Assembly: GCA_017440925.1 (NCBI GenBank)
Contig: JAFSAP010000068.1
Coordinates: 1 to 38,316 of the forward strand
Direction of reading: 5' to 3'
DNA length: 38,316 bases
Origin: Oscillospiraceae bacterium
GTDB lineage: Bacteria; Bacillota; Clostridia; Oscillospirales; Oscillospiraceae
Part shown: one piece after another, positions 1 to 38,316 of the stretch
Numbering within the stretch: position 1 is the stretch's first letter
Layout of the letters: every line of letters begins with the position of its first letter
Notes under the pieces: generated by a model
The model's input: only the letters and a program-made list of their open reading frames with translations
Databases searched by the model: none
What the model was told of the DNA's origin: nothing
Translations under genes and position numbers: made by a program

Positions 1-657
1 CCCAAGAACGCTGTTGCCGTCAAGAGCCTGGTTTCCACCCCTCTGGCTGACGCTGTTGCCGCCAACTACGGCGTGGAAATGCGCAACGTCCTCACCGGCT
101 TCAAGTGGATCGGCGATCAGATCGCCCGTCTGGAAGCTGCCGGCGAAGTGGAGCGCTTCATCCTGGGCTTCGAAGAATCCTACGGCTACCTGGCCGGTCC
201 CTATGTCCGCGACAAGGATGCCATCATTGGCTCCATGCTGATCTGCGAAATGGCTGCTTACTACCGCAGCATCGGTTCTTCCGTCAAGGCGCGTCTGGAG
301 GCCATCTACGCCAAGTATGGCCGCTACCTGAACAAGGTTGACTCCTTCGAATTCCCCGGCCTCAGCGGCATGGACAAGATGGCAGGCATCATGGCTGACC
401 TGCGTGCCAATGCTCCCGCTGAAATCGGCGGCTACAAGGTAGTCAAGGTTACTGACTATACCAAGACCGAAGAGACCGGTCTGCCCAGCGCAAATGTTCT
501 GGTCTACGGTCTGGAAGGCGGCGCCACCGTCATCGTCCGCCCCTCCGGCACCGAGCCCAAGATCAAGACCTACTTCACCACTCTGGGTAAGGATCTGGCT
601 GAGGCCCAGGCACAGAAGGATGTGCTGGCTGCTGCTCTGAAGCCCATTCTGGCATAA
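1..657 (+). CDS. Phosphoglucomutase/phosphomannomutase family protein, C-terminal part (5' end outside window)
   Basis: This is the last 218 codons of an alpha-D-phosphohexomutase, which interconverts hexose 1- and 6-phosphates in the cytoplasm. The frame is open from base 1, so the start and the phosphoserine loop lie upstream of the window. The sugar-binding loop GFEESYGY is encoded near 166-189, and the C-terminal phosphate-binding motif RPSGTEPK at 538-561. The GFEESYGY form fits the PgcA/PGM2 type of about 570 residues. Glucose versus mannose specificity cannot be read from this part. A hairpin terminator follows at 687-719. Confidence 0.9.
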   Translation, partial: PKNAVAVKSLVSTPLADAVAANYGVEMRNVLTGFKWIGDQIARLEAAGEVERFILGFEESYGYLAGPYVRDKDAIIGSMLICEMAAYYRSIGSSVKARLEAIYAKYGRYLNKVDSFEFPGLSGMDKMAGIMADLRANAPAEIGGYKVVKVTDYTKTEETGLPSANVLVYGLEGGATVIVRPSGTEPKIKTYFTTLGKDLAEAQAQKDVLAAALKPILA

Positions 658-686
658 CCTATCCTGCGAATTTACCGAATCTGAGG

Positions 687-719
687 ATCTGGGCAGACAG
701 CAATGTCTGCCCGGATTTT
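687..719 (+). terminator. Rho-independent terminator of the phosphohexomutase gene
   Basis: A 12-bp stem (687-698 with 705-716, one G-T pair) with a 6-nt loop is followed by TTTTCCTT. It separates the mutase from the acetyltransferase at 741. Confidence 0.75.
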
Positions 720-740
720 CCTTCCCAAGGAAGTGACACC

Positions 741-1313
741 ATGACCATTTTTCTTCCCATACTGGAAACACCCCGTCTGCGGCTGCGGAAGCTGACCCGT
801 GAGGATGTTCCTCTATATTTCTCCCGGCTGTGGTCCAGCGAAGCTGTGGCACGGTATATGCTGTGGGAGCCTCACAAAACCCTGGAGGAATCCGCCGCCA
901 GCCTGGAAACCGTGCTGAAACGGTATGAAACCGGCGAATCCTGCCGGTTCTGCATAGCACTGAAAGAGACTGATGATCTCATCGGCATCATTGACCTTCT
1001 GCGCTTTGATGAAGAAACCAAAAGCTGCTCCTTTGCCTATATGCTGGGAGAAGACTTCTGGGGAAAAGGCTATGGAACCGAGGCGCTGAAGGCAGTTATC
1101 CGGTTTGCCTTTGAGTCGCTTCAGCTGGAAAGCATCACCGCTGACCATATGGCAGCCAACCCTGCCTCCGGCGCTGTCATGCAAAAAGCCGGTATGGTAT
1201 TCAGCCATGTGACCCCCGGAAAATACGAAAAGCATGGGCAATCCCAGGATGCCTGGGTATACACCATCACCCGGCAGCAATGGCAGCAAAGCCATATTTC
1301 CGGCAACAACTGA
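741..1313 (+). CDS. GNAT-family N-acetyltransferase (RimJ/RimL-like)
   Basis: A 190-residue cytoplasmic GNAT protein, expected to move an acetyl group from acetyl-CoA to an amine. It opens with the RimJ/RimL-type ETPRLRLRKLTREDV (about residues 9-23). The acetyl-CoA pyrophosphate loop is GEDFWGKGYGTEAL and the later motif is NPASGAVMQKAGM. The start at 741 is preceded by an AAGGAAGTG ribosome binding site. The gene stands alone between two hairpin terminators. The substrate cannot be told: ribosomal protein N-termini, antibiotics and small amines are all possible for this family. Confidence 0.85.
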   Translation: MTIFLPILETPRLRLRKLTREDVPLYFSRLWSSEAVARYMLWEPHKTLEESAASLETVLKRYETGESCRFCIALKETDDLIGIIDLLRFDEETKSCSFAYMLGEDFWGKGYGTEALKAVIRFAFESLQLESITADHMAANPASGAVMQKAGMVFSHVTPGKYEKHGQSQDAWVYTITRQQWQQSHISGNN

Positions 1314-1346
1314 CCGCAGGACAACAGCTTGTCCTGCGGTTATTTT
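1313..1346 (+). terminator. Rho-independent terminator after the acetyltransferase
   Basis: A perfect 12-bp stem (1313-1324 with 1329-1340) with loop CAGC is followed by TATTTT. The stem begins in the last base of the stop codon. Confidence 0.8.
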
Positions 1347-1363
1347 CTGATGCTTCCCTTTTC

Positions 1364-1392
1364 TTGACTTTACCCGGATATCATGATACATT
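1364..1392 (+). promoter_or_regulatory. Predicted sigma-A promoter of the antiporter operon
   Basis: The -35 box TTGACT (1364-1369) and -10 box TACATT (1387-1392) are separated by 17 nt. They lie 43 nt upstream of the antiporter start. Confidence 0.55.
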
Positions 1393-1434
1393 TTACTCGT
1401 ATTGTTACAAAAAAATCCATTTGGGAGAGAGAAT

Positions 1435-2745
1435 ATGAAAAAAGGTAACGCCATCGCACTGCTGCCCATCGGTGTATTTCTGGTCATGTATCTGGGACTG
1501 GGTCTGCTGTTTGAATACGGCATGAAGATTCCCATGGGCTTTTACCAAGTGCCTATCATCATCGCCTTTCTGACTGCCATTCTGGTTGCCTGTCTGCAAA
1601 ACCGCAGCCTCAGCTTTGATGAAAAACTGGCCATCATGGGTCAGGGTGTTGGCGATAAGAATATCATCACCATGCTGCTGATCTTCCTCACTGCCGGTGC
1701 TTTTGTGGGCGTGGTGGGCCGCAGCAGCGCTCAGAGTGTGGCTTACTTTATGCTGGAGCTGATCCCTGCCCAGTATGCCGTTGCGGTTCTGTTTGTGGTT
1801 GCCTGCTTTGTTTCCACCTCCATGGGTACCAGCGTAGGCACCATCACCCTCATTGCCCCCATTGCTGTGGAGGTAGCCCAGGCTTCCGGCTTCAGCGTTC
1901 CCCTTTGTGTGGGCACCGTGGTGGGCGGTGCCATGTTCGGTGATAACCTCTCCTTTATTTCCGATACCACCATTGCCGCCTGCAATGGTCAGGGCTGTGC
2001 CATGAAGGACAAATTCAAGGGTAATTTCTTTATCGCTCTGCCTGCCGCCCTGGGAACGCTGCTGCTGGTGCTGATCCTCACCGGCCGTCAGGCCACTGCC
2101 CCCGTTACAGGCAGTTACAACCTGATCCAGCTGATCCCCTATGTGCTGGTGCTGCTGGGAGGCATTGTGGGCATCAACGTGTTTGTGGTTCTGCTGGCAG
2201 GCATCCTGTCCGGTGCCGCCATTATGCTGCTGACAGGCCAGACCGCCGCCACTGCTCTGCTTGCCAACATGGGCAGCGGTGCCGCAGGTATGTTCGAGAC
2301 CAGCATGGTCGCTATTCTGGTGGCCGCCATGTGTGCACTGATTCGGGTCTATGGCGGCTTTGATGCCCTGCTGAACTTTATCCAGCGGCTGTTCAAAGGT
2401 AACAAGGGTGGCCAGCTGGGCATGGGCCTGCTGGTTGGCACCATGGACATCGCCACTGCCAACAACACCGTTGCCATCGTTATGGCAAACCCCATCGCCA
2501 AGGAAATGAGCCAGGATTACGGCATCAGCCCCAAACGGGCCGCCTGTATTCTGGACACCTTCTCCTGCATTTTCCAGGGCATCATTCCCTATGGTGCCCA
2601 GATGCTGGTGGCCATCTCTGCCTGCGCAGAAATGGGTGTCACCCTCTCTGCATTCCAGATCATGCAGTATCTGTTCTATCCTTATCTGCTGCTGGTCAGC
2701 TCCCTTGTGGCAATTTTCCTCATAAAGGAAAATCCTGCAAAATGA
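1435..2745 (+). CDS. NhaC-type Na+/H+ antiporter family protein
   Basis: A 436-residue polytopic membrane protein with roughly 11-12 hydrophobic segments. The stretch at residues 164-180 (GGAMFGDNLSFISDTT) is the signature of the NhaC/Na_H_antiporter family, which exchanges Na+ (or organic acid pairs in some members) for H+. The start at 1435 is chosen over an in-frame upstream start at 1402 because a GGGAGAG site sits just before it and the hydrophobic N-terminus begins there. The stop codon overlaps the start of the next gene (ATGA at 2742-2745), which implies translational coupling. The transported ion or metabolite is not determined by the sequence. Confidence 0.85.
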   Translation: MKKGNAIALLPIGVFLVMYLGLGLLFEYGMKIPMGFYQVPIIIAFLTAILVACLQNRSLSFDEKLAIMGQGVGDKNIITMLLIFLTAGAFVGVVGRSSAQSVAYFMLELIPAQYAVAVLFVVACFVSTSMGTSVGTITLIAPIAVEVAQASGFSVPLCVGTVVGGAMFGDNLSFISDTTIAACNGQGCAMKDKFKGNFFIALPAALGTLLLVLILTGRQATAPVTGSYNLIQLIPYVLVLLGGIVGINVFVVLLAGILSGAAIMLLTGQTAATALLANMGSGAAGMFETSMVAILVAAMCALIRVYGGFDALLNFIQRLFKGNKGGQLGMGLLVGTMDIATANNTVAIVMANPIAKEMSQDYGISPKRAACILDTFSCIFQGIIPYGAQMLVAISACAEMGVTLSAFQIMQYLFYPYLLLVSSLVAIFLIKENPAK

Positions 2746-3242
2746 AAAAGCTGTACTGCGGTGGCACCTTTCCCTTTGATTATCAGAACGAAGGATATCT
2801 GGAACAGGTTTCCCGCGATTACCGCGCCCGGATCCTGGGCAGTTCCAACCTTCTCCTGCAGCGCAGCAACAGCATCTTACTGCGCAGTGATTTGATATAC
2901 ATTGGCCCCTTCTACTTTGAAGCTCCGGAAATGCTGGATACAGATATTATCCGCGCAGAACGGCAGATGGTGGAAAACTGCAGCCATGCTGTTTTTCTAC
3001 TGGAAGATGGCTGCTGTCCCGGCACCATTACGGAACTGACTTACGCATCCCTGTTAAAAAAGGAAATCGCTGTGTTTTACATACGCAAATCCGATGCAGA
3101 AGAAACCGAAAGTTCCCTGCATAACCCCTGCTGGTATCCCATCCTGTTCAGTACCATCCAAAATCCGCATACCCATATTTTCCCCTGCTGCAGCCGGGAA
3201 ACCGCCACCGAAAAGATTCTGGAATATATCCATACCATATAA
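2742..3242 (+). CDS. Nucleoside 2-deoxyribosyltransferase-like / TIR-like fold protein
   Basis: A 166-residue soluble protein with no signal peptide. It has the layout of the nucleoside 2-deoxyribosyltransferase superfamily: a short first strand followed by a Gly-Gly loop (KLYCGGTFPF, residues 3-12), then a central strand with acidic residues, and the segment SHAVFLLEDGCCPGTITEL, where the final Glu sits where that fold places its catalytic Glu. The match is by pattern only and overall similarity is weak. The gene overlaps the antiporter by 4 nt, so the two are co-translated. A nucleotide- or NAD-sensing role for the transporter is possible but unproven. Confidence 0.45.
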   Translation: MKKLYCGGTFPFDYQNEGYLEQVSRDYRARILGSSNLLLQRSNSILLRSDLIYIGPFYFEAPEMLDTDIIRAERQMVENCSHAVFLLEDGCCPGTITELTYASLLKKEIAVFYIRKSDAEETESSLHNPCWYPILFSTIQNPHTHIFPCCSRETATEKILEYIHTI

Positions 3243-3243
3243 A

Positions 3244-3274
3244 AAGCTGCCGCGTAAGCGGCAGCTTCCTTTTT
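3244..3274. terminator. Bidirectional terminator between convergent genes
   Basis: A perfect 10-bp stem (3244-3253 with 3258-3267) is closed by a GTAA tetraloop, with CCTTTTT on the + side and an A-run (U-run on the minus transcript) on the other. It serves both the antiporter operon and the nitroreductase operon. Confidence 0.85.
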
Positions 3275-3779
3275 ACACTTTAACGATTCTTCCTTCCCGG
3301 CGGGGCTTGGGTGCAGGAGTTTCCTCTGCATAGCCCAGGATGCAGTTGCCCACACCCAGCAGGTCTTCCCGCAGACCCCATTTGCGCAGCAGCGCCTTAC
3401 CCTCTTCACTTTCGAACATCTGTCTGGCCCGGTGGATCCAGCAGCTGCCCACACCGATATCATGGGCTGCCTGCATCAGATTGCCCATAACCAGCGCACC
3501 ATCCTCCACGGCGGTGTAGCGCTCCGGCTCCACCAGCACCACCACAACACAGGGGGCACCGTAGAAAGGATCAGCTGTGCTGCCCATGACAGCCGCATTC
3601 ATCCGGGACAGCTGATCCCGGGTCTGCTGATCCCGGACTGCAACCATGATGGTATTCTGGGTGTTCATACCGCTGGCAGCGTAAAGACCTGCCTCCAGAA
3701 TGGCATCCAGATGGGCATCACTTACCTGCTCCGGCTTGTACTTGCGGATGGAACGGCGTTCTTTTAAGTTTTCCAGCAT
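3273..3779 (-). CDS. Nitroreductase family protein (FMN-dependent)
   Basis: A 168-residue nitroreductase-fold flavoprotein, expected to use NAD(P)H and FMN to reduce nitro groups, quinones or similar acceptors. The FMN phosphate-binding RRSIRKYKPEQV (residues 8-19) and the C-terminal GVGNCILGYAEETPAPKPR with its basic tail are typical. The middle segment EDGALVMGNLMQAAHDIG is the usual dimer-interface helix. The length is at the short end for the family. It is last in a three-gene minus-strand operon, 17 nt after the deacetylase, and ends at a strong terminator. The natural substrate is unknown. Confidence 0.85.
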   Translation of the reverse strand: MLENLKERRSIRKYKPEQVSDAHLDAILEAGLYAASGMNTQNTIMVAVRDQQTRDQLSRMNAAVMGSTADPFYGAPCVVVVLVEPERYTAVEDGALVMGNLMQAAHDIGVGSCWIHRARQMFESEEGKALLRKWGLREDLLGVGNCILGYAEETPAPKPRREGRIVKV

Positions 3780-3796
3780 AATGATACCTCCTGCGA

Positions 3797-4459
3797 TTAT
3801 TTAGGGTAATATTGGTTTACATAATCCATTGTGGTCATGAATTGAAAGTCAAAGGTTTTGAGCCAGGTCAACAGTTCCTCCATGTATTCCCAATGATCCA
3901 GCATATCCAGCTCGTAGGAATGCCCCGCCAGAACAAACAGGGACACCGGCAGGTCATTCTGTGCAAACCGGGTGATTTTCTCCCGGATATCCGGATCGTT
4001 GTAGAGGCCATGAATCGGAATATGGTAAGGATCTGCAGGAAGGGCAAAGGAGTCTGAAAATTCCGACAGACGGATATAGCGGACAAACCTGCGGATAATA
4101 TGGATCTCCCGCTCTGTGCAGACCGTAAAGGGAACCGCAAAGCCCAGCTCTCTGACACCAAAAATCGCTTTCAGCGCTTCGCAATCCCCTTCCACCTCCC
4201 GGCGAAGCTGGGGCGGCGGCAAGGTTTCCAAACGATAGTGGTGAAGACTGTGGCTGGCAATTTCATGGCCCCGGTACTGCTTCACCGTTTCGGCAAGACG
4301 CTGGCGGACAACCGGTTTTCCCGCATATTCCCACACAAAATCCTCCAGACCGGAGTTTACGTTAAAGGTAGCCGGAATGTCAAACCGGTTCAGAAGCTCC
4401 ACCAGGCGGCCATCCTGCACAGTGCCGTCGTCGAAGCTTAACAGGAAAACCTTACGCAT
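3797..4459 (-). CDS. Polysaccharide deacetylase family protein (NodB-like)
   Basis: A 220-residue protein of the carbohydrate esterase 4/NodB fold. The catalytic and metal-binding motif SFDDG lies at residues 8-12, and the HxxxH metal motif at His70 to His74 (SHSLHH). There is no signal peptide, so it is probably cytoplasmic and may act on a small glycan or another N-acetyl or amide substrate instead of the wall. The ATG at 4459 is chosen because AGGAGG lies 7 nt upstream. A TTG at 4474 would place that site inside the gene. The gene overlaps the 3' end of the pyrophosphatase-like gene by 8 nt. Confidence 0.8.
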   Translation of the reverse strand: MRKVFLLSFDDGTVQDGRLVELLNRFDIPATFNVNSGLEDFVWEYAGKPVVRQRLAETVKQYRGHEIASHSLHHYRLETLPPPQLRREVEGDCEALKAIFGVRELGFAVPFTVCTEREIHIIRRFVRYIRLSEFSDSFALPADPYHIPIHGLYNDPDIREKITRFAQNDLPVSLFVLAGHSYELDMLDHWEYMEELLTWLKTFDFQFMTTMDYVNQYYPK

Positions 4460-4868
4460 TTTCACCCTCCTCAAACAGGGATTCTACGGTACTGCAGAAA
4501 TACTTCTCCACAAAATATGTCTCCTCCGCGATCTGCTGCCGGGTGAAAGCCACGCCCTCCGGGGCGGCCACCAGCTTGTCCTCGTTGTCATCCTGCCGCC
4601 GGATGACCTCGATGATCCTGCCCCGGAACCGGGAAAGCGGTTTCGCCACTCCCAGGACATAGACATCCTGTTCCTCTCCATCTCCGCCGGTAACACCGGG
4701 TAGAAATCCATAATTGATGGAATAGTGCAGAGTGATACCTTTGGTCACATGGGTATGGCCCACCGGACGGTCAATGACAACATCCACGGTTTTCCCCATC
4801 AGCTTCCGGATCAAGGCTTCCCGCTGCTGCGGCGTGAGAAACTGTTCTGTATTTCCATACCCCATCAT
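4452..4868 (-). CDS. Inorganic pyrophosphatase-like protein
   Basis: A 138-residue protein resembling soluble family I inorganic pyrophosphatase, which hydrolyses PPi to phosphate. Recognisable parts are YSINYGFLPG (residues 49-58, like the family's NYGF.P segment), the metal site DGEEQDVYVLG (Asp63, Glu65, Asp68) and DDNEDK (93-98). It is shorter than the usual 165-180 residues and the metal motif has Glu where Asp is usual, so it may be a divergent paralogue. A second ATG at 4865 has a better distance from the GGGGTG site than the first. It is the first gene of the minus operon. Confidence 0.75.
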   Translation of the reverse strand: MMGYGNTEQFLTPQQREALIRKLMGKTVDVVIDRPVGHTHVTKGITLHYSINYGFLPGVTGGDGEEQDVYVLGVAKPLSRFRGRIIEVIRRQDDNEDKLVAAPEGVAFTRQQIAEETYFVEKYFCSTVESLFEEGENA

Positions 4869-4885
4869 ATCACCCCGTTTTTCAT

Positions 4886-4914
4886 ACTATATCATATTTT
4901 ATCCCATAGCACAA
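4886..4914 (-). promoter_or_regulatory. Predicted promoter of the pyrophosphatase/deacetylase/nitroreductase operon
   Basis: On the minus strand the -35 box is TTGTGC (4909-4914) and the -10 box TATAGT (4886-4891), with a 17-nt spacer and an extended TGA before the -10. It sits directly downstream of the ctpA terminator. Confidence 0.5.
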
Positions 4915-4915
4915 C

Positions 4916-4942
4916 AAAAAACGGATGCCCGCGGGCATCCGT
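4916..4942 (-). terminator. Terminator of the ftsEX-ctpA operon
   Basis: A 10-bp palindromic stem (4921-4930 with 4933-4942, the centre probably opening as a loop) is followed on the minus strand by TTTTT (4916-4920). Confidence 0.85.
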
Positions 4943-4947
4943 TTTTC

Positions 4948-6096
4948 TTATTGCAAGGCTTCCACTGCTGCCTGGATCTGGGGATCCTCCTGGGGCTGCA
5001 GCTTATCATAATAGATATTCAGCATGGTTTCCTCGTCCACAGGCACTTTCACATCCGGCTCTATGCCCACACCCTCCAGGCTGATGCCCTTGGGCGTGAA
5101 ATACTTTCCGATGGATAGTGCCACCGCAGAACCGTCAGACATCCGGAAAGTGCTCTGGAAATATCCTTTGCCCGTGGTCTTTACGCCCACCACAACAGCA
5201 GCTTCATATTCCTGCAGGGCTGCAGCAAAGAACTCTGCGGCAGAATAGGATTCCCCATCCACCAGCACCGCCATGGGCATTTCCAGACAGTCAGCATCCG
5301 AAGTATCCACATTCTCCCGTCCCGCATAATCCACCGTCCGGAACAGGTCACCCTCCGGCAACAGATAATCCAGCACCTCTACCAGTTCATCTGCATAGCC
5401 GCCAGGATTGCCCCGTACATCGAAAATCAGCTTTTCCGCACCCTCTGCCAGCAATGCTTCGATGGCTGCAATGGTTTCCTCTGCACACCGCTCATCAAAA
5501 TTGGCAATGGTAACAAGACCAATATGATTGTCCAGCATTTCCCACTGGGCCACTGGCACCTGAACCTTCCGGCGGATCACAGACATGGTCAGCTCTTCAC
5601 TGCCCCGGCGGACAGTCAGCGCCACCGCGGTTCCCTCCTTGCCCCGCACCAGATTCCGGGCATCGGTGGTGGACATACCAGAGGCTGACTGGCCCTCGAT
5701 GGCAATGATCACATCATCCACCAGCATGCCGGCTTCCTCCGCAGAGCTGCCGGGATTGACCTGCATGACCTGCAAGCCATCTCCATCGTGGGCAACCGTG
5801 ATGGTGATGCCGATTCCCACATAGGCATTTTCGGAAGTTTCCCGGTAGGCTGCATACTCCGAAGCCGGAATATAATAGCTCCACCGGTCTCCAGCAGCGT
5901 TCACCATAGCTTCTGCTGCCACATCCTCCAACTCCGGCACGCTGACATCCTCAATATAGTAATCCTCGATCAGATCCGTCAGCTGGTCCAGTTTGGAGAT
6001 ATCTGCCCCCATTCCAAACATCATACCTATGGACAGCACGGAGGATAGCGCTGCCACCAGAACATAAGACAGAAACACCAAGAACTTTTTCTTCAC
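4948..6096 (-). CDS. S41 family C-terminal processing protease (CtpA/CtpB-like) with PDZ domain
   Basis: A 382-residue membrane-anchored serine protease. An N-terminal hydrophobic segment (about residues 6-30) is followed by a linker, a PDZ domain (about 95-175) and the S41 catalytic domain. Ser285 in GESYSAAE and Lys310 in TGKGYFQ form the Ser-Lys dyad with the usual 25-residue spacing. The GTG at 6096 is chosen because GAGGTG lies 6 nt upstream; the upstream in-frame GTG at 6105 lies inside that site. It is last in the ftsEX operon. Ctp proteases next to ftsEX are also seen in Bacillus, and processing of wall hydrolases or their partners is a reasonable inference. Confidence 0.9.
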   Translation of the reverse strand: MKKKFLVFLSYVLVAALSSVLSIGMMFGMGADISKLDQLTDLIEDYYIEDVSVPELEDVAAEAMVNAAGDRWSYYIPASEYAAYRETSENAYVGIGITITVAHDGDGLQVMQVNPGSSAEEAGMLVDDVIIAIEGQSASGMSTTDARNLVRGKEGTAVALTVRRGSEELTMSVIRRKVQVPVAQWEMLDNHIGLVTIANFDERCAEETIAAIEALLAEGAEKLIFDVRGNPGGYADELVEVLDYLLPEGDLFRTVDYAGRENVDTSDADCLEMPMAVLVDGESYSAAEFFAAALQEYEAAVVVGVKTTGKGYFQSTFRMSDGSAVALSIGKYFTPKGISLEGVGIEPDVKVPVDEETMLNIYYDKLQPQEDPQIQAAVEALQ

Positions 6097-6115
6097 TTTT
6101 ATCACCTCATAGAAA

Positions 6116-6147
6116 GTTTCCCACAGCCGGTTCCGGCTGTGGGAAAC
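6116..6147 (-). other. Long intercistronic hairpin between the second M23 gene and ctpA
   Basis: A perfect 15-bp inverted repeat (6116-6130 with 6133-6147) with a 2-nt centre lies 8 nt after the M23 stop codon and just before the ctpA ribosome binding site. The following T-run is weak (TTTCTATG), so it may be a leaky terminator or an RNA-stability element. Confidence 0.6.
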
Positions 6148-6155
6148 GAAGCTGC

Positions 6156-7475
6156 TTAATACAGGGCAACGTAGTTGCAGGGATTCACATAGGCACCGTT
6201 ATAGGAGATGCCGAAGTGCAGGTGGTAGCCCGTAGCCACACCGGTCTTGCCCACATAGCCGATCAGCTGTCCCTGGGACACATTCTGTCCGGCAGATACC
6301 ACATAGTGGGTCATATGCATGTAAATGGAGGAGTAACCATCCATATGGTTGATCCGGACATAATAACCGGCAGCGCTGCCATAGGTAGCGGCAGAAACCT
6401 GGCCTGCCCGGGATGCATAAATGGGGGTGCCCTCCGGTGCCGACAGGTCAACGCCCTGGTGGTAAGAAGAAGCACCGGATGTGGGGGAAGTACGGTTTCC
6501 AAAGGGAGAGGTCAGCTTCACATAGCTGCAGGGTACTGCCCAGCTGCCACCGCCGCTGGGTGCACCGGAATTGGTGCCGGAGCTGTTATTGGTGGTGCCG
6601 CCATTGGTATTGCCGCCATTGGTATTGCCGGCTGTAGTGGGAGGCTGGGTAGTTTCCGAGGTGGCCAGCCATTCCAGGTATTCACGCTGCTTGGCCTGGG
6701 TGTATTCCCGCTCCTGCTGGGCAATTTCATTGAGGAATGCCTTCTCCTGTTCTTCGTACATAGCCTGGAGTTCTTCCAGCTCCACGCCCTTTGCGATCAG
6801 TTCCAGCAGCAGGTCATCTGCTTCCTTACGCTTGCCATCCAGTTCCTCCTGGGTGGCATCCAGTTCTGCCTTGGTTGCCTGCAGGTCTGCCTTTTCCAGT
6901 TCCAGTTCTTCCTGGGCCTGGGCCACATTCTCTGCGGCATCTCCCAGTTCTTTCAGCCGGCGCTGGTCAGAGGCTGCAATTTCCTCCACCATATTCATCC
7001 GGTCCAGCAGGTCAGAGAAGCTGTTGGCCTTAAACAGAACTTCCCAATAGGAAATACTGCCATCCTCTTCCATGGCCCGGATCCGGTCTTTGGTATTCTC
7101 ATTCAGCTCCTGATACCGTTCCTCAGCATGGTCCAGTTCGTCCTGCTTATCTGCAATCAGAACATTGAACGCAGAGATCTGCTCATTGATATTGATGATC
7201 TGGGTGTTCAGCAGGCCAATCTCCTGGTCGATGACATTCTTCCGGGCAACGATGTCCGCGATTTCGTCTTCGTTCTGCTTATACTGTTCCTTAACGGACT
7301 TGATCTCCGCCGAGATAGCCTTTTTCTCTTCCTTCAGTGCATTGATCTGTGCACGGATCTCACTGGAGGACATGGCGTTGGCACGGGTAGGCAGCAGGCC
7401 AAGGATCAATGTCAGCAGCAGTACACCTGCCATAACACCAGCCAGGACAGATACCAGGCGTTTGCGATTTTTCAT
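6156..7475 (-). CDS. Coiled-coil murein endopeptidase, M23 family (PcsB/CwlO/EnvC-like), second copy
   Basis: A 439-residue exported wall hydrolase. It has a signal peptide (about residues 1-34, ending near ANA), a long Glu/Lys-rich coiled coil (about 37-275) containing the PcsB-like SYWEVLFKANSFSDLLDRM, a Gly/Asn/Thr/Ser linker, and a C-terminal M23 domain with HxxxD in HQGVD and HxH in YHLHFG for Zn binding. Family members cut cross-link peptides in peptidoglycan and are switched on by FtsEX through the coiled coil. The ATG at 7475 has GGAG 7 nt upstream; a TTG at 7493 is less likely. It is clearly a paralogue of the upstream gene, 27 nt away. Confidence 0.88.
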   Translation of the reverse strand: MKNRKRLVSVLAGVMAGVLLLTLILGLLPTRANAMSSSEIRAQINALKEEKKAISAEIKSVKEQYKQNEDEIADIVARKNVIDQEIGLLNTQIININEQISAFNVLIADKQDELDHAEERYQELNENTKDRIRAMEEDGSISYWEVLFKANSFSDLLDRMNMVEEIAASDQRRLKELGDAAENVAQAQEELELEKADLQATKAELDATQEELDGKRKEADDLLLELIAKGVELEELQAMYEEQEKAFLNEIAQQEREYTQAKQREYLEWLATSETTQPPTTAGNTNGGNTNGGTTNNSSGTNSGAPSGGGSWAVPCSYVKLTSPFGNRTSPTSGASSYHQGVDLSAPEGTPIYASRAGQVSAATYGSAAGYYVRINHMDGYSSIYMHMTHYVVSAGQNVSQGQLIGYVGKTGVATGYHLHFGISYNGAYVNPCNYVALY

Positions 7476-7502
7476 AGTATTCTCCTTCACCAAAGGGAGG
7501 CA

Positions 7503-8720
7503 TTAGTAGATATATGCCAAGGGGTTTACATAACTTCCTGCATAGGAAATGCCGAAATGCAGATGGGGGCCGGTGGAAATACCAGTGCTTCCCACATAGC
7601 CGATCAGCTGTCCCTGCGCAACAGACTGGCCGGCAGAGACAACATAATTTGTCATATGCATGTAGATGGAGGAAAATCCATCCAGATGGTTGATGCTGAC
7701 ATAGTATCCGGCACCGCCTGCCTGGTAAGAGGCTGTTGTGACCTTACCGGCACGGGTGGCATAGATGGGCGTACCCTGGGCACAGGCCATATCGATACCG
7801 TTGTGCATACGGTTGACGCCCAAAACAGGATGCTTTCGCATACCAAAGGGACTGGTCAGGGTATAGCCTGACACCGGTGTAACCCAGGTTGCATCAGAAG
7901 CAGGTGCGCCGCCTGCAGCCGCCAGAGCTGCCAGCTTCTCCTCATACTTAGCTTCTTTCAGTTCTTTTTCTTTGGCAGCAATGGATCGCATCAGATCATC
8001 CTGCAGCGCCTCGGATTCATCCAGCATTGCCTGGAATTCATCCTGCTTTTTTGCCAGTTCCCGGAGGATGCCATCGGAAGCGGTACGCCGCTCCTCCAGT
8101 ACCGCCTGGGATTCTGCCAGGGCTGCATTAGATGCTTCCAGCTCTTCCTTGCCCAGCCGCATCTGCTCCTGTGCTTCCTCCACCAGAGCAGCTGCCTGCC
8201 GCATCTCTTCCAGACGGGCCTGGTCAGAGGCAGCAATTTCCTGCATCATGTTGATCCGATCCAGCATATCGATAAAGCTGCTGGCTTCAAAAATAACTTC
8301 CCAATAGCTGACGGTGCCTTCCTCCTCCATAGCCCGGATGCGAAGCTTATGCTTCTCATTGAGGCCGTTGAGGGTAAACTGGGCAATATCCAGTTCGTCC
8401 TGGGCGTCCGCGATCAGCTGGCCGTAAGCGGTGATCTGCTCATTCAGATTCTGCACCTGGGCATTCAGCAGAGAGATCTCCTGGTCAATGGCATTTTTCT
8501 GGTTCACCAGATCCTGGATCTCGCTGGCATTGGCATCATACTGGCCCTGGATGGCATCGATCTCCGCCTGGATCGCCTTATTCTTGTCTTTCAGGGAATT
8601 CAGCTCCTGCTGAATGGCTGAAGAGGATTTTGCAGCCTGGGCCGGGGTGGGCAGCACAGCAAAGAACATGGCCGCCGCCAGAACCAGGGCAATCACAGAT
8701 GTAAGGGAATTGCGCTTCAT
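7503..8720 (-). CDS. Coiled-coil murein endopeptidase, M23 family (PcsB/CwlO/EnvC-like), first copy
   Basis: A 405-residue exported hydrolase with a signal peptide ending near AQA, a coiled coil (about residues 32-270) with the PcsB-like SYWEVIFEASSFIDMLDRI, and an M23 domain with HNGID and PHLHFG Zn-binding motifs. It lacks the long Gly/Asn/Ser linker of the next gene. The ATG at 8720 is supported by GGAG 9 nt upstream; the in-frame TTG at 8735 overlaps that site. It directly follows ftsX, and FtsEX-dependent activation at the septum or lateral wall is the expected role. Confidence 0.88.
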   Translation of the reverse strand: MKRNSLTSVIALVLAAAMFFAVLPTPAQAAKSSSAIQQELNSLKDKNKAIQAEIDAIQGQYDANASEIQDLVNQKNAIDQEISLLNAQVQNLNEQITAYGQLIADAQDELDIAQFTLNGLNEKHKLRIRAMEEEGTVSYWEVIFEASSFIDMLDRINMMQEIAASDQARLEEMRQAAALVEEAQEQMRLGKEELEASNAALAESQAVLEERRTASDGILRELAKKQDEFQAMLDESEALQDDLMRSIAAKEKELKEAKYEEKLAALAAAGGAPASDATWVTPVSGYTLTSPFGMRKHPVLGVNRMHNGIDMACAQGTPIYATRAGKVTTASYQAGGAGYYVSINHLDGFSSIYMHMTNYVVSAGQSVAQGQLIGYVGSTGISTGPHLHFGISYAGSYVNPLAYIY

Positions 8721-8781
8721 ATGTTTGGTCTCCAATTATCTCTATAGGGGTTGGCTGTGTTCAGCCGTATCAGCAAACTGC

Positions 8782-9669
8782 TTATACGTTCATAAACTTC
8801 CGGATGGAAGTCCAGCTGCCCACGATACCGACGAAGAGGCCGGCAGCAGCAAAGGTTGCCATCATAGGCATCAGCAGTTCCTGGAAGGCCACAAAGCTGA
8901 ACAGCTGCAGGGAGTCCACCTGGGAAACCTGCTGCACCAGGCTGTCATACAGTGCCCACTCCAGGCCGAAAGCCAGTGCGGCACCCACCATGCCCAGGGT
9001 AAAGCCCTCCACCTGGAAAGGCAGACGGATAAAGGCATTGGTTGCACCCACCATTTTCATGATGGCGATCTCATCCTTGCGGTCATACATGGCCAGCTTA
9101 ACGGTGTTGGAAATGATCAGAAGGCTGACCACCAGCAGAATGGCGATGACTGCCACGGATACGATGTGGATCACGCTCTGAATGGTGGAGAAGCCCTCTG
9201 CCAGCTCATAGGCCGCATTGGTCTTGGCAACACCGGGGATCTGCTTCAGCTGGGCATCGGTCTGCATCATTTTTGTGTTATCTTCCAGCGTGACCACAAA
9301 GCGGTGACGCAGATCATCTGCCTGGACACCACTGAAAGCACTGTCGCCCTCATGGTCATTGATAAAATCCTCCAACGCTTCTTCCCGGGAGATGAAGGTG
9401 GACTGCAGAATGTTGTCCAGGGTGTTGATCTTGGTGCCGATGGAACGGGCTTCCGCATCGGACAGTTCGCTGTCCACATACACCAGGATCTCACTGGTCT
9501 GGTTCAGTTCCTCCACCATGATATCCAGGTTATAGGCCAGGATGGAGAAGCTGCCCACGATCAAAAGACAGGCCACCGTAACACACACAGCGGCAAAGGA
9601 CATAAAGCCATGGGTAAAAATACCCTTGAAGCCTTCTTTTAACAGATAACCAAAATTATTTAATCTCAT
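8782..9669 (-). CDS. ftsX: Cell division protein FtsX (ABC-type permease)
   Basis: A 295-residue membrane protein with FtsX topology: one transmembrane helix (about 20-45), an extracellular domain of about 125 residues, then three helices near residues 170-195, 215-240 and 260-285. The segment DEIAIMKMVGATNAFIRLP is the typical FtsX coupling region. With FtsE it forms a mechanotransmission complex that activates peptidoglycan hydrolases. It begins 3 nt after the ftsE stop codon and precedes two hydrolase genes that are probable partners. Confidence 0.93.
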   Translation of the reverse strand: MRLNNFGYLLKEGFKGIFTHGFMSFAAVCVTVACLLIVGSFSILAYNLDIMVEELNQTSEILVYVDSELSDAEARSIGTKINTLDNILQSTFISREEALEDFINDHEGDSAFSGVQADDLRHRFVVTLEDNTKMMQTDAQLKQIPGVAKTNAAYELAEGFSTIQSVIHIVSVAVIAILLVVSLLIISNTVKLAMYDRKDEIAIMKMVGATNAFIRLPFQVEGFTLGMVGAALAFGLEWALYDSLVQQVSQVDSLQLFSFVAFQELLMPMMATFAAAGLFVGIVGSWTSIRKFMNV

Positions 9670-9672
9670 GGC

Positions 9673-10344
9673 TTATTCCTCCCCCAGTCCGTCGTCAACG
9701 ATGATACCCTCGTCGATCACGATGGTCCGCTTATGGAAGCGCTGTGCCAGCTTATGGTCATGGGTGACCACCAGCATGGTGGTGCCCAGATTGTTGATCT
9801 CCTGCAGCAGTGCCATGATTTCAAAGGAACGCTCCGGGTCAAGGTTACCGGTAGGCTCGTCCGCGATGATCATAGAGGGATTGTTCACCAGAGCACGGGC
9901 AATGGCCAGTCTCTGCTGCTCACCGCCGGACATCTCATTGGGATGGCGGTTGGCTTTGTTCTCTAGGCCGACCAGTTCCAGCACATAGGGAACACGCTCC
10001 TTGATGTCCCGCTCCCTGGCACCGACCACACGCATGGCAAATGCCACATTTTCATAGACCGTCATTTTTTCGATCAGCCGGAAATCCTGGAACACAACAC
10101 CGACAGTACGGCGCAGGTAGGGGATCTCACGCTTGCGGATCCGCTCCAGAGAGTAGCCGTTCACATGGACGGTGCCGGAGGTGGGCTTCAGCTCACCGGT
10201 GATCAGCTTGATAATGGTGGACTTGCCGCTGCCGGAGGGGCCGATCAGAAAGCAGAATTCACCATCTTCAATCTGCATGTTGACACCGTTCAGAGCAGTA
10301 TTGCCTTGATCGTATGCTTTCACAACATCAGTAAATTCAATCAT
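9673..10344 (-). CDS. ftsE: Cell division ATP-binding protein FtsE
   Basis: A 223-residue ABC ATPase of normal FtsE length. It has Walker A GPSGSGKS (residues 35-42), signature SGGEQ (139-143), Walker B with Asp162-Glu163 (IIADEPTGNLDP), and the H-loop His in VVTHDH. It binds FtsX at the membrane and its ATP cycle drives hydrolase activation. It is the first gene of a five-gene minus-strand operon (ftsE, ftsX, two M23 genes, ctp). Confidence 0.95.
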   Translation of the reverse strand: MIEFTDVVKAYDQGNTALNGVNMQIEDGEFCFLIGPSGSGKSTIIKLITGELKPTSGTVHVNGYSLERIRKREIPYLRRTVGVVFQDFRLIEKMTVYENVAFAMRVVGARERDIKERVPYVLELVGLENKANRHPNEMSGGEQQRLAIARALVNNPSMIIADEPTGNLDPERSFEIMALLQEINNLGTTMLVVTHDHKLAQRFHKRTIVIDEGIIVDDGLGEE

Positions 10345-10410
10345 ATCATCTATCTCCTGTTATAAAGCAGCTTCGGAAAGACATCCCGAATCTGCCCGCA
10401 GTGTAACCAA

Positions 10411-10439
10411 ATTGTAACACATTGTAAAAACGATGTCAA
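10411..10439 (-). promoter_or_regulatory. Predicted promoter of the ftsEX operon
   Basis: The -35 box is TTGACA (10434-10439) and the -10 box TACAAT (10411-10416) on the minus strand, with a 17-nt spacer. It lies about 65 nt upstream of ftsE. The rest of the 10345-10619 gap is A/T-rich and shows only the downstream regulator's terminator. Confidence 0.75.
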
Positions 10440-10581
10440 TTACAATCGGTCAAAAAAACGTCCTTTTCAAAGATTTAACAATTCATACACAATTTATTTC
10501 CGCTGAAAACAGTCTTTTTCCGTCTTTTTTCAGTTTACCATAATACGTTTCGGAACGGAAAAACACTTTTTCTTCCGCAAA

Positions 10582-10610
10582 AAAACGGAGCTGCCCAGCA
10601 GCCCCGTTTT
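10582..10610 (-). terminator. Terminator of the CdaR-type regulator gene
   Basis: The stem (10586-10594 with 10598-10606, one A-C mismatch, 3-nt loop) is extended by A-T pairs and gives a U-rich tail on the minus strand. Confidence 0.7.
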
Positions 10611-10619
10611 CACTTAAAA

Positions 10620-11708
10620 TCAGCGGGTTTCCCGGCTGGTCAGATACTTGCGGACCATCAGCGCCACCTTGAAAACGATGGCATGGTCGAACTGACGCAG
10701 GTCAAGACCGGTCAGCTTCTTGATCTTTTCCAGACGGTAGACCAGAGTATTGCGGTGAACAAACAGCTTCCGGGAGGTCTCGGAAACGTTCAGGTTGTTC
10801 TCAAAAAACTTGTTGATGGTGAAGAGCGTCTCCTGATCCAGGGAATCAATGGAGTTCTTCTTGAAAACTTCACTGAGGAAGATCTCACACAGGGTGGTGG
10901 GCAGCTGGTAGATCAGACGGCCGATGCCCAGGTTCTCATAGTGCATGATGCTCTTCTCGGTGTCAAAGACCTTGCCCACTTCAATGGCGGTCTGGGCTTC
11001 CTTGTAGGAGTCAGCCAGCTCCCGCAGATGCTCGGCAATGGTGCCGATACCCACAACGGTCTTGATCCGCAGCTCGTTCTTCAGAGTCTCCTCCATGGAG
11101 ACAGCGATCTTTTCCAGTTCCTCGCTGGTAACATTGGGTGCGATCTGCTTGACCACAGCCACATCCATCTCATTGATACTGATGACAAAGTCCTGCATCT
11201 TGTCGGGGAACATGCCGGACAGCACATCCACTGTGGCCACATCGCTGTGACCCACCTGCCGGATCAGAAATACAGCCCGGGGTGCATCGGTGGCGAAGTG
11301 CAGTTCCTTGGCGCGGATGTAAATATCGCCGGGCAGAATATTATCCATAATAATATTCTTTACAAAAGTGCCACGGTCGTGCTTCTCCTCATAGAAGATC
11401 TTTGCATCGTTCAGTGCAATGTAGGCCAGCTGGCAGAAGCCTCTGGCAGCCTCATCATCACCGGAGCAGAATACGGCATACTCAAAATAGTTGGAGTTGC
11501 CCACAATGGCCTTGAAGGTCTTCTGGCTGAAAGTCACCATAGCGTCTGCGCTGCTGCCAACCTTCAGTGCAGCATCTGCCCAGCGCTCACCCTGCAGGGA
11601 ATTGTCGGTACAGGAAACCACACAGCCATCGGTATCGATAACACCAAAGGTACGGTCGGAAATCTCTCTGAGCTGAACGATCACACTCTGAAAAACACTG
11701 TTGGACAT
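10620..11708 (-). CDS. CdaR/PucR-family transcriptional regulator
   Basis: A 362-residue regulator. The C-terminal helix-turn-helix (about residues 305-350) contains FENNLNVSETSRKLFVHRNTLVYRL in two contiguous parts, the hallmark of the PucR/CdaR HTH_30 domain. The N-terminal part resembles a small sensor domain (FGVIDTDGCVVSC), followed by a GGDEF-like/CdaR middle region. The ATG at 11708 is chosen because GGAGG lies 9 nt upstream. Family members sense small molecules (sugar acids, purines) and often regulate themselves or neighbours. No obvious catabolic target lies adjacent. Confidence 0.85.
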   Translation of the reverse strand: MSNSVFQSVIVQLREISDRTFGVIDTDGCVVSCTDNSLQGERWADAALKVGSSADAMVTFSQKTFKAIVGNSNYFEYAVFCSGDDEAARGFCQLAYIALNDAKIFYEEKHDRGTFVKNIIMDNILPGDIYIRAKELHFATDAPRAVFLIRQVGHSDVATVDVLSGMFPDKMQDFVISINEMDVAVVKQIAPNVTSEELEKIAVSMEETLKNELRIKTVVGIGTIAEHLRELADSYKEAQTAIEVGKVFDTEKSIMHYENLGIGRLIYQLPTTLCEIFLSEVFKKNSIDSLDQETLFTINKFFENNLNVSETSRKLFVHRNTLVYRLEKIKKLTGLDLRQFDHAIVFKVALMVRKYLTSRETR

Positions 11709-11736
11709 TTTCGTGTCCCTCCTTAGTATCTTGCAC

Positions 11737-11748
11737 AAATGCGCATTT
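11737..11748. promoter_or_regulatory. Palindromic TGCGCA site in the regulator leader
   Basis: AAATGCGCATTT is a perfect 12-bp palindrome about 20 nt downstream of the predicted transcription start. A second TGCGCA core (11781-11786) lies in the spacer of the same promoter. Together they look like an operator pair. Confidence 0.4.
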
Positions 11749-11765
11749 CACAAAATCGCAATGCT

Positions 11766-11794
11766 ATTATACACAGCTTTTGCGCATTTTGCAA
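11766..11794 (-). promoter_or_regulatory. Predicted promoter of the CdaR-type regulator
   Basis: The -35 box is TTGCAA (11789-11794) and the -10 box TATAAT (11766-11771) on the minus strand, with a 17-nt spacer containing a TGCGCA core. Confidence 0.65.
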
Positions 11795-11877
11795 GTGCCT
11801 TTTGACATTTTATTGCAAAAAGTCCTGTTCTTTTTAGATATTATTCCAAGTATTCCTGCCGAATTTTGCCAGATCAG

Positions 11878-12606
11878 TCATTTGTTATAGGGCAGTTTGC
11901 CCTGCGCCAGTGCTTCCAGATTCTGGATCTCCGTCTCTGTCAGCTCCCGGACAGCCCCTCTGGGAAGGCTTCCAAGGGTCAGCTCCCCCTCCTGCCGCCG
12001 CTCCAGATAGGCCACCGTCATATTCCGGGAGGCCATCATCCGGCGCACCTGGTGGTACTTCCCCTCGCAGACTGTGATCAGACTTTCTCCAGGGCCCAGC
12101 GGTTCCAGCACAGCGGGCAGACAGACCGTTCCATCCCGGAGGGTGATTCTCGAGGCAAAGGCCTTTACATCCTCCTCCCCCGCCTGGCCCTCATGCCGGG
12201 CATAGTAGATTTTGGGCACCTCTTTTTTGGGGGAGATCAGCTGGTGCAGCAGACTGCCGTCATTGGTAAACAGTAGCAACCCTTCGGTGGCCTTATCCAG
12301 GCGGCCCACCGGTTTTAAGTCCAGGTGCTTCATTTCCGGAGGGAGCAGTTCCATAACTGTTTTTTCCACCGGGTCTTCCGTCGCCGTCACAAAGCCTGCC
12401 GGCTTGTTCAGCATCACCACTGCCCGGCGCATGCCGCCCAGCACCTCTCCATCCAGGCAGATGGTCTGCACCGCCGGATCGATCTTCCGGCCAGGATCCT
12501 TTTCCGGCTTTCCCTCCACCGTGACCCGTCCGGATTTCAAAATCGCCTTCACCTGACTGCGGGTGCCAACACCGCTGTCACATAAGTATTTATCCAACCG
12601 TTCCAT
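11878..12606 (-). CDS. Pseudouridine synthase, RsuA/RluB family
   Basis: A 242-residue enzyme that isomerises a specific uridine in rRNA to pseudouridine. An N-terminal S4 RNA-binding domain (MERLDKYLCDSGVGTRSQV) is followed by the catalytic domain, with the nucleophilic Asp in GRLDKATEGLLL and the KYHQVRRM motif toward the end. An AGG-rich ribosome binding site (CGGAGGAACC) precedes the start at 12606. The exact target (16S U516 type or 23S) cannot be decided. It is divergent from the DUF4830-like gene. Confidence 0.9.
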   Translation of the reverse strand: MERLDKYLCDSGVGTRSQVKAILKSGRVTVEGKPEKDPGRKIDPAVQTICLDGEVLGGMRRAVVMLNKPAGFVTATEDPVEKTVMELLPPEMKHLDLKPVGRLDKATEGLLLFTNDGSLLHQLISPKKEVPKIYYARHEGQAGEEDVKAFASRITLRDGTVCLPAVLEPLGPGESLITVCEGKYHQVRRMMASRNMTVAYLERRQEGELTLGSLPRGAVRELTETEIQNLEALAQGKLPYNK

Positions 12607-12675
12607 GGTTCCTCCGTTCTATCCCTGTCCCCGGCTGCATAAATTTCAGCAGATGCCAAACAGGAGGGATTTATT

Positions 12676-13176
12676 ATGATGGTAATGACCGCCAAGGTCA
12701 ATCTGAAAAAAATCATGCTCATGATCACCGCCGCTGCCGCACTGGTGCTGGTACTGATCCTGCTGATGGGCGGCGGCAACGAAAGCACCGCCACCACCGC
12801 CGCACCTGCCGTATCCGGCAATGAGGGGCGGATACAGTTTCTGAAAAACTTCGGATGGGAAGTCAGCACCACCCCCACAGAGTCCAGCCAGGTGCGGATC
12901 CCCCAGGAGACCAGCGAGGTTTTCGACCGGTACAACACCCTGCAGAAAGGACAAGGTTATGACCTCAGCGCCTATGCCGGCAAGAATGTCATGCGTTATG
13001 TTTACGAGATCAGCAATTATCCCGGCGCCAAAGAGCCGGTTTACGCCACCCTTCTGGTGCATAAAAACCAGGTCATCGGCGGCGATGTGACGGATACTGC
13101 CGCCGGAGGCAAGATCCGGGGCTTTAAGATGCCGGAGAGCACTGCACCATCCACCACAGCCACAGCAGGACAATGA
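12676..13176 (+). CDS. Membrane-anchored protein with DUF4830-like domain
   Basis: A 166-residue protein with one N-terminal transmembrane segment (about residues 12-32), a low-complexity Ser/Thr/Ala linker, and an extracellular domain beginning RIQFLKNFGWEV and including YDLSAYAGKNVMRYVYEI. This matches DUF4830, a short domain seen in clostridial membrane proteins with no known function. The tail is Thr/Ala/Ser-rich. An AGGAGG site (12662-12667) supports the first ATG at 12676. It stands alone upstream of the riboflavin uptake unit. Confidence 0.65.
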   Translation: MMVMTAKVNLKKIMLMITAAAALVLVLILLMGGGNESTATTAAPAVSGNEGRIQFLKNFGWEVSTTPTESSQVRIPQETSEVFDRYNTLQKGQGYDLSAYAGKNVMRYVYEISNYPGAKEPVYATLLVHKNQVIGGDVTDTAAGGKIRGFKMPESTAPSTTATAGQ

Positions 13177-13261
13177 GGCGTTAGAAATCCGACGTTTTCC
13201 CCGCTTCCCATTTCGCTCCACGCGCTTTGCATTTGTCTCAGTGTATCACAGAATACAATTC

Positions 13262-13290
13262 TTGACAAGCTTTCACATCCATGGTATTCT
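13262..13290 (+). promoter_or_regulatory. Predicted promoter of the FMN riboswitch/ribU unit
   Basis: TTGACA (13262-13267) and TATTCT (13285-13290) are separated by 17 nt. The expected start, near 13297, is about 12 nt before the aptamer. Confidence 0.8.
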
Positions 13291-13308
13291 GTAAGGGAAC
13301 TGAACAGT

Positions 13309-13417
13309 ATCTTCAGGGCGGGGTGTGATTCCCCACCGGCGGTAAAGTCCGCGAGCGCCTGTGCGCAGGAACCGGTGTGATTCCGGTACCGACAGTAAAG
13401 TCTGGATGGAAGAAGAT
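13309..13417 (+). ncRNA. FMN riboswitch (RFN element)
   Basis: The aptamer is closed by P1 (ATCTTC at 13309-13314 with GAAGAT at 13412-13417). The conserved RFN blocks are present: AGGGCGGGGTGTGATTCCCC, CGGCGGTAAAGTCCGCGAGC, and the later GTGTGATTCCGGTACCGACA with AGTCTGGATGG. It binds flavin mononucleotide in the nascent mRNA. It sits between a strong promoter and ribU, so high FMN should switch the transporter off. Confidence 0.95.
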
Positions 13418-13445
13418 ATGCTGCAAAGCCGTGCCTTTGTTTTTC

Positions 13446-13482
13446 ACGCCCTGGGTGTATGCTCAGGGCGTATTCTGTTTTT
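13446..13482 (+). terminator. Riboswitch-controlled terminator upstream of ribU
   Basis: An 8-bp stem (13446-13453 with 13464-13471) is followed by ATTCTGTTTTTTG. The ribU ribosome binding site GAGGTG follows at once. This is the expected expression platform of the FMN riboswitch. Confidence 0.75.
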
Positions 13483-13494
13483 GAGGTGACGCAT

Positions 13495-14214
13495 ATGAAT
13501 GGACTGTTGATGCAGCTGTGGGAAAACCTAAGCTTTGTGCTGATGTGTATTCTGGTGATTTTCGCTCTGGCTGTTGCGGCAAAATTCTCCGAGCAGTATT
13601 TCCCTGAAAAACGCAAAGTCAGCAAGGCCCGGTATGTCAGCATTGTGGGCATCTGCGCTGCCATTGCCACTGTGCTCCATGTACTGGACTTCCCTGTGCT
13701 GTTCCTGGCTCCGGAATTTTATAAGCTGGACTTTTCCGAGCTGCCGGTCCTGCTCTGCGGCTTCTACCTGGGTCCCACTGCCACCGTCGCCTGCGAGGGT
13801 GTAAAGATCCTGCTGAAGCTGGTGGTAAAAGGCACTTCCACCGCTTTTGTGGGAGATTTTGCCAATTTTGTTGTGGGCTGCAGTTTTGTTCTTCCGGCCA
13901 CCATCTGGTATCATGTTCACAAATCCAAGCACAGCGCCGTTATTGGTCTGATCCTGGGCACACTGTCCATGGCTATCCTTGGCAGTGCCTTCAACGCTGT
14001 CTATCTGCTGCCGAAATTCTCCCAGCTGTTTGGTCTGCCTCTGGATACGATTATCGGTATGGGCACCGCCATCCGGGGCGGCGTCAACAGCGTCACCACC
14101 TTTGTAATGCTGTGTGTGGCACCGCTGAACCTGCTGAAAGGTGCCATGGTTTCCGTTCTGACCATGCTGCTGTACAAGCGGGTAGCAAAACCCCTCTTCG
14201 GTATCCGCAAATAA
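13495..14214 (+). CDS. ribU: Riboflavin transporter RibU (ECF S component)
   Basis: A 239-residue membrane protein with about six hydrophobic segments, the size and pattern of ECF-type substrate-binding S components. The segment FLAPEFYKLDFSELPVLLCG is the typical RibU region. It captures riboflavin and pairs with a shared energising EcfA-EcfT module not found in this window. The upstream FMN riboswitch supports riboflavin as substrate. The start at 13495 is preceded by GAGGTG and makes the N-terminus fit. Confidence 0.92.
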   Translation: MNGLLMQLWENLSFVLMCILVIFALAVAAKFSEQYFPEKRKVSKARYVSIVGICAAIATVLHVLDFPVLFLAPEFYKLDFSELPVLLCGFYLGPTATVACEGVKILLKLVVKGTSTAFVGDFANFVVGCSFVLPATIWYHVHKSKHSAVIGLILGTLSMAILGSAFNAVYLLPKFSQLFGLPLDTIIGMGTAIRGGVNSVTTFVMLCVAPLNLLKGAMVSVLTMLLYKRVAKPLFGIRK

Positions 14215-14219
14215 AGCTT

Positions 14220-14250
14220 ACCGGGACACTCCTGTGTCCCGGTTTTTTTT
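14220..14250 (+). terminator. Terminator of ribU
   Basis: A perfect 10-bp stem (14220-14229 with 14234-14243) with loop TCCT is followed by a run of eight T. Confidence 0.9.
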
Positions 14251-14290
14251 GATTTTCGCAACATTGTGCATGATGTGCCCCTCAACAATA

Positions 14291-14319
14291 TTGACACTTT
14301 TGTGAAAAATGATTATAAT
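14291..14319 (+). promoter_or_regulatory. Perfect-consensus promoter of the flavoprotein/aconitase X operon
   Basis: TTGACA (14291-14296), a 17-nt spacer and TATAAT (14314-14319) match the sigma-A consensus exactly. No clear operator or riboswitch lies between it and the start at 14358. Confidence 0.85.
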
Positions 14320-14357
14320 TTTATCAGAATCACAAATACAAAGGAGTGGAATATCCT

Positions 14358-16427
14358 ATGGATGCCAAATATGATGCCCTGTTTACCCCCTGGAAGATCG
14401 GCAATGTGGAGATCAAAAACCGCATCGTCCTGTGTCCCATGGGCGGCACTTCCCTGTTCGGCTGGTTTGAGCTGACAGGCTGCAAGTTCGACAAGGAAGC
14501 TGCCAAGTTTTTCCTGGAGCGGGCCAACAACAATGTAGGCCTCATCATCCCCGGTATCGCGCCCCTGCGGGATACCATCTGGGGTAAGTGGCTGTGGCAG
14601 AACGAAGCCATGTTCGATGAACTGAAGGTCTTTATGGATGAAATCCACAAGACCGGTGCCAAGCTGTTCATCCAGCTCACCGCCGGTATGGGCCGCAGCT
14701 GGGCCATCACCGACCACATTGCACCTCTGCATAAAAACAAGGTGCTGCGTAAGATCATCAAGCCTGTTCTGGATACCAGTCACGAGCTGGCCAGCCCCAG
14801 TGAGCTGCCTTCCCGGTGGGATCCTTCCATCACCACCCCCGCCATGACCATCGAGCAGATCCACGAACTCATTGAAGCCTTCGCCAAAACTGCCGCCCTG
14901 TGCAAAAAAGCAGGTGTCGACGGTGTGGAAGTCCACGCTGTTCACGAAGGTTATCTGCTGGACCAGTTCACCATGGAATGGACCAACAAGCGCACTGATG
15001 AATACGGCGGCAGCTTTGAAAACCGCTACCGTCTGCCTGTGGAGATCGTCAAGGCCATTAAGGAAGCCTGCGGCGAGGATTTCCCTGTCTCTCTGCGTTA
15101 CTCCGTAGAATCCAAGGTCAAGGGTTTCTGTGAGGGTGCTGTTCCCGGTGAAGTTTACACCGAGGTGGGCCGCAGCATGGCAGAATCCGAAAAAGCTGCC
15201 AAATACCTGCAGGATGCAGGCTACGATATGCTGAATGCTGACAACGGTACCTATGACAGCTGGTACTGGGCACACCCGCCTATGTACATGCCCCAGAACT
15301 GCAACCTGGAGGATGTTTCCCACATCAAGCAGTTCGTGGACATTCCTGTGGTCTGCGCCGGACGTATGGAACCGGATGTGGGTGCCTGGGCCGTGGCAGA
15401 GGGTAAGATCGATGCTGTGGGCGTTGCCCGTCAGTTCCTGGCGGATGGCGAATGGATCACCAAGATGATCGAAGAGCGGGAAGCCGATATCCGTCCCTGC
15501 ATCTGCTGCCACAATGGCTGCTTCAACTTCTGCAGCTACAAGGGTCACGCCAACGACCAGAGCCTGTTCGACACCATGGGTCTGGCCCGCTGCGCCATCA
15601 ACCCCGAAACCATGCAGAGCCGTAAATACAAAATCAAGCCCGCCAGAAGAAAGAAGACCATCGCCATCATCGGCGGCGGCATCGGCGGTATGGAGACTGC
15701 ACTGGTCTGCGCCAAGCGGGGCCATAAGGTCACCATTTACGAAAAGTCCAACGAGCTGGGCGGTGTGTTCATTGCCGCTGCCGCTCCCTCCTTTAAGGAA
15801 AAGGACAAGGCTCTCATTGCCTGGTACAAGCGGGAGCTGACCAAGTACCCCATTGAAGTGAAGCTGAACGCCGAAGTCAGCGACATTTCCAAGATCACCG
15901 CCGACGAGATCGTCGTCGCCACCGGATCCAAGCCCATTACGCTGGAACTGCCCGGCTTTGAAAAGGGCATCCAGGCCATCGACTTCCTCCGTGGACGGCA
16001 GGAAGTGGGTGAAAATGTCACCATTATCGGCGGCGGCCTGACCGGCTGTGAAATTGCCTACGAGCTGTACCTGCAGGGCAAAAAGCCCACCATCGTGGAG
16101 ATGAAGGACGATCTGATCGCCGTGACCGGTGTCTGCCTGGCAAACTCCAGCTATCTGCGTGACTTCTTCAAGGCCAACAAGGTTCCTGTCCATCTGGAAA
16201 CCCGGCTGGTGGAGATCCAGGACGGCAACGTTCTGGTGAAAGACCGCAACGGTGTGGAATTCAAGATCCCTGCGGACTCTGTGATCCTCTCTGTGGGCTA
16301 CACCTCCAACCCCGTGGCAAAAAAGACCAAGGAAAAGAAGAACATCCATCTGGTAGGTGACTGCGATAAGGTGGGCAATCTGCGCACCGTTATCTGGCAG
16401 GCCTGGGATGTGGCAATGAAGCTGTAA
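14358..16427 (+). CDS. FMN/FAD/4Fe-4S oxidoreductase, enoate-reductase/old-yellow-enzyme family
   Basis: A 689-residue cytoplasmic flavoenzyme with the architecture of 2-enoate reductase, 2,4-dienoyl-CoA reductase and BaiCD-type enzymes. The N-terminal TIM barrel (about residues 1-375) binds FMN and has HAVHEGYLLDQF and the NKRTDEYGGSFENR motif. The 4Fe-4S site is CICCHNGC plus the later Cys in RCAINPE. The C-terminal part has an FAD loop GGGIGGME and a second dinucleotide loop GGGLTGCE. Such enzymes take electrons from NAD(P)H to reduce an activated C=C bond. The ATG at 14358 has AAGGAG 11 nt upstream; an in-frame GTG lies at 14346. The substrate is not known; the aconitase X genes downstream suggest an unsaturated dehydration product. 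Confidence 0.88.
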   Translation: MDAKYDALFTPWKIGNVEIKNRIVLCPMGGTSLFGWFELTGCKFDKEAAKFFLERANNNVGLIIPGIAPLRDTIWGKWLWQNEAMFDELKVFMDEIHKTGAKLFIQLTAGMGRSWAITDHIAPLHKNKVLRKIIKPVLDTSHELASPSELPSRWDPSITTPAMTIEQIHELIEAFAKTAALCKKAGVDGVEVHAVHEGYLLDQFTMEWTNKRTDEYGGSFENRYRLPVEIVKAIKEACGEDFPVSLRYSVESKVKGFCEGAVPGEVYTEVGRSMAESEKAAKYLQDAGYDMLNADNGTYDSWYWAHPPMYMPQNCNLEDVSHIKQFVDIPVVCAGRMEPDVGAWAVAEGKIDAVGVARQFLADGEWITKMIEEREADIRPCICCHNGCFNFCSYKGHANDQSLFDTMGLARCAINPETMQSRKYKIKPARRKKTIAIIGGGIGGMETALVCAKRGHKVTIYEKSNELGGVFIAAAAPSFKEKDKALIAWYKRELTKYPIEVKLNAEVSDISKITADEIVVATGSKPITLELPGFEKGIQAIDFLRGRQEVGENVTIIGGGLTGCEIAYELYLQGKKPTIVEMKDDLIAVTGVCLANSSYLRDFFKANKVPVHLETRLVEIQDGNVLVKDRNGVEFKIPADSVILSVGYTSNPVAKKTKEKKNIHLVGDCDKVGNLRTVIWQAWDVAMKL

Positions 16428-16454
16428 TTGTGCTGCCCCGAAAGGAGAATCCCC

Positions 16455-16742
16455 ATGAAAAATGCCTATCCCCACACCGGGAAATGGCTGCGGGAGTGGT
16501 TTCCCGAGCAGACCAGAAGCATTCCCAGTATTATCGTGTGGACGATCATCTATATTCTGGATGTAGGTTTGGTTTTCTGGCTGGCCGCAAAACTGGGGAT
16601 CTCCATACTGGATTTCCACCACCAAACACAGACAGTGGTCATAGGCGTGTATCTTGTGATCGCACTGGCACTGTTCTGGCTGGAAACCGCCATTTATAAC
16701 CGGATCACAAAAGCGATCCGCGACCATAATACCCTCGACTGA
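16455..16742 (+). CDS. Small two-helix membrane protein of unknown function
   Basis: A 95-residue protein with two predicted membrane helices (about residues 23-46 and 55-77), a basic/aromatic N-terminus (GKWLREWFPEQTRS) and a charged C-terminal tail. AAGGAG lies 8 nt before the ATG at 16455, and an upstream in-frame codon at 16428 lacks such a site. It is 27 nt after the flavoprotein and 13 nt before the aconitase X large subunit, so it belongs to the operon. I recognise no family. It might anchor the soluble enzymes at the membrane or act as a small transport subunit; both are guesses. Confidence 0.7.
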   Translation: MKNAYPHTGKWLREWFPEQTRSIPSIIVWTIIYILDVGLVFWLAAKLGISILDFHHQTQTVVIGVYLVIALALFWLETAIYNRITKAIRDHNTLD

Positions 16743-16755
16743 GAAAGGAAAGACT

Positions 16756-18030
16756 ATGTACTTAACTGATGAACAGCAGGCCATACTGAACGGTTCCAAA
16801 GGCGAAACTCTGGCCAAGGTCATGAAGACCCTGGTCATGTACGGCGAGACCTTTGGTGCTGAAAAGATGGTTCCTGTCACCTCCGAATACAATCATCTGG
16901 TGACCTCCTTCGGCCTGAAAATGATGGGCCCCGTCTTTGATCTGATGCAGCAGCTCATTGATGGCGGCGCCGTTTCCCAGCAGAAGTTCTCCGTGGATCC
17001 CCGTCCCCTGGATAAGAAGGTTCCTGCCAACTTCCTGCAGAATTTTATTTTCAACAACATCATGTATGCCAAGCAGGAATCCTACGAACAGCAGCTGCAG
17101 AAGCTGGGGCTTATGAACGATGATGCCTTTACCTGCGCCTGTTATCTGGATCAGGTGGGCAATGCTCCTAAAAAGGGCGAGATCCTCAGCTGGGCAGAAT
17201 CCTCCGCCGTGGTTTACGCCAACTCTGTGCTGGGTGCCCGGTGCAACCGGAATTCCGGCATTATGGACATCATGGGCTCCATTGCCGGCTTTGTTCCCTG
17301 TTTTGGTCTGCTGACCGACGAGGGCAGAAAGGCAACCTGGATCGTGAAGGTGGACTGCAAGAATAAACCCGAGGCTCAGCTGCTGGGCAGCGCCATCGGT
17401 ATGAAGGTCATGGAGGATGTTCCCTTCGTCACCGGTATGGAAAAATGGCTGGGTACGGAGCTGAACGATGAAAACCGGGCTTATCTGAAGGATTTCGGTG
17501 CCGCTACCGCCTCCAACGGCGCTGTGGGCCTGTACCACATTGAGAATCTGACCCCCGAAGCCAAGGAACTGGGCGCTTCCCTGGTGGCTCCCGGTGCCAA
17601 GGTCTACGTCATTGATGATGCCGAGCTGGAACGGGTAAAGAACAATTATCCTGTTGTCTGGAAGGACAAGGATGCCAAGCCCAAGCTGTGCTTCATCGGC
17701 TGCCCCCACCTGTCCATGCAGCAGCTCATCGACTGGACTGTAGCCGTGGAAGATGGGCTGAAAGCCAGCGGTAACAAGAAGGTTCTGATCCCCACGGTCT
17801 TTACCACAGCTCCCGGTGTAAAAAAAGAATTTGAAAAGACCGAGTACGCCAAGCGGCTGGAAGCCACCGGCGTGATCCTCTCCTACATCTGCCCGCTGAT
17901 GTACATGAACAATCCTCTGGCAGGCAAAATGCCCGTCATCACCTGCTCCAACAAGCTGCGCACCTATACCACCGCCCGGTTCTACACAGAAGCAGAGATC
18001 CTGGCCAAGATCACGAAAGGAGGCAACTGA
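16756..18030 (+). CDS. Aconitase X large (catalytic) subunit
   Basis: A 424-residue protein of the aconitase X catalytic family (formerly DUF521). Known members dehydrate cis-3-hydroxy-L-proline in bacteria or mevalonate 5-phosphate in archaea, using an Fe-S cluster. Visible family features are AESSAVVYANSVLGARCNR (about 148-166), GCPHLS (Cys316) and YICPLMY (Cys379), with Cys127 and Cys129 in TCACYLDQ. AAAGGAAAG precedes the ATG. The small swivelling subunit is encoded immediately downstream, the split arrangement usual for many prokaryotes. The substrate here is unknown. Confidence 0.88.
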   Translation: MYLTDEQQAILNGSKGETLAKVMKTLVMYGETFGAEKMVPVTSEYNHLVTSFGLKMMGPVFDLMQQLIDGGAVSQQKFSVDPRPLDKKVPANFLQNFIFNNIMYAKQESYEQQLQKLGLMNDDAFTCACYLDQVGNAPKKGEILSWAESSAVVYANSVLGARCNRNSGIMDIMGSIAGFVPCFGLLTDEGRKATWIVKVDCKNKPEAQLLGSAIGMKVMEDVPFVTGMEKWLGTELNDENRAYLKDFGAATASNGAVGLYHIENLTPEAKELGASLVAPGAKVYVIDDAELERVKNNYPVVWKDKDAKPKLCFIGCPHLSMQQLIDWTVAVEDGLKASGNKKVLIPTVFTTAPGVKKEFEKTEYAKRLEATGVILSYICPLMYMNNPLAGKMPVITCSNKLRTYTTARFYTEAEILAKITKGGN

Positions 18031-18031
18031 T

Positions 18032-18475
18032 ATGCGTGAATTTGTAGGACGGGTCGTAGCACCCGGTACTGTTTCCGCCCCTGCCCTGGTTTCCCATGGC
18101 GGACTGAATACGCTGGCCTCCTTCCAGAAGGCGTTGCAGTTCGGTGACAAGAAGGCCACCTGCGGCGACCAGAATAACCCTGACCTGTACAACAAGCAGA
18201 TGGTGGGCAAGGCTTTGTGCCTGCCCCAGACCATCGGCTCCACCACCGGCGGTCTGGTGCTGTACTGTGCCTGCGCCATGGAACGCAACCCCGCCTGCAT
18301 GCTGTTCAGCAAGCCCATCGATTCCCTGGCTGCTGCCGGCTCCATCCTGGCCTCCGTCTGGCTTGAGGGCATCAACATGCCCGTTGTGGATTCTCTGGGT
18401 GAGGAATTCCTGGAATATGTCAAGGACGGCATGATGATCTCCGTTGGTGCTGACGGCCGGGTCATCGTCGAGTAA
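18032..18475 (+). CDS. Aconitase X small (swivel) subunit
   Basis: A 147-residue protein of the aconitase X swivelling-domain family (formerly DUF126). It has the conserved GRVVAPGTVSAPALVS opening (residues 5-20), a central segment LCLPQTIGSTTGGLVLY containing the Gly/Ser-rich loop, and IDSLAAAGSILASVW. It closes over the large subunit to form the active site. It begins 1 nt after the large-subunit stop, with AAAGGAGG upstream. A terminator follows, so it is the last gene of the operon. Confidence 0.88.
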   Translation: MREFVGRVVAPGTVSAPALVSHGGLNTLASFQKALQFGDKKATCGDQNNPDLYNKQMVGKALCLPQTIGSTTGGLVLYCACAMERNPACMLFSKPIDSLAAAGSILASVWLEGINMPVVDSLGEEFLEYVKDGMMISVGADGRVIVE

Positions 18476-18488
18476 ACTAAAAATGCGC

Positions 18489-18525
18489 AAAGACCGCAGT
18501 CGCCAGGCTGCGGTCTTTTGTTTTT
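18489..18525 (+). terminator. Terminator of the flavoprotein/aconitase X operon
   Basis: A perfect 11-bp stem (18489-18499 with 18508-18518) with an 8-nt loop is followed by TTGTTTTT. Confidence 0.9.
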
Positions 18526-18543
18526 GTGCCGCGGATTTTTCTC

Positions 18544-18572
18544 TTTACTTTGTTATATTGAAGTGGTATAAT
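18544..18572 (+). promoter_or_regulatory. Predicted promoter of proB-proA
   Basis: TTTACT (18544-18549) and TATAAT (18567-18572) are separated by 17 nt, and a TG extends the -10 box. Confidence 0.75.
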
Positions 18573-18607
18573 GTGCGAAACGCTTTTTCACGCAGGAGGG
18601 ATAGACA

Positions 18608-19375
18608 ATGCGTGTCGTCATCAAAATCGGCACCTCCACGCTGACCCACACCACCGGCAACTTAAATATCCGCCGGGTGGAACAGCTGTGTAAGGTTATG
18701 AGTGATATCAAAAATGCCGGACATGAAGTGATCCTGGTATCCTCCGGTGCTATCGGCATGGGTGTGGGCAAGCTGGGACTGCTGGAACGCCCCAGTGATG
18801 TGCCCACCAAACAGGCCGCCGCTGCCGTTGGCCAGTGCGAACTGATGTATTTCTACGACAAGATCTTCGGTGAGTATCACCACATCGTGGCCCAGCTGCT
18901 GATCACCAACGAGGATATTCTCAGCGAAAAGCGGCACCAGAACTTCAGCAACACATTAAACCGGCTGCTGCAGCTGGGTGCCCTGCCCATTATCAACGAA
19001 AATGATACCGTTGGCACCAAGGAAATCGTCATCGGTGACAATGACACCCTGGCCGCTATCGTGGCAGAAAGCGTCAAGGCCGATGTTCTGGTTCTGCTGA
19101 CAGACATCGACGGTCTGTATACCGGGGATCCCAGAAACAACCCCGACGCAAAGCTGATCCATCAGATCACAAAGCTGGATGACTCCGTCATGGCATTGGC
19201 AGGCGGAACCGGATCCAACCGTGGTACCGGCGGTATGGTCACAAAGCTGCAGGCCGCCAAGATCTGCATGGGCTGCGGCTGCGATATGGTCATTGCCAAC
19301 GGCAACAATGCAAATAACCTGTACGACATCATCGACGGCAAGGATGTCGGCACCAGATTTACGGAGGTGCAATAA
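18608..19375 (+). CDS. proB: Glutamate 5-kinase (short form without PUA domain)
   Basis: A 255-residue amino-acid kinase for the first step of proline synthesis, L-glutamate plus ATP to gamma-glutamyl phosphate. Landmarks are [11 protein letters not shown] at the N-terminus, [17 protein letters not shown] and GTGGMVTKL near the end. It stops after the kinase domain and lacks the C-terminal PUA domain of the roughly 367-residue E. coli enzyme, as in many Firmicutes. AGGAGGG precedes the ATG. The stop codon overlaps the proA start by one base (TAATG), indicating coupling. Confidence 0.93.
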
Positions 19376-20601
19376 TGAAAACCATGCTGACCGCTGCCAA
19401 AGCAGCAAAAACAGAAATTGCCTGTCTGACCACGGAGCAGAAAAATGCGGCGCTCTGCGCCATGGCCGATGCCCTGCTTGCCAATGAGGCAGACATTCTG
19501 GCCGCCAATACCCTTGACCTGGAGGCCGCCAAAGGTACCGTGTCCGACGTTATGCTGGACCGGCTGCTGCTGAGTTCTGCCCGGATTGCCGGAATGGCGG
19601 AGGGTATTCGGCAGGTGGTGAATCTGCCCGACCCCGTTGGCAGAATTCTGGAGGAATATACCCGGTCTGATGGTCTGCTGATCCAGAAAACCGCTGTCCC
19701 CATGGGTGTCATCGCCATCATCTACGAAAGCCGTCCCAACGTCACCAGCGATGCAGCTGCCCTCGCCTTAAAGAGCGGCAATGTCTGTGTTCTCCGGGGC
19801 GGTAAGGAGGCCTTCCGCAGTGCAAACGCCATCGTTTCGGCTCTGAAAAAGGGCCTCGTCTCTGTAGGTATTACGGAAAATGCTGTCAATCTGGTGCAGG
19901 ATACCTCCCGGGATAGCGCTACCGCGCTGATGACCGCCAACGGCTATATTGATCTGCTGATCCCCCGGGGCGGCGCCGGACTGATCCAGGCCTGTGTCCG
20001 CACCGCAACCGTTCCCTGCATTGAAACCGGCACCGGCATCTGCCATGTATATGTGGAAAAAACAGCTGACCAGGCTATGGCGCTGAATATCATCGAAAAC
20101 GCAAAAACCAGCCGTCCCAGCGTCTGTAATGCGGAAGAGGTTCTTCTGGTGGATAAAGCCATCGCCAAAGAATTCCTGCCGAAGCTCCATGACCGCATCG
20201 GCGCAAAGGTGGAGCTGCGGTTGGACGAAACAGCCGCCGCCATCATTCCCGGCACCCCCGCAGGGGCAGCCGATTTCGACACCGAATTCCTGGACTATAT
20301 TCTGGCCGTTAAGTGCGTAGAGGATGTTCAGGAGGCCGTCGCCCACATCGCCGCCCATTCCACGGGACACAGCGAGGCCATCGTCACCTCGGACCCCCAC
20401 GCCGAAACGGTCTTTACCTCCGGTGTGGACAGCGCAGCCGTTTATGTCAACGCCTCCACCCGGTTCACTGATGGCGGCGAATTCGGCCTGGGCTGCGAAA
20501 TGGGTATTTCCACCCAGAAGCTTCACGCCCGGGGCCCCATGGGTCTGCGGGAACTGACCACTTACAAGTACATCATCCATGGCAAGGGCCATGTGCGCTA
20601 A
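19375..20601 (+). CDS. proA: Gamma-glutamyl phosphate reductase
   Basis: A 408-residue aldehyde-dehydrogenase-fold enzyme that reduces gamma-glutamyl phosphate with NADPH to glutamate 5-semialdehyde, which cyclises to pyrroline-5-carboxylate. The catalytic Cys is in [10 protein letters not shown] (about residue 252), and the C-terminal [25 protein letters not shown] is typical (shown across two motifs of the family). The length matches other ProA proteins. GGAGGTG inside the end of proB serves as its ribosome binding site. Confidence 0.94.
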
Positions 20602-20604
20602 CAT

Positions 20605-20745
20605 TCCATGTCCGCACTGCGCCACTTGCCCCTCCCAAAGGGAGCGGTGGCACGCCGTAAAGCGTGACGGAGAGGGGGCGCGTATTACCCTCTCAGTCAG
20701 CTTCGCTGACAGCTCCCCCAACGGGGGAGCCAAGTGCGATTAACC
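20605..20745. repeat. Dispersed palindromic intergenic repeat between proA and proC
   Basis: The ends are imperfect inverted repeats: a CGCCACTTGCCCCTCCC-like start and, at the right end, GGGGGAGCCAAGTGCG, which is the reverse complement of a similar sequence. Inside, GAGAGGG faces CCCTCTC, and two local hairpins are seen (CAGCTTCGCTG, and CTCCCCCAACGGGGGAG). This is the form of short non-coding repeats common in gut Firmicutes. No coding potential is evident. Confidence 0.6.
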
Positions 20746-20786
20746 ACCCCGACTGCATCATCATATCATTGCAAGGAGAAACTACC

Positions 20787-21575
20787 ATGAAATACGGATT
20801 TATTGGCTGCGGCAATATGGGCGGAGCCATCGCAAAGGCTCTGCGCCGCCAGACCCCTTCCATTATGATCGCTGATCCCGCCCCCGCCGCAAAGCTGCTG
20901 GCTGAGGGATTGGAGGCTGTTTACACCGATAATGAAACCCTGGCCGCTTCCTGCCAGCGGATCTTCCTGGCCGTCAAGCCCCACCTGATGAAGGGCATGC
21001 TGCTGCCTCTGCAGCCCATTCTTGCCGAAAAGAAGCCCCTGCTGATCACCATGGCCGCCGGACTGGAGCTTGCCACTATCCGGGAATTTGTGGGCTGTGA
21101 CCTGCCTATTATCCGCATTATGCCCAACACCCCTGTGGCTCTGGGCAAGGGCATGATTGCCTATTGCCGCAATGATCTTGTCACGGACGAAATGCTGGCA
21201 AGCTGGCTGACCGATATGAGCAGTTGCGGACGGCTGGACGAACTGGAAGAACGGCTCCTGGATGCTGCCAGCGCCCTGTCCGGTGCAGGCCCTGCCTATA
21301 TGTATGTATTCCTGGAGGCTCTGGCAGACGGTGCTGTGGCCTGCGGCATTCCCCGCGCCAAGGCTTACGAGTATGCCGCCATGACCATGTCCGGCGCGGC
21401 GGAAATGGTGCTGGCCACCGGACAGCATCCCGGCGCATTGAAGGATGCCGTCTGCTCCCCTGCCGGAAGCACCATCGTAGGTATCCGGGCGCTGGAAGAG
21501 CATGGCTTCCGGGGCGCCGTTATGGATTGCGTTATCAAATCTTTTGCAAAAAACAAGGAACTGGGCAAACAGTAA
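20787..21575 (+). CDS. proC: Pyrroline-5-carboxylate reductase
   Basis: A 262-residue enzyme that reduces 1-pyrroline-5-carboxylate to L-proline with NAD(P)H. The Rossmann loop GFIGCGNMGGAIA is at residues 4-16, RIMPNTPVALGKG lies in the middle, and the C-terminal dimer domain has GAGPAYMYVFLEALADGAV and the CSPAGSTIVGI segment. AAGGAG lies 8 nt upstream of the ATG at 20787. It is separated from proA by a 185-nt gap holding a palindromic repeat, so co-transcription with proBA is uncertain. Confidence 0.94.
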   Translation: MKYGFIGCGNMGGAIAKALRRQTPSIMIADPAPAAKLLAEGLEAVYTDNETLAASCQRIFLAVKPHLMKGMLLPLQPILAEKKPLLITMAAGLELATIREFVGCDLPIIRIMPNTPVALGKGMIAYCRNDLVTDEMLASWLTDMSSCGRLDELEERLLDAASALSGAGPAYMYVFLEALADGAVACGIPRAKAYEYAAMTMSGAAEMVLATGQHPGALKDAVCSPAGSTIVGIRALEEHGFRGAVMDCVIKSFAKNKELGKQ

Positions 21576-21580
21576 CCGGA

Positions 21581-21606
21581 AAGAGGCTCCCATTGGGGAG
21601 CCTCTT
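21581..21606 (+). terminator. Hairpin after proC (terminator-like, weak T-run)
   Basis: A perfect 11-bp stem (21581-21591 with 21596-21606) with loop ATTG begins 5 nt after the stop codon. It is followed by CAGCG with no clear T-run. Confidence 0.5.
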
Positions 21607-21616
21607 CAGCGTGACT

Positions 21617-21775
21617 GGGGGGATTGTGCAGTATAGGATTTCGGGCGAACATAGTTCGCCCCTACAGCAGATCTGTAACATGCTTGCGTAGGGGATTGTG
21701 CATCGCCGATTCTACGCGGTAGGGGCGGCCATCCTGGCCGCCCGTGGGCGGGTTAAAAACCCGCCCCTACGGGGA
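21617..21775. repeat. Cluster of GTAGGGG/CCCCTAC intergenic repeats
   Basis: The direct repeat GGGGATTGTGCA occurs at about 21619-21630 and 21701-21712. Hairpins are GGGCGAAC/GTTCGCCC, then a GTAGGGG-bounded unit (21719-21770) with two internal hairpins (GGGCGGCC with GGCCGCCC, and GGGCGGGTT with AACCCGCCC) ending in CCCCTAC. These are dispersed non-coding repeats of the kind common in gut Clostridia. No gene is seen between proC and 21872. Confidence 0.6.
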
Positions 21776-21803
21776 TATTCGATGTGCGCCCGTAAAATAA
21801 TGA

Positions 21804-21835
21804 ACAAAATCCCTGGCAGGTAACTGCCAGGGATT
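21804..21835 (-). terminator. Terminator of the surface protein gene
   Basis: A perfect 12-bp stem (21808-21819 with 21824-21835) has a GTAA centre on the + strand. On the minus strand it is followed by a short T-rich run, TTGTTC. Confidence 0.65.
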
Positions 21836-21871
21836 CTGCTATTTATCAGAAGTTACGATCTGTGGATGGAA

Positions 21872-23416
21872 TCAGATCATCTTTCTCTTCTTCATCTCAG
21901 CCAGGGTGATGACTGCGGCAGCAGCCAGAACCATGGTGCCGACAGCGATCATGATGTAGTCGCCGGTCTTGGGGTTGGTGGTGTCAGCGTTGGAGTTGGA
22001 CTTGGTGGAAGCATTGGACACGACAACATGGATCTTGTAGGTGCCATTGTCGGTGATAGCAATGCTGGTTGCGCCGTAGGCGTTCTCGCCGCGCTGCAGA
22101 GCGTTCCAGTTAGCGTCGGTGTACAGGTTGCCGATGGAGCTGTAGGAGTAGTACTCCTTGACCAGCTTGGCAGCTGCATCACGGGTGACGTTCATGCCGG
22201 AGGTGTAGCCGTTCATATCCAGGATACGGAAAGGATCGGCGGAAGTGGAGCTCTTGTGCAGGTACAGCTGAACGTTTGCACGGGTGGTGTTGTCCTTCTC
22301 ATCCAGCTTGATGAGGATAGCCTTGGGGCCGTCAGCAAAGACGGTCTGAGCAGTCAGAACTTCGCTGCCGTTGTGGTTGTAGAAGAAGCGGTCCTTCCAC
22401 TCGTACTTGGTGGTATCAACCTTGTTGTAAACAGAGGTCAGAATGGTGGTGTTCTTGTTAGCGGTCAGCCAGTCGAAAACGTTGGTGTTGTCGGGCAGGT
22501 TAACAGACAGGACAGGAACATCGCGGTAGGAAGTGCCGATGCCGTCAATGTAGCAGCGGGCAGTAACGGTGATGGTGCTGGTGCCGTCCTTGGCAGGATT
22601 GTAGACATACCATGCGTAGTACTCGGATGCCTTATCGGCTGTCCATGCGGAGCCAGTGGTCAGCTGAGTGCCGGAACCACCCTTACCAGTCCACCAACCT
22701 CTGAACTCGTAGTTGGGGATCAGGTCGCCAGTGGGAACAACGATGGTTTCACCAACAACAAAAGTCTCAGTGTAGAACTTGTTTACACCAGCAGTTGCCT
22801 CGTCGATGTAGAAAACAACCTGGTTTCTGACCTTCTGGTCATTGGTGCCGCAAACGGTGCAGTTGCCTGCTGCGTTGAAGTTGTGGTTGCCGGTAGCATC
22901 AACAGCTTCCTTCTTAGTGGCTCCGCAGAGTGCGCAGGTGAAAGTTTTCTCACCAGCAGTATTGCAGGTGGGGTTGGTGGTTACAGTGCCGGTGCCCCAG
23001 GAATGCTGCAGCTGAGCAATGGCCTCTTCCTTGTTATAGCCACAACCAGAGCAAGTAGTTACCAGCTTGCCTGCAGCAGTACAGGTAGCGTCGGTTTTGG
23101 TGGTGGTGAGGTTGTGCTTTACGACGTTAATATTCAGTTCATCACCATCAGCTAAAGTGATGCTTGCATTACCAGAACCGGGAGTATTAGTAGTGACATT
23201 CCGATAATTGCTAACATGGTAAGTGCTGTAAGGATAACCTACTGCTTCTGCAATATTGGAAACCCAGTTATTGAGAGCACCAGTATAAGAATAAGTTCCG
23301 GCCTTGCTATTATCGATGTAGATATTAACTGTTACTCCAGTAGCGGCCAACGCCTGGAAGGGCAGTACGGACACCAGCAGCAGGGCTACCAGCATCAGGC
23401 TGAAAAATCTCTTCAT
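21872..23416 (-). CDS. Cell-surface protein with CxxC repeats, InlB-type repeat and sortase signal
   Basis: A 514-residue exported protein. It has a signal peptide (1-24, ending ALA), a domain of about 75 residues, then a Cys-rich region (about 100-195) with CxxC pairs in TCSGCGYNKEE, TCALCGATKKE and NCTVCGTND, as in clostridial surface proteins. A Listeria-Bacteroides type repeat follows (about 215-265, YEFRGWWTGKG...YAWY), then a larger beta-rich region. The C-terminus has NPKTGD, a hydrophobic helix and a KKRK tail, a sortase-type cell-wall anchor. AGGAGG precedes the start. The ligand is unknown. Confidence 0.8.
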   Translation of the reverse strand: MKRFFSLMLVALLLVSVLPFQALAATGVTVNIYIDNSKAGTYSYTGALNNWVSNIAEAVGYPYSTYHVSNYRNVTTNTPGSGNASITLADGDELNINVVKHNLTTTKTDATCTAAGKLVTTCSGCGYNKEEAIAQLQHSWGTGTVTTNPTCNTAGEKTFTCALCGATKKEAVDATGNHNFNAAGNCTVCGTNDQKVRNQVVFYIDEATAGVNKFYTETFVVGETIVVPTGDLIPNYEFRGWWTGKGGSGTQLTTGSAWTADKASEYYAWYVYNPAKDGTSTITVTARCYIDGIGTSYRDVPVLSVNLPDNTNVFDWLTANKNTTILTSVYNKVDTTKYEWKDRFFYNHNGSEVLTAQTVFADGPKAILIKLDEKDNTTRANVQLYLHKSSTSADPFRILDMNGYTSGMNVTRDAAAKLVKEYYSYSSIGNLYTDANWNALQRGENAYGATSIAITDNGTYKIHVVVSNASTKSNSNADTTNPKTGDYIMIAVGTMVLAAAAVITLAEMKKRKMI

Positions 23417-23476
23417 TTTTCTTACCTCCTAAAGATAAATAGATTTTTGTTTTTCGAAATACATTGCCGCCATACT

Positions 23477-23514
23477 GTGCCGCCATCCTTAACTCCATCC
23501 AGAGATGTCGGCAC
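23477..23514 (-). other. Predicted leader hairpin upstream of the surface protein
   Basis: On the minus strand GTGCCG and CGGCAC pair, continuing across one A-G mismatch into CATC with GATG, with a 16-nt loop. The element lies in the roughly 125-nt untranslated leader between the promoter and the start codon. No known riboswitch class was recognised. Confidence 0.4.
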
Positions 23515-23547
23515 GGCGTACATATGTCGGTGTTCTTTCTTGAGAGG

Positions 23548-23576
23548 ATTATATACCATTTTGTTCCTTTCGTCAA
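23548..23576 (-). promoter_or_regulatory. Predicted promoter of the surface protein gene
   Basis: TTGACG (23571-23576) and TATAAT (23548-23553) on the minus strand are separated by 17 nt. The remainder of the 23417-23830 gap holds a leader hairpin, an A/T-rich and then C-rich stretch without a gene, and a long hairpin at 23763-23807. Confidence 0.75.
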
Positions 23577-23762
23577 GAGGGAAGTTACAAAAAATTACAG
23601 ATTTTTTCTTAAGAATTACAAAAGATGTAAAGAATCCCAGCCCCCGGCCCCCTTTTCGACCCTTCGTACCCCTCCCCTGCCCCCAATTTGTTTACAATCT
23701 GTTGCCAGTATAGAAAAAACAGGCATCCTCCTGCACACATGCCCGATCTTGTTGTTCCGCAA

Positions 23763-23807
23763 TGCAGCATCGGCAGGCTCCCAGTCGTGAAGCCTGCCGA
23801 TGCTGCA
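23763..23807 (-). terminator. Long hairpin downstream of the lipoprotein gene
   Basis: A perfect 17-bp stem (23763-23779 with 23791-23807) has an 11-nt loop and lies 23 nt after the lipoprotein stop codon. The minus-strand tail TTGCGGAA is not a U-run, so termination is only presumed. Confidence 0.5.
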
Positions 23808-23830
23808 GAATTTTGCATTATGTTCTATTT

Positions 23831-24367
23831 TTAACCTGCCATACGGTACTCAATTCCGGCCACGGTATTTCCTGACATAAGGAAGATCAGTTCTGCATTG
23901 CCATCACTATATATCCACGCAATACCGCCTTGTTCATCTGTTTCCCCGTATGCCTCCAAAACGCTTTCCTGGCTATCTCCAATGGAAAGGCCTTCCGATG
24001 TGGCAATATCCGGTGACTGGAAATAGATTGAATAAACGATATCGCTTGTACTGTTGTTATGTACCGTTATGTCAAAACCCTCATACTGGTACAGTGTCTC
24101 CATTCCTGAGCCTACGCAGGTATTCCCCTGCTGAACATGAACTGCCGCCGCCTCTACGCTCTCCGGCAGTTTTTCCCCAGGAATCACCATTTCCCCCTGA
24201 AAGGTAAAGCCAATCATTTCAATCTTCTGTTCCTTTGATGCATCCTCCATGCTCTGAGCCTCTGTTGCCATAGTGATCATCTGTTCCGGCGCATCTTCTG
24301 CAGAAGCACACCCAGTCAAACTCATCAACAGAATAAGCATCCAGGCTGTCATTTTTTCTTTTCTCAT
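23831..24367 (-). CDS. Lipoprotein of unknown function
   Basis: A 178-residue secreted lipoprotein. The N-terminus MRKEKMTAWMLILLMSLTGC has a lipobox (LTGC) with the lipidated Cys at residue 20, followed by an acidic Glu/Ser/Ala linker. The remainder is beta-rich (GFTFQGEMVIPGEKLPESV, then YQYEGFDITV, and ends in GIEYRMAG). Its C-terminal third (LSIGDSQESVLEAYG) resembles small secreted domains that recur with a G-D-x-x-E-x-V-x-x-x-YG pattern. It is 31 nt after the transglutaminase-like gene and probably in its operon. The ATG at 24367 has only a weak GGGTAAAG site. No specific function is assigned. Confidence 0.7.
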   Translation of the reverse strand: MRKEKMTAWMLILLMSLTGCASAEDAPEQMITMATEAQSMEDASKEQKIEMIGFTFQGEMVIPGEKLPESVEAAAVHVQQGNTCVGSGMETLYQYEGFDITVHNNSTSDIVYSIYFQSPDIATSEGLSIGDSQESVLEAYGETDEQGGIAWIYSDGNAELIFLMSGNTVAGIEYRMAG

Positions 24368-24398
24368 ATCTTTACCCAATCTTTTTCAAAGGTCATTC

Positions 24399-25973
24399 TT
24401 ATTTGCACGAAGGCCACTGTGTAGTATCCCATTCTCTTCCTGAGAGAGTTGCCAGACGCTCTGCATCGTTCATAAAAACCGGCATTGGAAATACAGACGG
24501 CGTAGGTTCAATATGCTTCCAAGCATTGTTAATCTTCACGATCAGCCAATAATGGGTTTTGTCTGTTGTCCAAATCATCTGATTCGTGATCCCTTTTGCA
24601 TCCAACAGGGATTTCATGCAAAGCACATGCACATAACAGTTTCCCCGTTTTTCTGTAAATCCATGCCAGACAGGATCATCTCCACCCCAGTCTGAATTAT
24701 AGCCGATACCATAGTATACATAGCGCCGCATGCCATCTATATCGTCATCCTGGAAGGTGGCAGCTATTTCCCTTGCCAGACGGTCTGTATCCTCCTGATC
24801 ATGTTCAACGATGATCTTGCGCTTTCGGGTCGCCACATTTCCAGCACTGTCCGTTGCCCGGTATACTGCATGGTAAGTACCTCCGGCTTTTACATCCACA
24901 CCGCTCACATCGCATTCCACTGGCACACTGCCGTCTTTGTTATCTTTTGCCTTGATCCCTTTCAGCAGATCCGGAAGCGCTTCATTCTTTTTAACCACTA
25001 AATCTGTCATGTCTCCGGAAATGCGTGGGGACTGAAAATCTGTAGCAACATACAGTGTCGCTTCCTTCCGGGTAATATTACCCAGATTATCCTCCGCCTC
25101 CACCACAACGGGATAACTTCCTTTGCTCTTGCGTCCCAATTTTGTCATAAGACGGATGTCTGCAACACCGGAGGGATCTTTTGCCTTTACCGCAAAATCA
25201 CTCAGTTTGGCCTGCTTACCCGGACGGATCTGAACATCACGTAGAGACAGATCGGGTCCCATGGTATCCTGCACAATCAGCAAACATTCCTGGCTTTTGC
25301 CCGAACATGCCGTAGTTATCGTAAATTCTCCGGTACCTGCAGCGCGGATTCTTTTCATTTCCATAGGGTCCAGGAAAGAAGCATCCCGCACTGGATTATA
25401 CAGCACCATATCATCGGAAATCTCTTCACCCAATTCCACAGTAACCGTCTCCGGCATCCAACGGAAGGAAAACACGCAAACTTTTTCTACGCGATTTCCA
25501 AAGACATCCTCAACCACAACCGTAACTGGAATATCTCCATAATCCAGCGGAACTCTCGGTTCTTCCCGATAAAATACAGTAACTGCAGATGCATCCTGGA
25601 TATTGCTCACCAATTCGGATGCTTCTGGAAATCCGGTAATCGGAATCTGCCGAAAGGCCTCCACATCTGCTGTTGGTGGAGTGGTATCCGCCACGGTAAG
25701 GGTAACTGTTTCCTCCTGCGTTCCATGGCGGAGTTTCAGCTGTGTTTCTCCCGTACATCCCAAATCAATGGCAGAAACATCGGATATAAATGCTATATCA
25801 GAAGACCAAGCATTTTTTGTCTTGAAATCGTTGGCCGTCAACACACCTGTTCCCAGTTCCACCGTCAAATCACGGAATTTAGGATTCCGCCGGTCATGAT
25901 ATTGGAACAGGGTAATCGTCAGGGTAAGACACAGTAATGCCAGAAAAAACCAAATAATCCGGTGTTTTTTCAT
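24399..25973 (-). CDS. Membrane-anchored Ig-like/transglutaminase-like protein
   Basis: A 524-residue exported protein with an N-terminal signal-anchor (about 6-24). Four or five Ig-like domains follow, with repeated DTTPP-, DxxGNxV- and DNLGN-type signatures (about 30-390) like bacterial surface Ig/HYR domains. A transglutaminase-like domain occupies about 400-524, with a probable nucleophile Cys in KRGNCYVHV and a His in DKTHYWLIV. Related proteins are thought to act as peptidases or crosslinking enzymes at the cell surface. GGAAGG precedes the start. The adjacent lipoprotein may be a partner. Function unproven. Confidence 0.75.
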   Translation of the reverse strand: MKKHRIIWFFLALLCLTLTITLFQYHDRRNPKFRDLTVELGTGVLTANDFKTKNAWSSDIAFISDVSAIDLGCTGETQLKLRHGTQEETVTLTVADTTPPTADVEAFRQIPITGFPEASELVSNIQDASAVTVFYREEPRVPLDYGDIPVTVVVEDVFGNRVEKVCVFSFRWMPETVTVELGEEISDDMVLYNPVRDASFLDPMEMKRIRAAGTGEFTITTACSGKSQECLLIVQDTMGPDLSLRDVQIRPGKQAKLSDFAVKAKDPSGVADIRLMTKLGRKSKGSYPVVVEAEDNLGNITRKEATLYVATDFQSPRISGDMTDLVVKKNEALPDLLKGIKAKDNKDGSVPVECDVSGVDVKAGGTYHAVYRATDSAGNVATRKRKIIVEHDQEDTDRLAREIAATFQDDDIDGMRRYVYYGIGYNSDWGGDDPVWHGFTEKRGNCYVHVLCMKSLLDAKGITNQMIWTTDKTHYWLIVKINNAWKHIEPTPSVFPMPVFMNDAERLATLSGREWDTTQWPSCK

Positions 25974-26069
25974 GCGTGCCTACCTTCCTCTCTGCTTCTG
26001 CTCCCTATTAAAACACAAACCGAACCGATTCTCTCATAATCTGTCTCAAATTTCTGCTCCGGCAAATTC

Positions 26070-26098
26070 ATTATAGCCAGTCATATATCGTTTATCAA
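26070..26098 (-). promoter_or_regulatory. Predicted promoter of the transglutaminase-like/lipoprotein pair
   Basis: TTGATA (26093-26098) and TATAAT (26070-26075) on the minus strand are separated by 17 nt. The 348-nt divergent gap 25974-26321 is A/T-rich and otherwise holds only the nagA promoter. Confidence 0.7.
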
Positions 26099-26257
26099 GA
26101 GAAACTTCCTCAAATTCATAACACGTAATCACTTTCTTCTATATATTCATACCGGATGTATAATTTTGTTCCATAATTCTATGCGCACATTCGCTGCATT
26201 GAAAAATGCAGAGGAAAAATGTATAAGATTAAGATTTATTCAGACAAAGGGTAATCA

Positions 26258-26286
26258 TTGCAATTTTTTTATCTACATGATACTAT
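26258..26286 (+). promoter_or_regulatory. Predicted promoter of nagA
   Basis: TTGCAA (26258-26263) and TACTAT (26281-26286) are separated by 17 nt, about 35 nt upstream of the nagA start. Confidence 0.55.
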
Positions 26287-26321
26287 ATATACATACAATA
26301 TTAAATAAAGGAGATTTGATT

Positions 26322-27452
26322 ATGTTCTATAAAAACGCCCGCATTTTCACCTCCGATTTTACTTTCCGCAACGGCGCCTTTGAGGTAAAGGACGGCGTTT
26401 TCGGTGAAATTCTGCCCGAAAACGTTCCCGCCGATGCCATCGACCTGAACGGTGCCACCGTGATCCCCGGTCTGATCGAAGTTCACAGCCACGGCAACTC
26501 CGGCGCTGACTTCTCCGACGGCGATTACGAAGGTCTGAAGGCCATGGCCCGGTACTATGCCGAGTGCGGTGTCACCTCCTTCGCCCCCGCTTCCATGACC
26601 CTGCCCTACGATGTGCTGGAAAAGGCATTCGCCAACGCCAGAAAGCTGGTGGACGAAAACATCGAAGGTCTGAGCGTCCTGCGCGGCATTCAGATGGAAG
26701 GCCCCTACTTCTCCTACAAGAAGCGTGGTGCACAGAATGCCGACTATCTGAAGGAGCCCGATTTCGACGGCTTCAAGAAGCTGTATGACGGCTGCGGTGG
26801 TCTGATCACCATTGTGGACATCGCTCCCGAGCTGCCCGGCGCTGCCGAGTTCGTGGCAAAGGCCAAGGATCTTTGCACCGTGTCCATCGCCCACACCGAC
26901 TGCACCTATGACGATGCCAAGGCTGCTGTAGATGCCGGTGTCACCCATCTGACCCACCTGTACAACGCCATGCCCGGTATCCACCACCGCAATCCCGGTG
27001 CTATCCCCGCCGGTGTGGAGAACCCCAATGTGCAGGCAGAGATCATCGCTGACGGCTTCCACATCCATCCCGCTTCTGTACGCCTGGCTTTCACCATGTT
27101 CAAGAACCGGATGGTTCTGGTTTCTGACTCCGGCCGCTGCACCGGCCAGGTGGAAGGCTACCAGTTCGACCTGGGCGGCCAGATGGCTGAACTCCGGGGC
27201 GGCGTTGCCAAGCTGGTGGGCACCGACACCATCGCCTGCTCCGCCTCCAACATGTGGAAGTGCCTGCAGAACGTTCTGTCCTGGGGTATCGACGAGGCTG
27301 AGGCTGTCCGTGCTGCAACCTACAACCCCGCCAAGGCCATCGGTGCACATAAGGTCGTCGGCTCCATCGAGACCGGCAAGGTCGCAGACTTCATCATCAC
27401 CAATTCCGATTACTCTGAAAAGCGGGTATTCCTGGCAGGACGCGAAATTTAA
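26322..27452 (+). CDS. nagA: N-acetylglucosamine-6-phosphate deacetylase
   Basis: A 376-residue amidohydrolase that removes acetate from GlcNAc-6-phosphate, feeding amino sugars from chitin, mucin or recycled wall into glucosamine-6-phosphate. The metal-binding motif is in GLIEVHSHG (residues 46-54). Other conserved parts are SIAHTDCTYDDA, HLYNAMPGIHHRNPG and VSDSGRCTG, whose Asp is the expected catalytic base. The start at 26322 is set by AAGGAG 9 nt upstream; earlier in-frame ATGs lack such a site. nagB is not in the window. No terminator is visible before the following four-helix-bundle cassette. Confidence 0.92.
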   Translation: MFYKNARIFTSDFTFRNGAFEVKDGVFGEILPENVPADAIDLNGATVIPGLIEVHSHGNSGADFSDGDYEGLKAMARYYAECGVTSFAPASMTLPYDVLEKAFANARKLVDENIEGLSVLRGIQMEGPYFSYKKRGAQNADYLKEPDFDGFKKLYDGCGGLITIVDIAPELPGAAEFVAKAKDLCTVSIAHTDCTYDDAKAAVDAGVTHLTHLYNAMPGIHHRNPGAIPAGVENPNVQAEIIADGFHIHPASVRLAFTMFKNRMVLVSDSGRCTGQVEGYQFDLGGQMAELRGGVAKLVGTDTIACSASNMWKCLQNVLSWGIDEAEAVRAATYNPAKAIGAHKVVGSIETGKVADFIITNSDYSEKRVFLAGREI

Positions 27453-27462
27453 GTTCAGAGTG

Positions 27463-27486
27463 AAGTGTGGAGAGTGAAGAGTGAAG
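27463..27486. repeat. Left 24-bp inverted repeat of the four-helix-bundle cassette
   Basis: The 24-nt sequence with core GGAGAGTGAAGAGT matches the reverse complement of 27888-27911 at 22 of 24 positions. Confidence 0.8.
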
Positions 27487-27490
27487 ATAT

Positions 27491-27856
27491 ATGGAAGTAA
27501 AACAAACTGCCCGATATAAAAGCAAACACTTTGCCATACGAATCGTACACCTATACCAATATCTCTGCAACGAAAAGAAGGAATATGTTCTTTCCAAACA
27601 GCTCTTACGCAGTGGCACCAGTATTGGTGCAAATTTGGCGGAAAGTGAATGCGCCATCAGTAGAAAGGACTTTCTTTCCAAAATCTATATTGCCCTGAAA
27701 GAATCTAATGAAACGCTTTATTGGCTTGAACTCTTATATGAAACTGGCTATATCAGTTCCATAGAGTATCACTCCATTAAAGTGGATTGTGAGGAATTAC
27801 ATAAAATACTTTCCGCTACTACAAAAACCATGCAAACCAAATTACACCGTGAATAG
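27491..27856 (+). CDS. Four-helix-bundle protein (23S rRNA intervening-sequence protein family)
   Basis: A 121-residue all-helical protein. The family segments FAIRIVHLYQYL, QLLRSGTSIGANLAES (about residues 37-52), ISRKDFLSKIYIALKE and ETLYWLELL match the S23/IVS four-helix-bundle family, first known from intervening sequences in 23S rRNA genes and related to Avd of diversity-generating retroelements. The biochemical function is not established. The ATG follows directly after the left inverted repeat, whose purine-rich end (GTGAAG) may serve as a weak ribosome binding site. It has lower GC than nagA and MATE, which suggests separate origin. Confidence 0.85.
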   Translation: MEVKQTARYKSKHFAIRIVHLYQYLCNEKKEYVLSKQLLRSGTSIGANLAESECAISRKDFLSKIYIALKESNETLYWLELLYETGYISSIEYHSIKVDCEELHKILSATTKTMQTKLHRE

Positions 27857-27887
27857 GATCAAGAGTGGGGTTTGTAAAAACTCCACT

Positions 27888-27911
27888 CTTAACTCTTCAC
27901 TCTCCACTCTT
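27888..27911. repeat. Right 24-bp inverted repeat of the four-helix-bundle cassette
   Basis: It is the inverse of 27463-27486 with two mismatches. A local hairpin (AAGAGTGG at 27861-27868 with CCACTCTT at 27883-27890) overlaps its left edge. Confidence 0.8.
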
Positions 27912-27925
27912 GTCAAAGGAGACTT

Positions 27926-29299
27926 ATGCTAAAACGTTACATTGGCGACCGGGTGTTTTACCGCCGGGTCTTTGGCATTGCCATTCCCATCATCATTCAA
28001 AATGGCATTACCAACTTCGTTTCCTTATTGGACAACATCATGGTGGGCCAGGTAGGCACTGTTCCCATGAGCGGTGTTTCCATCGTCAACGGTCTGTTGT
28101 TCGTGTTCAACCTTTGCATTTTCGGCGCCAGTTCCGGCGCCGGAATCTTCACCGCCCAGTTCCACGGCTCCAACGACCACGAAGGCATCCGCCACACCTT
28201 CCGGTTCAAAGCCATGGCCTGTGTGCTGCTGTCCATTCTAGGAGCTGTGATCTTCACCTTCGGAGGCCGATTGCTGATCGGTCTTTACTTAACCGGTGAC
28301 GGCGATGCCGCCACTGCCGCAGGCGCCATGGAATATGGCCTGAAATACTTGTCTGTCATGATCTGGGGCTTCCTTCCCTTCGCCCTGGCAAATGCCTATT
28401 CCAGCACCCTGCGGGAAACCGGAGAGACTTTCGTGCCCATGGTAGCCGGTATCATTGCCGTGCTGGTGAACCTGTGCTTAAATTACGTGCTGATTTTCGG
28501 CCACTTCGGAGCCCCCGCCCTGGGCGTGGAGGGTGCTGCACTGGCCACCACCATTTCCCGGTACGTGGAACTGGCTGTTGTTGCCTTCTGGACCCACCGG
28601 AAGAAAGCATTCATGGCCGGGGTTTACCGCTCTGCTTACATTCCCGGCAAGCTGCTCAAGCGTATTATCATCAAGGGCATGCCCCTGCTGGTGAACGAAT
28701 TTCTCTGGGCCAGCGGCATGGCGATCCTGAACCAGTGCTATTCCACCTGCGGCCTGGATGTGGTGCCCGCTACCAACATTTCCAGTACCCTTTACAACCT
28801 GGGCAGCGTGGTGTATCTATCCATGGGCAATGCCGTAGGCATCATCATGGGCCAGATGCTGGGTGCCTGCGCTTCGGAAGCGGAGGTTCGGGATTCCAAC
28901 CGGAAGCTTATGGTGGCTGCGGTGTTCTCCGGACTGGTCTTTGGCGGTCTGATGGCCTCGGTTTCCGGTGCTTTCCCCCGGATCTACAACACTTCGGAGG
29001 ACGTGCGGACTTTGGCAACTATCCTCATCTGCCTCAATGCGCTGGCAATGCCCTTCAATTCCTATACCAACGCCACGTATTTCACCCTGCGCTCCGGCGG
29101 TCAGACAATGGTGACATTCCTGTTTGACAGTTGCTTTGTCTGGTGCGTCTGCGTGCCGACAGCTTTCTGTCTGACCCGGTTTGTGGGCATCAGTATCATT
29201 CCCCTGTTTGCCATCTGCCAGGCCCTGGATCTGATCAAATGTGTCCTGGGCTACATCATGCTGAAGCAGGGCAAATGGATCCAGAACTTAACGGCATAA
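27926..29299 (+). CDS. MATE family efflux transporter
   Basis: A 457-residue membrane protein with about twelve hydrophobic segments, the normal MATE size. The N-terminal half has IPIIIQNGITNFVSLLDNIMVGQVG (as two contiguous parts), typical of the family's first helices, and the second half repeats the fold (GMPLLVNEFLWASGMAILNQ). Members export drugs or metabolites by Na+ or H+ antiport. AAAGGAG lies 5 nt upstream of the ATG. The substrate is not predictable. A bidirectional terminator follows. Confidence 0.9.
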   Translation: MLKRYIGDRVFYRRVFGIAIPIIIQNGITNFVSLLDNIMVGQVGTVPMSGVSIVNGLLFVFNLCIFGASSGAGIFTAQFHGSNDHEGIRHTFRFKAMACVLLSILGAVIFTFGGRLLIGLYLTGDGDAATAAGAMEYGLKYLSVMIWGFLPFALANAYSSTLRETGETFVPMVAGIIAVLVNLCLNYVLIFGHFGAPALGVEGAALATTISRYVELAVVAFWTHRKKAFMAGVYRSAYIPGKLLKRIIIKGMPLLVNEFLWASGMAILNQCYSTCGLDVVPATNISSTLYNLGSVVYLSMGNAVGIIMGQMLGACASEAEVRDSNRKLMVAAVFSGLVFGGLMASVSGAFPRIYNTSEDVRTLATILICLNALAMPFNSYTNATYFTLRSGGQTMVTFLFDSCFVWCVCVPTAFCLTRFVGISIIPLFAICQALDLIKCVLGYIMLKQGKWIQNLTA

Positions 29300-29335
29300 A
29301 AAAAGTTGCTCCTCTTTCCGGGGAGCAACTTTTTT
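29298..29335. terminator. Bidirectional terminator between MATE and the DHHW gene
   Basis: An 8-bp GC-containing stem (29305-29312 with 29322-29329) extended by A-T pairs has T-runs on both strands. Confidence 0.85.
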
Positions 29336-30440
29336 ATTTGATGGTCTGGCTGTTGTTCAGAACAGGAACACTGTACAGAAACAGCACATCCTGGCCGTTG
29401 AATTCCAGAAAACGATCCAGAACATCGATCTGGATATACCGGATATCCACCAATGTCACCTTGGCATAATCCTGCAGAAGCAGAGGTACCATGCTGCTGC
29501 CAAAGGAATCCCGGAACACGATCAGTTCTCTGCCAGTTACCGCATGGGGATTTTCGATGGTCAGCAGGCTTTGGGGACCAGAAAGGAAAATGTCGTAAAG
29601 ATCCCGGCTGTCCTGTTTGCTGAGATCAAAAATCCTGCCATATTTCCCGGTTTCATAGTTATAGACCCAACAGCTGTCCAGCAGGTTGTTCTTTCGGAAA
29701 TACATGATCTCCGGTTCCATGGGTAGTGCCGCCTGACCATAGTAGACACCATAAAAGGGGCGCTCTATTTCCTCCATCGGAAAATCTGCCGGTTCAGGTG
29801 GTGTCACACCCAGATGATTGCAGATGACAGCTGCAGCATCCGGCAGGTTTTCCTGCCGCCAGTGGATGTCCGTGCGGTAGTAATCTTCAATAGACAGAGC
29901 ATCTGTCAGATCAATGAAATCCGCCCAGGGCATACCCGCCTCAAAAGCAGAAAACAGTGCTTCATAATCCAGCGTCAGATGGCCACTTTTTTCTGCAAGA
30001 TAGTAACCCTTGTCCGGGATAATGGCCATATGGATATCCGATCCGGAAGAGGCCAGATATTTGTCATACAGGTGTTGAAAACGATCCAGTGCATGGGAAA
30101 CAGAATCCAGATTCAGAGGATATTCCTGTTTTACTGCATAGCCGTCAGCGATATAAATATCGTTGTTGTCACTCTGCTGCAGACCGTAAAAATGGAACAG
30201 GGATTTGATGGTTCGGAAAGAATCCCGCAGAGGGAACTGATCCAGAGCAAAATCATCAAATTTCTCCATAAAGCTGCCGCTGAGCAGCGTATCGGCAGAA
30301 ATTTCCGGCATCTGCGCCAGGGGGCGGCGTTCTGTTTCCGAGATATCCTTTTCCGGTGCAAACCAGGCAAAAACTGTTAAGGCACCCCATAAAACTGCAG
30401 GAATCAACAGCAAACCTGTGCGTAATTTTATATTCTTCAT
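29334..30440 (-). CDS. DHHW/AlgX-like SGNH-type protein partner of an O-acyltransferase
   Basis: A 368-residue protein with an N-terminal signal-anchor (about 8-28), then an extracytoplasmic domain. YRTDIHWRQEN (about 188-198) corresponds to the DHHW signature, and FRDSFGSSMVPLL holds the Ser of the GDS-like block. Such proteins, like AlgX/AlgJ, take an acyl group supplied by an MBOAT protein and place it on a polysaccharide or wall polymer. It lies 12 nt after the MBOAT gene, a strong functional link. The acceptor polymer is unknown. Confidence 0.8.
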   Translation of the reverse strand: MKNIKLRTGLLLIPAVLWGALTVFAWFAPEKDISETERRPLAQMPEISADTLLSGSFMEKFDDFALDQFPLRDSFRTIKSLFHFYGLQQSDNNDIYIADGYAVKQEYPLNLDSVSHALDRFQHLYDKYLASSGSDIHMAIIPDKGYYLAEKSGHLTLDYEALFSAFEAGMPWADFIDLTDALSIEDYYRTDIHWRQENLPDAAAVICNHLGVTPPEPADFPMEEIERPFYGVYYGQAALPMEPEIMYFRKNNLLDSCWVYNYETGKYGRIFDLSKQDSRDLYDIFLSGPQSLLTIENPHAVTGRELIVFRDSFGSSMVPLLLQDYAKVTLVDIRYIQIDVLDRFLEFNGQDVLFLYSVPVLNNSQTIK

Positions 30441-30452
30441 TCCCCTACCTCC

Positions 30453-31838
30453 TTAGAACCGGAAATACAGGAAGGGACTGAAAGACCCATCCACCAGATA
30501 GGCTGTGCAAACCAGCAGCAGGAAAACGAGCAGCAAAGGCTCCAGAACAGTGCCTGCTTTACTATCCCCGATTTTGCCAGCGCATTGCTTCACCACCGGG
30601 GTGGTACCCACAATGCCAAAAAGGAACAGCAGCGCATAACTTTTCAGGTAATACAGTGCCGGAGCACTGACCAGAGGCACACCTCCGAATCCGAACAGCC
30701 CTGCAATATCTGCACCCGCCTGGGAAAAACTCTCTGCATTGAAAAGCACAAAGCTCAGCATAACCAGAAGCAGCACATAGCCATGGCGAAGCACGCCCGG
30801 CAGTTTCTGCAGTCCGGGGATCCATTTTTCCGCCATCAGCGCCACACCGAACAATACGCCCCACAACACAAAATTCCAGGCTGCGCCATGCCAGAGGCCC
30901 GTCAGCATCCATACCGTAAAAATATTGAACACCCACCGGGCCTTACTTACCCGGTTACCGCCCATGGGAATGTAGACATAGTCCCGGAACCAGCTGCCCA
31001 GGCTCATATGCCAGCGGCGCCAGAATTCTGTGATGGATCTTGAAAGGTAGGGATAATTGAAATTCTCCATAAAATGGAATCCAAAAATCCTGCCCAGGCC
31101 AATGGCCATATCAGAATAGCCGGAGAAATCAAAGTAGATGTTCAGCATAAAGGCAACAGCATACATCCAGTAAAACAGGACGCTTTTCTCTTCCGACTGC
31201 CGGAAGAGAGATGCCAGCAGTGCAAAATTGTCCGCCAGGATCACCTTTTTGCCCAGGCCCACCAGGAACCGGCGCAGTCCCAGTAAAAACGCATCCAGAC
31301 TGTGGCTGCGGTCATCCAGCTGCCGGGCAATATCTGCGTACCGCACAATGGGACCTGCGATCAGCTGCGGGAACATGGTAACGTAGGCACCAAAGGACAG
31401 CAAACTCCGCTGGGGCTGTACCTGTCCCCGGTAGACATCAACGGTGTAACTAAGGCACTGGAAGGTATAGAAGCTGATGCCCACCGGCAGGCTGAGGCGA
31501 ATCAGCGGAAGGCTCAGTCCCGTAAGACTGCTGAAACTTCCAATAAAGAAATCAGCATACTTGAACAGGCCCAGCAGTGCGAGGCTGATCACAACGGATA
31601 CTGTCAGCCAGAATTTTTTCTGCTTCTGCTCCTTTGCACCGCCGATGGCGAGGCCGCAAAGATAAAACAGCACAATGGTAAATACCATCAGGCCAAGCAG
31701 CTTTGGTTCTCCCCAGCCGTAAAACACAAGACTGGACAGCAGCAGAACCGTATTTCTCCCCCTGCCCGACACCAGGAAATACACCAGTACCACCAGCGGC
31801 AGGAAGTAATATAAAAATGGAATGCTGGAAAATACCAT
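30453..31838 (-). CDS. MBOAT family O-acyltransferase (AlgI/DltB-like)
   Basis: A 461-residue membrane protein with about ten hydrophobic segments. FQCLSYTVDVYRGQ and TEFWRRWHMSLGSWFRDYVY (family regions) precede the conserved His in GLWHGAAWNFVLWG. AlgI/DltB-type enzymes pass acyl groups, usually acetyl, across the membrane to an extracytoplasmic transferase, here presumably the DHHW protein downstream. AAAGGAG lies just before the ATG, immediately after a terminator-like hairpin at 31852-31884. Confidence 0.9.
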   Translation of the reverse strand: MVFSSIPFLYYFLPLVVLVYFLVSGRGRNTVLLLSSLVFYGWGEPKLLGLMVFTIVLFYLCGLAIGGAKEQKQKKFWLTVSVVISLALLGLFKYADFFIGSFSSLTGLSLPLIRLSLPVGISFYTFQCLSYTVDVYRGQVQPQRSLLSFGAYVTMFPQLIAGPIVRYADIARQLDDRSHSLDAFLLGLRRFLVGLGKKVILADNFALLASLFRQSEEKSVLFYWMYAVAFMLNIYFDFSGYSDMAIGLGRIFGFHFMENFNYPYLSRSITEFWRRWHMSLGSWFRDYVYIPMGGNRVSKARWVFNIFTVWMLTGLWHGAAWNFVLWGVLFGVALMAEKWIPGLQKLPGVLRHGYVLLLVMLSFVLFNAESFSQAGADIAGLFGFGGVPLVSAPALYYLKSYALLFLFGIVGTTPVVKQCAGKIGDSKAGTVLEPLLLVFLLLVCTAYLVDGSFSPFLYFRF

Positions 31839-31851
31839 GGGGTTCTCCTTT

Positions 31852-31884
31852 AAAAAATGGCAGCGGCCGGGTGGTCGCTGCCAT
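31852..31884 (-). terminator. Terminator/attenuator between the DUF4358 and MBOAT genes
   Basis: A 9-bp stem (31857-31865 with 31876-31884, some further pairing inside) is followed on the minus strand by a T-run. The MBOAT ribosome binding site follows at once, leaving no room for a new promoter. Confidence 0.7.
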
Positions 31885-31892
31885 GTGTTGTT

Positions 31893-32468
31893 TTAGCCGA
31901 TTACCTCGTTATACAGTGTCTCCATACCGGGATAAGCAGCCTGCAGGTGGGTCTCAAAGGGAGTCATGGCATCGTTGACACCGAAGGCAGCCAGCACATA
32001 GGTATCGCCAAAGCTCTGAATCAGCAGCTTGTCGGGGAAACCGCACATCCACTGGTTGCCCTGAATGGCGCTCTGCATGGCTGCACCAAAGTCAGCTGCC
32101 TTGACACCGTCTGCCAGCTTGAAAACGCCGCAGGTGAAGGTGTTGGCATTCATCATGTGGATCATGGAAGCAGCTTCCGTAATATTGGCAATCTGCTCCG
32201 CAGGAACCAGCAGATTCCAGGTCATATTCTCAGCATAAGCCAGGTCATAATTGCCGGGAGCATCCATAATGCCTGCTTCGATATTGCCGCCTGCAACAGG
32301 GAACTTCTCGTCATCGCCATATGCGGCCCAGACAGTCTCCAGAATTTCCAGGGCGGAAGCGGGCAGTTCCTGGGCAGGATCAGTTGCTTCCGGTTCGCTC
32401 TTGCCGCAGCCTGCAAACAGAGTCAGCAGCATGGCCATGACCATCATCATAGCAATCAATTTTTTCAT
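31893..32468 (-). CDS. DUF4358-like lipoprotein
   Basis: A 191-residue secreted lipoprotein: signal peptide with lipobox LFAGC (Cys21), an acidic linker, then a domain with ETVWAAYGDDEKFP and a C-terminal AAYPGMETLYNEVIG. This agrees with DUF4358, a short lipoprotein domain often found next to MBOAT and DHHW genes in Clostridia. No function is known for it; a role in the acylation system is inferred from position. AGGAAAT precedes the ATG. Confidence 0.7.
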   Translation of the reverse strand: MKKLIAMMMVMAMLLTLFAGCGKSEPEATDPAQELPASALEILETVWAAYGDDEKFPVAGGNIEAGIMDAPGNYDLAYAENMTWNLLVPAEQIANITEAASMIHMMNANTFTCGVFKLADGVKAADFGAAMQSAIQGNQWMCGFPDKLLIQSFGDTYVLAAFGVNDAMTPFETHLQAAYPGMETLYNEVIG

Positions 32469-32494
32469 TGGTTATTTCCTCCAAAATTTGTGGT

Positions 32495-32926
32495 TTATTT
32501 TCTTCTCCATAAGTAATATCCAATTTGCAGCAGCATCATACCTGTCATCACGCCGCAGGTATCAATGCCCACATCAAACAAACTGGGGCCTCTGTCCGGC
32601 ACAAACATCTGAATGGTTTCATCGACACAGGCTACCCCAGCGCCGCAAAGCAACGCAAAAAAGCTATGCGTTTCCAGCATGGAAAACAGCCAGAGCAGGC
32701 ACATGCCGAGACTCATAAACTCCGTGAAATGGGCAAGTTTCCGCAGAAATCCACCGCCGGAAGACTGCATTCCATCGCCTGGAAGCAATGCTTCCAGAAT
32801 GGATTTCACCCAGTCGCTGAGGGCACCGGAAATTTCCCCGGGCAGCATAGAATTGCCCCAGATAAAGCACAGGTTCAGAACCAGCCAAACAAAGCAGATA
32901 CGAAGGCGCTTGTCCGTCCGAATCAT
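32495..32926 (-). CDS. VanZ-like family protein
   Basis: A 143-residue membrane protein with four hydrophobic segments. WGNSMLPG, RKLAHFTEFMSLG and DETIQMFVPDRGPSLFDVGID are the VanZ family blocks. VanZ itself gives low-level teicoplanin resistance by an unknown mechanism; most relatives in Clostridia are uncharacterised. It overlaps the end of mntP by 4 nt (ATGA), so it is translationally coupled to it. Confidence 0.85.
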   Translation of the reverse strand: MIRTDKRLRICFVWLVLNLCFIWGNSMLPGEISGALSDWVKSILEALLPGDGMQSSGGGFLRKLAHFTEFMSLGMCLLWLFSMLETHSFFALLCGAGVACVDETIQMFVPDRGPSLFDVGIDTCGVMTGMMLLQIGYYLWRRK

Positions 32927-33501
32927 GCCAGCACTCCCAGATGCTCCAGCAGAATCTGAAGTCCGATAAGAATCAGGATTACGCCGCCCGCCAACTGTGC
33001 TTTCTTTTCAAACCGGGCACCGAAGATATTTCCAATCTTTACGCCCACAGCAGAAAAGCCACAGGTGCAGATACCGATAAAGGCAGCTGCCAGCCAGATA
33101 TTGACATTGCCTGCCATCGCCAGGGAAATGCCGACAGCCAACGCATCGATGGATGTGGCCACCGCCATGACAAACATGGTCTTCACGGAAAGATCCGCAT
33201 TTTGCTCCTCACAGCAGCCGCATTCTTCCTTATCAAAAGCCTCTTTCAGCATGTTGATGCCGATGATTGCCAACAGCACAAACGCCACCCAGTGGTCAAC
33301 TGCTTCAATGGCTTCAGCAAACAAAGTACCCAGAAAGAAACCGATGGTAGGCATCAGCGCCTGAAATCCGCCGAACCAGAGTCCGCAGGTCATACAGCCT
33401 TTCAATGTAGCCTTTTTCATTGCCAAGCCCTTGCAGATGGAAACTGCAAATGCATCCATACTCACACCCACTGCCAACAGCAGCAGTTCAAAAACGCCCA
33501 T
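32923..33501 (-). CDS. mntP: Manganese efflux pump MntP
   Basis: A 192-residue membrane protein with six hydrophobic segments. MDAFAVSICKGL (residues 16-27) and the repeated TSIDALAVGISLAM (about 116-129) are the paired acidic motifs of MntP that carry Mn2+. A Cys-rich loop (EECGCCEEQN) joins the halves. The Mn2+ riboswitch in its leader supports the assignment: it should switch expression on when Mn2+ is high. It is the first gene of a closely packed minus-strand array. Confidence 0.94.
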   Translation of the reverse strand: MGVFELLLLAVGVSMDAFAVSICKGLAMKKATLKGCMTCGLWFGGFQALMPTIGFFLGTLFAEAIEAVDHWVAFVLLAIIGINMLKEAFDKEECGCCEEQNADLSVKTMFVMAVATSIDALAVGISLAMAGNVNIWLAAAFIGICTCGFSAVGVKIGNIFGARFEKKAQLAGGVILILIGLQILLEHLGVLA

Positions 33502-33504
33502 AAC

Positions 33505-33547
33505 AAAAAAACCTCCGCACCAAGCTCTTTCCAGACCGGCACAGAAG
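33505..33547 (-). terminator. Mn2+ riboswitch expression platform (terminator overlapping the ribosome binding site)
   Basis: On the minus strand CTTCTGTGCC (33538-33547) pairs fully, counting G-U pairs, with GGTGCGGAGG (33512-33521), followed by seven T. The GGAGG of the mntP ribosome binding site is in the 3' arm, so the same hairpin can block both transcription and translation. Confidence 0.75.
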
Positions 33548-33554
33548 CAAACAG

Positions 33555-33663
33555 GAAGAGACTGAGCCGATCCAGCGTAAAAGTCTCGTCATTTCAGACT
33601 GAACCGGGGAAGTTCCCAGTGTGTCGATCCAGTCCCGCTCTTTGCGCCGACTACTCCCTCTTC
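33555..33663 (-). ncRNA. yybP-ykoY Mn2+ riboswitch
   Basis: The minus strand reads GAAGAGGGAGTAG at the 5' side, with the conserved GGAGTAG loop, and TGACGAGACTTTTACGC near the 3' side, the two metal-binding loops of this class. P1 is GAAGAG (33658-33663) with CTCTTC (33555-33560). It directly precedes mntP, the class's commonest target. Confidence 0.92.
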
Positions 33664-33670
33664 TGGATGA

Positions 33671-33699
33671 AGAATAGCAAAATTCCCCCGGTTTGTCAA
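33671..33699 (-). promoter_or_regulatory. Predicted promoter of the mntP unit
   Basis: TTGACA (33694-33699) and TATTCT (33671-33676) on the minus strand are separated by 17 nt. The start would be at about 33664, directly before the riboswitch. The -35 box lies inside the hairpin of the upstream terminator. Confidence 0.8.
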
Positions 33700-33711
33700 G
33701 ACAAACCGGGA
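33684..33711 (-). terminator. Hairpin downstream of azlD
   Basis: The perfect inverted repeat CCCGGTTTGTC (33687-33697, + strand) and GACAAACCGGG (33700-33710) has a 2-nt centre. On the minus strand it is followed by AATTTTGC, a weak T-run. Confidence 0.6.
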
Positions 33712-33721
33712 GAATACATAG

Positions 33722-34033
33722 TTATTTTACAATTATCAGAACCCATTCTGTAATCATTACCGCTGCAGATGCTGCCAGGGATACCGTCAGCAGGCTCTTA
33801 CCCCGGTAGGCAAGTACAACTGCCACGATGAGAGCAGCCGCACCGCTGATAATTGTGGCTGTACTGGTCAGAATGGCCGGGAATGTCATGGCTGTCAGAC
33901 AGGCGTAGGGCACATAATGCAGGAAGGATCTGAGAAAACGGCTCCGGATGGGTTTGCGGAATATCGTCAGCGGAATCACACGGATCAGATAGGTGGTTAC
34001 CGCCATGGTCAGAATATAGGTATAGATACTCAC
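33722..34033 (-). CDS. azlD: Branched-chain amino acid transport protein AzlD
   Basis: A 103-residue membrane protein with three to four helices. The N-terminal TYLIRVIPLTIF and central FLHYVPYACLTAMTFPAIL are the AzlD family blocks. It is the small partner of AzlC in exporting branched-chain amino acids and analogues (known from azaleucine resistance in Bacillus). It overlaps azlC by 4 nt. Confidence 0.9.
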   Translation of the reverse strand: MSIYTYILTMAVTTYLIRVIPLTIFRKPIRSRFLRSFLHYVPYACLTAMTFPAILTSTATIISGAAALIVAVVLAYRGKSLLTVSLAASAAVMITEWVLIIVK

Positions 34034-34740
34034 TCCGCCACCTCCTCATCCCGGATGGGAAACAGCAGCGCACAGACAGCTGCCGCAATTACGGTACACA
34101 GCACAATGGAAATACCGGCAGACACCTGCTGCAGTGCCGGAATCCAGGCAAACAGGGAGCTTAAAATCAGGGCCAGAATCATAACAATGCATACCGGTTT
34201 CTCCTGTCTGGCCGGCGGGATTACAATAGCAATAAACATACCGTACAGCATCACACCCAGAGCTGCCCGGATGTCGGTCGGCAGCACGGAACCTGCCAGC
34301 GCGCCCATCAGTGTTCCGCCCGTCCAGCCAAGGATGGGCAGAGTGCCCAGTCCCAGCAGAAAAGGAACGGTCAGTGGTTCTCTGCGCGCCATGGCCAGAG
34401 CAAATATCTCATCCGTATTGAAAAAGGCAATCAACAGCCGGGGCAGAAAACCAATCTTCTCCCCCATTCGCTGGGCCAGAGCAATGCTCATAAGGCTGTA
34501 GCGGCTGTTGATAACAAGCTGGGTCATAACCATTTCCCATAATGTTCCCATGGCCACAATCAGTGTCAGACCTGCAAACTGACCAGCACTGGTCAGATTG
34601 GTGGCAGAGATCAGAGTCGCATGGAAGGCGCTGAGTCCCTGGGCAATGGCCATGGCTCCGAAGCCAAAACTGACGGAAAAATATCCGAGTCCAACCGGAA
34701 GACCGGTATGGATACCCTTCTTAAATTCGTTCCATTTCAT
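34030..34740 (-). CDS. azlC: Branched-chain amino acid permease AzlC
   Basis: A 236-residue membrane protein with AzlC motifs: GLPVGLGYFSVSFGFGAMA near the N-terminus, then LTSAGQFAGLTLI and LLIAFFNTDEIFALA. It is the large subunit of the AzlCD exporter. It is first of the pair, and azlD begins in its last codons (ATGA). The direction and substrate are taken from the family. Confidence 0.9.
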   Translation of the reverse strand: MKWNEFKKGIHTGLPVGLGYFSVSFGFGAMAIAQGLSAFHATLISATNLTSAGQFAGLTLIVAMGTLWEMVMTQLVINSRYSLMSIALAQRMGEKIGFLPRLLIAFFNTDEIFALAMARREPLTVPFLLGLGTLPILGWTGGTLMGALAGSVLPTDIRAALGVMLYGMFIAIVIPPARQEKPVCIVMILALILSSLFAWIPALQQVSAGISIVLCTVIAAAVCALLFPIRDEEVAE

Positions 34741-34772
34741 AAAATCATCTCATTTTACCAAGATATTGCATA

Positions 34773-34801
34773 ATTATACCAATACGGGCTTATAAAAGCA
34801 A
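34773..34801 (-). promoter_or_regulatory. Predicted promoter of azlCD
   Basis: TTGCTT (34796-34801) and TATAAT (34773-34778) on the minus strand are separated by 17 nt, with TGG before the -10 (extended -10). Confidence 0.65.
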
Positions 34802-34816
34802 TACTGGATGCAACGA

Positions 34817-34844
34817 AATCGGGAGGGGAAATCCCCTCCCGATT
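34817..34844 (-). terminator. Terminator-like hairpin after metQ
   Basis: A perfect 13-bp stem (34817-34829 with 34832-34844) with a 2-nt centre is followed on the minus strand by TCGTTGC, a weak T-run. Confidence 0.65.
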
Positions 34845-34868
34845 GTATGTTTTGAATAAGGGCGAATC

Positions 34869-35678
34869 TTAGAAGATGGGCACAACAGCACCGGAATAGG
34901 TGTTGTTGATGTAGGTCTTGACAGCCTCGCTCAGCAGAGCCTTCTTCAGAGCCTGGATCTTCTCACTGTTCTCATTGCCTTCCTTGACAACCAGAACATT
35001 GGCATAAGTGGTAGCGGAGATGGATTCAGCATCCTCAACAGCAATGGCATCAGTGCCTGCATTCAGACCTGCATTCAGAGCATAGTTGCCGTTGATAACT
35101 GCCAGAGCAACACTGTCACGGACACCGGCGATCTGGGCAGCTTCCATTTCAAAGATCTCCAGGTTCAGGGGATTCTCTTCGATATCCAGAACGGTGGCTT
35201 CCATGCCAGCGCCGTCCTTCAGACCGATGATGCCTTCCTGCTCCAGCAGCAGCAGGCCGCGGGCGCGGTTGGAACCGTCGTTGGGAATGGCGATCTTGTC
35301 GCCCTCTGCCAGGTCAGCAATGGCGGACTTGGTGCCGGGATAGATGCCGAAGGGCTCATAGTGAACCATGGCAACGCTCACCAGATGGGTGCCGTTTTCT
35401 GCATTGAAGGTGTCCAGGTAAGGAACGTGCTGGAAGTAGTTGGCATCCATTTCGCCGTCCTCAACCACATTGTTGGGGACCACATAGTCGGCGTATTCGG
35501 TGATCTCCAGAGTCCAGCCGTCCTTGGCCAGCTCTTCCTTGGCAACAGCCAGGATCTCGGCATGAGGTGTGGGGGAAGCAGCAACGGTGATGGTCTTGTC
35601 ATCCTTGGAGCCGCCGCAGCCAGCCAGCAGGCCGATGCACAGGATCATGGTCAAAACGATAGCAATGGTCTTTTTCAT
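34869..35678 (-). CDS. metQ: Methionine ABC transporter substrate-binding lipoprotein
   Basis: A 269-residue NlpA/MetQ-family lipoprotein: lipobox LLAGC (Cys21), then TVAASPTPHAEIL (about residues 30-42), the typical MetQ opening, and YFQHVPYLDTFN. It captures methionine (or D-methionine) outside the membrane and delivers it to MetI. AGGAGA precedes the start. It is third in the metN-metI-metQ order and is followed by a hairpin terminator. Confidence 0.92.
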   Translation of the reverse strand: MKKTIAIVLTMILCIGLLAGCGGSKDDKTITVAASPTPHAEILAVAKEELAKDGWTLEITEYADYVVPNNVVEDGEMDANYFQHVPYLDTFNAENGTHLVSVAMVHYEPFGIYPGTKSAIADLAEGDKIAIPNDGSNRARGLLLLEQEGIIGLKDGAGMEATVLDIEENPLNLEIFEMEAAQIAGVRDSVALAVINGNYALNAGLNAGTDAIAVEDAESISATTYANVLVVKEGNENSEKIQALKKALLSEAVKTYINNTYSGAVVPIF

Positions 35679-35700
35679 AGTAGTACTCTCCTTTTCTTAT

Positions 35701-36411
35701 TTAGCTTCTATTGCGCAGTCTCTTATCACAGACTGTGGCTAACTTGGTTCCCACGGACTGGAAGATCTGCACCAGAATAATCAGTCCGATGACGGCTGCC
35801 CACATGACAATGAACTTGAAATTGTAGTAGCCGTAGTTAATGGCCATTTTACCCAGGCCGCCGCCGCCGATGATACCGGCCATAGCGCCATAGCCCAGGA
35901 TGGTACCTACGGTAATGGTGCCGCCGGAGATGAGGCTGGGAAGCGCTTCCGGCAGCAGCACCTTGGTAACGATCTGCATGGTGGAAGCACCCATAGACTG
36001 GGAGGCTTCAATAACGCCGTGGTTGACTTCCCGGAGGCTGGTTTCCACCATACGGGCAACCAGCGGGAAAGCCGCGATGACCATGGGTGGGATAGTAGCA
36101 ATGGTGCCCACCTTGGTACCAACGATAACCTTGGACAGGGGCAGGACGATGATCATCAGAATGAGGAAAGGCACGGAGCGCAGCAGATTGATGACCATGT
36201 TCAAAAGCTTCATGAACAGGCCGGGCAGGGGCCGGATGCCATCCTTTTCACCGGTGACCAGCAGCACACCCAGCGGCAGGCCGATGACATAAGCAAACAC
36301 CACTTCCAGTGCCAGAGAATACAGGGTTTCCCAGGTGGCAAAGCCATACTCGCTGAGGATGATCTCCACCTGCTGGGCAACCTTTACAGGATCCGAAAAC
36401 AAATCAAACAT
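35701..36411 (-). CDS. metI: Methionine ABC transporter permease
   Basis: A 236-residue permease with five or six helices. The coupling motif EASQSMGASTMQIVTKVLLPEALPSLI (in two contiguous parts) is the EAA loop that touches MetN. IRSVPF-like NLLRSVPFLILMI is typical of MetI. It begins at the base after the metN stop codon, so translation is coupled. metQ starts 22 nt later. Its ATPase partner is incomplete here. Confidence 0.92.
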   Translation of the reverse strand: MFDLFSDPVKVAQQVEIILSEYGFATWETLYSLALEVVFAYVIGLPLGVLLVTGEKDGIRPLPGLFMKLLNMVINLLRSVPFLILMIIVLPLSKVIVGTKVGTIATIPPMVIAAFPLVARMVETSLREVNHGVIEASQSMGASTMQIVTKVLLPEALPSLISGGTITVGTILGYGAMAGIIGGGGLGKMAINYGYYNFKFIVMWAAVIGLIILVQIFQSVGTKLATVCDKRLRNRS

Positions 36412-36894
36412 TTACTGCACCTCCTCTGCGGTCACACCGGGATGGCTCCTTAAGTATTCCATGACCCGCTGTTTTTCCGCCGGGTCAGCAGGCAGGCTGA
36501 TCAGCATGGTGCCAAAAGCCTTGCCATCGATATTGCGGGTGTCGGCACCCATGATGCTGACTTTGATGCCCAGATCCATGGTAAGCGAAGCAATGATGGG
36601 TTCTTCCGAGGCATTGCCATTAAACGCAATTCTGGCAATGGGGCCATCCTCTGCCGTAAAGGGCAGCGCCATATCGGGACTCACCAGACGGCGGCCAGCG
36701 GCAGACTGGGGATTGGAGAACACCTGCTCCACCTCACCGATCTCCGCCACCTGTCCGGCATCCAGAATGGCCACCCGGTGGCAGATCTGCTCGATGACTG
36801 ACATCTGATGGGTAATGATGATGACGGTAATGCCCCGCTCCTTATTGATCTTCTGCAGCAGCTTCAGAATGGAATCTGTTGTGGTGGGATCCAG
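36412..36894 (-). pseudogene. metN: 3' part of metN (methionine ABC transporter ATPase), truncated at 36894
   Basis: The frame reads from LDPTTTDSILKLLQK (near 36894) through ITVIIITHQMSVIEQ (H-loop) to the C-terminal NIL regulatory domain and stop, about 160 codons. The Walker A, Q-loop, signature and Walker B should all lie upstream but are missing: the codon before LDP is TGA and the DNA beyond is unrelated. An ATG at 36804 could begin a 130-residue fragment, which would lack all nucleotide-binding motifs. The system may therefore have no working ATPase of its own unless the break is an assembly artefact. Confidence 0.85.
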
Positions 36895-37008
36895 TCACCG
36901 CATGGATATTCACCTTGTTATGAGAAAACCATTACCATATCCGGGGTAAAGATTCGGGAGGAAATGAACCATGACGTCTTTTCTGATGGAACGAATGGAT
37001 GAACGATC
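36895..37008. other. Junction region between metN fragment and hydrolase
   Basis: This 114-nt stretch bears no metN similarity. In the + strand a reading frame runs through the junction and stops at 37000-37002; its portion after the junction is SPHGYSPCYEKTITISGV and further residues, not recognised. A 13-codon ORF with a ribosome binding site (36971-37012) lies at its right end. Confidence 0.5.
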
Positions 37009-37012
37009 ATGA
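36971..37012 (+). CDS. Possible 13-codon upstream ORF coupled to the hydrolase gene
   Basis: ATG at 36971 has GGGAGG (36956-36961) 9 nt upstream and encodes MTSFLMERMDERS. Its stop overlaps the hydrolase start (ATGA at 37009-37012). The hydrolase lacks its own clear ribosome binding site, so translation may be coupled. It may also be a chance ORF. Confidence 0.35.
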   Translation: MTSFLMERMDERS

Positions 37013-37920
37013 AGCATGAGGATTTCAACTTTAAGCAACATGGCTTTGTGGGACATCTGGCAGAACCGGATGCGGGCAGCGACAGGGCGGTCATCGTCAT
37101 CATGGGCGGAGAACAGAGCCTGCTCCCCGGCATCAAATTCGCGGAACGTTTTGCCGATTATGGAATCACGGGTCTGGCCGTGTCCCTGTTCGGTGCCGAA
37201 GGTCTGCCGGATACGCCGAATCAGATTCCGCTGGAGATGTTTCTCCCCGCCGTCCGCTATCTCAGGGAACACAAGCGCATCGGGCATATCAGCGTATACG
37301 GGCAATCCATGGGATCCATCTTCGCAATCCTGGTTGCGCAGTACATAGGCGGGATGGAAAACCTGATCCTGGTGTCGCCGACGCATGTGCCCTTTGAAGG
37401 GACTCTGAAGGACAGGAAGACGATGACCGGCCACAGCGTGGCGACCTGGCACGGCAAGGACATTCCGTTTGTCAAGGCGGATTTTTCCAACGGAAAGGCT
37501 GGGAAGTATCAAAAGCATCCGGCTGTTTCGCACAAGGTCACGGGCATGTGGGTCGCCTATTATAACGCTTATCAAAACGATGCGGCTGTGCAGAAAGCAA
37601 GGCTGGCGGTAGAAAAGACCGACGCAAGGGTGCTGCTGATTGCAGGGCAGGAGGATGAGGCCTGGCCTGCGGAGCTCTCAGCCAGGGAGATCGAGCGTCA
37701 GCTGAAAAACAGCGGTTATCAGAAGGATGTCAAGGTCGTCCTGTTTCCCCACGGCAGCCACCTGAACGGCCTCATGCAGAATCGGGAGAGAGAAAAGAAG
37801 CTGTACCGGATGATCCCCCTGATCGGGTTGATGTACAGAACCTTTGGTAAATACAGAAAAGAGAATCTGGGGTATTTTGCCGAATCGGAAAAGGAAATCA
37901 TCAACTGGATAAAGGGATAA
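37009..37920 (+). CDS. Alpha/beta hydrolase (acyl-CoA thioester hydrolase/BAAT C-terminal-like)
   Basis: A 303-residue soluble hydrolase. The nucleophile elbow is GQSMGS (Ser at about residue 102), the acid is probably in GQEDEAWPAELSA, and the His is in HGSHLNG. The sequence order and the IGHISVYGQSMGS context resemble the C-terminal catalytic domain of BAAT/acyl-CoA thioesterases, here without the N-terminal domain. A stop lies just upstream, so 37009 is the only ATG start. It uses AGG for arginine in at least six positions, unlike genes to the left. Substrate unknown. Confidence 0.75.
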   Translation: MKHEDFNFKQHGFVGHLAEPDAGSDRAVIVIMGGEQSLLPGIKFAERFADYGITGLAVSLFGAEGLPDTPNQIPLEMFLPAVRYLREHKRIGHISVYGQSMGSIFAILVAQYIGGMENLILVSPTHVPFEGTLKDRKTMTGHSVATWHGKDIPFVKADFSNGKAGKYQKHPAVSHKVTGMWVAYYNAYQNDAAVQKARLAVEKTDARVLLIAGQEDEAWPAELSAREIERQLKNSGYQKDVKVVLFPHGSHLNGLMQNREREKKLYRMIPLIGLMYRTFGKYRKENLGYFAESEKEIINWIKG

Positions 37921-37936
37921 GAGTGGAGGGCGACAA

Positions 37937-38316
37937 ATGCTTGCGATAAAACTCATAGCGGAAGGCTTGGGGCTTGGGCTCTTGCTGTATATCATCTGCG
38001 CTGTTGGGATCAAAAACAGCGCTGTCGGGATGGTGCATCTGTATGATCCAAAGGTGCAGGATCGCGTTATCCAGCTTGGCATGACGACACGGGAAGCCAT
38101 CCGGAAGCGGAGTTCGCTCTTCAGGGGCCTGTGCCTTCCGGCCTATATGGCATATGTGCTCGTATGTGTCTGGGCAATCAACGGAACCAGAGGCTTCTGG
38201 CCGGGGTTCTGGCAGGGCTTTGTGATCCTGTCTGTCATGAATCTGATCGACCGCTTCCTGATTGATGAATACTGGGTCGGCCATACAAAGGCATGGATCA
38301 TCCCGGGCACTGAGGA
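37937..38316 (+). CDS. Membrane protein of unknown function, partial (3' end outside window)
   Basis: An ATG at 37937 with GTGGAGGG 7 nt upstream opens a frame that runs to the window end without a stop (126 codons). The product begins MLAIKLIAEGLGLGLLLYII, a first membrane helix, with more hydrophobic segments near residues 70-88 and 94-108 and a charged loop between them (LYDPKVQDRVIQLG). I recognise no family. It follows the hydrolase by 16 nt and is probably co-transcribed. Confidence 0.65.
   Translation, partial: MLAIKLIAEGLGLGLLLYIICAVGIKNSAVGMVHLYDPKVQDRVIQLGMTTREAIRKRSSLFRGLCLPAYMAYVLVCVWAINGTRGFWPGFWQGFVILSVMNLIDRFLIDEYWVGHTKAWIIPGTE

Follow-up and report, generated by a model that had tools for sequence, protein, structure and literature searches.

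A flavoprotein paired with aconitase X in gut Clostridia: a candidate module for CoA-free reductive beta-dehydroxylation

The window analysed here is a stretch of 38,316 nucleotides from an Oscillospiraceae bacterium. It carries an operon in which a flavoprotein (OYE) and a small membrane protein are followed by the two subunits of aconitase X (AcnX; Table 1). An AAGGAG ribosome-binding site precedes the OYE start codon, and the gaps between the genes are, in order, 27, 13 and 1 nt. The promoter, the four tightly spaced genes and the terminator of the original prediction are all borne out; the terminator stem lies just beyond position 18475, which had been given as the end.

Table 1. Features of the operon, in positions of the window
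Feature	Position	Strand	Basis or remark
Sigma-A promoter, TTGACA-17-TATAAT	14291..14319	+	12/12 consensus matches
OYE, FadH/enoate-reductase-like flavoprotein, 689 aa	14358..16427	+	ATG at 14358, stop 16427, Pfam
Small membrane protein, 95 aa	16455..16742	+	ORF; passenger in operon
AcnX large (catalytic) subunit, 424 aa	16756..18030	+	PF04412
AcnX small (swivel) subunit, 147 aa	18032..18475	+	PF01989
Intrinsic terminator	18489..18518	+	13-pair stem

The flavoprotein matches the PF00724 and Pyr_redox_2 profiles. It consists of an FMN barrel, four Fe-S cysteines (C381, C384, C388 and C412), and FAD and NAD(P) Rossmann motifs, and its Tyr199 aligns to the FadH tyrosine that we take to be in the active site. 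These are the features of the Fe-S flavin ene-reductases, the class of FadH and enoate reductase. The label "enoate-reductase-like" is a fair one, and the protein is predicted to reduce C=C bonds with NAD(P)H.

The barrel, the cysteines and the FAD and NAD(P) domains are common to FadH, 2-enoate reductase, 2-naphthoyl-CoA reductase, BaiCD and bilirubin reductase. Unlike these proteins (2-enoate reductase itself excepted from the comparison), the cassette OYE is linked to AcnX and has its own active-site signature, G[CTS]YDxWxxxHP plus HxxHEGY or HxHEGY. In the window the signature reads GTYDSWYWAHPP, starting at G297, and HAVHEGY, starting at H193.

Both AcnX subunits score above the cut-offs of their profiles (322 bits against 31.5 for the large subunit, 40.3 against 27 for the small) and so belong to the AcnX family. 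The large subunit also aligns to solved AcnX structures of both kinds (7cnr, E 2e-40; 7d2r, E 1e-18). Two AcnX reactions have been described, and several bacterial classes have no known function (PMC8184944).

The pairing of the two enzymes is found well beyond this genome. The cassette is widespread: one scan for relatives confirmed at least 563 stretches encoding an AcnX relative, of which 80 were kept, mostly from records titled as animal-gut MAGs. The gut commensal Mediterraneibacter glycyrrhizinilyticus is among the carriers (L108). In 76 of the 80 loci the gene immediately upstream of AcnX, in the same orientation, is the OYE gene. Three of the other four start at a contig edge (L034, L073, L082), and one truly lacks an adjacent OYE (L067). 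It had been allowed that the neighbourhood might be unique to one genome, which would have told against the original prediction; these loci dispose of that objection.

The genes also occur together in whole genomes. Among 60 related genomes, 17 have both, two have AcnX only (G005 and G032, both interrupted by contig ends), one has only an OYE fragment (G055), and 40 have neither (Fisher p 8e-12, with kinship ignored and many of the MAGs incomplete). OYE is also present in genomes that have the genes at separate places (G053, G517, G581, G539, G524), that have an interrupted cassette (G022), or that carry the genes on different contigs (G034). Such co-occurrence without adjacency counts against mere co-regulation. 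Five distant AcnX (L162 to L165 and L167; 37–57% identity) adjoin an OYE in other gene orders. OYE was not found by blastp to P0001 in the fetched surroundings of 15 other AcnX of the phylum, a check that left 8 further AcnX genomes outside. Judged from these sequences, the pairing is real.

The conserved unit is smaller than the operon. The original prediction named the membrane protein together with OYE and AcnX, and this needs correcting. The protein has no Pfam family, and at E 1e-3 blastp finds no match to it among the ORFs of 110 loci, besides the window's own (L001), nor in 40 further loci. Among the 60 relatives it matches, apart from itself, two proteins at 27% identity (G021 and G028), in genomes with no AcnX above cut-off. 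As a part of the system it was rejected: it is absent from every other cassette examined, and other inserts occupy the same gap. For instance, L080 has a 23S-IVS-type protein there, inspection by eye shows different ORFs in L042, L043 and L101, and G022 has an 831-aa ORF that was taken, also by eye, for a glycoside hydrolase. Since the membrane protein is found in no other cassette, and since the Pfam-scanned flanking genes are of many kinds, the conserved unit is OYE with the two AcnX subunits.

The OYE signature follows this unit. It is present in 70 of 71 full-length relatives, all 71 of which have CxxCxxxC, and in all 22 of a second set that includes the five distant proteins (three of the 22 duplicate loci of the first set). 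One of 20 paralogues has it. OYEs of 30% identity have the signature in common, and what these share is an AcnX neighbour. In four of the five distant partners (L162, L163, L165 and L167) Asp replaces the second Fe-S cysteine, so the electron path may differ there.

The AcnX partners are likewise a group of their own. The 34 OYE-linked sequences form one clade (support 100/100), set apart by a long branch from both characterised types. Residue roles were taken from PMC8184944 (sections 9, 11 and 12). All 34 keep the Fe-S cysteines C127, C316 and C379 as well as E148, S149, K400 and Y404; the window's large subunit also has S150, and S70 in the GSTTG of the small subunit is the putative general base.

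The archaeal mevalonate 5-phosphate dehydratase TkAcnX (Type IIb; PDB 7cnr/7cns) is similar in its two subunits, in its three Fe-S cysteines (C110, C283 and C342, corresponding to C127, C316 and C379), in Glu/Ser/Ser of the large subunit, and in Ser and Thr of the small. It differs in its phosphate site. The loop G48-V49-S50 is replaced by T50-S51-F52, and N79 by D81, in every row but that of L167 (33 of 34), and the N53 column is mostly Lys, with Asn in L165. AtAcnX (Type I) has the same carboxylate- and hydroxyl-binding Glu, Ser, Lys and Tyr, and its Thr72 matches Thr72 of the small subunit, where TkAcnX has Val64 (PMC8184944). Unlike the cassette AcnX it is one chain, and its S449 and C510 are replaced by C316 and L381. 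The amine-binding D203 of AtAcnX, which recognises the nitrogen of hydroxyproline, is replaced by V49 in all 34 rows. As predicted from these residues, the pocket argues against alpha-amino acids, 3-hydroxyproline included, and against phosphorylated acids like mevalonate 5-phosphate. By description, the cassette AcnX resembles Types IIc–IIf, which are bacterial, have two subunits and lack the landmark residues of either known activity. The function of these types is unknown, and section 14 of PMC8184944 mentions no OYE partner for them.

With a probability of roughly two in three, the operon encodes a CoA-free module for the reductive beta-dehydroxylation of a free 3-hydroxycarboxylate, acting as an electron sink of gut Clostridia. 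The direction, cofactor, product and physiological role that we infer are as follows. The AcnX large and swivel subunits would remove water across C2–C3 to give a 2-enoate, with the Fe-S cluster as Lewis acid and Ser70 as base. The FMN/FAD/Fe-S flavoprotein would then reduce the enoate to the saturated acid with two electrons drawn from NAD(P)H, NADH being the probable donor. The net reaction would be R-CH(OH)-CH2-COO- + NADH + H+ -> R-CH2-CH2-COO- + NAD+ + H2O, without CoA activation, and the reoxidation of NAD(P)H would make the module an electron sink. The core of the original prediction, that AcnX makes an unsaturated product for the flavoprotein, has strong comparative support from the adjacency of the genes, their co-occurrence when apart and the shared OYE signature; the two substrates it named are disfavoured, and the membrane protein is no part of the conserved unit.

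Several substrates were weighed: citrate (giving tricarballylate), carnitine (giving gamma-butyrobetaine), 3-hydroxypropionate, 3-hydroxybutyrate and aryl-3-hydroxypropionates. The pocket residues D81, R83 and F52 point to no single one of them.

AcnX might instead run the other way, hydrating a dietary or host 2-enoate or isomerising a hydroxy acid via the enoate, while OYE, in the same pathway, draws off the enoate in a side reaction or to detoxify it. Enzymes of the aconitase superfamily both dehydrate and rehydrate, but the two characterised AcnX are dehydratases (PMC8184944). An OYE with the signature, L202, stands near GH3 and GH106 (alpha-L-rhamnosidase-like) genes in a genome, G042, that is 98% complete and has no AcnX match, so OYE can act without AcnX. 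Flank clustering of the 80 loci and the window, however, found no transporter or degradation gene recurring beside the cassette beyond a few loci, and this alternative is unlikely. A cluster of 258-aa proteins from nine sources consists of ABC ATPases at varied distances. A search for a regulator or enzyme accompanying every cassette found none among the 80 loci; a MarR-like gene, for instance, lies upstream in five.

A role in one of the known AcnX pathways, acting on cis-3-hydroxy-L-proline or mevalonate 5-phosphate, the substrates originally named, is improbable. Apart from the alignment to both kinds of AcnX, its support comes from one genome, G235 (L164), in which the cassette has a proline-racemase-like gene as its neighbour, an OCD-family gene stands nearby, and UbiD is encoded as well. 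The decarboxylase of the mevalonate pathway is presumably of the UbiD type. The published account names UbiX as partner of the decarboxylase (PMC8184944). Among 15 cassette genomes, however, the proline-racemase family exceeds the cut-off in G235 alone (three more have matches below it), as does UbiD, undetected in the other 14, and OCD-family reductases in three (the PF02615 reductase family lay outside the search). The window's own genome, 68% complete, has no proline racemase. The racemase link in G235, a single case with a convergent gene, was set aside. The proB-proA-proC genes further downstream in the window could have tied the cassette to hydroxyproline, but this was rejected as a general feature because the proB cluster occurs in only 3 of 81 clustered sequences (the window, L031 and L082). 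Both substrates are disfavoured by the active-site residues and the rarity of these partner genes, and the long separate clade and the presence of OYE even when unlinked also speak against this role.

That OYE reduces an unrelated large molecule (a steroid, bile acid, bilirubin or flavonoid) and is merely co-regulated with AcnX has little probability. Its best NCBIfam models are BaiCD and long-form bilirubin reductase, the rhamnosidase-like and GH3 genes lie near its AcnX-less relative, and 3 of 80 loci have a gene for a CBAH-type hydrolase next to the cassette. Its scores are far under the cut-offs, however (BaiCD, 364 bits against 825; long-form bilirubin reductase, 360 against 750), and both the signature common to divergent AcnX-linked OYEs and the co-occurrence of non-adjacent genes stand against it.

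The pairing gives one of the AcnX classes of unknown function a concrete functional hypothesis, in which the field of substrates comes down to free 3-hydroxy acids. Should the module act as an electron sink, it would be relevant to the fate of hydrogen equivalents in herbivore hindguts. More tentatively, it is possible that gut Clostridia, chiefly those of herbivores, express the cassette strongly and constitutively, and that AcnX has here a third activity, in a CoA-independent pathway that would be new. The pathway would strip a single abundant free acid of its beta-hydroxyl, dumping electrons on it, and form a major unrecognised hindgut hydrogen sink.

The promoter of the window recurs in other cassettes. 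In the 200 nt that precede the OYE start, 20 of 85 loci, the window included, have a 12/12 promoter, against 1 of 1700 base-shuffled copies. Scores of at least 11/12 occur in 44 of 85 loci against 9 of 1700 shuffles; three loci duplicate the DNA of another, and without them the count is 43 of 82. Together with codon bias, compared against mechanically called flank ORFs of which some are not genes, these near-consensus promoters suggest strong expression. Sigma-54 control was considered and rejected: many loci of the main clade have sigma-A promoters, and a -24/-12 site was found in two (L164 and L167) of the five distant loci scanned. In both of these, the site stands after a PAS-type activator.

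Aconitase X (AcnX, with a large and a small subunit) and a flavoprotein resembling FadH and enoate reductases are encoded together in the window. The promoter, four genes and terminator named in the original prediction are all present. The flavoprotein is called OYE here in the sense of the FMN-barrel class, not of the yeast enzyme. Its cysteines are C381-x2-C384-x3-C388 plus C412, and Rossmann motifs lie at 435 and 554, the second followed by Glu581, a residue that generally favours NADH. The closest solved sequences are 6qkg (entry label NCR, presumably 2-naphthoyl-CoA reductase) and 1ps9 (2,4-dienoyl-CoA reductase, FadH); the top NCBIfam models, BaiCD and bilirubin reductase, both score far under cut-off. 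The genome comprises 1.92 Mb and is 68% complete. Among the matches listed in the contig scan, the closest relatives of its AcnX come from Oscillospiraceae MAGs.

Features of the operon and of the DNA on either side of it
Feature	Position	Strand	Basis or remarks
FMN riboswitch	13305-13421	+	Rfam RF00050, 113.8 bits
Membrane protein, ECF riboflavin transporter-like	13459-14214	+	by eye
Operon including promoter and terminator	14291-18518	+	sequence analysis, profile search
Promoter	starts 14291		12/12 consensus matches, 17-nt spacer
OYE/FadH-like flavoprotein	14358-16427	+	PF00724 and Pyr_redox_2
95-aa membrane protein	16455-16742	+	ORF
AcnX large subunit	16756-18030	+	profile match
AcnX small subunit	18032-18475	+	profile match
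Terminator	ends 18518		13-pair stem, downstream of AcnX small subunit
proB, proA, proC	18608-21575	+	after operon

A scan of genome contigs gave at least 592 stretches; an AcnX relative is encoded in at least 563 of them. In the best 80 of these at least 563, an OYE ORF lies upstream of AcnX, on the same strand and within 900 bases, in 76 loci, and the small subunit is present in 79. Of the three families in the original prediction, OYE and AcnX stay together, but the membrane protein has no match in any other cassette locus searched (a cassette being OYE with both AcnX subunits). In three of the four loci without OYE (L034, L073, L082), AcnX is no more than 250 bases from the edge of a contig, and the sole locus without the small subunit (L065) ends at a contig end; in L067 tblastn found no OYE despite 8 kb upstream of AcnX. 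OYE is broken into two ORFs in L049 and L109.

Pfam searches of 19 flanking genes and one gap gene returned glycoside hydrolases, regulators, transporters, peptidases, CBAH-type hydrolases and others. Besides OYE and AcnX, the clusters found in at least five sources (the 80 loci and the window) were three sets of large antisense ORFs, ABC ATPases (nine sources, at varying distances from the cassette) and MarR-like genes. Because the flanking genes are diverse and none recurs consistently, the conserved unit is three genes: OYE, AcnX large and AcnX small.

MarR-like genes lie upstream of the cassette in 5 of the 80 loci. A CBAH/choloylglycine-hydrolase-like family adjoins it in three, upstream in L074 and L075 and downstream in L104 (called by Pfam for L074 and L104, by cluster membership for L075). 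Unrelated ORFs comparable to the window's membrane protein separate OYE from AcnX in L042, L043, L080, L101 and L231; the ORF is 23S-IVS-like in L080 and, by eye, in L042, and others occur in L043 and L101. The AcnX of Erysipelotrichaceae and Lachnospiraceae cassettes (L097, L108, L051) is 76-78% identical to the window's.

The two families also occur together across genomes. Among 60 relatives, the window's genome included, AcnX passed the cut-off in 19 (16 of 37 genomes in the window's genus) and an OYE orthologue (at least 60% identity) was found in 17, all with AcnX. Counts of 17 with both, two with AcnX only, one with OYE only and 40 with neither give a Fisher p of 7.6e-12, uncorrected for kinship. 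In both AcnX-only genomes, G005 and G032, AcnX is at the end of its contig (3710 and 6229 bases long). The OYE of G055 is a fragment covering residues 1-139 on a 3709-base contig, and in that genome AcnX does not pass the cut-off; G049, counted as neither, has a sub-cut-off AcnX fragment at a contig start, the small subunit next to it and no OYE orthologue. OYE is present though not adjacent to AcnX in G053, G517, G581, G539 and G524, and is retained in G022, where an 831-aa glycoside-hydrolase-like ORF separates the two. In G034 the two lie on different contigs, OYE stopping 101 bases short of the end of one and AcnX beginning 155 bases into the other. Given the 76-78% identity of AcnX across families and its presence in only part of the window's genus, the cassette has probably spread by horizontal transfer.

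More distant AcnX can also be found beside OYE. In the phylum, 30 of 398 genomes have AcnX, two of them (G000, G053) in the main clade. Surroundings were fetched for 20 of the other 28, the eight left out all being strong Pfam matches. Five that share 37-57% identity with the AcnX of the window (L162, L163, L164, L165, L167) adjoin OYE, which is upstream in L164 and L165 and downstream in the rest; in the stretches fetched for the other 15 (24-30% identity), blastp to the OYE query P0001 gave no OYE-like ORF. In a maximum-likelihood tree built from 51 AcnX rows, a 100/100 branch sets apart 34 OYE-linked sequences (31 adjacent; L184, L193 and L201 with OYE elsewhere in the genome). Across it lie those 15, the archaeal mevalonate 5-phosphate dehydratase TkAcnX and the hydroxyproline-type AtAcnX, the branches being long and the placement of the last two inside their side unsure.

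A signature, G[CTS]YDxWxxxHP, marks OYE itself. Among full-length upstream partners 70 of 71 carry it, the exception being L095 with Gln in place of His; so do all 22 members of a second set including the distant five (three of the 22 repeat first-set loci), and 1 of 20 other paralogues from the same or related genomes. So it is common to AcnX-adjacent OYEs that are only about 30% identical overall. The one carrier among these paralogues, L202:5923-7917 (signature GSYDAWWWSHPP), belongs to G042, which has no AcnX match; GH106 rhamnosidase-like and GH3 genes are nearby, and its substrate may be a plant-derived enoate. The OYEs of L162, L163, L165 and L167 have Asp for the second Fe-S cysteine (CIGDQE[GA]C).

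The original prediction called for comparison with the hydroxyproline and mevalonate-phosphate types of AcnX; catalytic residues are kept, but the specificity residues of both are absent. With roles taken from PMC8184944, the three TkAcnX cysteines (C127, C316, C379), Glu148, Ser149, Ser150, Lys400 and Tyr404 are kept in all 34 OYE-linked AcnX, Lys400 and Tyr404 being aligned to AtAcnX only (Tk Lys361 and Tyr365 are outside the printed chain). Small-subunit Ser70 and Thr71 are kept too, with Arg for Thr71 in L165. In contrast, all 34 have V49 at the position of D203, which binds the amine in AtAcnX; the TkAcnX phosphate loop is replaced by T50, S51 and F52, and N79 of TkAcnX by D81, in 33 of 34 (exception L167). 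Asp also occupies the D81 column in 2 of 15 other AcnX. Types IIc-IIf, according to PMC8184944, are without either landmark set and of unknown function. Recognition of the substrate carboxylate and beta-hydroxyl is therefore retained, with the remainder of the site different, and because of this we infer that the cassette's AcnX substrate would be a free 3-hydroxy acid.

The simplest account, close to the dehydration and reduction originally proposed, is that AcnX would dehydrate this acid to a 2-enoate, which OYE would reduce with NAD(P)H, for a net oxidation of one NADH per substrate. A CoA transferase would not be required, and none was among the flanking genes scanned by Pfam. We know of no characterised pathway joining the two families. 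Weakly in keeping with this, no paper treating AcnX/DUF521 jointly with enoate reductase or old yellow enzyme was found in literature lacking most subscription journals; what was found on AcnX together with gut concerned archaeal isoprenoids.

Genes of known AcnX pathways are scarce in 15 cassette genomes with OYE confirmed, adjoining AcnX or apart. UbiD and the proline-racemase family each pass the cut-off only in G235 (the latter with three sub-cut-off matches elsewhere), and the OCD family in three. The only hydroxyproline-like neighbourhood is in G235 (L164), with a convergent proline-racemase-like gene and an OCD-family gene; near L167 are a glutamate-dehydrogenase-like gene, amidohydrolases and a PLP enzyme. 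Because of these neighbourhoods, distant members may act on amino-acid-related substrates, a reading not transferable to the main clade. L164 and L167 each have a PAS-sigma-54 activator and an upstream TGGCAY-N5-TTGC site.

A promoter with 11-12 matches lies within 200 nt upstream of OYE in 44 of 85 loci, the window included (43 of 82 without three repeat-DNA loci), versus 9 of 1700 base-shuffled copies. In 60 of 79 loci, codon bias of both cassette genes is above the median of the flanks (Wilcoxon p 2e-12; the flank ORFs were called mechanically, and as many as three loci are repeats); the cassette of L051 is less biased than its flank. This fits strong, constitutive expression of the pair.

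A proline link through the downstream proB-proA-proC was rejected as a general feature, the proB cluster occurring in only 3 of 81 clustered sequences. The RF00050 riboswitch and the transporter-like gene, which has its own terminator and no NCBIfam match at 1e-10, immediately precede the operon; L045 is the one further locus in which a member of the transporter-like gene's cluster stands ahead of the cassette.
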